Shown here piece after piece: positions 1-64,000 of a DNA stretch of 64,000 nt. A program made the translations under genes and the position numbers. The notes under the pieces were generated by a model. The model was given only the letters and a program-made list of their open reading frames with translations. It made no database searches and had not been told where the DNA came from. The DNA comes from Burkholderiales bacterium 39-55-53 (GTDB lineage: Bacteria; Pseudomonadota; Gammaproteobacteria; Burkholderiales; Burkholderiaceae_C): the NCBI GenBank assembly GCA_002282445.1, contig NCJK01000004.1:62001-126000 (forward strand). Direction: 5' to 3'. Positions within the stretch are counted from its first letter, which is position 1; every line of letters starts with the position of its first letter.

Positions 1-1
1 A

Positions 2-2869
2 TCTCTCGCACACGACCGTGCTGCGCAAGAACACCCCACCACACTGACCCACTATCAAATCATTCGCCGTAATGGTGCTGTGGTGCCTTTCGAGCCCGCC
101 AAAATTGCAGTGGCCATGATGAAAGCTTTCTTGGCAGTGCACGGCACCCAAGGCGCGGCATCTGCTAGTGTTCGCGAAATGGTCGAAGCCTTGACCCAAG
201 GCGTGGTTCGCGCTCTGATGCGCTCACGTCCAGGCGGCGGCACCTTTCACATCGAAGACGTGCAAGACCAAGTGGAATTGGGTTTGATGCGTGGTGGTCA
301 CCACGAAATTGCTCGTGCTTACGTGCTGTACCGCGAAAGTCGCAACCAAGAGCGTGCCCACATTAAAGAGGAACAAGCACCTGCAGCACCTACGTTGCAT
401 GTGATCGACAACGGCCAACGCGTCGCTTTAGATGTCAAACATCTGCAACGCCTGATCAACGACTCTTGCGCTGGCTTGGGCGCAGATGTCAAACCAGACC
501 CCATCATGGCTGAGACCATGCGCAACTTGTACGACGGCGTGCCCATGGACGAGGTTTACAAGGCCGCCATCTTGGCCACACGTACGCTGATCGAAAAAGA
601 CCCAGACTACACCTACGCCACCGCACGTTTGCTGATGCACACCATCGCCAAAGAAGTGCTGGGCAAAGAAGTGCTGCACGCAGACATGGGCCAGCACTAC
701 GCCGAGTACTTCCCTCAGTTCATCAAGAAAGGCGTGGACAACGAGTTGCTCGACCCTGCCATGTTGCAGTTTGACCTGCCACGCTTGGGTGCTGCCCTCA
801 AAGCCAGCCGTGATCTGCAATTTGATTACCTCGGCTTGCAAACCCTGTATGACCGCTACTTCTTGCACGTGCGCAAGACCCGCATCGAATTGCCACAAGC
901 CTTCTTCATGCGCGTCGCCATGGGCTTGTCGCTCAACGAAGTGGACCGCGAAGCACGCGCCATTGAGTTCTACGAAGTGTTGTCTTCGTTCGACTTCATG
1001 TCGAGCACACCAACCCTCTTCAACAGCGGCACCTTGCGTTCACAACTGTCTAGCTGCTACTTGTCCACCGTGCCTGACCACTTAGACGGCATCTATGAGT
1101 TGATCAAAGAAAACGCTTTGCTGTCTAAATTTGCCGGCGGCTTGGGCAACGACTGGACCCGCGTGCGCGCTTTAGGTAGCCACATCAAGGGCACGAACGG
1201 CGAATCACAAGGTGTGGTGCCATTCTTAAAAGTGGTCAACGACACCGCCGTGGCAGTGAACCAAGGCGGCAAGCGCAAAGGTGCTGTGTGTACCTACCTC
1301 GAAACATGGCACTTGGACATCGAAGAATTCCTCGAGTTGCGCAAGAACACCGGTGACGACCGCCGTCGTACCCACGACATGAACACCGCCAACTGGATTC
1401 CAGACTTGTTCATGCGTCGTGTGATGGAAAAAGGCGAGTGGACTTTGTTCTCTCCCTCTGATGTGCCTGATTTGCACGACTTGTTCGGCTCTGAATTCGA
1501 AAAAACCTACGTGGCCTACGAAGCCAAGGCCAAGCGCGGCGAAATCAAGCCTTGCAAGACTGTCCAAGCGACAGACATGTGGCGCAAGATGCTCACCATG
1601 TTGTTTGAAACTGGCCACCCATGGATCACGTTCAAAGACCCATGCAACGTCCGTTCACCACAACAACACGTGGGCGTGGTGCACTCGTCCAACCTGTGTA
1701 CCGAGATCACACTCAACACCAGCGACACCGAAACCGCGGTGTGTAACTTGGGCTCTGTCAACCTGTCTCAACACTTGAAAGACGGCCCTAACGGCAAAGA
1801 ACTCGACCACGACAAACTCAAGCGCACCATCAAAGTGGCCATGCGCATGCTCGACAACGTGATCGACATCAACTACTACGCCGTCAAGAAAGCACGCGAC
1901 TCCAACCTGCGCCACCGTCCTGTGGGCATGGGCATCATGGCCTTCCAAGACAGCTTGTACGAAATGCGTGTGCCTTACGCTTCTGCTGAAGCTGTTGAGT
2001 TTGCTGATCGCTCGATGGAAGCCGTGTGCTACTACGCTTACTGGGCTTCTTCTGAGTTGGCCAAAGAACGCGGCCAATACGCCAGCTACAAAGGTTCGCT
2101 GTGGGATAAAGGCATCTTGCCAATCGACTCACTCGACATGTTGTCTCAAGCACGCGGTGGCTACCTCGAAGTCGACCGCAGCAAGACCATGGACTGGGAT
2201 GCACTGCGCGCCAAGATTGCCCAAGACGGCATGCGCAACTCCAACTGTGTGGCTATCGCGCCTACAGCGACCATCTCCAACATCATTGGTGTAGATGCCT
2301 CTATCGAGCCATGTTTCGGCAACTTGTCTGTCAAGTCCAACTTGTCTGGCGAATTCACCGTGATCAACCACTACTTGGTGCGTGATTTGAAGCGCCTTGG
2401 TTTGTGGGATGACGTGATGGTGATGGACTTGAAACACTTTGACGGCTCATTGCGCGCCATCGACCGCGTGCCACAAGAAGTCAAAGCCTTGTACGCCACA
2501 GCCTTTGAAGTGGAACCCACTTGGTTGGTGGAAGCTGCATCACGTCGCCAAAAATGGATTGATCAAGCACAGTCACTCAACATCTACATGGCTGGTGCAT
2601 CAGGCAAAAAACTTGATGAGACCTACAAGCTCGCTTGGTTGCGCGGCTTGAAGACCACGTACTACCTCCGCACCTCCAGCGCACAACAAGTTGAGAAATC
2701 AACTGTGCAAGCTGGTTCACACAACGCTGTGTCTTCGGGCCCAGCAGCAGGTGGCATGAGTGCACTCGAAGCAGCCGCCGCTGCTGCGCAAGCACAGATG
2801 AATGCCATCCCCGCCACTGACATTAAGTTCTGCGGTGTGGATGACCCCACTTGCGAATCGTGTCAGTGA
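2..2869 (+). CDS. nrdA: Ribonucleoside-diphosphate reductase, class Ia, alpha subunit (5' truncated by window)
   Basis: Catalytic large subunit that reduces ribonucleoside diphosphates to deoxyribonucleotides. The frame is open to the left edge, so the true start lies outside; a GTG at 80 is internal. The visible 955 codons begin inside the ATP-cone allosteric domain (HYQIIRRNGAVVPFEPAKI). Further on are the radical-site segments NLCTEITLN and VCNLGSVNLS, the SQLSSCYLS redox cysteine, and a C-terminal cysteine tail ending CGVDDPTCESCQ, which shuttles electrons from thioredoxin or glutaredoxin. nrdB follows 84 bases downstream on the same strand, the usual class Ia pair. Family assignment is certain; only the N-terminus is missing. 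Confidence 0.97.
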   Translation, partial: SLAHDRAAQEHPTTLTHYQIIRRNGAVVPFEPAKIAVAMMKAFLAVHGTQGAASASVREMVEALTQGVVRALMRSRPGGGTFHIEDVQDQVELGLMRGGHHEIARAYVLYRESRNQERAHIKEEQAPAAPTLHVIDNGQRVALDVKHLQRLINDSCAGLGADVKPDPIMAETMRNLYDGVPMDEVYKAAILATRTLIEKDPDYTYATARLLMHTIAKEVLGKEVLHADMGQHYAEYFPQFIKKGVDNELLDPAMLQFDLPRLGAALKASRDLQFDYLGLQTLYDRYFLHVRKTRIELPQAFFMRVAMGLSLNEVDREARAIEFYEVLSSFDFMSSTPTLFNSGTLRSQLSSCYLSTVPDHLDGIYELIKENALLSKFAGGLGNDWTRVRALGSHIKGTNGESQGVVPFLKVVNDTAVAVNQGGKRKGAVCTYLETWHLDIEEFLELRKNTGDDRRRTHDMNTANWIPDLFMRRVMEKGEWTLFSPSDVPDLHDLFGSEFEKTYVAYEAKAKRGEIKPCKTVQATDMWRKMLTMLFETGHPWITFKDPCNVRSPQQHVGVVHSSNLCTEITLNTSDTETAVCNLGSVNLSQHLKDGPNGKELDHDKLKRTIKVAMRMLDNVIDINYYAVKKARDSNLRHRPVGMGIMAFQDSLYEMRVPYASAEAVEFADRSMEAVCYYAYWASSELAKERGQYASYKGSLWDKGILPIDSLDMLSQARGGYLEVDRSKTMDWDALRAKIAQDGMRNSNCVAIAPTATISNIIGVDASIEPCFGNLSVKSNLSGEFTVINHYLVRDLKRLGLWDDVMVMDLKHFDGSLRAIDRVPQEVKALYATAFEVEPTWLVEAASRRQKWIDQAQSLNIYMAGASGKKLDETYKLAWLRGLKTTYYLRTSSAQQVEKSTVQAGSHNAVSSGPAAGGMSALEAAAAAAQAQMNAIPATDIKFCGVDDPTCESCQ

Positions 2870-2883
2870 TACAACAAAAACTC

Positions 2884-2923
2884 GCAACGAAGTTCACGAA
2901 TGCTTTGCGTTTGTCTTCGTTGC
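2884..2923. repeat. Inverted repeat between nrdA and nrdB
   Basis: GCAACGAAG at 2884-2892 is repeated perfectly inverted as CTTCGTTGC at 2915-2923, with a 22-base spacer. No T-run follows, so it is not an obvious terminator. It could form a hairpin in the nrdAB transcript that tunes the subunit ratio or protects the nrdA 3' end; that role is inference. Confidence 0.55.
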
Positions 2924-2953
2924 ATTCATAATTCGAACATTGGATAAATACAT

Positions 2954-4189
2954 ATGTTGACCTGGGACGAAGAAGTCAAGCCCTCATCGCCATCACCTCT
3001 TGCAAGCGGCATCCCCAGCCGCTCGATGGAACTCCCACCTCTTTCTGCGACGCCTGCCATGCAGCCTGTTGCGGCAACTCGCACTTTGAATGACGGCGCA
3101 ACTGTGCCCTTGGCTGCTGCTCCAGCTATGCCAGCTGCAACCCCAACACCTACTTCTTCTGCTGCCAGTACACGCCGCGTGACCGCTGCAGACAAGCGCA
3201 TCATCAACGGACAAACCGACGTCAATCAGTTGGTACCGTTTAAGTACAAATGGGCTTGGGAAAAATACCTCGCCACTTGCGCCAACCACTGGATGCCGCA
3301 AGAAGTGAACATGACGCGTGACATCGCCTTGTGGAAAGACCCCAATGGTCTGACCGATGACGAGCGCCGCTTGGTCATGCGCAACCTCGGCTTCTTTGTG
3401 ACTGCTGACTCTTTGGCTGCCAACAACATCGTGTTGGGCACATACCGTCACATCACTGCGCCTGAGTGCCGCCAGTTCTTGTTGCGCCAAGCGTTTGAAG
3501 AAGCGATTCACACACACGCCTACCAATACATCGTCGAGTCTTTGGGCTTGGACGAAGGCGAAATCTTCAATGCGTACCACGAAGTCAAATCCATCCGCGA
3601 CAAAGACGAGTTCCTGATCCCGTTCATCGACGCGATCATGGACCCCAACTTCCACACCGGCACACTGCAAACCGATCAAACGCTCTTGAAGTCGTTGATC
3701 GTGTTCGCATGCTTGATGGAAGGCTTGTTCTTCTACGTCGGGTTCACCCAGATTTTGGCCTTGGGTCGTCAAAACAAAATGACAGGTGCAGCTGAGCAGT
3801 ACCAGTACATCTTGCGTGACGAGTCCATGCACTGCAACTTTGGTATTGATTTGATCAACCAAATCAAACTCGAAAACCCACAACTGTGGACAGCAGAGTT
3901 CAAAGAAGAAATCAAAGGCTTGTTCATGCACGCCGTTGAGCTCGAATACCGCTATGCAGAAGACACCATGCCACGTGGCGTGTTGGGCTTGAATGCATCC
4001 ATGTTCAAAGGCTACTTGCGCTACATCGCCAACCGCCGTGCCACACAAATCGGCTTAGAAGCCCTGTTCCCTAACGAAGAGAACCCGTTCCCTTGGATGA
4101 GCGAGATGATCGACCTCAAGAAAGAACGTAACTTCTTTGAAACCCGCGTGATTGAGTACCAATCTGGTGGTGCTTTGTCTTGGGATTGA
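2954..4189 (+). CDS. nrdB: Ribonucleoside-diphosphate reductase, class Ia, beta subunit
   Basis: Small subunit that holds the dinuclear metal centre and the tyrosyl radical used by NrdA. The 411-residue product starts MLTWDEE at an ATG and has a proline/alanine-rich N-terminal extension of about 75 residues before the ferritin-like core. Metal-ligand helices are visible: [12 protein letters not shown], then [10 protein letters not shown], then [12 protein letters not shown]. The overall sequence resembles the chlamydial type of R2, but the residue four after the HTH histidine is tyrosine (Y190), where the Mn/Fe class Ic enzyme has phenylalanine. A tyrosyl-radical class Ia enzyme is therefore expected. 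It is co-oriented with nrdA across an 84-base gap holding an inverted repeat. Confidence 0.96.
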
Positions 4190-4219
4190 TGGCTTAAACA
4201 CAATGTCACCGAACTTGTT

Positions 4220-4259
4220 CACCACACTGACAAACACCCGCTCACGAGGTGTTGTGGTG
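4220..4259 (+). repeat. Bulged hairpin in the nrdB-histone gap
   Basis: CACCACA (4220-4226) pairs with TGTGGTG (4253-4259), and inside it ACACC (4234-4238) pairs with GGTGT (4248-4252), leaving a seven-base bulge on the 5' side. It is the first of three consecutive hairpins between nrdB and the histone H1-like gene. Confidence 0.5.
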
Positions 4260-4270
4260 GACGTACCCTG

Positions 4271-4304
4271 TTCATGGGGTTGGACCCGGGTCCAGCGCCA
4301 TGAA
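4271..4304 (+). repeat. 34-base two-tier palindrome upstream of histone gene
   Basis: TTCATGG (4271-4277) pairs with CCATGAA (4298-4304). Inside is a symmetric three-base internal loop (GGT opposite GCG) and then the perfect 14-base palindrome TGGACCCGGGTCCA (4281-4294). The structure is exactly symmetric. It could be an RNA leader fold or a protein operator; nothing here decides between them. Confidence 0.6.
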
Positions 4305-4307
4305 TCG

Positions 4308-4341
4308 CTTTGCACACAAAAACCCGTGCAAAGTGTTTTTT
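4308..4341 (+). terminator. Rho-independent terminator after nrdAB
   Basis: CTTTGCAC (4308-4315) and GTGCAAAG (4326-4333) form an 8-bp stem with a 10-base loop, followed by TGTTTTTT (run of T at 4336-4341). It would end nrdAB transcription about 120 bases after nrdB. It lies only 37 bases before the next start codon, so it could also attenuate readthrough into the histone-like gene. Confidence 0.65.
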
Positions 4342-4377
4342 CACCCAATGATCTAAATTCGATCTAGGAGAACAAAA

Positions 4378-4836
4378 ATGGCAACTGCAAAAAAACCGGC
4401 CGCTAAGAAGGCCCCTGCAAAGAAAGCTGTCGCGGCCAAAAAGCCAGCAGCTAAGAAAGTTGCGGCTAAAAAGCCAGCAGCTAAAAAAGTAGCGGCTAAG
4501 AAGCCAGCTGCTAAGAAAGTTGCGGCTAAAAAGCCAGCAGCTAAAAAAGTAGCGGCCAAGAAGCCAGCTGCTAAGAAAGTTGCGGCCAAAAAGCCAGCGG
4601 CTAAAAAAGTAGCAGCGAAAAAGGTTGCAGCAAAAAAGCCAGCAGCCAAGAAAACTGCCGCTAAAAAAGTAGCCAAAAAAGCAGTCGCTAAAAAGCCTGC
4701 CGCCAAAAAACCAGCTGCTAAAAAAGCCGCTAAAAAGCCTGCTGCAAAGAAAGCTGCGAAAGCACCCGCTGCCCGCGCACAGACCACGTTGAACCCGCAA
4801 GCTGCTTGGCCTTTCCCAACAGCAAGCAAGCCTTAA
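4378..4836 (+). CDS. Histone H1-like, alanine/lysine-rich DNA-binding protein
   Basis: A 152-residue protein made almost entirely of Ala, Lys, Pro and Val, built from ten-residue [10 protein letters not shown] units, then a short non-repetitive tail ([18 protein letters not shown]). Such proteins resemble the C-terminal tail of eukaryotic H1 and bind DNA non-specifically; here they would act as nucleoid-associated proteins. The ATG at 4378 has a good ribosome-binding site (CTAGGAG). Upstream are three hairpins, the last a terminator, so expression probably comes from its own promoter or from readthrough. The conserved C-terminal tail is the only part with ordinary composition and may carry a specific contact. 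Confidence 0.9.
4432..4611 (+). repeat. 30-bp in-frame tandem repeat array (6 units)
   Basis: Six consecutive 30-base units start at 4432, 4462, 4492, 4522, 4552 and 4582, each encoding [10 protein letters not shown]. Alternating units resemble each other more closely, giving a 60-bp higher-order period. The array is expected to change length by slippage or recombination without breaking the frame. Confidence 0.85.
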
Positions 4837-4871
4837 TCTTCATAGATCAAGGCAACGGTTTACCGAAGCTC

Positions 4872-4902
4872 AAGCCCGACGCCGCAAGGCCTCGGGCTTT
4901 TT
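4872..4902 (+). terminator. Rho-independent terminator of the histone-like gene
   Basis: AAGCCCGA (4872-4879) pairs with TCGGGCTT (4892-4899) and ends in TTTTT. The loop itself contains GCC/GGC. It lies 36 bases after the stop and 14 bases before the next start, so the downstream YggU gene probably has separate expression. Confidence 0.8.
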
Positions 4903-4915
4903 CGTATCCACACGC

Positions 4916-5224
4916 ATGACACTTCCTTCCAAGACCTATCTTCGCCTCGAAAAAACAGGCGCTGTGATCGTGGACATCCATGTCATTCCGAACGCTTCAC
5001 GCACACAGGCAGATGGCGAACATGATGGCGCATTGCGTGTGCGACTGCATGCACCACCCGTCGACGGCAAAGCCAACTTGGCATTGGCCGCATGGTTAGC
5101 AGATGCTTTGGGCATCGCCAAACGCGATGTGGAGTTAATTCGCGGACAGACGTCCAAACGAAAACAGCTGCGTGTGAATGCAGCTGTTTGTGGCAAAGCC
5201 GACTGGTCGGCTTTAGTGAGCTAA
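4916..5224 (+). CDS. DUF167 / YggU family protein
   Basis: A 102-residue member of the YggU (UPF0235/DUF167) family, which is small, conserved and of unknown biochemical function. The family core is visible: VDIHVIPNASRTQ near the start, then LRVRLHAPPVDGKANLAL and a C-terminal VELIRGQTSKRKQLRV. Full length for the family. It begins at the ATG 14 bases after a terminator and ends 10 bases before the convergent kinase gene. In many proteobacteria yggU lies near other housekeeping genes; no functional link is evident here. Confidence 0.88.
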   Translation: MTLPSKTYLRLEKTGAVIVDIHVIPNASRTQADGEHDGALRVRLHAPPVDGKANLALAAWLADALGIAKRDVELIRGQTSKRKQLRVNAAVCGKADWSALVS

Positions 5225-5234
5225 ACGCCTAGAC

Positions 5235-6134
5235 TTACGCGAGGGTCAAGCCATCCACGTTGTAGTTTTGTGGGCCGCGCTGTGCAATTTTGAGCGCACC
5301 CACTTGGTTACCCAAAGCAGCGCACTTGGCCAACGACCAGCCTTGCTCCAAACCAAACAACAACGCACCACGCCATGCATCACCACAACCTGTGGGATCG
5401 ACCACAGCTGCTGCTTTGACAGGTGGAACCAGCGTCTTCTCGCCATCAATCCACACTTCGCAACCCTCTGCACCCAAAGTGACGATCAGGCCTTGCACAC
5501 GGCGCGAAATATCAGCATGGCTCAGGCCTGTGCGGTCGCTCAACATCTTGCCTTCGTAATCATTCACGGTCACCCAAGTGGCTTGGTCGATGAAACGATT
5601 CAGGTCAGCGCCATCAAACATGGGCAGGCCTTGGCCTGGATCGAACACAAATGGGATATCAGCCGCTTTGAGTTGTTCCGCGTGCTGCACCATCGCATCA
5701 CGACCATCGGGGGAAATGATGGCCAGTTTGATGTCTGATCGTTTTTCAATCTGGGTGATGTGCGCTTGCATCATCGCACCTGGGTGAAAGGCCGTGATTT
5801 GGTTGTTATCACGGTCTGTCATGATCATGGCTTGCGCGGTGTAGCTGCCCTCAACTTGGCGCACGTACTCGGTGGAGATCCCCAATGTTTTGAGTCGTTG
5901 CAAATAATCGGCTGCATCCGTGCCTAAAGTGGCCATGGGCAGTGGCGTGCCACCCAACACTTTCAGGCTGTAGGCAATATTGCCAGCACAACCACCAAAG
6001 TCTCGGCGCAATGAAGGCACCAAAAACGACACATTCAAGATGTGCAACTGGTCTGGCAAGATTTGCTCAGCAAATCGGCCTTCAAAGTCCATGATGGTGT
6101 CAAACGCGAGCGAGCCGCAAATCAGCGATGCCAT
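5235..6134 (-). CDS. PfkB-family carbohydrate/nucleoside kinase (adenosine-kinase-like)
   Basis: A 299-residue ribokinase-fold kinase. The N-terminal substrate lid signature GGCAGNIAYSLKVLGG and the C-terminal ATP/catalytic motif DPTGCGDAWRGAL (catalytic Asp in GCGD) are both intact, so it should be active. The overall layout resembles bacterial proteins annotated as adenosine kinase or sugar kinase; the substrate cannot be set from sequence alone. It starts at the ATG at 6134 and follows the DUF3426 gene by 29 bases on the same strand, so it is probably the last gene of the accBC-prmA run. It converges with the YggU gene. Confidence 0.85.
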   Translation of the reverse strand: MASLICGSLAFDTIMDFEGRFAEQILPDQLHILNVSFLVPSLRRDFGGCAGNIAYSLKVLGGTPLPMATLGTDAADYLQRLKTLGISTEYVRQVEGSYTAQAMIMTDRDNNQITAFHPGAMMQAHITQIEKRSDIKLAIISPDGRDAMVQHAEQLKAADIPFVFDPGQGLPMFDGADLNRFIDQATWVTVNDYEGKMLSDRTGLSHADISRRVQGLIVTLGAEGCEVWIDGEKTLVPPVKAAAVVDPTGCGDAWRGALLFGLEQGWSLAKCAALGNQVGALKIAQRGPQNYNVDGLTLA

Positions 6135-6163
6135 AAAAATACTTTCAGAGAATAAGTTGTAAA

Positions 6164-6895
6164 TTAAGGATAGAAAACGATGGCGCGAAAACCGGTGATG
6201 CGTTTGCTCACCTTGTCGTCCAAATCGAAATTCAAGGTCGAACGCACATCGCGCAAAGCTTGCACATGGTCTTTGCCAGACAGCTCTTCTGCCGTGAACA
6301 CACGACGTACCAAGACTTGGTCTTGCAAATCGGTGAGGCTTAACTCCAACGCTGGCATGGCCACAGGATGGTGCTGCGTATTTTTCAAACGCAGCTGCAC
6401 GGTGTAACCGCCCTCTGGATTTTCGGTGAAGCTGCTACTTTCAATCAGCACAGCTTCGGGCTCGCGTGGCCAAGTGACCTCGCAAGCGCACAGCGCTGAG
6501 AGCATCGGACGCAACGCTGGCTCTTCAGCAGCCAGCCAATTGCGTTGCGCCACCACAAATTGCAGAAGCAGAACCAACACCAAAACGCAACTAGACACGA
6601 GCCACATGATGGGCAACGCCGCACCGTCATCTGCAGTCGTCGCAGCTTGGTTCAAAAGCTTACTGGGCTTGGCCTCATTCGCTGCAACAGTGGGTGCAAC
6701 GGCAGCCCGAAACAACGAAGGCGCATCAGCACTGGCCAATGGCGGCGTTGGAATGTCAGGCGGCGTTTCAAAATGCAGCGCCGCTTCAAACACGTGCGCA
6801 CAACGACCACACCGCACCCACCCTTTGGCCAGCTCTAGCTGTTGGGGCGACACCTTGAAGGCGGTCTCGCATTGGGGGCAGTGGGTAATGTGCAT
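6164..6895 (-). CDS. Zinc-ribbon and DUF3426 domain membrane protein
   Basis: A 243-residue protein with an N-terminal MJ0042-type zinc ribbon (CPQCETAF then CGRCAHVFEA, two CxxC pairs), a linker, one membrane segment around LPIMWLVSSCVLVLVLLLQFVVA, and a C-terminal DUF3426 domain expected in the periplasm. The start was placed at the ATG at 6895, where the HITHCPQC zinc ribbon begins; it overlaps the prmA stop by one base (TGATG), indicating translational coupling. The longer reading from 6955 would extend into prmA and was not used. Function of the family is unknown. Confidence 0.87.
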   Translation of the reverse strand: MHITHCPQCETAFKVSPQQLELAKGWVRCGRCAHVFEAALHFETPPDIPTPPLASADAPSLFRAAVAPTVAANEAKPSKLLNQAATTADDGAALPIMWLVSSCVLVLVLLLQFVVAQRNWLAAEEPALRPMLSALCACEVTWPREPEAVLIESSSFTENPEGGYTVQLRLKNTQHHPVAMPALELSLTDLQDQVLVRRVFTAEELSGKDHVQALRDVRSTLNFDLDDKVSKRITGFRAIVFYP

Positions 6896-7776
6896 CAGCA
6901 GTGGGCGGTCATCAAAATCCAGCCATCTTCCACGTCGCTCACTTGCAAAGTGCAATACGGCGCATAAGCGTCTTTGAGTTCTTGGGCTTGTCGCTCAAGG
7001 ATACCCGCTAACACCAAGTTTCCGCCAGCGGCGACATGGCTACGTAGCAGGGGTGCCAGCACTTTGAGCGGCGTGGCCAAGATGTTGGCCAGCACGGTTT
7101 GGTAGTGACCGTGGGCTTTGTCCGGCAAGCCAGCGTTCAAGCGCACGTTGTTGGCATCTGCATTGAGAACGGTGGCCGTGACAGCCGCATCGTCAATGTC
7201 CACCGCATCAATGGTGCTAGCGCCATACAAGGCAGCACCAATGGCCAAAATGCCAGAGCCGCAACCGTAGTCGAGCACGCGTTGGTTGGCCACATCGTGC
7301 GTGGCGATCCAGCGCAAACACATGCGGGTGGTGGGGTGCGTGCCAGTGCCAAACGCCAGACCTGGGTCTAGGCGAATGACTTTTTGAGCTTGCTCAGGTG
7401 GCTCGTGCCACGTCGGAACAATCCAAAACTCAGGCGTGATTTCGACAGGCGCAAATTGCGACTGCGTCAAACGTACCCAGTCTTGATCGGCCACAGGCTG
7501 AATGCCCAACACTTGACTGTCAGCAAAGAAATCTTGCAAGGCCAACAAACGCGAGGCGTCTGTGGCTTCGGTTTCTTGTGCAAACAAGGCCACGATGCGT
7601 GAGCGCTTCCAGCCTTCTTTGGGAGGCGGCATGCCGGGCTCGCCAAACAAGGCTTGCTCGGCATCGGTTTGTGCATCAGCATCCTCAACGGACACACTCA
7701 AAGCATCGAGTGCATCCAGTGCCTCGCAGACAGCTTCGACGCTGTCTTCGGGGCACATCAGTCGCAACTCAAACAT
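6895..7776 (-). CDS. prmA: Ribosomal protein L11 methyltransferase
   Basis: A 293-residue SAM-dependent enzyme that trimethylates ribosomal protein L11. It has the N-terminal substrate-recognition domain and then the methyltransferase domain with the SAM-binding motif VLDYGCGSGILAIGA; the preceding DPGLAFGTGTHPTTRMCL is typical of PrmA. The start was set at the ATG at 7776 ([11 protein letters not shown]), which overlaps the accC stop by one base. An accB-accC-prmA-DUF3426 order is common in Burkholderiales and supports co-transcription. Confidence 0.95.
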   Translation of the reverse strand: MFELRLMCPEDSVEAVCEALDALDALSVSVEDADAQTDAEQALFGEPGMPPPKEGWKRSRIVALFAQETEATDASRLLALQDFFADSQVLGIQPVADQDWVRLTQSQFAPVEITPEFWIVPTWHEPPEQAQKVIRLDPGLAFGTGTHPTTRMCLRWIATHDVANQRVLDYGCGSGILAIGAALYGASTIDAVDIDDAAVTATVLNADANNVRLNAGLPDKAHGHYQTVLANILATPLKVLAPLLRSHVAAGGNLVLAGILERQAQELKDAYAPYCTLQVSDVEDGWILMTAHC

Positions 7777-9125
7777 CAGCGCTTGTGAGCGGCGAGCCAC
7801 TCTTCCAAGTAGTGAATGTTGGTGCCGCCCGACATGAACTTGGCATCCACCATCAACTCGCGGTGCAGCGGGATGTTGGTGTTGATACCTTCCACCAAAG
7901 TTTCGTTCAAAGCGGTACGCATGCGCGCTAAGGCTTCGTCACGGGTGTCGCCGTGCACGATGATCTTGCCGATCATCGAGTCGTAGTTTGGTGGCACGTA
8001 GTAGTTGGTGTAGATGTGTGAATCCACGCGAACACCAGGGCCGCCGGGAGCATGCCACATGGTGATGCGGCCAGGCGATGGAATGAACTTGAACGGATCT
8101 TCCGCGTTGATACGGCACTCGATTGAGTGACCACGCACTTGGATATCGCGCTGCACAAATGGCAGTTTCAAACCAGCCGCTACCATGATTTGCGTTTTCA
8201 CAATGTCCACGCCCGTGATGTATTCGGTCACGGGGTGTTCCACCTGCACACGGGTGTTCATCTCAATGAAATAGAACTCGCCGTTTTCGTACAAGAACTC
8301 AAACGTGCCCGCGCCGCGGTAGTTGATCTTTTTACAAGCCGCCGCACAGCGCTCGCCGATCTTCTCAATCAACTTGCGTGGAATGCCAGGCGCCGGCGCT
8401 TCTTCGATCACTTTTTGGTGACGACGTTGCATCGAGCAATCGCGCTCGCCCAAGTAGACCGCGTTCTTGTGCTTGTCAGCCAAGATTTGGATTTCGATGT
8501 GACGTGGGTTTTGGAGGTATTTCTCCATGTACACCGCAGGGTTGCCAAAGGCAGTACCGGCTTCGGCTTTGGTCATCGCCACAGCGTTGATCAAGGCCGC
8601 TTCGGTGTGCACCACGCGCATGCCACGACCACCACCACCGCCTGCGGCCTTGATGATGACGGGGTAGCCCACATTTTTGGCGATGCGTTTGATGGCGACA
8701 GGGTCATCAGGCAATTCGCCTTCAGAGCCGGGCACGCAAGGCACGCCCGCTTTGATCATGGCTTGCTTGGCCGACACTTTGTCACCCATGATGCGGATGG
8801 ACTCAGCAGTGGGGCCAATGAACTGAAAACCGCTCTTTTCAACGCGCTCTGCAAAGTCTGCGTTTTCGCTCAAGAAGCCGTAGCCAGGGTGAATGGCTTC
8901 GGCATCTGTCACTTCAGCGGCCGCAATGATGGCGGGCATGTTGAGATAGCTCAGCGCAGAAGACGCTGGACCGATACAGACGGCTTCGTCAGCCAACTTG
9001 ACGTACTTGGCGTCGCGATCGGCTTCGGAGTAAACCATCACCGCTTTGACACCCAACTCGCGACAGGCGCGTTGGATGCGCAGCGCGATTTCGCCACGGT
9101 TGGCGATCAGGATTTTTTTAAACAT
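7776..9125 (-). CDS. accC: Acetyl-CoA carboxylase, biotin carboxylase subunit
   Basis: A 449-residue ATP-grasp enzyme that carboxylates the biotin on AccB, the first half-reaction of malonyl-CoA synthesis. It begins [15 protein letters not shown], has the glycine-rich ATP loop [13 protein letters not shown], and the active-site region [16 protein letters not shown]. Length is normal. It starts 14 bases after the accB stop and shares one base with the prmA start. Confidence 0.97.
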
Positions 9126-9139
9126 GAAAAGCCCGCCTG

Positions 9140-9601
9140 TTATTCAATGATGAACAGGGGTGCGCCGTATTCCACAGCCTGGCCGTTTTCAGCCAAGATT
9201 TTGGTGATCGTGCCAGCCTTGTCAGCTTCGATCTCGTTCAAGATCTTCATGGCTTCAATGATGCAGATGGTCTCGCCTTCTTTAACTTGCTGACCCACTT
9301 CGGCGAAAGCCTTGGCGCCAGGGCTAGAAGAACGGTAGAACGTGCCCACCATCGGCGACTTGACGGTGTGACCGGCAGGCGCAGCTTCGGCGACAGGTGC
9401 TGGAGCAGCAGGCGCAGGGGCGGCGGCCACAGGCGCGGCAACCGCGACGGGGGCAGGTGCAGCCATTTGCGTCACCATCGCCACGGGGGCAGGTGCACTC
9501 TTGACGATACGGACCGTGCCTTCTGCCTCGGTGATTTCGAGTTCAGACACATTAGAGTCGGAGACTAGGTCAATCAACGTCTTGAGTTTTCGCAAATCCA
9601 T
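9140..9601 (-). CDS. accB: Acetyl-CoA carboxylase biotin carboxyl carrier protein
   Basis: A 153-residue carrier whose biotin is carboxylated by AccC. The C-terminal biotinyl domain carries [17 protein letters not shown] with the modified lysine at residue 119; the usual second methionine of the AMKM motif is isoleucine here. An Ala/Pro-rich swinging linker spans residues 36-77. It is the first gene of the accB-accC-prmA-DUF3426 run. The 72-base gap upstream should hold the promoter; a TTGAAA hexamer with a downstream AT-rich stretch is visible, but no confident pair was assigned. Confidence 0.96.
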
Positions 9602-9673
9602 AACTACATCCTATTTGTTGTAAATAAGGTGCTAATTTACACCAATTTCAAAATCTTCGCCTATTGAAACCAC

Positions 9674-10201
9674 TTAGATGACCCATTTTTTGATGTCATT
9701 CGCTGTCAATTTTCCCAATTTACTCAAAATCAACTGTCCATCTGCATTTAAAACGACAGTAAAAGGTAGGCCACCAACGTCATTTCCCAGTAACTTGCCG
9801 AGTTCTGTGCCATTCAAACCAGCCAGACCGATCTTGTAATTCACAGGGAACTGCGTCAAAAACTGACGCACACGACTCGGTTGATCAATAGCCAAACCAA
9901 GCACTTGCCATCCTTTTGATTCATTTTCACGAAAAAAAGCATCAATTAAAGGCATTTCTTCAATGCAAGGGGTGCACCAAGTGGCCCAAAAGTTGATCAC
10001 CAGCGGCCGCCCCTGCAAGCTCTTCATCGACAAAGACTCTCCAGCGGGTGTGTCAAATTCGGCAGCCCAAAAGGAATTGAGCGCCTCTGGCGAGATGGCA
10101 CCCAGTTCTTGACGCTTCCATGCCACGCCTACACCACCTATGGCCGCCAGCGCTGCCACCCCTGCGTACATGGCTACACGCCTATTTACATTTAACGTCA
10201 T
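9674..10201 (-). CDS. TlpA/ResA-like membrane-anchored thioredoxin
   Basis: A 175-residue thiol-disulfide reductase of the TlpA-like family. An N-terminal hydrophobic segment (about residues 9-27) should anchor it facing the periplasm. The thioredoxin fold carries the active-site WCTPC (C76, C79) in INFWATWCTPCIEEMP and a cis-proline region GGLPFTVV. Family members reduce periplasmic disulfides, for example during cytochrome c maturation. The start overlaps the stop of the upstream hypothetical gene by four bases (ATGA). Confidence 0.88.
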   Translation of the reverse strand: MTLNVNRRVAMYAGVAALAAIGGVGVAWKRQELGAISPEALNSFWAAEFDTPAGESLSMKSLQGRPLVINFWATWCTPCIEEMPLIDAFFRENESKGWQVLGLAIDQPSRVRQFLTQFPVNYKIGLAGLNGTELGKLLGNDVGGLPFTVVLNADGQLILSKLGKLTANDIKKWVI

Positions 10202-10788
10202 TCAACTTCCTTCATCAATCTGTTTAATGCGGCCAAATCGCCACGGTAAGTTCTACCTTGACCGTCGGGCTTCAAAGCGCCACGCAGGTCGTCCAAGTCA
10301 TAAATCATGAGGTGAACCAGAACTTTTTGCGGCAAACCTGGGCAACTGGTCAAAATACTCAGGGCGTCCACCGCTTCACCTTGAAAGCCCTGAACCGTGC
10401 TGACCTCGTAGCGCACATTGTGGTCAATGAGGCTAATTTCTGCTGATTTAGGGTCATCACAGAACAACTGCAGATAAATATCAGACAAACCAGTAGCTGT
10501 GCCACGCCAAACTGCCCCACCCAAATGCGGTCTGAAAGCGGCCATGCGCTCCATCCAAACCAAGGCCAGCTCACGCAAGGCCTGCAGTTCAGCAGGTTGG
10601 GTATCGGCACAGAACAAATCTAAGTATTCACGCACCGCGTCTTCGACTTGGTCGTTGTTAGGTAACTGCGCGCGCGTATTCAAACCCAATTGTTTGACCG
10701 CACGACGTTTGGCGGGTCCGTATTCCAGCCCCTCTTCCACCACCATGCGCGCCGCCGTGGCTGCAATTTCTTCTTGAACCGTATTCAT
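10198..10788 (-). CDS. Conserved hypothetical protein next to mpl
   Basis: A 196-residue soluble protein with no signal or membrane segment that I do not recognise firmly. The central stretch GGAVWRGTATGLSDIYLQLF followed by DDPKSAEI resembles the glycine-rich turn of nucleotidyltransferase folds, but the second acidic residue expected after the Asp is absent, so catalysis is doubtful. It is divergent from mpl across 72 bases and overlaps the TlpA-like gene by four bases. I have the impression that similar proteins sit beside mpl in related genomes; that is recollection, not evidence from this window. Confidence 0.8.
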   Translation of the reverse strand: MNTVQEEIAATAARMVVEEGLEYGPAKRRAVKQLGLNTRAQLPNNDQVEDAVREYLDLFCADTQPAELQALRELALVWMERMAAFRPHLGGAVWRGTATGLSDIYLQLFCDDPKSAEISLIDHNVRYEVSTVQGFQGEAVDALSILTSCPGLPQKVLVHLMIYDLDDLRGALKPDGQGRTYRGDLAALNRLMKEVE

Positions 10789-10860
10789 ATAGACGTGATT
10801 GTGGGGCCACCCAGAGCAACCCGCTCAAGCGCACCCGAAACACCCTCCTAAAATGGGTGG

Positions 10861-12303
10861 ATGCATATACATATTTTGGGAATTTGCGGCACGTTCATGG
10901 GTGGACTGGCTGCGTTGGCGCGCGAAGCGGGTCATAAGGTCACAGGTTGCGATGCGGGTGTCTACCCGCCCATGAGCGATCAACTGCGTGCCTTAGGTAT
11001 TGAACTGATTGAAGGCTTTGGCGCTGACCAAATAGCTTTGAAGCCCGATGTGTACGTGATTGGCAATGTGGTCTCACGCGCACGCTTGGCCGACGGCAGC
11101 CCAAAGTTCCCACTGATGGAAGCCATTTTGGAAAGCGGCGCCACTTACACCAGTGGCCCCCAATGGCTGGCTGAGCATGTGCTGCACCACCCCAGCCAAC
11201 CCCGCCATGTGCTGGCTGTGGCTGGCACACACGGCAAAACCACCACCACCTCGATGCTCGCTTGGATTCTTCAAGCTGCGGGCTTGGAGCCAGGCTTCTT
11301 GGTCGGCGGCGTACCCATGAACTTTGGCGTATCGGCCCGCTTGGGTCGTTTGAGCAGCCAAGCCGATGTGGCCGCACACCAACGCACGCCCTTCGTGATT
11401 GAAGCCGACGAGTACGACACCGCCTTCTTCGATAAGCGCAGCAAGTTTGTGCACTACCACCCCCGCACCGCGATTCTGAACAACCTCGAATTCGACCACG
11501 CCGACATCTTCGACAACCTCGCCGCCATCGAGCGTCAGTTCCACCACTTGGTGCGCACCGTGCCCGGCAGTGGCCGTGTAGTGGTCAACGCAGATGAAGA
11601 CAGTTTGCAGCGCGTGTTAGACCAAGGCTGCTGGAGCGGCGTAGCCAAGTTTGGCGTAAGCGCCAACGCAACCGGCCAAGATGGTTGGTCTGTGCAAGGT
11701 GAGCCCGACAACTTTGCAGTACTGCACCACGGCCAAGAAGTGGGCCGAGTGCAATGGGACATCACCGGCGTGCACAACCAGCTCAACGCTTTGGCGGCGA
11801 TTGCCGCTGCGGAGCACTTGGGGGTATCACCCGCACAAGCTGCTGCGTCGTTGACCGAGTTTCAAAACGTGCGCCGTCGCATGGAAGTGCGTGGCACTGT
11901 GCCTCGCGCCGGTGGTGACATCACGGTCTACGACGACTTCGCCCACCACCCCACCGCCATTCGCACCACGGTCGATGGTCTGCGCCGCAAAGTAGGCCCT
12001 AACGCCCGCATCTTGGCGGTGTTTGAGCCACGCAGCAACACGATGAAGCTGGGAACGATGAAGTCGCAACTGCCTTGGAGTTTGGAAGACGCAGACCTCG
12101 CGTTTTGCCATTCGGGTGGTTTGGACTGGGACGCTGTCGAGGCTTTATCGCCCATGGGGGCAAGGGCTTCGGTAGCTGGCTCTGTGGATCAAGTCATTGC
12201 GCAAGTGGTGGCTGCTGCGCAGGCGGGGGACCATGTGCTGTGCATGAGCAATGGTGGATTTGGCGGGATTCACGCTAAGTTATTGGCGGCTTTGGGTTCG
12301 TAA
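10861..12303 (+). CDS. mpl: UDP-N-acetylmuramate:L-alanyl-gamma-D-glutamyl-meso-diaminopimelate ligase
   Basis: A 480-residue Mur-ligase-family enzyme that attaches recycled cell-wall tripeptide to UDP-MurNAc. It opens with MHIHILGICGTFMGG (the Mpl version of the Mur N-terminal nucleotide loop), has the ATP P-loop [12 protein letters not shown], the central EADEYDTAFFDKRSKF motif and a C-terminal domain ending in the Mpl-type LCMSNGGFGGIH. It is distinct from MurC, which is present separately in the dcw cluster. It is transcribed alone, divergent from the hypothetical gene, and converges with aroG across a 388-base region carrying two long hairpins. Confidence 0.95.
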   Translation: MHIHILGICGTFMGGLAALAREAGHKVTGCDAGVYPPMSDQLRALGIELIEGFGADQIALKPDVYVIGNVVSRARLADGSPKFPLMEAILESGATYTSGPQWLAEHVLHHPSQPRHVLAVAGTHGKTTTTSMLAWILQAAGLEPGFLVGGVPMNFGVSARLGRLSSQADVAAHQRTPFVIEADEYDTAFFDKRSKFVHYHPRTAILNNLEFDHADIFDNLAAIERQFHHLVRTVPGSGRVVVNADEDSLQRVLDQGCWSGVAKFGVSANATGQDGWSVQGEPDNFAVLHHGQEVGRVQWDITGVHNQLNALAAIAAAEHLGVSPAQAAASLTEFQNVRRRMEVRGTVPRAGGDITVYDDFAHHPTAIRTTVDGLRRKVGPNARILAVFEPRSNTMKLGTMKSQLPWSLEDADLAFCHSGGLDWDAVEALSPMGARASVAGSVDQVIAQVVAAAQAGDHVLCMSNGGFGGIHAKLLAALGS

Positions 12304-12371
12304 CTTCTCTTGTTGAGTTGTTGCTTGTTTGGGTGCTGCTCTTGTTTCTTGCGCACGCACACAGAGCGGCC

Positions 12372-12427
12372 AGCACCTGACACGGCTTAACGTCCCTGCG
12401 GGCCGTAATGGCGCCGTATCAGGCGCT
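12372..12427 (-). repeat. Hairpin element H1 (loop-conserved, stem-variable)
   Basis: The 15-base arm at 12372-12386 pairs with 12413-12427; 13 pairs are Watson-Crick and the other two are G.U when read on the minus strand (A.C on plus). The 26-base loop and adjoining stem bases contain the core that on the minus strand reads GGCGCCATTACGG then CCCGCAGGGACGTTAAG. The same 30-base core, 28 of 30 identical, recurs at 12579-12608 on the plus strand (H2), while the stems are unrelated. Confidence 0.75.
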
Positions 12428-12554
12428 GACCACTCTGCGCGCGGAGTGAGTGCAATCGAAACATTTTTGGCATTTGCTCCTGCTTACGCAGTTCGGTGAC
12501 GCCAAAGCCAACATCAACGCCTACCTGTTCGCCCGAAATTTTCCGAACAACAAA

Positions 12555-12636
12555 ACGCCGAGAGCGCGGTGTCTGATTTGGCGCCATCACGGCCCGAAGG
12601 GACGTTAAGACAAGTCAGACACCGCGCTCTCGGCGT
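12555..12636 (+). repeat. Hairpin element H2 (loop-conserved, stem-variable)
   Basis: A perfect 22-bp stem: 12555-12576 (begins ACGCCGAGAGCGCGG) pairs with 12615-12636, around a 38-base loop. The loop contains the same core as H1 in opposite orientation (GGCGCCATCACGG, then CCCGAAGGGACGTTAAG). The central CCCGAAGGG can form a small inner stem. No T-run follows on either strand. Confidence 0.85.
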
Positions 12637-12691
12637 ATCCGTTATCGAAACGAAGTCAGGCCAAACAGCCCGACCTCGAATCAACCAAGAA

Positions 12692-13798
12692 TCACGAACG
12701 CTTGCGACGCGCAGCCACAGCGTGAGACAACACATCCAACGAAGCGACAGAGTCATTCCAATCCAAGCACGCATCCGTGATGCTCTTGCCGTATTCCAGC
12801 TTAGACACATCATCTTTGCCTGGCGTGAACTTCTGAGCGCCACCGTGAATGTGGCTCTCAATCATCACGCCGAACACCTGCTTTGAACCACCGCTGATTT
12901 GCTCGGCAATGTCTTTGGCCACCACCAGCTGACGCTCGTGCTGCTTGCTGCTGTTGGCGTGGCTGCAGTCCACCATCAATGAGGCGGGCAACTTGGCTTT
13001 GGCCAGCTCTTCGCAGGCGGCGTTCACGCTGGCTGCATCGTAGTTGGGCGCCTTGCCGCCGCGCAGAATAACGTGACAGTCTTTGTTGCCCTTGGTTTGC
13101 ACAATCGCAACTTGGCCGTTTTTATGCACCGACAAAAAGTGGTGCGCACCCGCCGCAGCTTGGATCGCATCGGTGGCAATTTTGATGTTGCCATCGGTGC
13201 CATTCTTGAAGCCAATCGGTGCAGAAATGCCCGAGGCCAATTCGCGGTGCACTTGGCTCTCGGTGGTGCGCGCACCAATCGCGCCCCACGAAATCAAGTC
13301 GCCAATGTATTGTGGGCTGATGGCATCCAAAAACTCACTGCCAGCGGGCAAGCCGAGGCGGTTGATCTCAATTAACAGCTGGCGTGCGATGCGCAAACCT
13401 TCGTCGATGCGATAGCTCTCATCCAAATACGGATCATTGATCAACCCCTTCCAACCCACGGTGGTACGTGGTTTTTCGAAGTAAACACGCATCACGATTT
13501 CCAAGGTGTCTGCGTATTTTTCCCGCAGGGGTTGCAGACGGCGTGCATAGTCAATCGCGGCAGCAGGGTCATGAATCGAGCACGGGCCAATCACGACCAA
13601 CAAACGGTCATCTTTGCCGTTCATGATGTGGTGCACAACCTTGCGGGTCTTGGTGATGAGTTTTTCAACCGCTGTCCCTTGGATGGGGAAGAAGCGAATC
13701 AAATGTTCGGGAGGTGGCAACACGGTGATGTCCTTGATACGTTGATCGTCTGTTTGACTTGGGGTTTCAACGTGGCTTGAATAAGTGTCTGCGCTCAT
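12692..13798 (-). CDS. aroG: 3-deoxy-7-phosphoheptulonate (DAHP) synthase, class I
   Basis: A 368-residue AroFGH-type enzyme condensing phosphoenolpyruvate and erythrose 4-phosphate, the first step of aromatic amino acid synthesis. Conserved segments include VIGPCSIHDP, RVYFEKPRTTVGWKG, GARTTESQVHRELASG, the metal-binding DCSHANSSK and a C-terminal YGKSITDACLDW. It is feedback-type AroG/F/H; which amino acid inhibits it cannot be decided here. It begins at the ATG at 13798 with an AGGA ribosome-binding site. Upstream lie a strong terminator and a short reading frame rich in aromatic codons, which suggests attenuation. Confidence 0.96.
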   Translation of the reverse strand: MSADTYSSHVETPSQTDDQRIKDITVLPPPEHLIRFFPIQGTAVEKLITKTRKVVHHIMNGKDDRLLVVIGPCSIHDPAAAIDYARRLQPLREKYADTLEIVMRVYFEKPRTTVGWKGLINDPYLDESYRIDEGLRIARQLLIEINRLGLPAGSEFLDAISPQYIGDLISWGAIGARTTESQVHRELASGISAPIGFKNGTDGNIKIATDAIQAAAGAHHFLSVHKNGQVAIVQTKGNKDCHVILRGGKAPNYDAASVNAACEELAKAKLPASLMVDCSHANSSKQHERQLVVAKDIAEQISGGSKQVFGVMIESHIHGGAQKFTPGKDDVSKLEYGKSITDACLDWNDSVASLDVLSHAVAARRKRS

Positions 13799-13832
13799 GT
13801 TCTGTCCTGCATTTCATTGGTGAAAACGTGGC

Positions 13833-13863
13833 AAAAAAAAAACCGCCGGTAGGGCCGGCGGTT
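13833..13863 (-). terminator. Attenuator terminator ahead of aroG
   Basis: On the minus strand AACCGCCGG (13863-13855) and CCGGCGGTT (13849-13841) form a perfect 9-bp stem with a five-base loop, followed by an unbroken run of ten T (13842-13833). It lies 34 bases before the aroG start codon and after the aromatic leader frame, so it would end transcription before aroG unless disrupted. Confidence 0.88.
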
Positions 13864-13893
13864 GGTTTGGGAGTTCGGATCGCTTGGGTACGT

Positions 13894-13962
13894 TCAGATC
13901 TCTCGACCGCCGGTGAAGCGCGAGAACCAAAAATAACCAAAGTAAAAACGAACTAAATTCAT
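13894..13962 (-). CDS. Aromatic-rich leader peptide of aroG (putative)
   Basis: A 22-codon frame, ATG at 13962 to TGA at 13894-13896, beginning MNLVRFYFGYFWFSRF. Eight of its first 16 residues are aromatic: five Phe, two Tyr, one Trp. Codons 17-19 (ACC GGC GGT, 13914-13906) are the exact complement of the left arm of the downstream terminator. Stalling upstream could therefore leave this segment free to pair with that arm and prevent termination. The start has only a weak GAAG ribosome-binding site and sits close to a possible -10 TATATT, so it may be initiated almost leaderless. It is too short for routine gene callers. Confidence 0.72.
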   Translation of the reverse strand: MNLVRFYFGYFWFSRFTGGREI

Positions 13963-14007
13963 GGCTTCAAATATAGCACACGGATTCAAGGGGCTTGTAC
14001 ACAGCCT

Positions 14008-15468
14008 TTAGGCTGTACCACCCACCGTCAAACCATCAATACGCAAAGTGGGCTGGCCTACGCCAACAGGCACGCTCTGGCCTTCTTTGCCGCAGGTACC
14101 CACGCCGGGGTCAAGCTTCATGTCGTTGCCAATCAAACTCACGCGAGTCAGGGCATCGGGGCCATTGCCTACCAGGGTGGCACCTTTGACTGGGTATTGA
14201 ATCTTGCCGTTTTCAACCCAAAACGCTTGACTGGTCGAGAACACAAACTTACCTGAGGTAATGTCCACTTGGCCGCCACCGAAGTTCACGGCGTACAAGC
14301 CCTTCTTCAAGCTCGACACAATTTCTTCAGGCGATTTGTCACCACCCAGCATGTAGGTGTTGGTCATGCGCGGCATGGGCACATGGGCGTAGCTTTCGCG
14401 GCGGCCATTGCCTGTGGGCTTCACGCCCATCAAGCGCGCATTCATGCTGTCTTGGATATAGCCCTTCAAAATGCCATCTTCAATGAGCACATTGCGTTGG
14501 CTGGGGTTACCTTCGTCATCCACATTGAGTGAGCCACGACGGTCTGGAATCGTGCCGTCATCCAACACGGTCACGCCTTTGGCAGCCACGCGTTGGCCAA
14601 TGCGGCCGCTGAACGCGCTGGAGCCTTTGCGGTTGAAGTCACCTTCTAAGCCGTGGCCGATCGCTTCATGCAACAAGATGCCGGGCCAACCTGGACCCAA
14701 CACCACACTCATCTCACCCGCAGGGGCTGGACGTGCGTCAAGGTTGGTCAGTGCAAGTTGCACGGCTTCGTCCACATAGCCTTGCGCCAATGCGTCGTCA
14801 AAATGATCCAAGCCAAATCGACCACCACCGCCGGCCGAGCCCACTTCACGACGGCCGTTTTGTTCGGCAATCACGGTCACGCTCAAACGCACGAGGGGGC
14901 GTACGTCAGCGGCCAAAGTGCCATCAGCACGCACCACCATCACCACGTCGTACTCGCTGGCCAAACCGGCCATGACTTGAATGATGCGTGGGTCTTTGGC
15001 GCGCGCCATTTGCTCCACACGGCCCAATAACTCGACTTTCTCCGTGCTGTTGAGCGAAGAGATCGGGTCTAAGTCACCATACAAAGAACGGCTCGACGCC
15101 ACTTTGCGTGCGGGCACTTTGACACGGCCACCTTTGGCCGCTGCGCCAATGGTGCGCACCGTGCGTGCCGCATCCATCAAGGAAGCTTTGGAGATATCGT
15201 CGGAATATGCGAAGGCGGTTTTCTCACCACTCACAGCTCGAACGCCTACGCCTTGGTCAATGCTGAAGGAGCCCGTTTTGACGATGCCCTCTTCCAAGCT
15301 CCAGCCTTCTGCGCGGGTGTATTGAAAGTACAAATCGGCTTCGTCGACTTTGTGCGCTTTGATTTCGGCCAATGTTTTGGCCAAGTCGGTTTCGTCCAAA
15401 CCAAAAGGCTCTAACAACAGTTGACGGGCAATGGCCAATCGCTCAAGGGTGGGTTCGCGTGAAATCAT
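14008..15468 (-). CDS. tldD: Metalloprotease TldD
   Basis: A 486-residue member of the TldD/PmbA zinc-protease family, whose TldD-TldE heterodimer degrades unfolded peptides and matures modified peptides. The metal-binding HEAIGHGLEGD motif is intact. Length is normal for TldD. The partner gene pmbA (tldE) is not in this window. It sits seven bases downstream of rodA on the same strand. A short hairpin (ACAGCC/GGCTGT, 14001-14016) overlaps its stop codon but lacks a T-run. Confidence 0.95.
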   Translation of the reverse strand: MISREPTLERLAIARQLLLEPFGLDETDLAKTLAEIKAHKVDEADLYFQYTRAEGWSLEEGIVKTGSFSIDQGVGVRAVSGEKTAFAYSDDISKASLMDAARTVRTIGAAAKGGRVKVPARKVASSRSLYGDLDPISSLNSTEKVELLGRVEQMARAKDPRIIQVMAGLASEYDVVMVVRADGTLAADVRPLVRLSVTVIAEQNGRREVGSAGGGGRFGLDHFDDALAQGYVDEAVQLALTNLDARPAPAGEMSVVLGPGWPGILLHEAIGHGLEGDFNRKGSSAFSGRIGQRVAAKGVTVLDDGTIPDRRGSLNVDDEGNPSQRNVLIEDGILKGYIQDSMNARLMGVKPTGNGRRESYAHVPMPRMTNTYMLGGDKSPEEIVSSLKKGLYAVNFGGGQVDITSGKFVFSTSQAFWVENGKIQYPVKGATLVGNGPDALTRVSLIGNDMKLDPGVGTCGKEGQSVPVGVGQPTLRIDGLTVGGTA

Positions 15469-15475
15469 GGCGGAA

Positions 15476-16630
15476 TTATGACTGCACCAACTGTTTGGCC
15501 TTGGCCACCGACATCAATATCCCTAAGCCTAGCCCCAGCGTGACCATGGCTGTGCCGCCATAACTGATGAAAGGCAATGGCACACCCACCACAGGCAACA
15601 TGCCACTGACCATGCCCATGTTGACGAAGGCGTAAATAAAGAAGCTCAAGGAAATGCTGCCGGCCAACAGGCGCGCAAACAAGGTGGGGCCTTCAACCGC
15701 GATGGCCAAACCGCGCAAGATCAAAAAGATAAAGCCAGCAATCAGTAGCAAGTTACCAATCAAACCAAACTCCTCACCGAATGCGGCAAACACGAAGTCG
15801 GTGGTGCGCTCCGGAATAAAGTCCAAGTGGGTTTGCGTGCCTTGCATAAAGCCCTTACCCCAAAAGCCGCCCGAACCAATGGCAATCATGCCTTGGATGA
15901 TGTGAAAGCCTTTGCCTAAAGGATCTCTCGACGGATCAAGCAAGGTGCAAATGCGCTGTTGTTGGTAGTCATGCAAGATGGGCCAACGAAACCCATCCAC
16001 GCACAAAGACGAGCTAAAAGCCACAACCAATCCAATGCCGACAAGCCCTAACAAGATAGGTGGAATGATGAGCCACCAGCTCAAACCCGCAAAGAAAATC
16101 ACAGCCATGCCTGCGGATAAAACCAAAATAGAGGTACCCAAGTCAGGCTGACGCATGATCAAGCCGACAGGCACCAGGAGCAACAAACCAGCCACCAAAA
16201 AGTCGAGCGGCCGCAACTGCCCCTCGCGTTTTTGGAACCACCAAGCCAGCATGAGCGGCATGGCAATCTTCATGATTTCACTGGGCTGAATCACCATGCC
16301 CACATTGAGCCAGCGGCGAGCGCCTTTCTTGGTCAACCCAAACAAAGCGACGGCGATCAACAAGGCCACACCTAGGGTGTACAACGGCACAGCAAATGCC
16401 ATCAAACGCTGAGGTGGGATTTGGGCCACCACAAACATGATGAAGCCCGCAAGCAGCATATTGCGGCCATGGTCAAAAAACCGAGCGCCGTTGGCAAAGC
16501 CAGACGAGTACATGGTCAACATACCCGCACAGGCCAGCAAAAAAACACCAAACGCCAAAGGACCGTCAAACCCTTTGAGCAAAGGCATCAATCGCTGGAA
16601 TGGGCTGGCTTTGTGAATGACGGTGGACAT
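15476..16630 (-). CDS. rodA: Rod-shape-determining SEDS peptidoglycan polymerase RodA
   Basis: A 384-residue integral membrane SEDS protein that polymerises glycan strands for cell elongation with PBP2. Many membrane segments are visible, along with the SEDS signatures RRWLNVGMVIQPSEI and GVPLPFISYGGTAMVT, and the ERTTDFVFAAFGEEFG loop typical of RodA. The start was set at the ATG at 16630 (MSTVIHKASPFQRL). The longer frame to 16693 would run over the divergent esterase promoter and start. The usual neighbour mrdA (PBP2) is absent; tldD follows. Confidence 0.95.
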   Translation of the reverse strand: MSTVIHKASPFQRLMPLLKGFDGPLAFGVFLLACAGMLTMYSSGFANGARFFDHGRNMLLAGFIMFVVAQIPPQRLMAFAVPLYTLGVALLIAVALFGLTKKGARRWLNVGMVIQPSEIMKIAMPLMLAWWFQKREGQLRPLDFLVAGLLLLVPVGLIMRQPDLGTSILVLSAGMAVIFFAGLSWWLIIPPILLGLVGIGLVVAFSSSLCVDGFRWPILHDYQQQRICTLLDPSRDPLGKGFHIIQGMIAIGSGGFWGKGFMQGTQTHLDFIPERTTDFVFAAFGEEFGLIGNLLLIAGFIFLILRGLAIAVEGPTLFARLLAGSISLSFFIYAFVNMGMVSGMLPVVGVPLPFISYGGTAMVTLGLGLGILMSVAKAKQLVQS

Positions 16631-16685
16631 AGCCAGATTATCCCCTGTCACGAGGCCGCCCCAAGGTGCACTGCTAGCATTCGGC

Positions 16686-17312
16686 ATGACCACAGCCCAG
16701 ATTTCTCAGCCTAATCCACAAAGCACCACCCATGTGCTCTATTTGCACGGGTTTCGCTCATCGCCGCAGTCCACCAAAGCTCGGCGTATGGCGAGCCTCA
16801 TTGCCTCTCAATTTCCGCACATCTCCTGGTGGTGTCCACAGTTACCCCCCTCGCCCAAAGCCGCAGCCGCCCTCATTTTGAAAGGCACGGCGAACTGGCC
16901 TGCCGAGCGCATGGCCGTCATCGGCTCGTCGCTGGGCGGGTTTTACGCCACATGGCTGGCTGCCCGTCGAGGCTGCAAAGCGGTGCTGCTGAATCCAGCG
17001 ATCGACCCGGCGCGTGATTTGGCCAAATACATCGGCGAACAATCTGCTTGGCATGACCCAGCCGAGCGCTTTTACTTCGCCCCGGAATTTGTCGACGAAT
17101 TACGTGCACTTGAAGTCGGCGCCTTGTCACACCCACAACGTATCTGGGCGCTCATTGCCAAGGGAGACGAAGTGCTGGATTGGCGCGAAATGACGGCTCG
17201 TTACCCTGACTCGCATCAAGTGGTGATGGAAGGCGGCGACCACGCCATCAGCGACTTCGACGACCACCTGCCCCAGTTGCTGAATTTTCTGGACTTGCAG
17301 CCTGCGCCCTGA
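16686..17312 (+). CDS. YqiA/UPF0227-like alpha/beta-hydrolase esterase
   Basis: A 208-residue hydrolase. It shows LYLHGFRSSPQSTKA near the N-terminus, the nucleophile elbow GSSLGGFYAT, and candidate acid and histidine at KGDEVLD and GGDHAISD, giving a complete Ser-Asp-His triad. This is the pattern of the YqiA esterase family. The start was taken as the ATG at 16686 (MTTAQISQP); the frame upstream overlaps the divergent rodA start. It directly abuts the RNB-domain ribonuclease gene. Confidence 0.88.
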   Translation: MTTAQISQPNPQSTTHVLYLHGFRSSPQSTKARRMASLIASQFPHISWWCPQLPPSPKAAAALILKGTANWPAERMAVIGSSLGGFYATWLAARRGCKAVLLNPAIDPARDLAKYIGEQSAWHDPAERFYFAPEFVDELRALEVGALSHPQRIWALIAKGDEVLDWREMTARYPDSHQVVMEGGDHAISDFDDHLPQLLNFLDLQPAP

Positions 17313-17327
17313 GTGGAGCGTGGGACA

Positions 17328-19403
17328 ATGCCGCGCATGTACGCATTGTTTGAAGAAGCTGGAAAATTCCAGACGGGCCGCATCCTCTCCGAAGCGGAAA
17401 GCTCGGCCCAAATCGAGCTGGAATCCGGCAAACGGGTCAAGGTCAAGGCTGCCAATTTGCTGCTCAAGTTTGAGAAGCCCTCGCCCGCCGACCTGATGCG
17501 TGATGCGCAGGCTTTGAGCGCCACCATCGAGCTTGACCTCGCATGGGAATTCGCCCCCGAAGACGAGTTTGGTTTTGCCGACCTCGCCCGCGAATACTTC
17601 AGCGCTCAAGCCACCCTGACTGAACAAACTGCAGCACTGTTTCGCTTGTACGAAGCGCCACATTACTTCCGCCGCGCTGGCAAAGGCCGATTCAAGAAAG
17701 CCTCTGCCGAGGTGATTGCACAAGCATTGGCTGGCATCGAAAAGAAAAAACAAATCCAAGCGCAAATTGAAAGCTGGGCGGCTGAATTGGGCCAAGGCAC
17801 TTGCCCTGCCCCGATTCAAACTCAGCTTTACAAAATCTTGTTCAAGCCAGACAAGAACGCGCCCGAATACAAAGCCGTGGTCGAAGCGGCACGCGCCACA
17901 CAAACTGCGCCACTGGCGTTGCTGCAAAAAGCAGGGGCCATCAATTCAGCCTACCAGTTCCACTGGCAGCGCTTTTTGTTTGACAACTTCCCCAAGGGCA
18001 CGGGTTTCCCCAACCTGCAAGCCCCAGCCATTGCAGACGAGTTGCCACTAGCCGAGGTGAAGGCGTATTCGATTGACGACTCGCAAACCACCGAGATAGA
18101 CGATGCCTTGTCTGTGCAAGGCTTGGGCACAGGCACGGTCACGCTGGGCATTCACATTGCTGCGCCTGCACTGGCACTAAAGCCCGGTGACGCAATTGAC
18201 CACTTGGGCCGCCAGCGTTTGTCTACGGTATACATGCCCGGCTACAAGATCACCATGCTGCCGGATGACGTGGTGCAAACCTACACCTTGCAAGAAGGAC
18301 GAGACTGCCCCGCCGTGTCGCTATACGCCACGTTTGACGAAGCCACGCTGGCCTTGCAAAACACCGAAACACGCGTGGAGCGTGTACCGATTGCCGCCAA
18401 CTTGCGCCACGACCAGCTTGATGCCATCGTCACTGAAGTTTGGCTGAACGAAGAGAGCTTCACACACGCCGCAGGCGTGGTGGAACCCGCCATGCCACGC
18501 GCGCAGCTGGCCTTCATGTTCCGCTTGGCCCAGCACCTCAAAGCCCAGCGCGAAGTGGTGCGCGGCAAGCCTGAAAACTTCAATCGCCCTGATTACAACT
18601 TCCGTTTGGTCGGCAACGACGGCGCTGAACCCAAAGGAAATGAACAGGTGCAGATCAGCATCCGTCAACGTGGCGCACCGTTGGATTTGATGGTGGCCGA
18701 AGCCATGATTTTGGCCAACAGCACTTGGGGCAATTGGATGGCCGAGCTGGGCGTGCCCGGCATCTACCGCAGCCAAGCCAGCTTGTTGCCCGGCGTCAAA
18801 GTGCGCATGGGCACCAAGGCGTTGCCACACGCTGGCATTGGCGTGCCTAGCTATGCGTGGAGCACCTCGCCCCTGCGCCGTTACACCGACTTGGTGAATC
18901 AATGGCAAATCATTGCCTGCGCCAAGCACGGCAGCACAGCGGCTTTGGCCGCGCCGTTCAAGCCCAAAGATGCCGAGCTGTTCTCGATCATCTCTGCATT
19001 CGATGGGGCCTATGGCGCTTACAACGCCTACCAAAACGGCATGGAGCGTTTCTGGACACTGCAGTACTTGAAGCAACACAACATCACCGAGCTCAGTGCC
19101 ACCGTGTTCAAAGCCTTCCCAGGCCAGCCACCCATGGCACGTGCTGATGACCTGCCTTTGGTCTTGCCCGTGTTTGGCGGTGGCGATTTACCGCGTGGCG
19201 CACGTGTGCAGATTCGTTTGAGCGATGTGGACGATATCAGTCTCGACATCAGCGGTCATTTGTTGCACATGCTGGAAGTCGATGCACCATCCAGCGCAGA
19301 AGAGACTGAAATGACAGACGATGAAGACGACAGCGCCGCAGGCCCCATCGCCTTGGCGATGGACGTGAACGAGGCACCCACGACGGAAGGAACGGCCGCG
19401 TGA
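17328..19403 (+). CDS. RNB-domain exoribonuclease (RNase II/R family)
   Basis: A roughly 691-residue protein with the RNB catalytic domain of 3'-to-5' exoribonucleases. The active-site aspartate cluster is visible in IDDSQTTEIDDALSV, and the substrate-clamp region in STSPLRRYTDLVNQWQ. An N-terminal small beta-barrel-like stretch precedes it (FQTGRILSEAESSAQIEL). A C-terminal S1-like region is poorly conserved. The start is uncertain among GTG 17313, ATG 17328 and ATG 17337; GGAG at 17315-17318 favours 17328. The stop overlaps the TonB-like start by one base. Confidence 0.9.
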   Translation: MPRMYALFEEAGKFQTGRILSEAESSAQIELESGKRVKVKAANLLLKFEKPSPADLMRDAQALSATIELDLAWEFAPEDEFGFADLAREYFSAQATLTEQTAALFRLYEAPHYFRRAGKGRFKKASAEVIAQALAGIEKKKQIQAQIESWAAELGQGTCPAPIQTQLYKILFKPDKNAPEYKAVVEAARATQTAPLALLQKAGAINSAYQFHWQRFLFDNFPKGTGFPNLQAPAIADELPLAEVKAYSIDDSQTTEIDDALSVQGLGTGTVTLGIHIAAPALALKPGDAIDHLGRQRLSTVYMPGYKITMLPDDVVQTYTLQEGRDCPAVSLYATFDEATLALQNTETRVERVPIAANLRHDQLDAIVTEVWLNEESFTHAAGVVEPAMPRAQLAFMFRLAQHLKAQREVVRGKPENFNRPDYNFRLVGNDGAEPKGNEQVQISIRQRGAPLDLMVAEAMILANSTWGNWMAELGVPGIYRSQASLLPGVKVRMGTKALPHAGIGVPSYAWSTSPLRRYTDLVNQWQIIACAKHGSTAALAAPFKPKDAELFSIISAFDGAYGAYNAYQNGMERFWTLQYLKQHNITELSATVFKAFPGQPPMARADDLPLVLPVFGGGDLPRGARVQIRLSDVDDISLDISGHLLHMLEVDAPSSAEETEMTDDEDDSAAGPIALAMDVNEAPTTEGTAA

Positions 19404-20275
19404 TGCTTTCGCGTTTGTCATGGCGCAATTGGTCAAGGCTGCAAAAGGCTTTGTTCATTTCTTTTGCAATTCACGGCGCACTGTTGACATTGCGCATTGC
19501 TGACCCTGAGCGCTTTGACCGACTCTTCAGCGATGCACCGCTGGATGTCATCTTGGTCAACACCCGCGCCAAAGCCGATGCACCAGACAAAGCCCAAGCC
19601 TTGGCGCAAACGCAATTGGCAGGTGGTGGCGAACTCAAAGATGGTCGCGCTGCCTCACCCTTGCCAACTGCAGCGACCACGTCTGTGGGCGAGATGACCG
19701 AATCCATGCAGCGTCAAGTCGCGCAAATGCGCAAAGAACAGTCGTTGCTGCTGGCGCAAGTGAAGAACCTCCTCGCACAGCTGCCGCCACCGCAGCCGCA
19801 AAAATCGAAAGCCGAACAAGAAGCCATTGAGCAAAAGCGCCGCCAACTGCTCAAGCTCTTGGCAGAGATTGAACAACGCATCAACCAAGACAACGCGCGC
19901 CCTCGCAAACACTATGTGAGCCCCGCCACCAAACAAGTGGCCTATGCGCTGTACTACGACACCCTGCGTCGCAAAATTGAAGACCGTGGCACGCGCTATT
20001 TCCCAGCCACCAGCGGCGGGCAAAAGCTCTACGGCGAATTGACCATGATCATCACCGTCAACACCGATGGCCGTGTACTCGCCACCGAAGTGGTGCAAAG
20101 CTCTGGACAAGCCGACCTTGACCGTCGCGCCCAAGCCATTGCCACTGCGGCGGGTCCTTTTGGTGAATTCACGGAAGACATGCGCAAGCAGGCCGACCAG
20201 CTGGCCGTGGTGTCGCGCTTCATCTTCAGCCGTGACAACACCTTGCAAACTAAAGGCGGCGAAGCCGCCAACTAG
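19403..20275 (+). CDS. TonB-like energy-transduction family protein
   Basis: A 290-residue protein with a short cytoplasmic N-terminus, one membrane anchor (LFISFAIHGALLTLRIA), a long Ala/Gln/Lys-rich coiled-coil-like periplasmic region (about residues 95-165) and a C-terminal TonB-type domain (YGELTMIITVNTDGRVLATEVVQSSGQADLDRRA). It could couple inner-membrane energy to an outer-membrane partner, but no exbB/exbD or TonB-dependent receptor is nearby, so a structural role is equally possible. The ATG at 19403 overlaps the preceding stop (TGATG). mtgA follows after 18 bases. Confidence 0.82.
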   Translation: MLSRLSWRNWSRLQKALFISFAIHGALLTLRIADPERFDRLFSDAPLDVILVNTRAKADAPDKAQALAQTQLAGGGELKDGRAASPLPTAATTSVGEMTESMQRQVAQMRKEQSLLLAQVKNLLAQLPPPQPQKSKAEQEAIEQKRRQLLKLLAEIEQRINQDNARPRKHYVSPATKQVAYALYYDTLRRKIEDRGTRYFPATSGGQKLYGELTMIITVNTDGRVLATEVVQSSGQADLDRRAQAIATAAGPFGEFTEDMRKQADQLAVVSRFIFSRDNTLQTKGGEAAN

Positions 20276-20293
20276 CCGTACCACTAGCTCCGC

Positions 20294-21028
20294 ATGAACA
20301 CCACACGCTTTCGTCCTTGGTTGCGCTGGTTGCTACTGGTTGGCGTGGCATGGCTTGGCTTGCAAGTTTTCTTCTTGGCACGCATTGCCGTCATGGCGCG
20401 TGTGGCACCAGAGTCCACCTCGTTTGAACGCTCTGAAGCTTGGCGCATCGTCAACACCAAAGACCGTTTGCGTTGGCGTCAAGACTGGGTGCCCTATTCG
20501 CAAATCTCCAACAACCTCAAACGCGCGGTGATTGCGTCTGAAGACGACATCTTTGCGCAACACGATGGTGTTCAATGGGATGCGATTGAGAAGGCATGGG
20601 CCAAAAACGCCAAAGCAGAGCTGCAAGCCAGCAAAAAAGCACAAGGCAAAGCCACACCCAAAGTGGTGGGCGGCTCCACCATCACACAGCAGCTGGCGAA
20701 AAACTTATTTCTCTCCGGCGAGCGCACCTTCATCCGCAAGGGCCAAGAGTTTGTGCTGACCTTGATGCTCGAAGGTATTTTGGGTAAACAGCGCATCCTT
20801 GAGATTTACCTCAACCATGTGGAATGGGGTGAAGGCATTTTTGGGGCAGAAGCTGCCGCACAACATTACTTTCAAAAGCCTGCTTCGCAGCTCACACCGT
20901 GGGAAGCTGGCCGCTTAGCAGTGATGTTGCCACGACCCAAGCACTACCAAAAGTTCCCGCAGTCTGAATATCTTTCAGGCCGCACCGAAATTATTCTGAT
21001 GCGCATGGGTAGCGCTCAACTGCCGTAA
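20294..21028 (+). CDS. mtgA: Monofunctional biosynthetic peptidoglycan transglycosylase
   Basis: A 244-residue inner-membrane GT51 enzyme that polymerises lipid II without transpeptidation. An N-terminal membrane anchor (WLLLVGVAWLGLQVFFL-like) precedes the GT51 motifs: EDDIFAQHDGVQWDAIEKAW with the catalytic Glu, GGSTITQQLAKNLFLSGERT, RKGQEFVLTLMLE and the downstream ILEIYLNHVEWGEGIFGAEAAA. Length is normal. Its TAA is immediately followed by the ruvC ATG. Confidence 0.95.
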   Translation: MNTTRFRPWLRWLLLVGVAWLGLQVFFLARIAVMARVAPESTSFERSEAWRIVNTKDRLRWRQDWVPYSQISNNLKRAVIASEDDIFAQHDGVQWDAIEKAWAKNAKAELQASKKAQGKATPKVVGGSTITQQLAKNLFLSGERTFIRKGQEFVLTLMLEGILGKQRILEIYLNHVEWGEGIFGAEAAAQHYFQKPASQLTPWEAGRLAVMLPRPKHYQKFPQSEYLSGRTEIILMRMGSAQLP

Positions 21029-21577
21029 ATGCGCATTCTTGGCATTGACCCCGGACTTCGCACCACCGGCTTTGGCGTGGTGGAAAAGCACGGCAGCCAA
21101 CTGCTGTACGTAGCCAGCGGGACCATCAAGACAAACAAAGAAGCGCAAGGCAACCTGGCCGAACGCTTGAAGGTGTTGTTTGAGGGCATTCACGAGGTCG
21201 TGGACCGCTACAAGCCAGAGACCTCGGCGGTGGAGATTGTGTTTGTCAACGTCAACCCACAAGCCACCTTGCTGCTGGGTCAAGCCCGTGGGGCCTGCAT
21301 CACCGCCTTGGCCACCTGCAATTTACCCGTGGCTGAGTACACCGCTTTGCAAATGAAGCAAGCCGTTGCAGGACACGGTTTGGCGAAAAAAGAACAAGTG
21401 CAAGAAATGGTGAAACGCTTGCTCAATCTGCCAGGCTTACCTGGGCCAGATGCTGCAGATGCCTTGGGCATTGCCATCACCCATGCACATGCAGGTCAAT
21501 CCATGGCTAAGCTCGCAGCAGCAACTGAGTTACAACGCAGCACCAGTGGCATGTACAAAGGTGGGCGTAGTCGCTGA
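21029..21577 (+). CDS. ruvC: Holliday junction resolvase RuvC
   Basis: A 182-residue endonuclease that resolves Holliday junctions with RuvAB. The catalytic acidic residues are in place: Asp in [17 protein letters not shown], Glu in [14 protein letters not shown], and Asp residues in [16 protein letters not shown]. The ATG abuts the mtgA stop with no gap. ruvA and ruvB are not in the window. It converges with the histidine kinase gene four bases away. Confidence 0.96.
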
Positions 21578-21581
21578 GTCT

Positions 21582-22985
21582 TCAGCTATTGTCAGCAGGG
21601 AGATTCAACTCCACCAACGCACCGCCGTCCTTGGCGTTTGTAATCGCCAGAGTGCCGCTGTGTTTCTCGGCAATCGATTGGGAAATCGATAAGCCCACAC
21701 CCAAACCATCGCTCTTGGTTGTCACGAATGGCATGCCGATGTTTAGCCTCATCGATTCATCTAAGCCGGGCCCTGTGTCGCGCACCCTCACAACGACGCG
21801 ATCACCTTGTTTGCCGACTGACACAAAGATTTTGCGTATCTGCGAATGAGACATCGCCTGAATGGCGTTGCGGTAGACATTCAATAAGATTTGCGACAAC
21901 TGAACTTTGTCACCCATCACGACACTCTCTTCGTCTTCAAAATCCCATTCAAATTTGATGTGGTTTTTCCGAATGTCATGCGTCAACAGATGCTGGACAT
22001 CTTGCACCAACATCTTCAAATTAATTTTTTCAAACGCATCCTGCGATGGGCGAATGAAGTTTCGAATGCGGTCTACCAATTCCCTTGTCCTGTTGGCATT
22101 GGTTTCAATGCCTTGAATGGCTTCTTTCAATGCATTGGAATTGTGTGGCTCTGCGGCCAACGTTTCCTTCGCAGAATACGCATCCATCAAAATCGCGGTC
22201 AAAGGCTGACTGAACTCATGCGCAAATGAATACGACATCATGCCTAAGGTGCGTTGACGCTCTAACTGTGCCACTTGCTCCCCCAGTCGAAAGCTCTCTT
22301 CTTGGCGCACTCGCTCTGTAATTGCAGCCATTTCTCGTTTCGCAGAGCGCTCAATGAACACACCCACAAATGCGAAGCTGCCCATGACAGAGACCAAAAC
22401 ACCACTAAAGATAACTAAGAAACTGTCAACGCCTTGCGCTGTCGCATCTGGCTCTGTGTAACCAAAAGCAATTCGCATGATCCTGACGCACAAAACCAAC
22501 GCACCTCCGGTGTACATCCAGGCCAGGACTTGCGCATTTCTCAGCTCATAGGTCTTGTAAATTTGCCTTGCCAAATAGGCAATGTAAGCAAATGCACCCG
22601 CAAAAAAGATCAACGCCCAACCAAATCTCAAATGCGAATTTTGCAATCCCAACCTGAAGTATTCGAACACCAACAACCACAACACAACCACGAATACCAT
22701 GGCTTTCGCGGGAATAGGCTGACGTAAAACCAAGCGCAGGCCTACCACTTGCATTGATACTGCGAACCAAGTCAAACCATTCGCAACGGTGTAGGACACC
22801 CAGGTGGGGATCACGGGTCTTAAGCCAACCAACATCAAGCCAATGGCAAACAGCTCACCGCCAACACACCACCAAATAACGGCCCTTGACCTTTGCTTGT
22901 TCAACGCGATCCAAATCGCGATTGGCATCAACACGTAAATGAAGCTGAGGAAGAGATAGACCGTTGGAATATGAATCATGTTCAC
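21582..22985 (-). CDS. Orphan membrane sensor histidine kinase
   Basis: A 467-residue kinase. The first 215 residues or so hold about six membrane helices (e.g. YLFLSFIYVLMPIAIWIAL, FAIGLMLVGL). A short coiled coil (about 215-245) follows, then the phospho-acceptor helix SYSFAHEFSQPLTAIL and an HATPase domain with N-box (LLNVYRNAIQAM), G1 (VRDTGPGLD) and G2 (GLGVGLSIS) motifs. All catalytic residues look intact. No HAMP or large periplasmic domain is seen, so it may sense a signal within the membrane. No response-regulator gene adjoins it. It lies between lpxC and ruvC, convergent with ruvC. Confidence 0.88.
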   Translation of the reverse strand: MNMIHIPTVYLFLSFIYVLMPIAIWIALNKQRSRAVIWWCVGGELFAIGLMLVGLRPVIPTWVSYTVANGLTWFAVSMQVVGLRLVLRQPIPAKAMVFVVVLWLLVFEYFRLGLQNSHLRFGWALIFFAGAFAYIAYLARQIYKTYELRNAQVLAWMYTGGALVLCVRIMRIAFGYTEPDATAQGVDSFLVIFSGVLVSVMGSFAFVGVFIERSAKREMAAITERVRQEESFRLGEQVAQLERQRTLGMMSYSFAHEFSQPLTAILMDAYSAKETLAAEPHNSNALKEAIQGIETNANRTRELVDRIRNFIRPSQDAFEKINLKMLVQDVQHLLTHDIRKNHIKFEWDFEDEESVVMGDKVQLSQILLNVYRNAIQAMSHSQIRKIFVSVGKQGDRVVVRVRDTGPGLDESMRLNIGMPFVTTKSDGLGVGLSISQSIAEKHSGTLAITNAKDGGALVELNLPADNS

Positions 22986-23031
22986 CCTATATGCGGTCTC
23001 GCCAACGAGGCGATCTACAAGTCAATATGGC

Positions 23032-23955
23032 TTACCAAGCCGGTGCTAACTGCGCCAATCCTGGGGGTGCTTTGCGCGCATCGTCAAACGTGACAACCTC
23101 GTAGGCATCAGGCTGACTCAGCAACTCACGCAACAACATGTTATTCATCGCGTGACCTGAGCGGAAAGCTACATACGAAGCCAGCAAAGGCTTGCCAATC
23201 AAATACAAGTCACCCATGGCGTCGAGAATTTTGTGCTTAACAAATTCATCGTCGTAGCGCAAACCATCGCTGTTCAAGACCTTGTAGTCATCCATCACGA
23301 TGGCGTTGTCGAGTCCGCCGCCCAAGGCAAGGCCGTTGGCACGCAACATTTCCACATCACGTGTGAAGCCAAATGTGCGTGCGCGTGCAATGTCACGGGT
23401 GTACACATCCGTGTCCATGTCGAACACCACGCTTTGCCCTGTGGAGTCCACCGCAGGATGACGGAAGTCAATTTCAAAACTGAGCTTGTAGCCGTGGTGC
23501 GGATCAAGCCGAGCCCACTTGACGTTCACGCCCTCGCCTTCACGCACTTCCACCGTTTTCAACACACGGATGAAATGCTTGGGCGCGTTTTGCTCCACGA
23601 TGCCCGCGCTTTGCAGCAAGAACACAAATGACGAAGCTGAGCCATCAAGAATCGGCACTTCTTCTGCCGTGATATCGATGTAGAGGTTATCAATGCCAAG
23701 CCCTGCGCAGGCCGACATCAAATGCTCTACCGTGAACACCTTCGCCCCACCGTTGGAGATGGTCGACGCCAAGCGCGTATCCGTCACCGCCGTGGCGGTG
23801 ATGGGAATATCGACTGGCTGCGCCAAATCCACCCGACGGAACACGATGCCCGTGTCGGGTTGCGCGGGGCGCAGTGTCAGCTCCACGCGTTGACCGCTGT
23901 GAAGACCAACACCCACTGCCTTGGTGAGAGATTGAAGGGTTCTTTGTTTAAGCAC
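23032..23955 (-). CDS. lpxC: UDP-3-O-acyl-N-acetylglucosamine deacetylase
   Basis: A 307-residue zinc enzyme that catalyses the committed step of lipid A synthesis. It begins [21 protein letters not shown] and has the zinc-ligand histidines in [15 protein letters not shown] and in the [14 protein letters not shown] and [12 protein letters not shown] segments. Normal length. It follows ftsZ by 67 bases at the distal end of the dcw cluster, as in many gamma- and betaproteobacteria. A 12-bp hairpin lies in that gap. Confidence 0.97.
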
Positions 23956-23967
23956 AGTGAGATTTTA

Positions 23968-23995
23968 GTGAATCCCCTACAAATAGGTGATTCAC
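23968..23995 (-). repeat. Hairpin between ftsZ and lpxC
   Basis: Arms 23968-23979 and 23984-23995 pair with one mismatch over 12 bases around a four-base loop (GTGAATCACCTA on the minus strand). No clear T-run follows, so it may be a weak terminator, a processing barrier or an operator for lpxC. Confidence 0.5.
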
Positions 23996-24022
23996 TTACT
24001 TAATCGCAGTGATTAATGAATC

Positions 24023-25285
24023 TCAATCCGCTTGCTTGCGCAAGAAGGCTGGGATTTCGTAGTCGTCCATTCCGCCAGAAGACAAGGCATCCACCTTGGC
24101 TGCCGCAGAGGTACGGTTGTTACGGAACACCGCAGGCGATGTCATGGCATCGTAGTTAGGCTGAGCAGCTGTTGAGCCCACGCCAAAACCAGCAGCCAAG
24201 CCAGCCAAACCGGCTGAAGCAGCAGCCAACACACCGGCAGGCGATGCGTTGTTGGCCTGTGTGGTGGGGAAGCCCACACCGTCAGTACCTGTGCGTAACA
24301 CTTGCAACTGAGGCGCTGCGCGGCGGCTACCTGCCAAACCTGTGGCCACCACGGTGACGCGAATTTGGTCGCCCAAGTTTTCGTCGTAAGCCGTACCGTA
24401 AATCACGTGTGCATCTGGCGACGCAAACTTGCGAATGGTGTTCATGGCTTCGCGAGACTCTGACAGCTTCAGGCCGCCCTTGGCTGCGGTGATCAACACC
24501 AACACGCCCTTGGCACCTGACATGTCCACACCTTCGAGCAATGGGCAAGCCACCGCTTGTTCAGCGGCGATGCGTGCACGGTCTGGACCGCTGGCAGCAG
24601 CCGTACCCATCATGGCCTTGCCGGTTTCGCTCATCACGGTGCGCACGTCTTCAAAGTCGACGTTCACCAAAGCTTCCACGTTGATGATCTCGGCAATACC
24701 GCCGACTGAGTTCTTCAACACGTCGTTGGCAAATGCAAAGGCTTGGTCTTGGCTGGCATCTTCGCCCAACACGTCCATCAGCTTTTCGTTCAACACCACG
24801 ATCAATGAGTCAACGTTGGCTTCGAGTTCGGCCAAACCTGTCTCGGCGTTGTTCATGCGACGGCTGCCTTCGAATTCGAAAGGCTTGGTCACCACGCCCA
24901 CGGTCAAGATGCCCATCTCACGTGCCACGCGAGCCACCACAGGTGCAGCACCTGTTCCTGTACCGCCGCCCATACCGGCTGTGACGAACAACATATTGGT
25001 GCCTTCCAGCGCCAAACGGATGTCGTCAATCGCAGCCTCAGCAGCTTCACGGCCGCGCTCTGGCTTGCTACCAGCGCCCAGGCCTGTAGAGCCGAGTTGA
25101 ATCACTTTGTGCGCATTGCTCACGCGCAAGGCTTGTGCGTCGGTGTTCGCTGTGACGAACTCGACGCCTTGAACGCCAGAGCTGATCATGTGTTCGACAG
25201 CGTTACCGCCGCCGCCACCCACGCCAATGACTTTAATTTGGGTGCCTGAGTTGAATGCTTCAACTTCGATCATTTCGATGCTCAT
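24023..25285 (-). CDS. ftsZ: Cell division protein FtsZ
   Basis: A 420-residue tubulin-like GTPase that forms the Z-ring. It has the tubulin signature GGGTGTG at residues 106-112, NTDAQAL near residue 47, the catalytic T7-loop region (VNVDFEDVRTVM), a variable Ala-rich linker (about 320-400), and the conserved C-terminal peptide DDYEIPAFLRKQAD that binds FtsA and ZipA. The ATG at 25285 has an AGGAG site. A 17-codon reading frame ends just ahead of it (25296). Confidence 0.98.
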   Translation of the reverse strand: MSIEMIEVEAFNSGTQIKVIGVGGGGGNAVEHMISSGVQGVEFVTANTDAQALRVSNAHKVIQLGSTGLGAGSKPERGREAAEAAIDDIRLALEGTNMLFVTAGMGGGTGTGAAPVVARVAREMGILTVGVVTKPFEFEGSRRMNNAETGLAELEANVDSLIVVLNEKLMDVLGEDASQDQAFAFANDVLKNSVGGIAEIINVEALVNVDFEDVRTVMSETGKAMMGTAAASGPDRARIAAEQAVACPLLEGVDMSGAKGVLVLITAAKGGLKLSESREAMNTIRKFASPDAHVIYGTAYDENLGDQIRVTVVATGLAGSRRAAPQLQVLRTGTDGVGFPTTQANNASPAGVLAAASAGLAGLAAGFGVGSTAAQPNYDAMTSPAVFRNNRTSAAAKVDALSSGGMDDYEIPAFLRKQAD

Positions 25286-25295
25286 GTTGTTTCTC

Positions 25296-25349
25296 CTAAT
25301 CTAAAAATTTGCAGTTGCCTAAGTAGTTTGTTTTTTGCTTTTGGTTCAT
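25296..25349 (-). CDS. Possible 17-codon upstream ORF in the ftsZ leader
   Basis: ATG at 25349 to TAG at 25296-25298, encoding MNQKQKTNYLGNCKFLD. An AGAAGGAG ribosome-binding site lies four bases upstream, and the stop overlaps the AGGAG of ftsZ (TAGGAG), so terminating ribosomes would be delivered to the ftsZ start. The AAGGAG sits inside a hairpin (25350-25375). The peptide resembles nothing known to me; the frame may be chance. Confidence 0.35.
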   Translation of the reverse strand: MNQKQKTNYLGNCKFLD

Positions 25350-25433
25350 CGCGCTCCTTCTATGAGGGGGGCGCGTTGGCGGCACAGTATCGACATCGTC
25401 GATGCCTGTGCGGTCGTTGCGGCGGGCTGCCGC
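25350..25433. repeat. Three short hairpins in the ftsA-ftsZ gap
   Basis: CGCGCTCC (25350-25357) with GGGGCGCG (25368-25375); GCACAG (25382-25387) with CTGTGC (25406-25411), enclosing ATCGAC/GTCGAT; and GCGGC (25419-25423) with GCCGC (25429-25433). They fill most of the 181-base gap ahead of ftsZ. No T-run is visible, so they look like leader structure or protein-binding sites rather than terminators. Confidence 0.45.
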
Positions 25434-25466
25434 GTGCGAGGTAAAGCAAGGTGTGAGGAATCATGT

Positions 25467-26696
25467 TTAGAAGTTCCCCACAAACCAGTTTTTGATACTG
25501 TCCATCAACGAATTGACGGAACCACTCTTTTGTGAAACTTTGAAGCCGCGTTGGCGGTCCACACCAGCCTCAGCCAGCAAACCCATCACCGTGGCCGCAC
25601 GGGGCTGCGCCACCATGTCTGCCAAGGCGCTGTTGTATTGCGGTACACCGCGGCGAACAGGCTTCAAGAAAATGTCTTCGCCCAACTCGACCATGCCCGG
25701 CATGACCGCGCTGCCGCCTGTGAGCACGATGCCAGACGACAAGACTTCTTCGTAGCCAGAGTCACGAATCACTTGCTGCACGAGCGAGAAAATTTCTTCC
25801 ACACGTGGCTCAATCACACCGGCCAAGGCTTGACGGCTCAACATGCGTGGTGTGCGGTCACCGAGGCCCGGCACTTCCACTTGAATGTCTGGGTCGGCCA
25901 ACAGCTGTTTGGCGTAGCCTGATTCGATCTTGATTTCTTCCGCATCTTTGGTCGGCGTGCGCAATGCCATCGCGATGTCGCTGGTGATCAAGTCGCCCGC
26001 GATTGGGATGACCGCTGTGTGACGAATCGCACCGTTGGTGAAGATGGCCACATCGGTCGTGCCTGCACCAATATCCACCAAGGCCACGCCGAGCTCTCGC
26101 TCGTCATCGGTCAAGACCGACATGCTCGATGCCAAGGGGTTGAGCATCAAACGGTCCACATCCAAGCCGCAACGTCGCACACACTTGATGATGTTTTCCG
26201 CCGCGCTTTGTGCGCCAGTGACGATGTGCACTTTGGATTCCAAGCGGATGCCGCTCATGCCAATGGGCTCGCGCACGTCTTGACCGTCGATCACAAACTC
26301 TTGTGGCTGCACCAACAACAAACGTTGATCGGTCGAAATGTTGATGGCTTTGGCTGTTTCCACCACGCGCGCCACATCGGCCGCCGTGACTTCTTTGTCT
26401 TTCACCGCCACCATGCCGGTGGAGTTGATGCCGCGAATATGGCTGCCAGTGATACCGGTGTAGACATTGGTGATTTTGCAATCTGCCATGAACTCGGCTT
26501 CTTTCAGCGCCTGCTGAATGCTTTGCACTGTCGCGTCGATGTTGACCACCACGCCACGTTTCAAACCATTGCTGGGTGCCACACCGAGGCCTGCGAGCTT
26601 GAGCTCACCATCGGGCAACACCTCGGCCACGACCACCATGACCTTGGCTGTGCCAATGTCTAAGCCGACCACCAGTTCTTTGTAATCTTTTGCCAT
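25467..26696 (-). CDS. ftsA: Cell division protein FtsA
   Basis: A 409-residue actin-like ATPase that tethers FtsZ to the membrane. The phosphate-binding segment LVVGLDIGTAKVMVVVAEV opens the protein; the 1C domain follows, and the ATPase motifs VDIGAGTTDVAIF and GIVLTGGSAVMPGM are clear. The C-terminal amphipathic targeting helix (SLMDSIKNWFVGNF) is present. It lies 37 bases after ftsQ and 181 bases before ftsZ. Confidence 0.97.
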   Translation of the reverse strand: MAKDYKELVVGLDIGTAKVMVVVAEVLPDGELKLAGLGVAPSNGLKRGVVVNIDATVQSIQQALKEAEFMADCKITNVYTGITGSHIRGINSTGMVAVKDKEVTAADVARVVETAKAINISTDQRLLLVQPQEFVIDGQDVREPIGMSGIRLESKVHIVTGAQSAAENIIKCVRRCGLDVDRLMLNPLASSMSVLTDDERELGVALVDIGAGTTDVAIFTNGAIRHTAVIPIAGDLITSDIAMALRTPTKDAEEIKIESGYAKQLLADPDIQVEVPGLGDRTPRMLSRQALAGVIEPRVEEIFSLVQQVIRDSGYEEVLSSGIVLTGGSAVMPGMVELGEDIFLKPVRRGVPQYNSALADMVAQPRAATVMGLLAEAGVDRQRGFKVSQKSGSVNSLMDSIKNWFVGNF

Positions 26697-26733
26697 AACA
26701 GCCTCGTTCTTTCTCTACTTCTCTCTGTGCTCG

Positions 26734-27555
26734 TTAGCGCTTGTGAGGCACGTCTTGCGTGCTCACACCGCGCACCCGAAGCGCATAACCGTTGTCATGT
26801 CGCAAGTCTGCTGACTCAATCGCTGACACCTTGCGGCCTAGCTTTTGCGTCACTTGCGCCAAAGTTTGAGACACGCGTTCCACGCGCGCCATCACATCAC
26901 TCACATTGCCACGACCCAGTTCAATCACTGCACCGTGTGCCAACTTGGCACGCCAGCTGCCGCGATCTGTCAGCGTCAAACTGTCCAAAGGCAAACTCAA
27001 GCCTTTGAATGCTGGCTCGAGCGCCAAATACATTTGCAACACCTGTTGCGACTGGCTGTCTGGCCCGCTCAAGCGCGGCATCTTGTCGTCTTCCAAATCA
27101 GCCACGTTGGCTTCAAACACTTCGCCAAAACTATTGACCAAGCGTTGATCGCCGTCGTCACCCCAATAAGCCACAGGCTTGTGCTCTTGCAAAGTCACGC
27201 GCAATCGGTTGGGGAACTCACGCTGCACTGAGGCCAAACGCACCCAAGGCACACTCTCAAACGCACTGCGCACACGGCCTAAATCTGCCGTGAAGAAATT
27301 GCCAGTGAACTTGGTCACCACATTGGCGCGCAAGGTCACTTCGTTGTTGTGTTCCACATCGCCCAACACCGTGATGCCGCGCAAAGCAAATGCTGGCAAC
27401 TGCACCAAGGCCCACACACCTGCCACCAACGCACCCACGACCAAACCCACGAACATGAGCGAAGCCGCCATGTGCATGAGCTTGACATCAAGCGGCACCG
27501 GCACCGAGGCATTCACCTCAGCACGGGGACGCATGTGGGTGTAGCGCGTGGTCAT
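26734..27555 (-). CDS. ftsQ: Cell division protein FtsQ
   Basis: A 273-residue bitopic divisome protein that scaffolds FtsL, FtsB and FtsI. A cytoplasmic N-terminus of about 28 residues, one membrane segment ([18 protein letters not shown]) and a periplasmic POTRA domain starting [18 protein letters not shown] are visible, followed by the FtsQ beta domain ([19 protein letters not shown]). Its start overlaps the ddl stop by four bases. Confidence 0.95.
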
Positions 27556-28523
27556 ACGGCTTTTGGACCTCCGGGGTGATCAAGCGTGGCGCTTTCCAGC
27601 AGCATCAAACACAAGTCTTCGTAGCTGATGCCCGCTGCACGCGCAGACATGGGCACCAAGGAATGGCTAGTCATACCCGGCGATGTGTTCATCTCCAGCA
27701 AGAAGGGTTTGCGGTCAGAGGCGCGCAACATGATGTCGGCGCGGCCCCAACCACGACACCCCAGAGCACGGTATGCCGCGACCACCAAACGTTGAATCTC
27801 TTGCTCTTCGGCTTCTGGCAAACCACTTGGGCAGTGGTACTTCACATCGTCGGTGAAGTACTTGTGGTTGTAGTCGTATGCACCGTCCGGGGCTGCAATG
27901 CGCACCACAGGCAAGGCACGGGCATTGGGGCCGTTACCCAAAATGGGACAGGTCAGCTCTTCACCGGTGATGAATTCTTCTGCCAACAAATCTGGGTCGT
28001 ACTTGGTAGCCAGTTCAGCGGCGGCTTTGATCTCGCTCGCTTGCGTGACTTTGCTCATGCCAATGGATGAACCTTCGCGCGGTGGCTTGACGATCAATGG
28101 CAAGCCCAACTTAGCAGGGATGGCATTGATGTTGTCTGCCGTTTGGTCTTCGGGGGACAACCACACGTAGCCTGGTGTCGACAAGCCAACGGCGCTCCAC
28201 ACGCGCTTGGTCATCACTTTGTCCATCGCCATCGCAGAGGCCATCACGCCCGAGCCTGTGTAGGGAATGCCCAACAACTCCAACGCGCCTTGCACAGCAC
28301 CGTCTTCGCCATAGCGGCCATGCAGCGCGATGAAGGCATGTGTGAAGCCTTCGCGCTTGAGCTCATCCAAGCTGCGCTCGGCGGGGTCAAACGCCGTGGC
28401 GTTAACGCCCTTGCTTTGCAAAGCCTTGAGCACGCCGCTGCCCGACATGATGGACACATCACGTTCGGCAGACAGGCCGCCCATGAGGACAGCAACTTTG
28501 GCAGTGTTGGTATTGAATGTCAT
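27552..28523 (-). CDS. ddl: D-alanine--D-alanine ligase
   Basis: A 323-residue ATP-grasp ligase making the D-Ala-D-Ala dipeptide for peptidoglycan. Motifs: [17 protein letters not shown] at the N-terminus, [15 protein letters not shown], and the ATP/Mg region [19 protein letters not shown]. It is the DdlB-type copy embedded in the dcw cluster between murC and ftsQ. Confidence 0.97.
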
Positions 28524-28526
28524 GTT

Positions 28527-29936
28527 TTAACTCTTACGTTGTTGCACCAACTCCAGCACCTTGGCTGGCACTTGGCCAATCGACCCTGCGCCCATGCACA
28601 TCACCACATCGCCCGCTTGGGCGTTGTCGGCAATGACCTGGGCCATTTTTTGAATGTCATCCACGAACACCAAGGCTTCGTGGCCTGCCACACGCATGGC
28701 ACGCGACAGTGCGCGGCCATCGGCCGCAGCAATCGGTGTTTCGCCTGCGGCGTAAATTTCTGAGAGCCACAACACATCTGCGCGGCCCATGACTTCGACG
28801 AAGTCTTCAAAGCAATCACGTGTGCGGGTGTAGCGGTGCGGCTGAAACGCCAACACCAATCGGCGACCTGGGAACGCACCACGCGCAGCTGCCAAAGTGG
28901 CAGCCACTTCCACTGGGTGGTGGCCATAGTCTTCGATGAGGGTGAATTCGCCACCACTCTTTGCTGCCACTTCGCCGTGGCGTTGGAAGCGACGGCCCAC
29001 CCCTTTGAACTCGGCCAATGCTTTTTGCAAAGCCTCATCGGGCACGTTCAACTCCACTGCAATCGCAATGGCGGCCAAGGCATTGAGCACGTTGTGTTCG
29101 CCCGCTAAGTTGAGGGTGATGTCGAGGTCAGGCAAGGTCACACCGTTGCGGCGCTGCACAGTGAAGCACATACGGCCGTTGTCAGCACGCACATTCACCG
29201 CGCGCACTTGCGCTTCTTCGTTGAAGCCGTAGCTGGTGATGGGGCGAGACACCTCGGGCAAGATGCTGCGCACAGCCGCATCGTCCGTGCACAAAATTGC
29301 CGCGCCATAGAAAGGCATGCGATGCAAGAACTCAATGAACGCGCCCTTCAACTTGTTGAAGTCATGGCCATAGGTGTCCATATGGTCGGCGTCAATGTTC
29401 GTGACCACGGCCATCACAGGCAAGAGGTTCAAGAACGACGCGTCCGACTCATCCGCTTCGACCACGATGTAGTCGCCCGAACCCAGCTTGGCGTTTGCGC
29501 CCGCGCTGTTGAGCTTGCCACCAATCACAAAGGTCGGGTCCATGCCAGCTTCGGCCAACACGCTGGCCACCAAACTGGTGGTGGTGGTTTTGCCGTGTGT
29601 GCCAGCGATGGCCACACCAGTTTTGAGGCGCATCAACTCGGCCAACATAACGGCGCGTGGCACGACAGGAATCAGCTTGGCGTGAGCAGCTACCACTTCA
29701 GGGTTGTCTGCGTGCACCGCGGTGGATGTGACCACGGCATCTGCACCGACGATGTTTTTAGCGTCATGGCCCACATGGGTTTGGATGCCCAAGCTTTGCA
29801 GGCGCTTCAAGGCCACGCTGTCTGACAAGTCAGAACCAGAGATGGCGTAGCCCAAGTTCAACAGTACTTCAGCAATGCCGCTCATACCTGCGCCGCCGAT
29901 GCCGACGAAATGGATGTGACGAATGGCGTGTTTCAT
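28527..29936 (-). CDS. murC: UDP-N-acetylmuramate--L-alanine ligase
   Basis: A 469-residue Mur ligase adding L-Ala to UDP-MurNAc. It opens [20 protein letters not shown], has the P-loop [14 protein letters not shown], the central [12 protein letters not shown] motif and the C-terminal domain with [11 protein letters not shown]. The start was set at the ATG at 29936, which overlaps the murG stop by one base (TAATG); the longer frame to 30029 runs into murG and lacks homologous sequence. Confidence 0.97.
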
Positions 29937-31021
29937 TATTTTTTTCCTTTCGCTGCGAGCTGCTCGCAAGCGGCCACCACTTGATCTACCGCTTCGACTT
30001 GACGCACGGCATAAGCTTTCTCGGCACATGCCAACAAAGTACGGCGCGTCATGAATTGCAAACGGTCAGCCAAGTCTTGGGCTTTCAATTCGTTTTGTGG
30101 CATCAACCAACCACCACCTGCGTCCACCACAAAGCGTGCGTTGGTGGTTTGGTGGTCATCCACCGCATGAGGGAACGGCACGTAAATCGCAGCCGCGCCC
30201 ACGGCAGCCAACTCAGTCACAGTGCTGGCACCGGCTCGGGCAATCACCACGTCTGCATCGGCAAAGGCTTGCGCGGTGTCGTCGATGAAAGGCGTCAGCT
30301 CTGCTTGCACACCTGCTTCGGCATAGGCCGTGCGCAGTGCATCAATTTGTTTGGCGCCACTTTGGTGGGTGACGATGGGGCGTTGGTAGTGCGGAATTTT
30401 GGCCAAGGCCTGGGGCACAACGGTGTTGAGTGCTTGCGCACCTAAGCTACCCCCAACTACCAACACGCGCAGTGGACCTGTCCGATCGGCAAAGCGTTGT
30501 GCAGGTTCTGGCTGCTTCACAAAACCATCGCGCATGGGGTTGCCCACCCATTCGGCTTTTGGAAACACATGGGGAAACGCGCTGAACACACGGTCAGCCA
30601 CGCCACTCAACACTTTGTTGGCCATGCCAGCCACAGAGTTTTGCTCGTGCAACACCAAAGGTGCGCCCCACAGCACGGCCATCATGCCGGCGGGGAAGGT
30701 GATGTAGCCACCCAGACCCACCACCACATCGGGCCTCACACGACGCACCACGCACAGGCTTTGCCAGAAAGCGCGCAACAACTTGAAAGGCAACAGCGCC
30801 AAAGTTTTGACACCTTTGCCACGCACGCCGCCAAACTGGACCGTCTCATACGCAAAGCCACGAGGAGGCACCAACTGGCTTTCCATGCTCGGCTCGGGCG
30901 CGCCCAGCCAATGCACGTTCCAGCCGTGGATGCGCAACTGCTCTGCCACAGCCAAGCCAGGGAAGATGTGGCCACCTGTGCCGCCAGCCATGATGAGTGC
31001 GGTGCGTGTACTGAGCGTCAT
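29936..31021 (-). CDS. murG: Undecaprenyl-PP-MurNAc-pentapeptide N-acetylglucosaminyltransferase
   Basis: A 361-residue GT28 enzyme that converts lipid I to lipid II on the inner face of the membrane. It shows the glycine-rich loop [16 protein letters not shown], a second glycine loop [12 protein letters not shown], and the UDP-GlcNAc-binding motif [17 protein letters not shown] with [13 protein letters not shown]. It overlaps ftsW by four bases and murC by one. Confidence 0.97.
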
Positions 31022-32313
31022 AGTCGCCCTCCATGCATTACAACGCGGTTTTCAAAGTCCACGCGCAGCACCACCGCAATGGCAATCAGGTTCAACAAAA
31101 TCGCAGAGCCGCCATAGCTCATGAGTGGCAAGGTCAAGCCCTTGGTGGGCAAGGCGCCCAAATTCACCCCCATGTTGATGAAGGACTGAAAGCCCATCCA
31201 AATGCCCACACCTTGCGCGACCAAACCCGCGAACACGCGGTCCATCGCAATGGCTTGGCGACCGATGTACATGATGCGGCGGGTCAGCCACATGAACATG
31301 CCAATCACTGCGACCACGCCGACAAAACCAAACTCTTCGCCAATCACCGCCAGCAAGAAGTCGGTGTGCGCTTCTGGCAACCAATGCAGTTTTTCGACAC
31401 TGCCACCCAAACCCACGCCAAAAATCTCACCTCGGCCAATCGCAATGAGTGAGTGTGACAACTGATAACCCTTGCCCAGTGCATGCTCAATGCTCCATGG
31501 GTCTAGGTACGCAAAAATTCGTTCTCGACGCCACTCTGAGGTGCCGATGATCACAGCGAAGACACCCACCAATGCGGTGGCGATCAAGAAGAACATGCGT
31601 GCATTCACGCCGCCCAAGAACAAGATGCCCATGGCAATGACAGCAATCACCATGAAGGCGCCCATGTCTGGCTCAGACAACAAGAGCAAACCTACCGCTG
31701 CCACCGCCGCCCCCATGGGCGTGACCGCTGCGAAGAAGTTTTCTTTCACATCCATCTTGCGCACCATGTAGTTGGCGGCATACAGCAGCACCCCCCACTT
31801 GGCCAACTCAGACGGTTGGAAGTTCATGAAGCCCAAACTGATCCAACGACGCGCACCATTGACAGATTTGCCAATGAACGGAATCAACACAGCAATCAAC
31901 AACACGATGGACGCAATAAACACCCACGGCGCAATGCGCTCCCACGTATTGAGCGGAATTTGGAAAGCCAGCAAAGCCGCCACGAATGCCACAAACAGTG
32001 ACAAGGAATGACGCAGCAAGAAATGCGTTTGGCTGTAGCCCGCACCCATGCGTGGGTTATCAGGAATGGCAATCGAAGCCGAATACACCATGACCAAGCC
32101 AAACATCATCAAGGCAAAGGTGACCCACACCAAAGGTTGGTCAAAACCTTTGACATGCACAGGCGATGCCGCAGTGCGTGTGAACTCAGTGCCGTGCACG
32201 CGCACAGGCAGGGCGTCCATACCCGTCTCGGGCTCGCCACCAAACAGTCGCCCAACTCCCTGCTTCATGCGTTGCATGAAAGAGCCTTTGGTGGATGCGG
32301 TCATGTCAGTCAC
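31018..32313 (-). CDS. ftsW: Septal SEDS peptidoglycan polymerase FtsW
   Basis: A 431-residue membrane protein that polymerises septal glycan with FtsI. About ten membrane helices follow a cytoplasmic N-terminus of about 55 residues. SEDS motifs: [40 protein letters not shown] and [14 protein letters not shown]. The long N-terminal tail contains [13 protein letters not shown] and may be a lineage feature. The start overlaps the murD stop by four bases. Confidence 0.96.
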
Positions 32314-34130
32314 GCCATGCCTCCGGCTTCTTCCACCATGTGGTTCACCGCATTCACAAACACTTCCGCGCGATGCGCGTAGTTGCGGAACATGTCCATG
32401 CTCGCGCAGGCGGGTGACAACAACACGGCGTCACCCGAGTGGGCTTGCTCGCTGCACAGCTTGACTGCATCTTCTAAGGTAGCAGCATCCAGCAGCTTGA
32501 CGCCGCTGTGCTGCAACACTTCGCGTAATGCGGGTGCATCGCGGCCAATCAACACCACGGCGCGTGCATAGCGTGAGACGGGTTCGCTCAAAGGTGCAAA
32601 GTCTTGACCTTTACCATCGCCACCCAAGATCACGACCAAACGGCGGTCCACGCCTAAACCATGCAAGGCGGCCACAGTGGCACCCACGTTGGTGCCTTTG
32701 CTGTCGTCGAAATATTCCACGCCGTTGAGCACAGTCACTGGCTCCACACGATGTGGCTCACCTTGGTATTCGCGCAAGCCAAACAGCATGGGAGCCAAGT
32801 CGGCACCAGCGTTACCAGCCAAGGCCAAGGCAGCCAATGCGTTGAGCGCGTTATGGCGGCCACGGATGCGCAGCGCATCGGCAGGCATGAAGCGTTGGAT
32901 ATGGATTTCTTCTTCGTCGGCTTTTTTGCGTTTACGAGTTTCGTCCGCCTCTAGCGCACGCACCAACCATGTCATGCCATTGACGGTTTCAATGCCGTAG
33001 TCGCCGGGGCGCTGTGGCAAATCACCACCAAAGGTGAGGTGCGAACGCACTTGAACTTTTGGCGTCTTCGCACGCGAAGGCTTGGCGACAACTTCTGCCA
33101 CTTCAACTGGCGCACTGTCCAACATGGCCATCACGCCTGCGTCTTCGCGGTTGAGCACCAGCACACCACGCTTGCCAAAGATGCGCACTTTCGCTGCGCC
33201 ATAGCCGTCCATGCTGCCATGCCAGTCGAGATGGTCTTGGGTCAGGTTGAGCACAGTGGCTGCGGTGGGCTCGAAGTTGTCCACGCCTTCCAACTGAAAG
33301 CTTGACAACTCCAACACCCACACTTGCGGCAGGAACGGATGATCTGCAGGGGGCGGCGGTGGCGGCACCAAGGGTGGCAGGTCCACCTCGTAAGGCTCGT
33401 CATCGACTGCCGCCACTTGCGTGGTTTGTCCATCAGATGCCGAAGCTTGATCAGCCTCTGTGCCTGTCAGCGCCATTTGCGATGCGGCGTCTGTGTCAGC
33501 AGCAGCTTTTTCTTTGGCTTCTGTCTCAAGACGCGCTTGCTCGGCTAACGCCTCATCTGCGGCTAGCTCTGCGGCCTCTTGGGCGGCAATCACATCCGCA
33601 GCCGCTTGTTCTTCTGCGGCTTTGTCCAATGCTTGCGACAAGGTATCTAACAACGTTGGCCCAATGTTGCCGGCCACAGCCACACGTTTGCCTGCGCGCT
33701 CGAGCAACTGCCCCGTCAACGACGTGACCGTAGTTTTACCGTTGGTGCCCGTGATGGCCAACACCTTGGGGTGGTAGGCCATGCTGGCTTGCAAATCGGT
33801 CAACGCTTGTGCAAACAAAGTCAGCTCTGTGCCCACCCACAAACCAGCAGCCACGGCGGCGTTCCACACGGGTGCCACAGACTCAGGGCTCAGGCCTGGG
33901 CTCTTGAACACGGCACGCACGTCTTGGCCTTCGACCAAGTTGGCATCAAACGCACCGTGCACAAATTTGACCGCAGGCAACTCAGCACGCAAGGCAGCCA
34001 AATGTGGCGGCTGCTCACGCGTGTCCACGACTTGCACTTGCGCGCCGTTGCGCACGCACCAACGCGCCATCGCCAAGCCGGAATCACCCAAGCCCAGAAT
34101 CAGCACTGATTGGTTGTGGAGTTGCTGCAT
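32310..34130 (-). CDS. murD: UDP-N-acetylmuramoyl-L-alanine--D-glutamate ligase with large insertion
   Basis: A 606-residue Mur ligase that adds D-Glu; the E. coli enzyme has about 438 residues. The N-terminal UDP-binding domain ([16 protein letters not shown]), P-loop GTNGKTT (128-134), GNIG (154-157), [10 protein letters not shown] (from 274) and C-terminal domain ([15 protein letters not shown]) are intact. Between GNIG and ELSSFQ, where about 15 residues are usual, lies an insertion of roughly residues 169-266. It is Ala/Glu/Gln-rich and probably helical at first, then acidic, then a proline run ([14 protein letters not shown]). A second, charged stretch ([11 protein letters not shown]) precedes the third domain. 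Catalytic residues appear unaffected. Confidence 0.95.
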
Positions 34131-34134
34131 CTTC

Positions 34135-35313
34135 TTATCTCAACTTCAAAGTAGACAGACCCACCAAGCACAGCAGCATGGTGATGATCCAAAAACGCAC
34201 GACGACTTGGGTTTCTTTCCAGCCGCTCTTCTCGAAATGGTGATGCAATGGCGCCATCTTCAAGATGCGACGGCCTTCGCCATATTTCTTCTTGGTGTAC
34301 TTGAAGTAGGTCACTTGCAACATGACCGACAACGCTTCCACCACAAAGATGCCGCCCATGATGGCCAGCACAATTTCTTGACGCACGATCACCGCAATCG
34401 TGCCCAGCGCACCACCCAAAGCGAGCGCACCCACATCACCCATGAACACTTGCGCAGGGTGGGTGTTGAACCACAAGAACGCCAAGCCTGCACCCGCCAT
34501 GGCGGCACAGAAAATCATCAACTCACCCGAGCCTGGAATGGAGGGGAACAACAAATATTTGGAATACACCGAGCTACCGGTCACATAGGCGAACACGCCC
34601 AAAGCTGAGCCCACCATCACCACAGGCATGATGGCCAAGCCATCCAAGCCGTCGGTCAAGTTCACCGCATTGCTTGAACCCACAATGACCAAGTAGGTCA
34701 TGATCACAAAACCAAACACACCGAGTGGGTAACTCACCTCTTTGAAGAAGGGCAAGAACAAACCAGCTTTGGGTGGCAAGTCCACATCAAAACCAGACTT
34801 CACCCACGAGTAGAACAACTCCAACACGCGGTAGTTGTTGCTCTCGGAAATACTGAACACCAAATACAAAGCCGCCACCAAACCGATGATGGATTGCCAC
34901 ATGTATTTCTCACGTGAGCGCATGCCCTCTGGGTCTTTGTTCACCACTTTGCGCCAGTCATCGACCCAACCGATCGCACCGAAACCAAAGGTCACGATCA
35001 TCACGATCCACACAAAGCGGTTGGACAAATCAGCCCACAACAGCGTGGACACAGCAATACCGATCAAGATCAACACGCCACCCATGGTGGGCGTGCCACT
35101 CTTGGCCAAATGCGATTGCATGGCGTATTCACGGATGGGCTGGCCAATTTTCAAAGCGGCCAAGCGGCGAATCACGGCGGGACCTGCGATCAAGCCAATC
35201 AACAACGCGGTCAAAGCAGCCATCACCGCGCGGAAGGTGAGGTACTGGAACACGCGGAAGAAACCAAATTCTGGCGAAAGGGTTTGCAGCCATTGGGCTA
35301 GGGTCAGCAGCAT
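34135..35313 (-). CDS. mraY: Phospho-N-acetylmuramoyl-pentapeptide-transferase
   Basis: A 392-residue multi-pass membrane enzyme that makes lipid I. The catalytic aspartate clusters [16 protein letters not shown] and [13 protein letters not shown] and the C-terminal [13 protein letters not shown] signature are intact. It starts at the ATG at 35313, overlapping murF by ten bases, and ends four bases before murD. Confidence 0.97.
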
Positions 35314-36713
35314 GGCGTGGCCTCCTTTTTATTGTGGTCGTGACAGGCGCTAATCGCTTCGATCACGCGCTCCATCTTCATGAAGCGAGAGCCTTTCACC
35401 AACACGCTGCCGAGTTGCGGCAAGTGCTTTAGCACTTGCGCATTGAGTGTGTCGATGTCTGTCATGTGTTGTGCATTCGCGCCGCAGGCTATGGCTGTGT
35501 GTGCAGCCAAGTCACCCAAGCACAGCACATGGTCAATGTCCATCTGTGCAGCATGAATGCCCACCTCTTGGTGGAACTCGGGGCCTTGTGTACCTACCTC
35601 GCCCATGTCACCCAACACCAGCAAGCGCGGCGCAGGCAACTCGGCCAACACGTCAATGGCGGCGCGTACTGAATCGGGGTTGGCGTTGTAGGTGTCATCC
35701 ACCACGGTGATGTCGCGGCCTTGGCACTGAATGCCAAATGCGCGTGAGCGGCCTTTGACGGGCTCAAAACTATTGAGACCTTGCGAAATCACTTCGAGCG
35801 AAACACCAGCAGCCAAAGCGCAGGCGGTGGCTGCCAAGGCATTGCCCACGTTGTGGCGACCAGCGATGTGCAGCTCTGTACGCAACACGCCTGCAGGTGT
35901 TTTAGCTTCTACAGCCCAATGGTCGTTCAACCAATCGGCTTTGAGCAACTGCACCTCAGCTTCACCCGTCATGGAGAAACGCATGCAGGTACGGCTACCC
36001 GCCAAGGTTTTCCAAAGTGGGCTGTACTCGTCATGCGCGGGGAACACTGCCACGCCATGTGCGGGCAAGGCCTTGATGGCTTCGCCGTTTTCTTGCGCCA
36101 CGGCTTCGACAGTCGCCATGAACTCTTGGTGTTCGCGTTGGGCGTTGTTCACCAAGGCAACCGTGGCTTGCGTCATGTCGGCCAAGCCGGCAATCTCGCC
36201 GGGATGGTTCATGCCCAACTCCACCACGGCACTGCGGTGATGCGCGCGCATTCGCAACAGGGTTTGTGGCACGCCAATGTCGTTGTTCAAATTGCCTTGC
36301 GTAGCCAAGGCGTCGTCGCCAAAGCCTGCACGCAAGATGCTGGCAATCATTTGGGTGACCGTCGTCTTGCCGTTGCTGCCGGTCACGGCAATGACGGGCA
36401 ATTTAAATTGACTGCGCCAGCCTTTGGCCAACTGACCCAAGGCGATGCGTGTGTCTGGCACTTGCACACCTGCCAACTTGGCAGCTTCTAAACCATGATG
36501 CGCCAAAGCCGCTGTGGCTCCTTTGCCCGCCACTTGCGGCAAGAAATCGTTCGCGTCAAAGCGTTCGCCCTTCAAGGCGACAAACAAATCGCCCGCTTGG
36601 CAGGTGCGGCTGTCGGTGTTCACACGTTGAACAGTCAAAGAAGCGTCACCCTGCATTTGCGCAGGCGTGAGCCACTGGTTGATTTGCTTCAGGCTGAGGT
36701 TCATGTCAGACAT
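35304..36713 (-). CDS. murF: UDP-MurNAc-tripeptide--D-alanyl-D-alanine ligase
   Basis: A 469-residue Mur ligase that adds D-Ala-D-Ala. Motifs: [22 protein letters not shown], the P-loop [26 protein letters not shown] and [18 protein letters not shown]. The start was placed at the ATG at 36713 ([10 protein letters not shown]), eight bases into murE; a second ATG at 36704 is possible. The long frame to 36881 is antecedent sequence inside murE and was rejected. Confidence 0.96.
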
Positions 36714-38205
36714 GCGCCCTCCTCTGTGACAACGCGTCGCGTGCGTGTTGCACATCGCTGAACGGATGTTTGACACCTGAAATTTCTTGGTAGTCCTCGT
36801 GACCTTTGCCAGCCACCAACACCACATCGTGCGCGTGTGCGTGCTGCACGGTTTGCGCAATGGCTTGGGCACGGTCGGCAATCACTTTTGTATTGGCAGC
36901 GTTGTGTAAGCCAGTGAGCATCTGATTCAAAATCTTTTGCGGGTCTTCGCTGCGCGGGTTGTCGCTGGTCAGCACCACATGCTGCGCGTATTGCTCAGCA
37001 GCTGCGGCCATCAAGGGGCGCTTGGCAGCATCGCGGTCACCACCGCAACCCAACACACAGGTCAGCTCGCCACCGCGAGACTTTGCCAGCGGCAACAAAG
37101 CTTGCACCGCTTGCGCGACTGCGTCAGGCGTGTGGGCGTAGTCAATCACCACCAAGGGCTCACCTGCTTCGCCTACTGTTTGCATGCGGCCTGGCACAGC
37201 AGGCAACACGCGGCACGCTTGCACGGCATCTGTCAAGCTGTAGCCCAAGGCACGCAAGCATGCGATGACGCCCAGCACATTGCTCACGTTGTAGTGGCCC
37301 ACCAGTTGGGTGTCGAGTGCATGAGCTTCTTCACCTTCAACCACGTCGAAGCACAAACCTCTTGCGCCGTGTTGAATGTGACGAGCCACGATGTGTTGTG
37401 CATTTGGCAGGGCATTCGCAACAGAAGAAATTGTCCAAACGTTCAGATCACCACGCGCTTGCAGCTGCGCAGCCAAGGTAGCACCTTGTGCATCGTCCAC
37501 ATTCACCACCGCCGCTTGCAAACCAGTCCAGCTGAACAAAGCCAGCTTGGCTTGCCAGTAGCTGGCCATGTCGCCGTGGTAGTCCAAATGGTCTTGCGTG
37601 AAATTGGTGAACATGGCAACACGCACTTGCGTGCCGTCTAGGCGATGCTCAGCCAAACCAATGGATGACGCTTCAATGGCGCAGGCATTCACGCCGGCGT
37701 CGGCCATGTCACGCAAGCGGGCTTGTAACAAAACAGGATCTGGTGTGGTCATGCCCGTCACTTCAAGTTGGCCGACTTCGCCCACACCCAAAGTACCCAC
37801 GATGGCGCAACGCTTGCCTGCGTTTTGCAGTGCATGCGCCAGCCACCACGCGGTGGATGTTTTGCCATTGGTGCCTGTGATGGCCACCACGTCCAGCTGT
37901 TGGCTGGGTTGTTCGTAATACGCGGCGGCAATCAAACCGCTGGCGGCTTTCAAGCCGTCGTAGGTGGCGATGGCATCGCTCTCAAACCACGCAAATGCAT
38001 CTGCACCCGCATGTTCGACCACGCAAGCTGTTGCACCTTGCTTCAAAGCGGAGTCCACAAACTGACGGCCATCCGTCACACCACCGGGCCAAGCGATGAA
38101 GCCATCACCTGCACCTACGCGACGACTGTCGGTGTGCAACACACCGCGCACTTGGGTCCGCAGCCAATTTGCGGCGTCTTGGGGGCTATGCAGTCGTTTC
38201 ATCAA
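36706..38205 (-). CDS. murE: UDP-MurNAc-L-alanyl-D-glutamate--meso-diaminopimelate ligase
   Basis: A 499-residue Mur ligase. Motifs: HTDSRRVGAGDGFIAWPG, P-loop [13 protein letters not shown], and the C-terminal SDNPRSEDPQKI, whose DNPR indicates meso-diaminopimelate rather than lysine specificity. That agrees with dapF and mpl elsewhere in the window. Start overlaps the ftsI stop by four bases. Confidence 0.96.
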   Translation of the reverse strand: MMKRLHSPQDAANWLRTQVRGVLHTDSRRVGAGDGFIAWPGGVTDGRQFVDSALKQGATACVVEHAGADAFAWFESDAIATYDGLKAASGLIAAAYYEQPSQQLDVVAITGTNGKTSTAWWLAHALQNAGKRCAIVGTLGVGEVGQLEVTGMTTPDPVLLQARLRDMADAGVNACAIEASSIGLAEHRLDGTQVRVAMFTNFTQDHLDYHGDMASYWQAKLALFSWTGLQAAVVNVDDAQGATLAAQLQARGDLNVWTISSVANALPNAQHIVARHIQHGARGLCFDVVEGEEAHALDTQLVGHYNVSNVLGVIACLRALGYSLTDAVQACRVLPAVPGRMQTVGEAGEPLVVIDYAHTPDAVAQAVQALLPLAKSRGGELTCVLGCGGDRDAAKRPLMAAAAEQYAQHVVLTSDNPRSEDPQKILNQMLTGLHNAANTKVIADRAQAIAQTVQHAHAHDVVLVAGKGHEDYQEISGVKHPFSDVQHARDALSQRRAHV

Positions 38206-39941
38206 AACGACTCCTTCTCAAACTTGGTCACCACTTGGGGCTTGACCGCCATGTCGGGCTGCACGCCCATCATGCGCAAAGTTTGTTGCACGGTTTGGCT
38301 GAACACAGGGGCGGCCACATCGCCACCAAAGTAAGCGCCATTGGTTGGCTCATCCACCATCACTGCCACCACGATGCGGGGGTTGTCGATGGGCGCAATG
38401 CCCACAAAGAAGCCGCGATATTTCTTGCTGGCGTAGCCTTTGCCTTCCACCTTGTGTGCTGTTCCGGTCTTGCCACCGACTGAGTAGCCCATGGTTTGCG
38501 CCTTGGGCGCTGTGCCACCTTGGATGGTGACCATGTGCAGCATGTTGCGAATGGCAGCTGCGTTGTGCGACGAGAACACACGCGCTCCGTTGACTTGTGA
38601 TTCGTTGGTCTTCACCAAACTCATGGGCACCATTTCGCCATCATGGGCAAACACGGTGTAGGCCTGTGCCAACTGAAACAAGCTGGTGGACAAACCATAG
38701 CCATAACTCATGGTGGCTTGCTCAATCGGACGCCATGTTTTGTAAGGCCGTACTTTGCCAGCCACCGCACCCGGAAACGGCACTTGGGGCTTTTGCCCCA
38801 ATCCCACCTGCGTGAACACTTCCCACATGTCGTGGGGTTGCATTTGCATGGCGATCTTCACCGTGCCCACGTTGCTGGATTTTTGAATGATTTCATTCAC
38901 GCTCAACACACCGTGTGGGTGTGCATCGGTGATGGTGGCCGTGCCCATTTGCAATTTGCCAGGCGCGGTCTGAATCAGAGTTTCGGGCTTCACAATGCCC
39001 TTCTCCAAAGCCAAACCCACCACGAGCGGTTTCATGGTGGATCCTGGTTCAAACGTGTCGGTGAGGGCGCGGTTTCGAAGCTGCGCCCCACTGAGGCTCC
39101 CTCGCTTCCCCGGCGAGTAACTGGGGTAATTGACCAAGGCCAACACCTCACCCGTCTTGATGTCAAGCACCACCACACTGCCTGCAGCGGCTTTGTTTGC
39201 AATGACGGTCTCTTTGATTTTTTCGTAAGCAAAGTACTGCACCTTGCTGTCAATGCTCAGCTGCAAGTCGCGGCCATCCACAGGCGGAACCATTTCGCCA
39301 ATGTCTTCCACCACACGGCCCAAGCGGTCTTTGATGACGCGACGCGAACCGGCCTTACCGCCCAAGTCCTTGTTGAAGGTCAACTCCACACCTTCTTGGC
39401 CTACGTTTTCCAAGTTGGCGAAACCCACCACATGCGCCACAGATTCACCTTCTGGGTAAATGCGCTTGTACTCTGGGCTATCTGAAACACCTTTGATCTT
39501 GAGGGCGGCTACTTCCTTGGCCACCGACTCTTCTACCTGACGCTTCAGCATCACGTAGGTTTTCTCTTTGTCTTGCAGTTTTTTATCAATCTCTGCCTGA
39601 CTCATGCCCAACAACCTGGCCAGCGCCTTGAGCTTGGCAGGATCTCGGTCAATTTCTTCTGGATTAGCCGTGATGCCTCGCACAGGAACGCTAGAGGCCA
39701 AGATGTTGCCGTGGCGGTCCAAGATGCGGCCACGGTTGGCTGGCAAATCTAAGGTGCGCACAAAACGCACATCACCCTGACGTTTGAAAAATGCATTGCC
39801 AATCACCTGCACATACGCAGCGCGCGCCACCAAGCCTAAGAAGCCCGCAGCAATGACGGCCACGATGAACTGGCTACGCCAGATGGGCGTCTTGCTAGCC
39901 AGCAATGGGCTAGAGGTGTATTGCACGCTGCGGCTGCTCAT
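38202..39941 (-). CDS. ftsI: Septal peptidoglycan transpeptidase FtsI (PBP3)
   Basis: A 579-residue class B penicillin-binding protein. One N-terminal membrane anchor (FIVAVIAAGFLGLVARAAYVQVI), a pedestal domain with RGRILDRHGNILASSVPV, then the transpeptidase domain with the nucleophile motif STMK (in FEPGSTMKPLVVG), SSN and KTGT (in VGGKTGTAHKVEG). It forms the septal synthase with FtsW. It overlaps ftsL and murE by four bases each. Confidence 0.97.
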   Translation of the reverse strand: MSSRSVQYTSSPLLASKTPIWRSQFIVAVIAAGFLGLVARAAYVQVIGNAFFKRQGDVRFVRTLDLPANRGRILDRHGNILASSVPVRGITANPEEIDRDPAKLKALARLLGMSQAEIDKKLQDKEKTYVMLKRQVEESVAKEVAALKIKGVSDSPEYKRIYPEGESVAHVVGFANLENVGQEGVELTFNKDLGGKAGSRRVIKDRLGRVVEDIGEMVPPVDGRDLQLSIDSKVQYFAYEKIKETVIANKAAAGSVVVLDIKTGEVLALVNYPSYSPGKRGSLSGAQLRNRALTDTFEPGSTMKPLVVGLALEKGIVKPETLIQTAPGKLQMGTATITDAHPHGVLSVNEIIQKSSNVGTVKIAMQMQPHDMWEVFTQVGLGQKPQVPFPGAVAGKVRPYKTWRPIEQATMSYGYGLSTSLFQLAQAYTVFAHDGEMVPMSLVKTNESQVNGARVFSSHNAAAIRNMLHMVTIQGGTAPKAQTMGYSVGGKTGTAHKVEGKGYASKKYRGFFVGIAPIDNPRIVVAVMVDEPTNGAYFGGDVAAPVFSQTVQQTLRMMGVQPDMAVKPQVVTKFEKESF

Positions 39942-40246
39942 GGGCGAACCTCCGCAGGGGCCGATGCAGACGCAGCAGCGCCACCTGGAACGGTGGCGTA
40001 CTGCGTGATGGCGGGAGTGATGGTACGCATGTGCAGTTGTTCACGCGCGAGTTTTTCAACGCGTAGCGGTGTGGCTTGCGCACGGCGCTCCACATCCAAT
40101 CGGTCGTTTTCTGTTTCAAGGTTGCGCGCCAAACTGGTGGCGCGGTCAATCTCGGTGGTGAGCGAGCGCGACTCGTACTGCGTGCGCACCAAGTACAAAG
40201 CACTGGCCATGACCGCAATCATGAGGAGCAAGCTCACGCGACTCAT
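39938..40246 (-). CDS. ftsL: Cell division protein FtsL
   Basis: A 102-residue bitopic protein: a short N-terminus, one membrane helix ([20 protein letters not shown]), a leucine-zipper-like coiled coil (about residues 25-70: [20 protein letters not shown]) and an Ala/Pro-rich tail. It pairs with FtsB in the divisome. Position between rsmH and ftsI and overlaps of four bases at both ends support the call despite low sequence conservation. Confidence 0.93.
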
Positions 40247-41166
40247 GCGCCAGCCCCTAAACGCTCAGCCACGCGCATGATGGCACTGCGTGAGCGGGGG
40301 TTGCCCTCCACCTCGGCAGCGGTTGGTTTGATGCGATCAATCGCTTTGAAGTCCATCACTTTGGGCGCAGCAAAAGGCGCACGGCGGTCATACACCTCAC
40401 GCGAATGTTGCGTGATGAACTGTTTGACGATGCGGTCTTCCAAGGAATGGAAACTGATCACAACCAATCGACCTCCGGGGCGCAGCACTTGCAACGAAGC
40501 GCTTAGCGCTTGTTGCAACTCCTCAAGCTCGGCATTGATGAAAATCCGAAAAGCCTGAAATGTGCGCGTTGCAGGGTCCTTGCCCGGCTCGCGGGTTTTG
40601 ACCGTGTCAGCCACGAGCTGGGCCAATTCAGAGGTGGATGTAGGCACGCCCCGTTCTTGTCGGCGAGCATCAATCGCCTTTGCAATCTGTAAAGCAAACC
40701 GTTCTTCGCCATATTCACGTATCACCTCCGCGATGTGTTGAATTTCCGCCTCGGCCAGCCACTCGGACACGCTCTGGCCACGGGTGGTGTCCATGCGCAT
40801 GTCCAAAGGACCGTCGTTTCGAAATGAGAAACCGCGTGCTGGGTTGTCGATCTGGGGTGAGCTCACCCCCAAATCCATCAGCACACCGTCGATCGAGCCC
40901 GCCTCCAACTCGCCCAAGTGCGTGAAGCCTTGGTGACGAATCGAAAAGCGCGGGTCTTGAATTTGTTGGGCCGCTGCAATCGCATCGAGATCTTTGTCGA
41001 ATGCAATCAATCGGCCTTGGGACGAGAGCTTGGACAAGATCAGACGAGAATGCCCACCACGACCAAAGGTCGCATCTACGTAGGTACCGTCCGGCTTGAT
41101 GTCGAGAGCGTCGACAGCTTCGCTGAGTAGGACGGTGGTGTGCTGCCATGGCGTGTCCACCGTCAT
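40243..41166 (-). CDS. rsmH: 16S rRNA (cytosine1402-N4)-methyltransferase
   Basis: A 307-residue SAM-dependent enzyme (formerly MraW). It starts with [31 protein letters not shown], has [29 protein letters not shown], and near the C-terminus [18 protein letters not shown]. Normal length. It follows mraZ by three bases and overlaps ftsL by four. Confidence 0.97.
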
Positions 41167-41169
41167 CCT

Positions 41170-41598
41170 TTAAAAAGAGAATTCCTTGAACACATCGGGC
41201 ATTTCGCCCTGCATGGCTTGGGCTTCTTGCGCTTCGTAAGTCGCCTTGTCCCAAAGTTCAAAGTGGTTGCCCATGCCAAGCAGCATGGTGTCTTTGCTGA
41301 TGCCCGATGCGGTGCGCAGCTCGGGGGAGATGAGGACACGGCCCGTGCCATCCATCTCTACATCCATCGCATTGCCTAAGAAGATACGTTTCCACCACTG
41401 AGCGCTCATTGGCAGCGCAGCAATGCGCTCACGGAACTTCTCCCACTCAGGGCGCGGAAAGACCATCAAACAGCCGTGGGGGTGACGTGTGATCGTGAGC
41501 TGCCCAGTCGCAGTCGCGCTCAAGACGTCACGGTGCCGTGTTGGCACCGACAGACGGCCTTTGGCGTCGAGACTCAGCGATGAAGCGCCCTGAAACAC
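41170..41598 (-). CDS. mraZ: Transcriptional regulator MraZ
   Basis: A 142-residue AbrB-like protein with two MraZ domains that represses its own dcw operon. The start was set at a GTG at 41598, giving the family-typical [23 protein letters not shown] at the N-terminus, with AGGG a few bases upstream; the longer ATG frame to 41682 adds a non-homologous leader that crosses the operator. The second domain begins at [21 protein letters not shown]. Four AGTG boxes at 10-bp spacing lie 62-95 bases upstream. Confidence 0.95.
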
Positions 41599-41659
41599 GT
41601 TGGCTACCCTTTTTCCACAGACAAATAGAACAAACAATCCGCGAGAAAAGAGCCAAAGG

Positions 41660-41693
41660 CACTTTCCCCCACTAAATTGCACTTATTTGCACT
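41660..41693 (-). promoter_or_regulatory. MraZ operator: four AGTG boxes with 10-bp period
   Basis: On the minus strand AGTG occurs at 41693, 41683, 41673 and 41663, exactly ten bases apart: AGTGCAAATA, AGTGCAATTT, AGTGGGGGAA, AGTGCCTTTG. MraZ binds direct repeats of this helical period upstream of its own gene in other bacteria (TGGG-type in E. coli, AAAGTG-type in mollicutes). Autoregulation of the dcw operon here is therefore likely. Confidence 0.78.
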
Positions 41694-41851
41694 GTATCAG
41701 GAAAACCTGTTCAGAACACCCGAATTGGTAATTTTTTCAATGAAATCAACAACTTACAGCGATTTTAACACCTGCGTCACAGGCTAAAAATCGTTATAAA
41801 TGAAGCACTTAGAAAAGGCACTAAATGTGGCTTATGAAGAAAAACGGACGT

Positions 41852-41880
41852 AAAAAAAGCAGGCCCGTGGACCTGCTTTT
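41852..41880 (-). terminator. Rho-independent terminator of dksA
   Basis: AGCAGG (41858-41863) pairs with CCTGCT (41872-41877). Read on the minus strand the hairpin is followed by a run of seven T (41858-41852). It lies 25-50 bases after the DksA stop and separates it from the dcw operon. Confidence 0.82.
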
Positions 41881-41904
41881 TGAAGATTTTTGGCGTTTTA
41901 ACCA

Positions 41905-43170
41905 TCAATCCCCGAACATGCGCTGCTTAATTTCGCGACGCTCTTGTGCTTCGAGCGACAAACTGGCCGTTGGACGGGCCAACAAACGACCCACGCCGAT
42001 GGCTTCACCGGTTTCGTCGCAATAGCCGTAATCACCTTCGTCGATGCGGTGGATGGACTGCTCAATCTTCTTGAGCAACTTGCGCTCACGGTCACGTGTG
42101 CGCAACTCCAATGCGTGTTCTTCTTCAATGGTGGCGCGATCAGCTGGATCGGGCACCACCACGGTGTCTTCACGCAGGTGCTCGGTGGTTTCGCTGGCGT
42201 TGCTGAGCACTTCGTTTTTCAAATTCACGAGCTTGATGCGGAAGAACGCCATTTGTGTGGCATTCATGTACTCGCTGTCGGGCATGGCGATGATTTCTGC
42301 ATCGGTCAGTTGGTCGGCCGTTTTGGTCTTCCAGTTATCAGCAAGTTTGGCGTCTTTTTTAGGTATCACGGGAACAATGGTTGGAGCTGAGGGTGCCGTC
42401 ATCGGCATAAAGCTGTTCTTGGCTGCGTTGGACGCAACCACTTGAGCTGGCGGGGGTGGAACCAAAGCCGCCATCTTGGCTGCTCTGGAGTTTTTCTTGT
42501 GCACCACAGGGGTGTAACCAGGAATGATGGGGGTCACGTGCACGATGGGTGCAGGTGCGGCCACCACTTTGACTTTGGGTTCTTTGGCTGACTTGGCCGC
42601 TTTCACCGCAGGCGCTTTCGCAACTGGGGCTTTCTTAGCGGGCGCAACTTTTGGCGCTGCCTTGGCTGCTACTTTGGCAACTGGCTTGGCAGCTACTTTC
42701 TTAGCAACGGGTTTAACCGCTGCTTTGACGGGTGCTTTGGCCTTGACCGGGGCTTTGACTGCCTTGGAAGTTGGCTTAACTGCTTTGGCAGCAGGCTTGA
42801 CTGCTTTCGCAGGGGCCTTCACCGCTTTGGCGGGCGCTTTCACAACCTTGACAGGCGCTTTCTTAGCCACTGCTTTTTTAGCAGGTGCTGCCACCTTCTT
42901 AGCGACCACTTTTTTGGGTGCAGCTTTTGGCGCAGCTGGCTTCTTGGCAGGCGCGGCCTTGGCAACCGCTTTCTTAGCAGCAGACTTGACTGGCGCAGCC
43001 TTTTTAGCCGTGGGCTTGGCCGCTGGCTTGGTAGGCTTTGCTGGGGGCTTTACCGCCACAGGTTTTTTCACGATCTTCTTGGCAACCGCTTTAGGCGATG
43101 CAACTGTTTTAGCCGCTTTTTTAGCGGGAACAGGCTTTTTAGAAGCGGTTTTCTTGGATTTAGCGTTCAC
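41905..43170 (-). CDS. dksA: DksA-family RNA polymerase-binding factor with histone-like N-terminal tail
   Basis: A 421-residue protein. The last 140 or so residues are a DksA domain: a coiled-coil (ATQMAFFRIKLVNLKNEVL to RERKLLKKIEQSIHRIDEGDYGYC) and a degenerate zinc-finger region (CDETGEAIGVGRLLARPT, then LSLEAQERREIKQ) in which three of the four classical cysteines are replaced. The first 230 residues are Ala/Lys/Pro/Val-rich, like the H1-like protein at 4378. A 50-residue linker follows. DksA acts with ppGpp on RNA polymerase; the tail could bind DNA. The start is a GTG at 43170 preceded by a perfect AGGAGG six bases away, so the upstream ATG frame to 43278 was rejected. Confidence 0.92.
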   Translation of the reverse strand: MNAKSKKTASKKPVPAKKAAKTVASPKAVAKKIVKKPVAVKPPAKPTKPAAKPTAKKAAPVKSAAKKAVAKAAPAKKPAAPKAAPKKVVAKKVAAPAKKAVAKKAPVKVVKAPAKAVKAPAKAVKPAAKAVKPTSKAVKAPVKAKAPVKAAVKPVAKKVAAKPVAKVAAKAAPKVAPAKKAPVAKAPAVKAAKSAKEPKVKVVAAPAPIVHVTPIIPGYTPVVHKKNSRAAKMAALVPPPPAQVVASNAAKNSFMPMTAPSAPTIVPVIPKKDAKLADNWKTKTADQLTDAEIIAMPDSEYMNATQMAFFRIKLVNLKNEVLSNASETTEHLREDTVVVPDPADRATIEEEHALELRTRDRERKLLKKIEQSIHRIDEGDYGYCDETGEAIGVGRLLARPTASLSLEAQERREIKQRMFGD

Positions 43171-43284
43171 TGTGGACCTCCTAGCGGCCTCCGACAGCAC
43201 GGGTGTGCTGGCAGGGTCTGGCGCGCGGGATTGTAGCCACATTCCCCAAGGTTTCATTAAATTTGCAAAAACTGCCATATTTCA

Positions 43285-44394
43285 TCAAACCAAGGATTGA
43301 TCGAGGCCTTGGATCAATATGTCCTTAGGCAAGTCGATACCAATGAACACCATCTTGCTGATGCGCTCTTCCCCTTCAGCCCAATCTGGCCCGAGGTCGC
43401 TGCCCATCAACTGGTGCACGCCTTGGAAGATCACCTTCTTTTCGGTGCCCTTCATATTCAGCACGCCTTTGTAGCGCAGCATCTTGGGGCCGTAGATGTT
43501 GACGATGGCACCCAAGAAATCTTCCAACTTGGCAGGGTCAAACTGGCGCTTGGATTTGTACACAAAGCTCTTCACGTCGTCATCATGGTGGTGATGATGG
43601 CCATGGTTGCAGTGCTCGTCGTGCACATGGTCATGGTCGCAATGTTCACCGTGCGCATGATCGTGGCCGTGGTCATGTGAATGGCCATGCTTGTGTGAGG
43701 GATGGTCGCAGTGCTCGCCATCATGGTGGTGATGGTCGTCGTCTGACAAGAAGTCAGGGTCGATGTCGAGCTTGGCGTTCAGGTTAAAACCACGCAGGTC
43801 AAACACTTCGCTCAAGGACACTTCACCGAAATGCGCCACTTTTTGTGGGGCGCGTGGATTCATGTGCTTCAAGCGGTGCTGCAAAGCATCCAACTCAGCA
43901 GGCGTCACGAGGTCGGCCTTGCTGATGAAGATCTGGTCTGCAAAGCCCACTTGACGGCGTGCCTCTTGGCGGTCGTTCAACTGCTGGGCGGCGTGCTTGG
44001 CATCGACCAAGGTCAAGATGGAGTCGAGCAAAAAGCTCTCAGCAATCTCGTCGTCCATGAAAAAGGTTTGCGCCACAGGGCCAGGATCGGCCAAGCCGGT
44101 TGTTTCAATCACCACGCGGTCAAAGTCCAACAGACCTTTGCGCTTTTTGGCGGCCAGCAGTTGCAATGTGGTGCGCAAGTCCTCACGGATGGTGCAGCAC
44201 ACGCAACCGTTGTTCATCTGGATGATTTGCTCGTTGGTGTCGGACACCAAGATCTCGTTGTCGATGTTTTCTTCGCCAAACTCGTTTTCGATGATGGCAA
44301 TCTTTTGGCCGTGGGCCTCGGTCAGCACGCGCTTAAGCAAAGTGGTTTTGCCCGAGCCCAAAAAGCCGGTCAGGATGGTGGCGGGGATCAGCAT
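43285..44394 (-). CDS. CobW/COG0523-family GTP-dependent metallochaperone
   Basis: A 369-residue G3E GTPase. It has the P-loop TGFLGSGKTTLLKR, the metal-binding CxCC motif GCVCCTIRED, switch/Walker B IETTGLADPGPVAQ and the base-recognition segment ISKADLV. Between the GTPase and the CobW C-terminal domain is a very histidine-rich stretch (about residues 230-285, DDDHHHHDGEHC and similar), which could hold zinc or another metal. The start is the ATG at 44394; a TTG start nine codons upstream is less likely. A 23-base inverted repeat lies 31 bases upstream. Confidence 0.9.
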   Translation of the reverse strand: MLIPATILTGFLGSGKTTLLKRVLTEAHGQKIAIIENEFGEENIDNEILVSDTNEQIIQMNNGCVCCTIREDLRTTLQLLAAKKRKGLLDFDRVVIETTGLADPGPVAQTFFMDDEIAESFLLDSILTLVDAKHAAQQLNDRQEARRQVGFADQIFISKADLVTPAELDALQHRLKHMNPRAPQKVAHFGEVSLSEVFDLRGFNLNAKLDIDPDFLSDDDHHHHDGEHCDHPSHKHGHSHDHGHDHAHGEHCDHDHVHDEHCNHGHHHHHDDDVKSFVYKSKRQFDPAKLEDFLGAIVNIYGPKMLRYKGVLNMKGTEKKVIFQGVHQLMGSDLGPDWAEGEERISKMVFIGIDLPKDILIQGLDQSLV

Positions 44395-44424
44395 CTGGTC
44401 ATTCTTTCTCGATTGATTCAATCT

Positions 44425-44447
44425 TAATTCGCTATTGTGACGAATTA
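44425..44447. promoter_or_regulatory. Candidate operator upstream of the CobW-family gene
   Basis: TAATTCG (44425-44431) and CGAATTA (44441-44447) form a perfect 7-9-7 inverted repeat in the gap between rlmI and the metallochaperone gene. The symmetric layout fits a dimeric repressor, and metal-responsive control would fit the gene, but it does not clearly match a Zur or Fur box I know. Confidence 0.4.
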
Positions 44448-44450
44448 GGC

Positions 44451-45647
44451 TTACGCCAAGAGTTCCGCCGCCTTCACCACCACCAACCCCTTGAGGTATT
44501 CACCCTCGGGAAAGGTCAGTGTCATCGGATGGTCGGGCGCGCCTTGCATTCGCTCGCTGATGTAGCCATCGCACGGCGCATCAATGCCGGCAGAGGCGAT
44601 GATTTTGTGGAACAAATCGGCACTGATGCCGCCCGAGCAGCTGTAGGTGAACAGCACGCCACCTGGCTCTAGCAGCTTGAACGCCAAACGGTTGATGTCT
44701 TTGTAGGCACGCGCTGCGCGGTCGGCATGCGCGGCAGACGGTGCGAACTTCGGGGGGTCGAGCACGATGGCGTCAAACGTGCGGCCTTCTTGAATGAACT
44801 GACGCAAGGACGCGTTCACATCCGCATCCATCATCGTGGTGCGTGATGCTTCAAAGCCGTTCAGCGCCACGTTGGCCTTGGCCAGTTCAATCGCGGGGCC
44901 GGAAGAGTCAATCGACGTCACATGCGCCGCACCGCCCGCCAACGCGGCCACGGTGAAGCCGCCGGTGTAGCAATAGCAATTGAGCACGCGCTGGAACTGC
45001 AAGCGCTTGGCGTAATCGGCAAACTTTTTGCGGCTATCGCGCTGGTCTAAATAAAAACCAGTCTTATGGCCTTCAGCCACATCCAGTGACAACTGCCAAT
45101 CGTGCTCGCGCAGCACCACACCTGTAGCACCCTCACCACGCAGCCAGCCTGTGACTTCGGGCAAGCCTTCAAGCTTGCGCACGTTCGAGTCTGAGCGTTC
45201 GTAGAGTTTGGTCAGGCCTGTTTGCGCCAGCAACTCGTCGGCAATCACATTTTTCCAACGCTCCGTGCCGCACGACAAAAACGACGCCACCAGGATGTCG
45301 TCATAACGGTCCACGATGAGGCCCGGCAAACCATCGGACTCGCCATGAATCAAACGCACGCCATTGCTTTGAATGTCAAACCGGCTACGCGCCGCGATCG
45401 CGCGAGCGATGGAGGCTTTGAAGAACGACACGTCAATGCGTTGACTTTCGTCAAAACTCCAGATGCGGGCGCGAATTTTTGACTCGGGGCTGCACGATGC
45501 CCAGCCAAGGAACTGGCCGTCGTTCGACTCCACACGCACGGTTTCACCTGCGTCGCCACTGCCTTTGGCAATAGCACCGTCAAAAATCCACGGGTGGCGG
45601 CGCAGGGCGGAACGCTCTTTACCTTCTCTTAGCTTGATTGTTTTCAT
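44451..45647 (-). CDS. rlmI: 23S rRNA (cytosine1962-C5)-methyltransferase RlmI-like
   Basis: A 398-residue SAM-dependent rRNA methyltransferase. It has an N-terminal PUA-like RNA-binding domain (KLREGKERSALRRHPWIFDGAI), then the methyltransferase with VLNCYCYTGGFTVAALAGGA (SAM loop), DAIVLDPPKFAPS and a C-terminal FTYSCSGGIS, where the catalytic cysteine lies. Length matches RlmI. It is the first gene downstream of a hairpin-bearing 241-base gap after xerC. Confidence 0.9.
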   Translation of the reverse strand: MKTIKLREGKERSALRRHPWIFDGAIAKGSGDAGETVRVESNDGQFLGWASCSPESKIRARIWSFDESQRIDVSFFKASIARAIAARSRFDIQSNGVRLIHGESDGLPGLIVDRYDDILVASFLSCGTERWKNVIADELLAQTGLTKLYERSDSNVRKLEGLPEVTGWLRGEGATGVVLREHDWQLSLDVAEGHKTGFYLDQRDSRKKFADYAKRLQFQRVLNCYCYTGGFTVAALAGGAAHVTSIDSSGPAIELAKANVALNGFEASRTTMMDADVNASLRQFIQEGRTFDAIVLDPPKFAPSAAHADRAARAYKDINRLAFKLLEPGGVLFTYSCSGGISADLFHKIIASAGIDAPCDGYISERMQGAPDHPMTLTFPEGEYLKGLVVVKAAELLA

Positions 45648-45760
45648 TGACTCAATTGTCGTTTGAGTCTTTGGTGGTTTGCCTTGTGCTTTGCGGTTTA
45701 TTTCGCTGTTGGTTTTGGTATTTGTTGCTGCTTCTTGCGCTTCGCCACGTCGCGTACCAA

Positions 45761-45776
45761 TGTTGGTTGACCAACA
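45761..45776. repeat. 16-base palindrome beside hairpin H3
   Basis: TGTTGGT (45761-45767) and ACCAACA (45770-45776) are perfectly inverted with a two-base centre. It directly abuts hairpin element H3 and lies about 115 bases upstream of the rlmI start. Confidence 0.5.
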
Positions 45777-45777
45777 A

Positions 45778-45868
45778 GGCCCAAGTCAGGGGTGGGGTAG
45801 GCGTTGAGGCGATTTTGGCGCGCAGCGACGCATGAGCCGATGCGCCTGCCCCCCCCTTGACTTGGGCC
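45778..45868 (+). repeat. Hairpin element H3 (26-bp stem)
   Basis: Arms 45778-45803 and 45843-45868 pair over 26 bases: 23 Watson-Crick, two G.U (on the plus strand) and one mismatch. The 39-base loop contains GGCGATTTTGGCGCG and CGCAGCGACGCATGAGCC. The GATTT and CATGAG parts align with the loops of H5 and H6 and more loosely with H4. It lies 20 bases beyond the xerC stop, without a T-run. Confidence 0.82.
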
Positions 45869-45888
45869 GGAGCAACTTCAAAGAAGCG

Positions 45889-46815
45889 TTACTTTTTACG
45901 AGCCCGAGGATGCGCAGAGTCATAAGCCTGCGCCAAATGCTGAAAGTCCAACCGCGTATACACCTGCGTGGTGGTGATGTTGGCGTGACCCAGCAGCTCT
46001 TGCACCCCACGCAAATCTTGGCTCGACTGCAGCACATGACTGGCAAATGAATGTCGCAACATGTGCGGATGCACGGGCGTAGACAAGCCCGCTTTCAAAC
46101 TGCGCTGACGCAAGCGCTGCCACACAGCTTGCGCGGTCAGGCGTGTGCCGTTGCGGCCAATGAACATCGCAGTTTGTTCGGCGGTGGCGGGTGTGAGGCC
46201 TTGTTCGCGCACTGCCACCCAGGCTTGCATGGCTTCTAGCGCTTTGCCGCCCACGGGCACGCTGCGGCGTTTGCTGCCTTTGCCCAGTACATGGGCTTCG
46301 CCGCCGTCAAAGTCAATCCAGCCTTTGGCTTGTGCGCCCGCTTGCACGTCTAGGCCGACAAGCTCTCCCACACGAAGGCCGCAGCCGTACAGCAGCTCCA
46401 CCAGGGCTGAGTCGCGGCACTCTAGCCACGGGTCTGCAGCGTCGGGGGCTGCGTGGTACTCGGCCAGTTGCACAGCGTCGTCAACGCTCAGGGCTTTGGG
46501 TAAGGGTTTGGGGGCTTTGGGTGCGCGCACGTCTTGCACGGGGTTGCTGGTGACCAAGCCTTGACGTCCCAGCCACACATAAAACCCGCGCCAGCCAGAA
46601 AGGATGAGGGCAATACCGCGCCCACTGCGGCCGCCGCTGTGCATCTGTGCCACCCAGCGTCGGATGTGTGTGCTTTGCACCGCCTCAAGTGCCACGTTGG
46701 CTTGGGCGGCGTAGTCGGTGAGTTTTTCCAGGTCGAGGCTGTACAGCGTGACTGTGCGCTCAGCCAAACGTTTTTCAAAGCGAACGTGGTCGAGGTAGCG
46801 GGCGACCAAGTCCAT
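45889..46815 (-). CDS. xerC: Site-specific tyrosine recombinase XerC
   Basis: A 308-residue recombinase that with XerD resolves chromosome dimers at dif. It has the N-terminal SAM-like DNA-binding domain and the catalytic domain with Arg in GCGLRVGELVGL, HPHMLRHSFASHV, GHANITTTQVY and the tyrosine nucleophile in VYTRLDF. Full length. In many proteobacteria dapF, a DUF484 gene and xerC are consecutive, exactly as here. Confidence 0.96.
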   Translation of the reverse strand: MDLVARYLDHVRFEKRLAERTVTLYSLDLEKLTDYAAQANVALEAVQSTHIRRWVAQMHSGGRSGRGIALILSGWRGFYVWLGRQGLVTSNPVQDVRAPKAPKPLPKALSVDDAVQLAEYHAAPDAADPWLECRDSALVELLYGCGLRVGELVGLDVQAGAQAKGWIDFDGGEAHVLGKGSKRRSVPVGGKALEAMQAWVAVREQGLTPATAEQTAMFIGRNGTRLTAQAVWQRLRQRSLKAGLSTPVHPHMLRHSFASHVLQSSQDLRGVQELLGHANITTTQVYTRLDFQHLAQAYDSAHPRARKK

Positions 46816-46835
46816 ATGCTTTGAATGTTTGTTTT

Positions 46836-47540
46836 TTAGCGCAGATGAGAGAGTGCTGCGCTGGCCAAGTCACCCATGCGTTCGATGATGGTGGTGCCCA
46901 TGCCTTCGTAATAGCGCTGTGGATCGGGCGAAGCCAAAACCAACAAGCCAATAACCGGCTGCTCAGCCGCAGTTTGTGGTGTGTCTTCAGGACGTGTGGC
47001 ACGCAAGGCAATGAAAGCCACCGACTGAGCGGCGGCGGGGTCGGCCAGCCACTGCACGGCATCGAAGTTGTTGTTGATACCCACATAGGGCGTGGTCAAC
47101 GAAGCGGCGAAGTCTTTGATCGGGTCAATCACGCTTTGCGCGAACGGCTCAATTTTGAAATCCTCGCGCACGCCCCACACCTTGATGGCCACTTGTGGAA
47201 CCATGAAGTCATGTTGGATGTGGTCGGCAATGGTGTGTGGCAAATCGCGTGCGTTGCTGGTCATCAACAGGGTTTTGACCCAGCGCTGCATGCGCTCAAT
47301 CAGCACCTCGTTTTCTGTGCCGTGGCGCATCATGTCCATCATGCGCAGCTCGAGGGCGCGAATCTTTTCGCGCATCATTTCGGCTTGACGCTCTTGCAAG
47401 CTGATCGAGCGGTGGTTGTGTGGGCTGGTCAGCTTGACAGTTGACAACAGCTCGGCATGACGCTCGAAGAAGTCTGGTGTGTGCACCAAGAAATTGGCGA
47501 TGTCGTCTTCGGTGATGGGGTTCATAGCAACATTGGTCAT
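46836..47540 (-). CDS. DUF484 family protein
   Basis: A 234-residue protein with an N-terminal helix ([24 protein letters not shown]), a coiled coil (about residues 45-80, [19 protein letters not shown]) and a C-terminal GAF-like domain ([19 protein letters not shown]). DUF484 proteins are conserved beside dapF and xerC but their function is unsettled. The start was set at the ATG at 47540, overlapping the dapF stop by four bases. Confidence 0.9.
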
Positions 47541-48394
47541 AGGGTGTCCGGAAGGGTGATTTCGCCTTGAAAGACGGTGGTAGCTGGGCCGGTCATGCGC
47601 ACAGGTGTGTCGCCGCCATGCCATTCGATGGTGAGTGAGCCGCCGTGGGTTTGCACGGTCACGCGTGAATCCAACAGGCCCCAGCGAATGCCAGTGACCA
47701 CCGCCGCACAAGCGCCCGTGCCACAAGCCAATGTTTCGCCCGAGCCGCGCTCGAAAACGCGCAAGCGCACCGCGTTGCGGCTGAGCACTTGCATGAAGCC
47801 TGCGTTCACGCGCTTAGAAAAAGCCGCGTGGTTTTCAATGAGAGGGCCTTGGGCCAATACGGGGGCAGTATCAACATCGGCCACCACTTGCACCGCGTGT
47901 GGGTTGCCCATGGACACCACGCCTACATTCACGGCGTCGCCATTGCTGAGCGCAAGCTGCCATGTGTTGTCGTTCACAGCGGTGGCGTGCGCTGCGGCAA
48001 ACGGCACTTGGGGCAGGTCGAACACAGGCGCGCCCATGTCTACCGTCACTTGGCCATCTGGCATTTCTTGAAGGGTGATGACGCCGCCGTGCACTTTGAC
48101 ACGCACGGTGGTTTTGTCAGTCAGGCCTTGTTCGCGCACAAAGCGCACAAAGCAGCGCGAACCGTTGCCGCATTGCTCCACCTCGCCGCCATCGGCGTTG
48201 TGGATGACGTATTCAAAGTCCACGTCGGGCTGCGGCGCGGGGCGGACGGTGAGGATTTGGTCTGCGCCCACGCCAAAGTGGCGATCGGCCAGAAAACGGT
48301 AGTGGGCGGGCGTGAGGTGCAAACGCTGCGTGGTCTCGTCTAAGACCACGAAGTCATTGCCTGCGCCCTGCATTTTGGTGAAGCGAATTCGCAT
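47537..48394 (-). CDS. dapF: Diaminopimelate epimerase
   Basis: A 285-residue cofactor-independent epimerase converting LL- to meso-diaminopimelate for lysine and peptidoglycan. It opens [19 protein letters not shown] and has the two catalytic cysteines in QCGNGSRCF and [10 protein letters not shown]. The start was taken at the ATG at 48394; a longer frame to 48427 adds 11 residues without family support. First gene of the dapF-DUF484-xerC set. Confidence 0.96.
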
Positions 48395-48492
48395 GGGCTG
48401 ATTATCGGGTACGTCGGTGTCGCTCAATGGTCAGGGCATTTTCAAACTTACGCTTATGCTGACCTTTATCTTCCAACCATTACCCAATTCAC

Positions 48493-49050
48493 ATGCGCAT
48501 TCCAGCCTGGACCCCCGAACAAAAACACCAACCGCAAGACCTGGTCGACGCCATCCTCGCCCGTCGCGGCGGCGAACTCATCAACCTCGACCGCGCCTTG
48601 CTGTGGAGCGAGCCCGTGGCACGCGGCTGGAACGTGTACATGAAGAATGTGCGCACAGGCCTGCCTACCAGCCGTAAGCTGTGCGAGTTGGGCATTTGCA
48701 CGGTGGCTTTGTTGACCGACGCCAAGTACGAATACCACCACCATGCACCCGACTTTTTGACAGCAGGCGGCAAGCAATCCGAACTCGACGCGCTCAACCG
48801 TGTGGTGAAAGGCGATGCTCGCCAAGCCGTGACCGATGCTGATCTAGGTGAAGTCGAGCGTTTGGTGGTGCAATACGCCGCACAGCTCACTGTCAACGCC
48901 AAAGTGGACGATACGGTGTTTGCAGCCATGCAAGCGCGCTTCACCACCACCGAGCTGGTAGAGCTGACCATCGCTATCTCCGCTTACAACATGGTGGCGC
49001 GTTTCTTAGGTGCTTTTCAAATCACGCCTGATGGCGAGCCGCCTCGCTGA
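48493..49050 (+). CDS. Carboxymuconolactone decarboxylase/AhpD-like family protein
   Basis: A 185-residue all-helical protein of the CMD/AhpD superfamily. It shows the family-typical layout of RARLLWSEP-like N-terminus (LINLDRALLWSEPVARGWN), a central KLCELGICTVALLTDAKYEYHHH helix and a C-terminal TTTELVELTIAISAYNMVARF. The CxxC peroxidase pair of AhpD is absent, while a lone cysteine remains (LCELGICT has two spaced by five), so peroxidase activity is unlikely. It is divergent from dapF and ends in a palindromic terminator. Confidence 0.85.
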   Translation: MRIPAWTPEQKHQPQDLVDAILARRGGELINLDRALLWSEPVARGWNVYMKNVRTGLPTSRKLCELGICTVALLTDAKYEYHHHAPDFLTAGGKQSELDALNRVVKGDARQAVTDADLGEVERLVVQYAAQLTVNAKVDDTVFAAMQARFTTTELVELTIAISAYNMVARFLGAFQITPDGEPPR

Positions 49051-49086
49051 TCACTTGACTCAAGCGCGATCAAAGCGCCAATGAAA

Positions 49087-49110
49087 AAGGCCACCCAATT
49101 GGGTGGCCTT
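49087..49110. terminator. Bidirectional palindromic terminator
   Basis: AAGGCCACCCAA followed by TTGGGTGGCCTT is a perfect 24-base palindrome between two convergent genes, with an A-run before it (giving U on the minus strand) and TTCT after it. It serves both flanking genes. Confidence 0.8.
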
Positions 49111-49135
49111 CTAGTTGGTGGGGATGATTAAAGAA

Positions 49136-50116
49136 TCAATCCGCCTTGATGCCGTTGTCTTTCACAACCTTGGCCCAGATATTGATCTGCTTGTCGATGA
49201 ATGCGCTCGCTACAGCGGGTGTGCCACCCATGATCGTGATGCCTTGCGCGTCGAGTTTCTTGGCCACTTCAGGGTTCTTCAGGGCTTTGTTGAGCTCGTC
49301 GTTCATGCGGTTGACGATGTCAGCCGGTGTTTTGGCTGGAGCCAACACAGCCCACCATGCGGGTGCTTCAAAACCGGGGTAGCCGTTTTCAGCAATAGTA
49401 GGCACGTTGGGCAAATCGGCTGCACGCTTGGTGGTGGTCACAGCCAGTGGGCGCATACGGCCGCTGTCGATGTGGGGCTTGGTCACAAACACCGAACCGA
49501 TGGACAAAGGCACGTGGCCGGAAATGGCGTCTGTCATCAATGGGCCGCCACCTTTGTAAGGGATGTGGGTCATTTCCAAGTTGGCGTCTTTGCCCAACAA
49601 AGCCATGGCCAAATGACCCAAGCTGCCGTTACCAATGGAGCCAAAGCTCACGTTCTTCTTGGCCTTGGCGGCATCCATCACATCTTTGAAGGTCTTGTAC
49701 TCAGAGTTGACGTGGGTGGCCAACACCATGGGTGAAGTTCCCACCAACACCAAAGGAATCAAATCTTTTTTGGTGTCAAACGGCAAGTTGGGGTTGAGGC
49801 TTGGGTTCACGCCATGGGTGTCAAACACCACGCCGAAGGTATAGCCATCAGGAGCTGATTGCGCCAAAGCAGCAGTACCAATAGCACCCGATGCGCCGCC
49901 ACGGTTTTCCACAATCACGCTTTGGCCCAGTTGCTGGGTCAGTTGCTGCGCAAAGATGCGTGACACTTGATCCACCGAGCCGCCCGGTGGGAACACAGCG
50001 ATGATCTTGATGGGTTGCTTGGTCGGCCACGCTTGTGCGGTGGCGAGTTGCGGCACGCTGAGTGCGGCCAAAGTCAAAGCCAAACCAATGGCGGTTTTGA
50101 ATGTGCGTCGTTGCAT
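49136..50116 (-). CDS. Bug-family (tripartite tricarboxylate transporter) substrate-binding protein
   Basis: A 326-residue periplasmic binding protein. A signal peptide (MQRRTFKTAIGLALTLAAL...ATAQA) is followed by WPTKQPIKIIAVFPPGGSVDQVSR, the Bug-family N-terminal motif. It would bind a carboxylated ligand. No TctA/TctB membrane genes are near, as is common for the many orphan Bug proteins of Burkholderiales. The ATG at 50116 has an AAGGAG site eight bases upstream. Confidence 0.92.
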   Translation of the reverse strand: MQRRTFKTAIGLALTLAALSVPQLATAQAWPTKQPIKIIAVFPPGGSVDQVSRIFAQQLTQQLGQSVIVENRGGASGAIGTAALAQSAPDGYTFGVVFDTHGVNPSLNPNLPFDTKKDLIPLVLVGTSPMVLATHVNSEYKTFKDVMDAAKAKKNVSFGSIGNGSLGHLAMALLGKDANLEMTHIPYKGGGPLMTDAISGHVPLSIGSVFVTKPHIDSGRMRPLAVTTTKRAADLPNVPTIAENGYPGFEAPAWWAVLAPAKTPADIVNRMNDELNKALKNPEVAKKLDAQGITIMGGTPAVASAFIDKQINIWAKVVKDNGIKAD

Positions 50117-50247
50117 GCAGATCACTCCTTTTAGAAAACTGTCTAGGGCAAATTGTTAGCCAATCTCAAAGCAAATGTGATGCGGCAATTACGCAAGGGT
50201 AAACACCCAGAAAACCGAGTTTGGTTGCGCTTCTCCATAATGTGCCG

Positions 50248-51909
50248 ATGCCTCGCCTTACCCAACTCCTCCACCCTCACAAAGAACCCGCACGCGTGTT
50301 GCCCGCAGCCACGGTGCTGCTGCTGCGCGATGGCACGCAAGGCCTAGAAGTGCTGATGACGCGCCGCTCGGCCACGGCCAGCTTTGCACCAGGTGCTTAT
50401 GTATTTCCGGGCGGTGGCATTGACGCTGCTGACGCACAGGCCCACGTCTATGCCAAACGCCGCGCCACGCAAAGCGACCTGCACCTGACACAAGCCATTG
50501 CCGCCATTCGCGAAAGCTTTGAAGAACTAGGCATCTTGTTAGCCCGTCACGCCAACGGACAAATGGCCAACGCAGCAGACATTGCCACACTCGACCGCAA
50601 GGCGTCGGGCGGCGACTTTGCTCAGCAATGCGCCGCTCGCGGACTCACACTCGCTGCGGATGAAGTGTTTGTGCTCGCCCACTGGATCACCGACCGCGAT
50701 CTACCCCGCCGCTTTGACGTGCCCTTTCTCGTGGCCCGCATGCCCGATGCGCAAACGCCCGTGGCCGACGAAAAAGAACAATTCGCGCCTGAGTGGGTGC
50801 GCCCTGCAGATGCGCTAAGTCGCCACGCTCAAGGTAACTTCTTCATCATCTACCCCACCATCAAAACACTGGAGCGTTTGCAAAGCTACGCCACGGTAGA
50901 CAGCGTGTTGGCCGACTGCACCACCGAACAACCGTGGTTCACCAGCTGCCCACGCGCAGGTTGGTTAGGCGGCAAAGAAGCCCGCTACATGGAACATGAA
51001 ACACCGTTTGGCGAACTCGCCCTCACCTGCCCCGATGGGCAAATGCTGCACCACCTCGATTGGGTCACCGACCAGCCCGTGCTGCTGCTGAAAAACGTGC
51101 AACGCCTCACCGCACCCAACCCCGGCGTGATGACAGGCCCCGGCACCAATAGCTATTTGGTGGGCGACCCAGATACCGGCTACGCTGCCATCGACCCCGG
51201 CCCCGCCGATACTGAACATTTAGACCGTTTGTGGCGCGCCGCAGGCGGCAACATTCGCTACATCGTGTGCACCCATTCGCACCCTGACCACTCGCCCGGC
51301 GCAGCACCACTGCAAGCTCTGTGCACGCAGCATGGCCACACACCGCCCATTCTGGGTTTGGCGTCGCACGCATCAGCACGCGCAGCCAGCGCCTTCACCC
51401 CAGACCGTGAGCTTGAAGATGGTGAACGCTTGGTATTAGCAGGCAATGGCGTGACACACACCTTGCGCGTCATCCACACCCCCGGCCATGCAGCCAACCA
51501 CCTGTGCTTGGTGCTCGAAGAAGATGGCCTCTTGTTCAGCGGCGACCATGTGCTCAACGGCAGCACCACCGTCATCGACCCGCCTGACGGCAATATGAAC
51601 GACTACTTGAATTCGCTCGACAAGCTGCTAGCCGCTTGCGAGCAAGACCGCATTGACTTCATCCTGCCCGCGCACGGCTACGTGCTGGGCAACCTGTGGG
51701 ATGCGCCGCACGATGCACGCGCCTGCATCAGCCACCTCAAAGCACACCGCCTCAAACGCGAAGCCAAAATTTTGAAAGTCATGCAGCAGCACCCAGAGGG
51801 CAGCATGGACGATTGGGTGAAACAAGCTTATGACGATGTGCCGCCACGTTTGTGGCCGGTGGCCATGCGCTCACTCATGGCGCATGTGGAGCGTATTCGC
51901 AGCCTCTGA
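50248..51909 (+). CDS. NUDIX hydrolase - metallo-beta-lactamase-fold fusion
   Basis: A 553-residue two-domain protein. Residues 15-215 are a NUDIX domain with VFPGGGID (53-59) and RESFEELG (88-95); a 30-residue insertion splits the NUDIX box, as in NUDT7/NUDT19-type coenzyme A hydrolases. Residues 260-553 are a metallo-beta-lactamase domain with THSHPDH (342-348), HTPGHAANH, FSGDHVL and LPAHG, resembling LACTB2-type hydrolases. Both active sites look complete. Substrates are unknown; the start at ATG 50248 is the likeliest of several. Confidence 0.9.
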   Translation: MPRLTQLLHPHKEPARVLPAATVLLLRDGTQGLEVLMTRRSATASFAPGAYVFPGGGIDAADAQAHVYAKRRATQSDLHLTQAIAAIRESFEELGILLARHANGQMANAADIATLDRKASGGDFAQQCAARGLTLAADEVFVLAHWITDRDLPRRFDVPFLVARMPDAQTPVADEKEQFAPEWVRPADALSRHAQGNFFIIYPTIKTLERLQSYATVDSVLADCTTEQPWFTSCPRAGWLGGKEARYMEHETPFGELALTCPDGQMLHHLDWVTDQPVLLLKNVQRLTAPNPGVMTGPGTNSYLVGDPDTGYAAIDPGPADTEHLDRLWRAAGGNIRYIVCTHSHPDHSPGAAPLQALCTQHGHTPPILGLASHASARAASAFTPDRELEDGERLVLAGNGVTHTLRVIHTPGHAANHLCLVLEEDGLLFSGDHVLNGSTTVIDPPDGNMNDYLNSLDKLLAACEQDRIDFILPAHGYVLGNLWDAPHDARACISHLKAHRLKREAKILKVMQQHPEGSMDDWVKQAYDDVPPRLWPVAMRSLMAHVERIRSL

Positions 51910-51991
51910 ACTTGATGACATCCGAGTCATCAGCCAATCGAATGACGTAGTGGTCACCCACTTAAAACGATTTGCAAATTAACGTTGGTCA

Positions 51992-52528
51992 ATGCCAGCG
52001 ATAAATACAAGAAATTGCCAACCCTGCACCGCCTGTTGCGAAGGTTGGTTAGATGTCCATACGCCAGTTGTACGAGCCCATTTAGGCAAACCCTGCACCC
52101 ACTGCAAAAGCCAAGGCTGTGCCATTTACGAAGATCGGCCACAAGACCCTTGTCAAAGCTTTCATTGCGCCTGGCGACAAGAAGCCTCGCTGTTGCCACA
52201 CGACATGCGCCCCGATCTATCAGGCGTGATCGTGATGACCGATCAACTTCAATGGCAGGGTGAAGATGTGATCGTGGCAGTGGCTACAGGCCCACGCATT
52301 CCGGCCCGCACGTTTCATTGGTTATGCAGCTTGGCGCAACTCACATCGCGGCAATTGGTGGCGGTCGAACACAAGCAAGACGCCAATGGCTTCAATGGGG
52401 AATTCAACCTGCGCACCGTGGGCCCCGAAGAGTTCAGAGAAGTCATGGTGACCTACTTTTCACAAAAAGGCTTCACCAACACCCTGGTCAAACGCGAACA
52501 ACGCGTCATCGAATGGGCGGCTTACTAG
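51992..52528 (+). CDS. YkgJ-family cysteine-cluster protein
   Basis: A 178-residue protein with the zinc/iron-chelating cysteine cluster CQPCTACC at the N-terminus, then PCTHCKSQGCAIYEDRP and PCQSFHC. This is the YkgJ/CxxCxxCC family pattern. The C-terminal half (about 85-178) is not typical and could be lineage-specific. Its stop overlaps the stop of the convergent gene (CTAG). Function unknown. Confidence 0.85.
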   Translation: MPAINTRNCQPCTACCEGWLDVHTPVVRAHLGKPCTHCKSQGCAIYEDRPQDPCQSFHCAWRQEASLLPHDMRPDLSGVIVMTDQLQWQGEDVIVAVATGPRIPARTFHWLCSLAQLTSRQLVAVEHKQDANGFNGEFNLRTVGPEEFREVMVTYFSQKGFTNTLVKREQRVIEWAAY

Positions 52529-53283
52529 CCCTTGTCTTTCTCATGTGTTGCCAAAAACGTCCGCGCCACACTGGGTGAGATTTGCGCCCATGCCTCATCA
52601 CTCATGTGCTCTGGTTTTTGTTTACTGAATGTGAAATTGGTGTCTTTAGAAAACCCCTGCATGGCAAACACCACGCAGTTGGTCGTGCCCGGCGCATTGA
52701 CGATCCACAACGCACCGTCAAACGCCGCTTCAATGCGGTCCACATACATATCGCGGTAAGCGCTGAAGCGGTGCAAGTTGGCCACAGCCACGCCGCCTTT
52801 GTTGAGTACACGTCGGCAGTCTGAATAAAACTGCGGCGAACACAATTGCTCGGGCATGCCGTGTTGGTCAAATCCATCGACAAACACCACATCAAAGCTT
52901 TGTTCGGTCTCCGCCACGAAATGTGCCGCATCCATCTGCACCACTTGGAAGCGCGCATCGTCATCGGGAATTAAGAAGCTTTGGCGCAGCGCGATAACGT
53001 GCGGGTTAATTTCCACCACCGTGATGTGCGCCTCGGGCAAATGCTTGTAACAAAACTTGGCAAGTGAGCCGCCGCCCAAGCCCACCATCAAGATGCGTTT
53101 GGGTTGCGGTTGAAACAGCAACACACCCATCATCAAACGTGTGTACTCAAACTGCAGCTCATCAGGCCGCGCCACGCTCATGCGGCTCTGGATGTCGATG
53201 TCTGAGAACACCATCGACTTACTCAGTGCAGTTTCTTGCAGCACCGGTTTCTCAAAGTCATCATTCGTCGTGGACTGAGACAT
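52525..53283 (-). CDS. Spermidine-synthase-like methyltransferase-fold protein
   Basis: A 252-residue Rossmann-fold protein related to polyamine aminopropyltransferases. It has RILMVGLGGGSLAKF (cofactor loop), VVEINPHVIAL and the downstream VVFVDGFDQHGMPEQL. The canonical spermidine-synthase catalytic segment is not clearly conserved, so the substrate is uncertain; speE-like is a fold-level label. It converges with the YkgJ-family gene and is followed upstream by rnpB. Confidence 0.82.
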   Translation of the reverse strand: MSQSTTNDDFEKPVLQETALSKSMVFSDIDIQSRMSVARPDELQFEYTRLMMGVLLFQPQPKRILMVGLGGGSLAKFCYKHLPEAHITVVEINPHVIALRQSFLIPDDDARFQVVQMDAAHFVAETEQSFDVVFVDGFDQHGMPEQLCSPQFYSDCRRVLNKGGVAVANLHRFSAYRDMYVDRIEAAFDGALWIVNAPGTTNCVVFAMQGFSKDTNFTFSKQKPEHMSDEAWAQISPSVARTFLATHEKDKG

Positions 53284-53353
53284 CTCGTTCTTTCTAAATG
53301 AGATGCACGTCGGTCCAAGCGAACCAGAGAAATCTCTGAGGGGAAATAAAAGT

Positions 53354-53714
53354 GTGAAGCTCGCCGATACGCCGGATTCTGTGCACCATGGTTGCCCACG
53401 GCGTGACCGTCATTAATCTGGGCCGAGGGTTGCCCACTCGGCTCGGTGCTACCTACCCGCCAACTCTGCGGAACCACATCAACGCTGGCCTACTTGGTAT
53501 TGCTGCGCGTAGAGATTGCCCGTTTCACCCACCTTGTATGCTCGTACCTCCGGCTTGCGCCTTCGGTGCTGCACACAAGGTGACTCGTCTCTGTTGCTCT
53601 AATCCTCACCTCACGGTGGAGAGGTGTTACCTCTTACGCTGTCCTACGCAGTCCGGACGTTCCTCCAGTGCCTGGTTTCCCAGATTGCACCAGCGACGGC
53701 CTAGCGAACTTCAC
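53354..53714 (-). ncRNA. rnpB: RNase P RNA, bacterial type A
   Basis: About 361 bases on the minus strand. The P1 helix is formed by GTGAAGTTCGC at the 5' end (53714) and GCGAGCTTCAC at the 3' end (53354), 10 of 11 paired. Universally conserved pieces are present: GGAGGAACGTCCGGACT near the 5' end and ACAGAATCCGGCGTAT near the 3' end, with GAGGTAACACCTC and GGTGGGTGAAACGGGCAA in between. It is the catalytic RNA that matures tRNA 5' ends. End positions may be off by a few bases. A GATAAT -10 box (53726-53721) lies seven bases upstream. Confidence 0.95.
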
Positions 53715-53716
53715 GG

Positions 53717-53740
53717 CTTGATTATCGACGGATAATCAAG
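53717..53740. promoter_or_regulatory. Palindrome over the rnpB promoter
   Basis: CTTGATTATC and GATAATCAAG form a perfect 10-4-10 inverted repeat. Its minus-strand GATAAT (53726-53721) is positioned to be the -10 box of rnpB; the second half covers the spacer. The site lies in the 68-base gap shared with the divergent FAD-protein gene, so one dimeric regulator could affect both. It does not match the spacing of an FNR box. Confidence 0.55.
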
Positions 53741-53782
53741 TCCCTCGACATAACTTGCCCGATCACCACGGGCCACACGCTT

Positions 53783-55591
53783 GTGATTCGACTCTCAGAA
53801 CTCAAACTCCCGCTGTCTGCCCTCCCCGTAGAAGAACGCCGCGCCGCCGATGCGCCCGCTGAAACCGAGGCAGACCGCCAGCTTCCACCCCACCCCGTTG
53901 ATGCCCTGCGCACTCTTGCCGCAGAAGCCTTAGGTATCTCGCCTGACGCCATCGCCACGCTGGATGTGTTCAAACGCAGCTTTGATGCGCGCAAACAAAA
54001 CTTGCTGGTGGTCTACATCGTGGATGTCACCTTGTCTGACGCATCGCAAGAAACTGCTCTGTTAGCCAAGTACGAAAAGAACTCACACATCCAACCCACG
54101 CCCAACATGGCGTGGCACGCGCCTGTACATGCGCCAGGCGACTGGGGCACACATGCAGGCGAGCGCCCTGTGGTGGTCGGCTTCGGGCCATGCGGTATTT
54201 TTGCGGCGCTGGTGTTGGCGCAAATGGGCTTCAAGCCCATCGTGATTGAGCGCGGCACTAGCATGCGTCAGCGCACCAAAGACACCTGGGGTTTGTGGCG
54301 CAAAAAGATTTTGAATGTGGAAAGCAATGTGCAGTTCGGCGAAGGCGGCGCAGGCACGTTCTCAGACGGCAAGCTCTACAGCCAAATCAAAGACCCTCGC
54401 CATTTGGGCCGCAAGGTGATGAACGAGTTTGTGCGCTTTGGTGCGCCCGAAGAAATTTTGTTCACCGCGCACCCGCACATCGGCACGTTCAAGCTGGTGA
54501 AAGTGGTGGAAGGCTTGCGCGAAGAAATCATTCGCCTCGGTGGTGAGGTGCGGTTTGAGCAACGTGTGACCGATGTGGAATACGACGACCAACGTCAGTT
54601 GCAAGCCCTGCGCATTCACAACCATGCCACTGACGAAACCTACACCCTCCCCGCCCACCATGTGGTGATGGCGCTGGGCCACAGCTCGCGCGACACCTTC
54701 ACCATGCTGCACCGCCATGCGGTGGCGATGGAAGCCAAACCGTTTTCTGTGGGCGTGCGCATTGAGCACCCGCAGGGCGTGATTGACCGCGCACGTTGGG
54801 GCCAACACGCGGGCCACCCACTGCTCGGCGCTGCCGACTACAAGCTGGTGCACCACGCTGAAAACGGCCGCGCCGTGTATAGCTTTTGCATGTGCCCCGG
54901 CGGCACAGTGGTGGCCGCCACCAGCGAAGCAGGCCGCGTGGTGACCAACGGCATGAGCCAATACTCACGCGCCGAGCGCAATGCCAACGCTGGCATCGTG
55001 GTGGGCATTGACCCCAGCGACTACCCCACAGACCCTGCCGCCTTTGAGGCCGAACTGGGCCAAGAGTTAGGCAACGCTGTGCGTCACACCACACACGATG
55101 CACCCGGCGGATATCACCCACTCGCAGGCTTGGTGCTGCAACGCCAACTCGAAGCCCACGCCTACACACTAGGTGGCAGCAGCTATGAAGCGCCTGCACA
55201 ACTGGTGGGCGACTTTGTGGTCGACCGCGCATCCACTGCGCTGGGCAGCGTCGAGCCTTCCTACAAACCAGGCGTGAAGATGGTGAGCCTCAACAGCGCA
55301 CTGCCCGAGTACGCCATCACCGCCATGCGCGAAGCGCTGCCGGTGTTTGGCCAAAAAATCAAAGGCTTTGACATGCACGACGCGGTGATGACCGGAGTGG
55401 AAACACGCACCTCTTCGCCCCTGCGCATTGCCCGCGAAGACGACACACTGCAAAGCCCCACGCTCTTTGGCCTGTACCCTGCAGGCGAAGGCGCGGGTTA
55501 TGCGGGCGGCATTTTGTCGGCGGGGGTGGATGGCATTAAGGTGGGTGAAGCCGTTGCGCGACAAATCATTTCTTCTAGGGGCCACTCATGA
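53783..55591 (+). CDS. FAD-dependent dehydrogenase/oxidoreductase (COG2509 type)
   Basis: A 602-residue flavoprotein. After a variable N-terminal domain of about 115 residues comes the Rossmann FAD loop [20 protein letters not shown], then the family motif [23 protein letters not shown] and [15 protein letters not shown]. This is the pattern of uncharacterised FAD-dependent dehydrogenases. The start is a GTG at 53783. The stop overlaps the cysteine synthase start by four bases (ATGA), so the two are translationally coupled. Confidence 0.9.
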
Positions 55592-56505
55592 AAGCCAACA
55601 GCGTTTTAGACACCATCGGCAATACGCCCCACATCCGCATCAACCGTTTGTTTGGCAACACGCATCAGGTGTGGGTCAAGTCCGAGCGCACCAACCCCGG
55701 TGGCTCCATCAAAGACCGCATCGCCTTGGCGATGGTGGAAGCGGCAGAGAAGTCGGGCGCACTCAAAGCAGGCGGCACGATCATCGAACCCACCTCGGGC
55801 AACACAGGCGTGGGCTTGGCGATGGTGGCTGCTGTGAAAGGCTACAAACTCATCTTAGTCATGCCCGACAGCATGAGCATAGAACGCCGCCGTTTGATGC
55901 TGGCCTACGGCGCATCGTTTGATTTGACGCCTCGCGAAAAAGGCATGAAGGGCGCGATTGCACGCGCCGAAGAATTGGCCGCACAAACACCGGGCGCGTG
56001 GATTCCTCAACAATTTGAAAACCCAGCCAACATCGAGGTGCACACACGCACCACCGCCCAAGAAATCATCGCGGACTTCCCCGATGGCGTGGACGTGATC
56101 ATCACCGGCGTGGGCACAGGCGGCCACTTAACAGGCACGGCCAAAGTGCTCAAAGCCAAGTGGCCTAATCTCAAGGTGTATGCGGTGGAGCCCACCGCAT
56201 CACCCGTCATCTCAGGTGGCGCGCCTGCACCCCACCCCATCCAAGGCATTGGTGCCGGCTTCATCCCTAAGAACTTAGACACGGCGTTGCTCGACGGTGT
56301 GATTCAAGTCGAAGCTTACGCCGCCCGCGAAATGGGTCGTCGCAGCGCTGCTGAAGAAGGTTTGCTAGTGGGTATCTCTTCTGGCGCGACGCTGGCAGCG
56401 ATTGCGCAGAAGCTGCCAGAGATTCCAGCGGGTGCAACCGTACTGGGCTTCAACTACGACACGGGCGAACGCTACTTGTCAGTGGAAGGTTATTTTCCGG
56501 TTTAA
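55588..56505 (+). CDS. cysK: Cysteine synthase (O-acetylserine sulfhydrylase), CysK type
   Basis: A 305-residue PLP enzyme making cysteine from O-acetylserine and sulfide. The PLP lysine K42 is in [11 protein letters not shown]; the substrate loop [11 protein letters not shown] and phosphate-binding [12 protein letters not shown] are conserved, as is the C-terminal [10 protein letters not shown]. Length and motifs fit CysK better than CysM. It overlaps the FAD-protein gene by four bases, an unusual pairing. Confidence 0.94.
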
Positions 56506-56552
56506 GCGTTTCAACGCTACAAGTATTCGAGAATTTTCTAGAGAGGTTAGCC

Positions 56553-56999
56553 ATGTCGAGTAGAAGCGTTCACCTTCACTGCGTTTTAAAAACGTCACCC
56601 GAGAAGGTGTATCGCGCCTTCCTTGAAGGCGGTGCTTTGGCCAAGTGGCTGCCGCCCTATGGCTTTACTTGCACAGTGCATCACCTCGATGCAAAAGTAG
56701 GCGGCACGTTCCGCATGTCGTTTCACAACTTCGGCAGCGGCAATGGTCATTCGTTTGGTGGTGAGTACCTTGAGCTCGTGCCTAACGAACGCATCCGCTA
56801 CACCGACAAGTTTGAAGACCCCAACTTGCCCGGCGTCCTAGAAGTGACTGTGTCGCTCACGCCCGTGATCTGCGGCACGGAGTTGAACGTCACCCAAACA
56901 GGCATTCCAGAGATGATTCCCTTGGAGATGTGTTACCTCGGATGGCAAGAATCATTGGAACAATTGGCTAAATTGGTGGAACCAGATATTCCGGGTTAA
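56553..56999 (+). CDS. SRPBCC/AHSA1-domain protein
   Basis: A 148-residue single-domain protein of the Bet v1-like SRPBCC superfamily, AHSA1 type. The family pattern is visible: LKTSPEKVYRAFLEGGALAKWLPPYG, VGGTFRMSFHNFGSGNGHSFGGEY, ELVPNERIRYTDKF and LCYLGWQESLEQLAKLVE-like C-terminus. The ligand is unknown. It has its own AGAGAGG ribosome-binding site 47 bases after cysK. Confidence 0.88.
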   Translation: MSSRSVHLHCVLKTSPEKVYRAFLEGGALAKWLPPYGFTCTVHHLDAKVGGTFRMSFHNFGSGNGHSFGGEYLELVPNERIRYTDKFEDPNLPGVLEVTVSLTPVICGTELNVTQTGIPEMIPLEMCYLGWQESLEQLAKLVEPDIPG

Positions 57000-57051
57000 C
57001 AACTCAGCGTTTGAATGATTGAACAACGCCCATCTTGGGCGATGTTTCTAT

Positions 57052-58206
57052 TTATCGGTACAGCAACCGATCCAAATCCGTCAACTCAGCCCGCGCTTCC
57101 TTGGCCAGCTGCGCTTGCTCTTTGAGCCAGCGTTTCAACTCCGCTTCGTTTTGAATGCGGCGCAAGTCGCGCTCTAGCGTGTCGACCTCGTGCTCTTTGT
57201 CACGCAGCTGAATGGCCAGTGCACGGGCCAAGCTTTCGGCGCTGATGTGATCGAGTTCGTTCACGCCAAGATAGTGGCGAATTTCAAACTGGGCTTGCGC
57301 TTCGTCTTCTTCCAACGCTTCCACTTGCTCTTTGAGCAGCAGACACATGGCATTGAGTTTGTCGTCAGCAATGCGGCTCAAAGCCGCACTGTCGATCTGC
57401 GCAATTTGCAATTGCAACTTGAGCAACTCAGACAAGTTCTTGCGGTCATACGCGGCGTTGACTTCGCTCATCAGCGCGGTCTTGCGCAGGCGCTCGGCCT
57501 CATCGGGCTCGCGGTCGGGGTGCAAAGCGCTGGCGAGTTGGCGATACACCGTGCGCAGCGCGGTGTTGGCATCCATCTTTTGCTGCGCGTCTTTGAGCTG
57601 ACGGGCTGCTGGTTTTTTCTTAGCCTTCTTGGCTTGGCGTTTGTCTTCTAGGCGTTGTTGCTGCTCGCGGTATTGGCGCAGGCCCGCTTCAAACACAGCC
57701 TCTGCCGTGTGCAAGTCGTCTGCGCCATGCAGGGGTTTGCCAAACAAATCTTCAAACACAGCCTTGGCGTGTTCGGCACCTGCTCGGGCTTCTTCGGCCA
57801 AAGCTTGTGCGTCTTCTTCACTGTGGTGTTGGTTGAACACAGCTTGTACTTGGCCGTCTTTCTTGTGCTCCAGCGCTTCGCACAGGGCAAGGATGATTTG
57901 CGTGGCGCTGCGTCGGTGTGTGGCCGTCAGCTCTGCACTATGCAAACACCCATCCAAATACAGCAACAGGTTTTTACGAGCCGCGTCTTCTTGGCTCTTC
58001 AACGCGCTCATCGCCGTCAAGTGGCTGCTGCGATGCTGAGTGGACAAAGCCTCTAGCGTGGCGATCGAATCAGACAACGCCGACACACGTGCGAGCAACG
58101 TATTGAAACGCTTTTGCGCAGGCGTGAGCTCAGCCGCAGGCTGAATGGCAACGGTCGCCACAGCTTGCGCGGGGGCGACCGTCCAAGGAGAGTGAGGCGT
58201 GCTCAA
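57052..58206 (-). CDS. J-domain-like coiled-coil protein
   Basis: A 384-residue, largely helical protein. A J-domain core sits at about residues 214-265 with an intact HPD motif (229-231) in YRQLASALHPDREPDEAERL and the helix IV segment MSEVNAAYDRKNLSELL. The J domain is internal rather than N-terminal, and the basic stretch KRQAKKAKKKPAARQ precedes it. No Gly/Phe region or zinc fingers, so it is not a canonical DnaJ. It could recruit DnaK to a bound partner. It ends the run htpX - J protein, three bases after htpX. Confidence 0.85.
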   Translation of the reverse strand: MSTPHSPWTVAPAQAVATVAIQPAAELTPAQKRFNTLLARVSALSDSIATLEALSTQHRSSHLTAMSALKSQEDAARKNLLLYLDGCLHSAELTATHRRSATQIILALCEALEHKKDGQVQAVFNQHHSEEDAQALAEEARAGAEHAKAVFEDLFGKPLHGADDLHTAEAVFEAGLRQYREQQQRLEDKRQAKKAKKKPAARQLKDAQQKMDANTALRTVYRQLASALHPDREPDEAERLRKTALMSEVNAAYDRKNLSELLKLQLQIAQIDSAALSRIADDKLNAMCLLLKEQVEALEEDEAQAQFEIRHYLGVNELDHISAESLARALAIQLRDKEHEVDTLERDLRRIQNEAELKRWLKEQAQLAKEARAELTDLDRLLYR

Positions 58207-58209
58207 AAA

Positions 58210-59082
58210 TCAGCGCGATGCTTGCAACGCAGCGATACGCTCTTCCAGCGGTGGGTGCGAAGCAAACAACTTACCCAAACCACCGGTGATGCCCATCGCT
58301 GCCACGCTGCTGGGTAGCTGGCCAGGTTGCATGCTGTTGAGGCGAGCCAAGGCGTTGATCATGGGTTGCTTGTTGCCCATCAACTGGGCAGCACCCTCGT
58401 CTGCACGGAATTCGCGTTGACGGCTGAACCACGCCACGACCATGCTGGCCACAAAACCCAACAAGATGTCCATCACGATGCTGGTGATGTAGTAGCCCAT
58501 GCCGGGGCCTGTGGACTCGTCATCCTTGCTACGCAACATGCTGTCCACAAAGTAACCCACCACGCGGCTTAAGAACACCACAAAGGTATTGAGCACGCCT
58601 TGAATGAGCGTGAGTGTGACCATGTCGCCGTTGGCGACGTGGGCAATTTCGTGGCCCAACACAGCTTCAATTTCTTCACGCGTCATGCCTTGCAGCAAAC
58701 CGGTAGACACAGCCACCAAGGCTGAGTTTTTGAATGCGCCGGTGGCAAACGCGTTGGGCTCGCCTTCGTAGATGGCCACTTCTGGCATGGTGATGCCAGC
58801 GCGCTCAGACAGGCGTTGCACGGTGCTGACGATCCAGGCTTCATCTTGGTTGGCGGGCTGGTTGATCACGCGAGCACCCGTGCTCCACTTGGCCATGGGT
58901 TTGCTCATCAAGAGCGAAATAAATGCGCCACCAAAACCCATGATGAGCGAAAAGCCGAGCAAGGCCGACAGGTTCAAGCCGTTGGAGGTGAGAAAGCGAT
59001 TGACGCCGAGCAAACTGGCGACGACCCCCAGCACCACCATTACGGCGAGGTTGGTGAGGACGAACAGAAGAATGCGTTTCAT
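58210..59082 (-). CDS. htpX: Membrane zinc metalloprotease HtpX
   Basis: A 290-residue inner-membrane M48 protease of the envelope stress response. Two N-terminal membrane helices ([20 protein letters not shown] and [14 protein letters not shown]) precede the zinc site [17 protein letters not shown]; further helices and the third ligand region [14 protein letters not shown] follow. All catalytic residues are present. Transcribed with the J-domain protein gene downstream. Confidence 0.95.
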
Positions 59083-59181
59083 GGTTTCCTTTTCAGCGGG
59101 GAATACAAAAGTCCGCTGTTGAGAATGGTAGGGGCGAATGATTGCAATTCAATACGACGACTGTAAAAAACCACACAAAAG

Positions 59182-60096
59182 TTAGGCAAAGCCTAGCTGC
59201 GTTTTTGACTTTTTCGGCACTGTCTCGCGCTTGGGGCGGAACACATTGACGTCTTCGTAATATGCACGCTCGGCATTGGCGGCGCACCAGCCGGGTATAC
59301 CTAAGACGGGCAATGGCTCATAGGGTTTGGTGGCGAGCTTGGCGGGTTGCAGGTCTTGCACCAGCCATGCATCTAACGCAGCTTCGTCGTGTGGGTTCAC
59401 TTCATTCGACACACGGTACACATGGCCTGTGATCGACTTGTAGGGCGTGACGAGTTTTTCCACCAAAGCATGGCCAAACAACACCAAGTGCACCTGCTGC
59501 CATTGCTCGCGCAAATCCACAAAGAGCTTGAGCCAATCGCGAGCTTGCAACGCAACCCACACCTCATCGGGCGCGTGCATGAGCACCACGTTTTCGTCAA
59601 ACAGCGTAAGTGCATCGCGCACAGGGCCGCGAGTGGCGCTGATACCTTGGGCTTCGATCTCTGCGGCTTGGAGTTGGTTCAAGCGGCGTTTGGCCAATGG
59701 GAAGCGTTGCCAGCACAGGCCATTGAAGAAGTCGTGCAGGCCGTCGCGTGTGGGGACTTGGGATGTTTTGAAGATGAAGTCTTCGTAGGCTTGGCCTTCG
59801 GGCAGGGTTGATTGGGATACGAACTTCACCTCTTTGGCGTCGCCAAGCGCGAGGCCAGCACGGGTCGTGCTCACGCTCGCTGCGCTCGCAACATCACCCG
59901 AGCCCGCGCTGGCCTCGCACTTGGCTGCGTGATTTATTGCGTTAAGTGCTTCGGCCACGCTTTGCTGCTTCAGCGCTAATTGGGCCGTGGGCTCGCCGAG
60001 TTCGCGCCAAGGCGCGAACCACGGTTGGGACCAATCTATCTCGGCTAAGACAGCGCCTGCAAAGCCTTCAACTTTCGGACTTAAACCACGCGCCAA
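59182..60096 (-). CDS. DUF3025 family protein with in-frame hairpin-element insertion
   Basis: A 304-residue protein of the DUF3025 family, function unknown. Conserved parts are [12 protein letters not shown], the [20 protein letters not shown] segment and [15 protein letters not shown]. Residues 58-85 (between NAINHA and [10 protein letters not shown]) are encoded exactly by hairpin element H4 and are low-complexity (Ala, Ser, Gly), inserted in what should be a short linker. The only available start is a TTG at 60096, 16 bases inside pyrC. Confidence 0.85.
59842..59925 (-). repeat. Hairpin element H4 inside the DUF3025 coding sequence
   Basis: Arms 59842-59864 and 59903-59925 pair over 23 bases, 21 Watson-Crick and two that are G.U on the minus strand. 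The loop is 38 bases and on the minus strand contains GGTGATGTTGCGAGCG and CGCAGCGAGCGTGAGC, related to the H3 loop. The element is 84 bases (28 codons) and starts on a codon boundary, so it keeps the reading frame. Confidence 0.85.
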
Positions 60097-61112
60097 GGCA
60101 ATGCCTCGCCAGAACGCAGAGGTTTCAAATCGGCTTCGCCGAACACAAAGCTCTCGGGTGGTGTCCAGCTCTCTTTGCGCAGGGTGAGCGTGCCTGTGTT
60201 GCGTGGCAAGCCGTAAAAGTCTGCGCCGTAGAAACTGGCGAAGCCTTCGAGTTTGTCGAGCGCGCCTGCGTTGTCAAACGCTTCGGCGTACATGGGCATG
60301 GCCGCGTGGGCGGTGTAGCAACCTGCGCAACCGGTGGCGTGTTCTTTGAGCTGTGCAGGGTGTGGTGCGCTGTCAGTACCTAAGAAAAACTTAGGTGAAC
60401 CGCTGGTGGCGGCTTTCACCAACGCTTGGCGATGCGTTTCGCGCTTCAACACAGGCAAGCAGTAGAAATGTGGGCGAATGCCGCCGGTGAAGATGGCGTT
60501 GCGGTTGTACAGCAGGTGGTGCGCAGTGATGGTCGCGCCGGTGTACTTGTCTGCAGAGGCCACGTATTGCGCAGCGTCGGCGGTGGTGATGTGCTCGAAC
60601 ACAATTTTGAGTTCGGGGAAATCTTTGCGCAGCGGAATCAGCTGGGTGTCAATGAACACGGCTTCGCGGTCAAACAAGTCGATATCGCTGCTGGTGACTT
60701 CGCCGTGCACCAACAACAACATGCCTGCTTTTTGCATGGCTTCGAGTGTTTTGTAGGTCTTGCGCATGTCGGTCACACCGGCATCGCTGTTGGTGGTGGC
60801 GCCTGCTGGGTACAGCTTGGCAGCGACCACGCCTGAGTCTTTGGCGCGGGCAATTTCGTCGGTGGGCAAGTTATCGGTGAGATAGAGCGTCATCAAAGGC
60901 TCAAAGCTCACACCTTGAGGAACTGCGGCCAAGATGCGTTGTTTGTACTCAAGTGCTTGCGCCGCGGTGGTGACGGGGGGCTTGAGGTTGGGCATGATGA
61001 TGGCGCGGCCAAATTCGGCGGCGGTGTGGGGCACCACGGTGTTGAGTGCAGCGCCATCGCGCACGTGCAGGTGCCAGTCGTCGGGTTTTGTGATGGTGAG
61101 TTGTTGCGTCAT
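60081..61112 (-). CDS. pyrC: Dihydroorotase
   Basis: A 343-residue class II dihydroorotase of pyrimidine synthesis. Zinc ligands and active-site groups are visible: [12 protein letters not shown] at the N-terminus, [42 protein letters not shown] and the catalytic Asp in FLGTDSAPH. The start was set at the ATG at 61112; the longer frame runs back through hairpin H5. H5 begins 42 bases upstream. Confidence 0.96.
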
Positions 61113-61153
61113 GCCTTGATTGTCGCTTTTTTGTTTCTGGGCTCGCTGCGGGC

Positions 61154-61215
61154 GGAGGCAGTGGGCAGGTTCCTCATGCTGGTGCACCAGAAATCGTCAC
61201 CTGCCCACTGCCTCC
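61154..61215 (-). repeat. Hairpin element H5 (perfect 17-bp stem)
   Basis: GGAGGCAGTGGGCAGGT (61154-61170) pairs perfectly with 61199-61215 around a 28-base loop. On the minus strand the loop reads GACGATTTCTGG, TGCA, CCAGCATGAGGA; its centre CTGGTGCACCAG is itself a palindrome. The loop matches that of H6 at 26 of 28 positions in opposite orientation, while the stems differ. Confidence 0.9.
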
Positions 61216-61270
61216 ACCCACAGACTGCGACCTACAAAAGTTTGATTAAAACTGTTGGTGATCGACAGTT

Positions 61271-61342
61271 GCGTGGCTTGGGTGCGGCGGCTGACGATTT
61301 CTGGTACCCCAGCATGAGGAAGCCGCCGTGCCCAAGCTGCGC
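61271..61342 (+). repeat. Hairpin element H6 (22-bp stem)
   Basis: Arms 61271-61292 and 61321-61342 pair at all 22 positions on the plus strand, 18 Watson-Crick and four G.U. The 28-base loop reads GACGATTTCTGG, TACC, CCAGCATGAGGA, the same as H5 inverted except for two central bases. The inner CTGG/CCAG stem is kept. Confidence 0.9.
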
Positions 61343-61379
61343 AACACTCTCCGGCGAGAAACCCTCACGAGCGCAAATG

Positions 61380-61406
61380 AAAAAGGCGCCCCATCAAGAG
61401 ACGCCT
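61380..61406 (-). terminator. Rho-independent terminator of the glutamate/aspartate transporter operon
   Basis: On the minus strand AGGCGTCTC pairs with GGGGCGCCT (nine pairs, two of them G.U) around a TTGAT loop and is followed by TTTTT (61384-61380). It lies 30 bases after the ATPase gene. Confidence 0.78.
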
Positions 61407-61436
61407 AGTTAATTGGGTTCTGACCCCAATAAGGTG

Positions 61437-62174
61437 TCAGTGCGCCAAAATCTTGTTCAAAAACTCTTTGGTCCGTGGCTGACGGTTTTCGGGGTGGTTG
61501 AAGAACTCATCCTTCGAGCAGTCTTCCAAAATCTTGCCACCCACATCCATAAAGATCACACGGCTACCCACTTTGCGAGCGAAGCCCATTTCGTGGGTCA
61601 CGCACATCATGGTCATGCCTTCGTTGGCCAAGTCCACCATCACGTCCAACACCTCGCCCACCATTTCGGGGTCGAGTGCGGAGGTGGGTTCGTCAAACAA
61701 CATCACGATGGGGTCCATGCTCAAGGCACGGGCAATCGCCACGCGTTGTTGTTGGCCGCCTGAGAGTTGGCCTGGGAACTTGTCTTTGTGTGCCATCAGG
61801 CCCACACGCTCTAGGTATTTCAAACCGTGTGCGTGCGCTTCTTCTTCGGTGCGGCCCAAGACTTTTTGCTGCGCAATGGTCAAGTTTTCGGTCACCGACA
61901 AATGTGGGAACAACTCAAAGTGCTGAAACACCATGCCCACGCGGCTACGCAGTTTGGGCAGGTTGGTGTCTTTGCCGTGCACCGCAATGCCGTCGACCAT
62001 GATCTCGCCTTCTTGGAAAGGCTCCAAGGCATTGATGGTTTTGATGAGGGTGGATTTGCCCGAGCCTGATGGGCCACAGACCACCACCACTTCGCCTTTT
62101 TGAATGACGGTCGAGCAGCTGTTCAGCACTTGAACAGGGCCGTACCACTTGGAAACATTTTTTAATTCAATCAC
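61437..62174 (-). CDS. gltL: Amino-acid ABC transporter ATP-binding protein (GltL/GlnQ-like)
   Basis: A 245-residue ABC ATPase of the polar amino acid family. Walker [15 protein letters not shown]-loop [16 protein letters not shown] signature [15 protein letters not shown], Walker [15 protein letters not shown] and H-loop CVTHEMGFA are all intact. It is the last gene of a four-gene operon with two permeases and a binding protein; order and sequences resemble the glutamate/aspartate system gltIJKL. Confidence 0.93.
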
Positions 62175-62199
62175 GATGAACTCCAGCGTAACTTAACGC

Positions 62200-62868
62200 T
62201 TAGCGAATGATGGCAATGCGCGCTTGCAAGCGACGCACGAGGGCCGAGAGGCCAAAACAAATCACGAAATACACCAAAGCGGCCAAGATGTACACCTCTT
62301 CCACGCGGCCATAAATCTTGCCAGCGGTGACAAAGCCCTTGAGCAAGTCATACGCGCCAATGGCGTAGACCAACGAGGTATCTTGGAACAAGATGATGGT
62401 TTGCGTGAGCAACACAGGAATCATGTTGCGAAAGGCTTGCGGCAACACAATGAGGCGCATGTTCTGGCTGTAGGTCATACCCAAAGCTTGACCCGCCATC
62501 ACCTGACCGCGCGGAATGGACTGAATGCCCGCTCGCATGATTTCGCTGAAGTACGCTGCCTCAAAAGCCACAAAAGTAATGGTGGCAGACAGCTCAGCAC
62601 CAATGGAGCGGCCAATCAAAAACGGGATCAGCAAGAAGAACCACAGAATCACCATCACCAAAGGGATGGAGCGCATGCCGTTCACATAAATGACAGCCGG
62701 CAGTTCTAAAAACTTATTGCCCGACAAGCGCATCAGCGCCAAGATCGTGCCAAACACAATGCCACCGATGGTGGCCACGATGGTCAGTTCCACGCTGAAC
62801 AACATGCCCTTCAACACAAATTTGCTGAAGATGTCCCATTCGACAAAAGAAAAATCGAGCGCGCTCAT
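62200..62868 (-). CDS. gltK: Amino-acid ABC transporter permease (GltK-like)
   Basis: A 222-residue inner-membrane permease of the HisMQ family, with about five membrane helices. The N-terminal GMLFSVELTIVATIGGIVFG and the EAA loop (FEAAYFSEIMRAGIQSIPRGQVMAGQALGM) are clear. It lies two bases after the other permease gene and 25 before the ATPase. Confidence 0.92.
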   Translation of the reverse strand: MSALDFSFVEWDIFSKFVLKGMLFSVELTIVATIGGIVFGTILALMRLSGNKFLELPAVIYVNGMRSIPLVMVILWFFLLIPFLIGRSIGAELSATITFVAFEAAYFSEIMRAGIQSIPRGQVMAGQALGMTYSQNMRLIVLPQAFRNMIPVLLTQTIILFQDTSLVYAIGAYDLLKGFVTAGKIYGRVEEVYILAALVYFVICFGLSALVRRLQARIAIIR

Positions 62869-62870
62869 GT

Positions 62871-63605
62871 TCAGTGCCCCCCGCCCACATTGCCCGCAAC
62901 CACCAGGCCGGGGATTTGCATGCGGCGCTCAATCAAGGCCATCACACGGTTCACAGCAAAGGCTGACACGGTGTACAGCGCCGTGACCGCCAAGTACACC
63001 TCAATGCCACGCGAGGTTTCTTCTTGCACTTGCATGGCGTACATGGTGAGTTCAGCAATCGACACAGCAAACGCCACCGAAGAGTTTTTGAGCAAGTTCA
63101 TCGACTCGCTGGTAAGCGGCGGCCAAATGGTGCGAAACGCAATGGGCAGCAGCACGTAGCGATACGTTTGCCAAGTGGTAAAGCCCATGGCCATGGCCGC
63201 ATAACGCTGGCCGCGTGGCATGGCTTGGATACCGGCGCGCAGCATCTCGGCAATACGTGAGGAGGTGAAAAAGCCTAGACCCAACACCACCAACACAAAC
63301 CCCGGCACTTGTTGCATGGACGGAAAGACCTTGGGCAACACGAAGTACCAGAGAAAAATTTGGACCAACACGGGGATGTTGCGAAACAGCTCCACCCACG
63401 CGTTGGCGAATCTAGCTAACCAAACATTCAAACGCGTATCTTGGGGCAAGGTACGCAGGATGCCCATGAGGCATCCCGACAACATCGCCACCACCCAGGC
63501 ACTGCCCGCTACAGAAAGCGTCCAGCCCCAGGCTTCAAACATCCACTCGAGGTAGGTTCTTCCACCACCGTCGTCCTGAAGAAAAACCTGCCAATCGAGT
63601 GTCAT
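62871..63605 (-). CDS. gltJ: Amino-acid ABC transporter permease (GltJ-like)
   Basis: A 244-residue HisMQ-type permease. The helix GWTLSVAGSAWVVAMLSGCLMG near the N-terminus and the EAA loop (SSRIAEMLRAGIQAMPRGQRYAAMAMG) are visible. An N-terminal extension (WQVFLQDDGGGRTYLEWM) is typical of the GltJ type. It pairs with the adjacent permease as a heterodimer. Confidence 0.92.
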   Translation of the reverse strand: MTLDWQVFLQDDGGGRTYLEWMFEAWGWTLSVAGSAWVVAMLSGCLMGILRTLPQDTRLNVWLARFANAWVELFRNIPVLVQIFLWYFVLPKVFPSMQQVPGFVLVVLGLGFFTSSRIAEMLRAGIQAMPRGQRYAAMAMGFTTWQTYRYVLLPIAFRTIWPPLTSESMNLLKNSSVAFAVSIAELTMYAMQVQEETSRGIEVYLAVTALYTVSAFAVNRVMALIERRMQIPGLVVAGNVGGGH

Positions 63606-63622
63606 GTTTTGCGTTTTCTAAA

Positions 63623-64000
63623 TTACTTCTTGGCGTACGCTTCGACAGGCTTGTCGTTCAAGTTTTTCCAAGCGTCCTTGTTCGCATCGCTGGCAGGCAT
63701 GCCGAGCTTGATGTTCTTTGGAGGAATAGCTTGTGTGAACCACTTGTCGTACATCTTGGCGAGTTCGCCAGACTTGGCCAAACCAGCGATGGTCTCGTCA
63801 GCCAACTTCTTGAAAGCTGGGTCGTCCTTGCGGAACATGATGGCGATGGGTTCGACGTTCAACACTTCGCCCACGATTTTGAAATCAGCAGGCGCTTTGG
63901 AGTTGGCGATGTTGCCAGCCAAGATTTGGCCGTCCATCACGAACGCATCAGCGCGGCCAGACTCGAGCAGCAAGAAGCTGTCTGCGTGGTCTTTGCCGAA
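63623..64000 (-). CDS. gltI: Glutamate/aspartate ABC transporter substrate-binding protein (N-terminus outside window)
   Basis: The last 125 codons of a periplasmic binding protein; the frame stays open to the right edge, so the start and signal peptide are missing. The visible part begins FGKDHADSFLLLESGRADAF and continues with VEPIAIMFRKDDPAFKKLAD and the C-terminal YDKWFTQAIPPKNIKLGMP. This matches the second lobe of GltI-type proteins. It heads the operon gltI-gltJ-gltK-gltL. Confidence 0.9.
   Translation of the reverse strand, partial: FGKDHADSFLLLESGRADAFVMDGQILAGNIANSKAPADFKIVGEVLNVEPIAIMFRKDDPAFKKLADETIAGLAKSGELAKMYDKWFTQAIPPKNIKLGMPASDANKDAWKNLNDKPVEAYAKK

Follow-up and report, generated by a model that had tools for sequence, protein, structure and literature searches.

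The two long hairpins ahead of pyrC are read here, with a probability of roughly 0.5, as a single copy of a Comamonadaceae palindrome that is REP/REPIN-like and whose loop-sense strand would be recognized as a folded hairpin, likely in the form of single-stranded DNA. Throughout the family to which they belong (F1), the loop motif and the pairing of the stem are kept while the letters of the stem are free to change, and evolution appears to preserve the folded shape of one strand.

In the window, which is the whole 64,000 nt stretch of DNA that was analysed, the gap between two minus-strand genes, pyrC (start at 61112) and a glnQ-like one (end at 61437), is roughly 325 bases long and holds two hairpins, H5 and H6. 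The pyrC gene (60084..61112) lies downstream of H5 and encodes a 343 aa dihydroorotase (TIGR00856, 466 bits; cut-off of 293); the glnQ-like gene (61437..62174) codes for an amino-acid ABC transporter ATPase and has its end upstream of H6, and its best NCBIfam match, GlnQ, scores 299 bits, below the cut-off of 379. The loop-sense strand of H5 (61146..61223) is the minus strand and that of H6 (61268..61345) is the plus strand, which bears out the divergent orientation that the original prediction had assigned to them. The spacer between them (61224..61267) has 44 nt here and is longer, as judged by eye, in most orthologues that have both hairpins. Each stem has 25 bp when G·U pairs are counted, and the covariance model matches score 94.0 bits for H5 and 92.5 bits for H6; the stems are longer than the 17 and 22 bp first given. 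The 30-base loop cores, TGACGATTTCTGGTGCACCAGCATGAGGAA in H5 (61170..61199, minus strand; TGACGATTTC-TGGTGCACCA-GCATGAGGAA) and TGACGATTTCTGGTACCCCAGCATGAGGAA in H6 (61292..61321, plus strand; TGACGATTTC-TGGTACCCCA-GCATGAGGAA), both match the own-genome pattern with 0 mismatches and are identical at 28 of 30 positions, while 16 of the 24 left-arm positions differ (L006 versus L007); the description of like loops on unlike, paired stems was accurate.

The flanks of the hairpins fall into two classes. H5 belongs to class A, whose hairpins have a 5′ head, CGCAGTCT (61222..61229, minus strand), that overlaps the foot of the stem, and a 3′ tail, AGCGAGCCCAG (61137..61147, minus strand), that is common to class A copies by eye. 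The head is identical or one letter off in five other own-genome copies (by eye: L002, L004, L005 with GTAG, L010 with GCAGACT, and L012); by eye, GCAG stands in most class A heads and GTAG in few, and neither was seen in class B. H6 belongs to class B, whose 3′ tail (TCTCCGGCGAGAAACCCTCACGAGCGCAAA; 61348..61377, plus strand) has similar counterparts, by eye, in orthologues and in the hairpin paired with L018. A basal ruler motif for the whole family was considered and rejected: by eye it is seen in class A, but it is weak at the foot over 76 representatives.

Both hairpins fold far better than shuffled sequence. As RNA, the loop-sense strand of H5 reaches -64.8 kcal/mol (z = -10.3) and its other strand -55.7 kcal/mol (z = -7.5); the corresponding values for H6 are -59.2 kcal/mol (z = -8.9) and -47.1 kcal/mol (z = -6.1), and for each of the four strands 0 of 200 shuffles fold as well. 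As DNA, the loop-sense and other strands give -32.8 versus -28.0 for H5 (z = -8.0 and -5.7) and -31.8 versus -27.7 for H6 (z = -7.3 and -5.8). The minimum-energy RNA fold of H6 contains the inner layout that had been drawn for both loops, with an isolated C-G pair followed by CUGG/CCAG, whereas the fold of H5 pairs the loop interior otherwise. Rfam has no match on the hairpins at the gathering score; its sole match in the window is the bacterial RNase P RNA class A at 53352-53712 (minus strand, 204.9 bits), and the sub-threshold matches on both hairpins are microRNA models, plus BTH_s39, an sRNA model, at 15.5 bits versus 77. A further long hairpin, with 23-bp arms that are 91% complementary and a 38-nt loop, lies at 59842-59925 within a minus-strand ORF adjoining pyrC.

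The conservation of structure is seen across the copies of the host genome. With 3 mismatches or fewer allowed, the full 2.56 Mb genome gives 12 matches to the core pattern and 0 to the reversed control pattern. In these 12 copies, 97.0% of the stem cells are paired (66.6% on shuffling), 23 of 31 pairs are changed on both sides (16.3 on shuffling) and 103 cells carry double changes (30.9 on shuffling); when the partner column is slid by 1-3 columns, at most 45.2% of cells are paired, with at most 17 double-changed pairs and 36 cells. Only the loop pattern was used to find the copies, and the stem covariation was therefore not built into the search. Between copies within the genome, 2 to 18 of the 24 left-arm positions differ, and the stem length is 22-29 bp in 71 of 76 representatives.

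The same compensation is found at the pyrC site itself. A search expression for H5, which demanded an intact head and core and so left decayed orthologues outside the count, matched 12 of 21 loci with 9 distinct stems. Of their 288 pairs, 260 are Watson-Crick, 21 are G·T, 1 is A·C and 6 are other combinations, and double changes occur at stem positions 3, 9, 10, 11 and 16. By eye, H6 is damaged in several loci, H5 is gone in G057 and halved in G054, and the element is absent from the site in G074 and G086. Much of the genus retains the element at this single site; from the stems and the decayed orthologues, it is therefore old here and has been maintained mostly, though not always. Together with the double changes among the own-genome copies, these stems support the earlier proposal of selection on structure with a free stem sequence, and neither of the two outcomes that the original prediction had named as contrary to it, a lack of further copies and stems lacking compensatory changes, occurred.

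The strict core is missing in 70 of 314 hairpins, and the outer tandem G·A is accordingly no fixed feature; in one subfamily, ordinary pairs replace it. CGATTT...ATGAG is kept in 282 of 314 hairpins (224 of 244 with strict and 58 of 70 with variant cores). The apical stem-loops are variable and, by eye, frequently agree within a pair or a genome.

A G·T mismatch on one strand of a stem is an A·C mismatch on the other, and the counts of the two differ sharply. On the loop-sense strand of the 12 own copies, with no selection on the stem, there are 29 G·T versus 2 A·C among 288 pairs. In 43 stem-distinct hairpins of named genomes, there are 40 versus 4 among 774 pairs (p = 2e-8); this set was defined by the loop pattern and by a symmetric stem filter that required 12 or more Watson-Crick pairs among 18, by which 13 of 102 hairpins failed and were dropped, and the rest were merged by similarity. 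With symmetric scoring over pairs 4-18 and near-duplicates merged, the counts are 82 versus 5 in 87 strict-core hairpins and 33 versus 2 in 36 variant-core hairpins. A loss of the wobble bias upon alteration of the core was not seen between these two sets, and the bias is therefore independent of the outer G·A pairs. Scoring that mildly favours G·T gives 178:10 in 105 hairpins, and 92:5 of 1444 pairs in 76 hairpins. The ratio is weaker over whole stems with orthologues kept and symmetric scoring (317:60 for strict and 109:19 for variant cores); of the 60 A·C cells counted for strict cores, 36 fall in pairs 23-29, at the outer end. The other mismatches among the 1444 pairs (14 G·A, 7 G·G, 6 C·T and 1 T·T) do not decide between DNA and RNA.

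The strand specificity is independent of host transcription. With stem scoring that mildly favours G·T, the ratio of G·T to A·C is 51:3 in hairpins that lie along genes and 60:4 in those that lie against them; inside ORFs, called by a simple rule of length and GC3, it is 34:1 in sense and 31:2 in antisense. Under the same scoring, copies within uvrA show 15:0 in sense and 10:1 in antisense to the mRNA, where the uvrA strand was found in 5 of the 10 loci given and the copies are partly homologous; uvrA mRNA was rejected as the active molecule because its antisense copies show the same bias. The bias is the same whichever way the genes run, and it is therefore the element itself, rather than the host transcript, that sets which strand is active. 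The original prediction had folded the loops as RNA; a strand preference that ignores neighbouring transcription fits single-stranded DNA at least as well.

Copies of the element are found in the own genome and in others of its bacterial family. A covariance model (R1), the check that the original prediction had suggested, was built from the 12 own-genome matches to the loop pattern and finds 18 distinct hairpins in the own genome (19 rows at E <= 1, one of which is the opposite strand of H5), as well as matches in relatives. Counting the own genome, R1 matches 37 of 84 genomes of the genus, with up to 26 match rows in a single one (which may include opposite-strand rows), and 51 of 299 genomes drawn from the bacterial family, in 35 of 141 genera; in a sample of the order, 3 of 399 genomes match, every one from the own bacterial family and the own genome among them. 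The loop pattern occurs in 109 stretches of named genomes. Among the matches listed (80 of 109), these include Limnohabitans, Rhodoferax and Malikia granosa, and other titles are Comamonadaceae, Burkholderiales, beta proteobacterium and one freshwater MAG titled Bordetella parapertussis. The stem is present in 86 of 97 loop-pattern matches among those listed (80 of 109 loci); of the 11 stemless ones among them, 9 stand under other titles (Treponema, Bacteroidaceae, Zoogloeaceae etc.) and look like chance matches, while one of the remaining 2 has a decayed stem and the other lies at the end of a contig. The loop pattern has 0 matches in viral contigs, the H5/H6 pair has no blastn match in plasmids, and no element of such a kind in Comamonadaceae was reported among the matches listed from the open-licence PMC literature. 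One locus (L035, G008:C3:270-1112) is a local array of 5 family hairpins, 4 minus and 1 plus, of which the first three are 174 bp apart, and two loci of a Limnohabitans MAG from Baikal (L236 and L253) have multiple divergent pairs per contig, near successive genes.

The layout of the hairpins is also regular. Among 98 distinct sites, orthologues included, neighbours that face opposite ways are always divergent, with 27 '-+' pairs and 0 '+-' pairs, and 2 more groups read '-++'. The sites lie between unidirectional genes in 46 cases, between convergent genes in 27, between divergent genes in 6 and inside ORFs in 18, with 1 unassigned; this placement departs from a 2:1:1 share (p = 0.001), which is an assumption and not a genome count. 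Within ORFs, in-frame hairpin pairs occur in the linkers of a double-length UvrA in G342 and its relatives, where the protein has 2329 aa in L104 (UvrA, 1870 bits) and 2252 aa in L105, is likewise double in L107, and has regularly spaced hairpin pairs. A cassette array, or an autonomous element with a gene of ~1.9 kb between copies, was rejected, since the spacing is that of the double-length uvrA linkers in the loci examined. In L105, three translated UvrA inserts look nearly identical.

The element is present in some relatives and absent from others. In the aligned candidate empty sites, two at C1_120k retain traces of the element and resemble the outcome of deletion between short repeats, and the others have no clear remnant; in none of these alignments was there a clean insertion polymorphism, and a target-site duplication was not definable in them. 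Deletion accounts for at least part of the absences in sister genomes, as at C1_120k, and therefore no insertion event has been caught.

The layout of F1 strongly resembles the known REP/REPIN kind, which qualifies the initial statement that the hairpins match no named element, a statement in line with the Rfam result at the gathering score. In the broad sense the family is REP-like, with repeated palindromes, dimers of opposite orientation, a position mainly downstream of genes and occasional in-frame copies. PMC3733652 describes REPs as head-to-head dimers, mostly downstream of genes and with copies inside uvrA, and gives the GTAG REP stems as 5-13 bp; in PMC8266576, the E. coli TnpA-REP acts on the REP and not on its complement, and requires the internal mismatch. 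Compared with these descriptions, F1 shares with GTAG REPs and REPINs a palindrome with internal mismatches (as in the REPs of the E. coli type), strand specificity, head-to-head dimers, and locations after genes and in uvrA; the genome also has a RAYT-like gene, and GCAG, or in a few copies GTAG, stands at the class A foot. It differs in its stem of ~25 bp with free sequence, versus 5-13 bp, in having the apical internal loop as its conserved part, and in that its own RAYT gene is not flanked by F1 and Y1 co-occurrence is weak. The CGTC REPs, which include Neisseria dRS3 and Rickettsia RPE-4 and RPE-6, are in PMC3733652 mostly head-to-head dimers, with some heterodimer families, intragenic copies and no transposase found; CGTC (or TGTC, CCTC) stands unpaired at the foot of a stem of 8-9 bp, and the tail is CCA. 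The other strand of the F1 core reads CCTC-AT...AT-CGTC, and both CGTC and CCTC are tags in that description; however, the tag letters of F1 lie within the hairpin, in the internal loop and not at the foot, there is no CCA tail and the stem is far longer. F1 fails the features of stem length, transposase linkage and tag position, and is therefore not filed as a member of either the GTAG or the CGTC REPs; its proposed way of working is like theirs. Integron attC sites are likewise single-strand hairpins that are recognized by structure and have weak sequence conservation. F1 would resemble them as a structure-recognized single-strand hairpin, but its conserved part is apical and not basal.

The only Y1 transposase match of the own genome is of the REP-associated (RAYT-like) type and scores 79.4 bits, just below the NCBIfam cut-off of 80; there is no copy of the element in the surrounding 8 kb. 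In 2 of 9 RAYT loci searched (G041 and G056; L121 and L123), a copy lies ~4 kb from the gene, at a similar distance in both. Across the bacterial family, 43 of 51 element-bearing genomes and 179 of 248 others have a Y1_Tnp match (p = 0.08). Such a match is absent from 8 of the 51 bearing genomes, by comparison of the tables by eye (2 have an entry of zero, and the other 6 do not appear among the matched rows), which suggests that RAYT is not needed to carry the element. Within the genus, the match is found in 34 of 37 bearing genomes versus 31 of 47 others (p = 0.008), an association that is not used here, since many of the genomes are incomplete and related by descent. RAYT as the sole mobiliser was rejected on the weak co-occurrence across the bacterial family and the lack of flanking copies at the own gene.

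The conservation of structure, the strand specificity and the layout are directly shown, and they best fit a mechanism in which the recognized object would be the folded loop-sense strand. Its short internal loop, with CGATTT facing ATGAG and often more tandem G·A pairs, would have a variable apical stem-loop above it and, below it, a stem of ~25 bp whose letters would matter little as long as they pair. Its working form would most likely be a single-stranded DNA hairpin exposed at the replication fork or in strand processing, and a putative protein would bind this hairpin strand-specifically, by analogy with TnpA-REP/RAYT enzymes, which bind REPs and not their complement. Single-stranded DNA is favoured over RNA as the active form, though not proven; like it, we infer a binding protein and past mobility. 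Mobility alone does not account for pairing that has lasted so long at one site, and this persistence suggests that the element is still in use or benefits the host. Counting against the REP/REPIN-like reading, besides this persistence, the weak link to RAYT, the long and free stem and the lack of a caught insertion, no dedicated transposase was identified, and the tolerance of G·U also fits RNA.

A tentative possibility is that the family forms a new class of single-strand-recognized element, whose own binding protein, neither RAYT nor a known transposase, would read an apical internal loop on a long stem with free letters. It is rather unlikely that the hairpins are instead self-transcribed structured RNAs, each being a small RNA, or part of one, read outward from the spacer and bound by a protein at CGAUUU/AUGAG. 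Such RNAs would account for the preference for G·U over A·C on the loop-sense strands of the two hairpins in a pair and for the strong RNA folds of H5 and H6, and RNA internal loops commonly contain tandem G·A and U·U pairs; but just ahead of the hairpin no sequence is conserved (0.19 bits or less between positions -45 and -28, over 76 representatives), the copies in uvrA and other ORFs would require antisense transcripts, and Rfam is without a match at the gathering score.

The pairing of the arms might also arise with no selection at all, if template switching within the hairpin kept them complementary around a loop that is an old shared sequence. Runs of adjacent compensated changes between close species (GGCAGT versus GGGCAT at pyrC) are of the kind that palindrome self-correction would leave, as are the arms at C1_120k, which are largely paired though the core is altered in two orthologues (a variant core in G056 and beyond that in G058). 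The explanation is nevertheless improbable: it predicts about as many G·T as A·C, versus the observed 40:4, 82:5 and 33:2, and the loop is conserved across genera. Very improbable is a role as an mRNA 3′-end element, a terminator or stabiliser working in the neighbouring transcript. Over the set as a whole, the wobble bias is equal with and against the genes (51:3 versus 60:4) and inside ORFs (34:1 versus 31:2), no T-run was seen after H5 or H6 on the loop-sense strand, and some copies lie within coding sequence, all of which oppose it despite the placement of sites after rather than before genes (46 unidirectional, 27 convergent and 6 divergent).

The family bears on how palindromic repeats are recognized and kept; CGTC-type REPs are reported to lack a transposase (PMC3733652). 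In this family, nature has randomised the stem and kept the loop, so that the determinants of recognition can be read from sequence alone, and the count of G·T versus A·C provides a clean strand label that parts strand recognition from the effects of host transcripts. The analysis also yields a covariance model for a family unmatched in the Rfam release searched, which in some species is translated into UvrA linkers.

The window contains a hairpin of a second loop family, F2, at 12555..12636 (plus strand; pattern match), whose loop, GCCATCACGGC...GACGTTAA, has an F1-like architecture on a different long stem. F2 has 3 exact pattern matches in the own genome, two of which form a divergent pair (C7:45836- and 45967+), and by eye its wobbles are G·T on the GCCATCACGGC strand. 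A second family with the same design as F1 suggests that the design is general; if the element is indeed a new class, the occurrence of at least two families of one design in a single genome may reflect a general architecture whose loops can be exchanged. The RAYT gene of G058 has an F2-type hairpin ~1 kb away.
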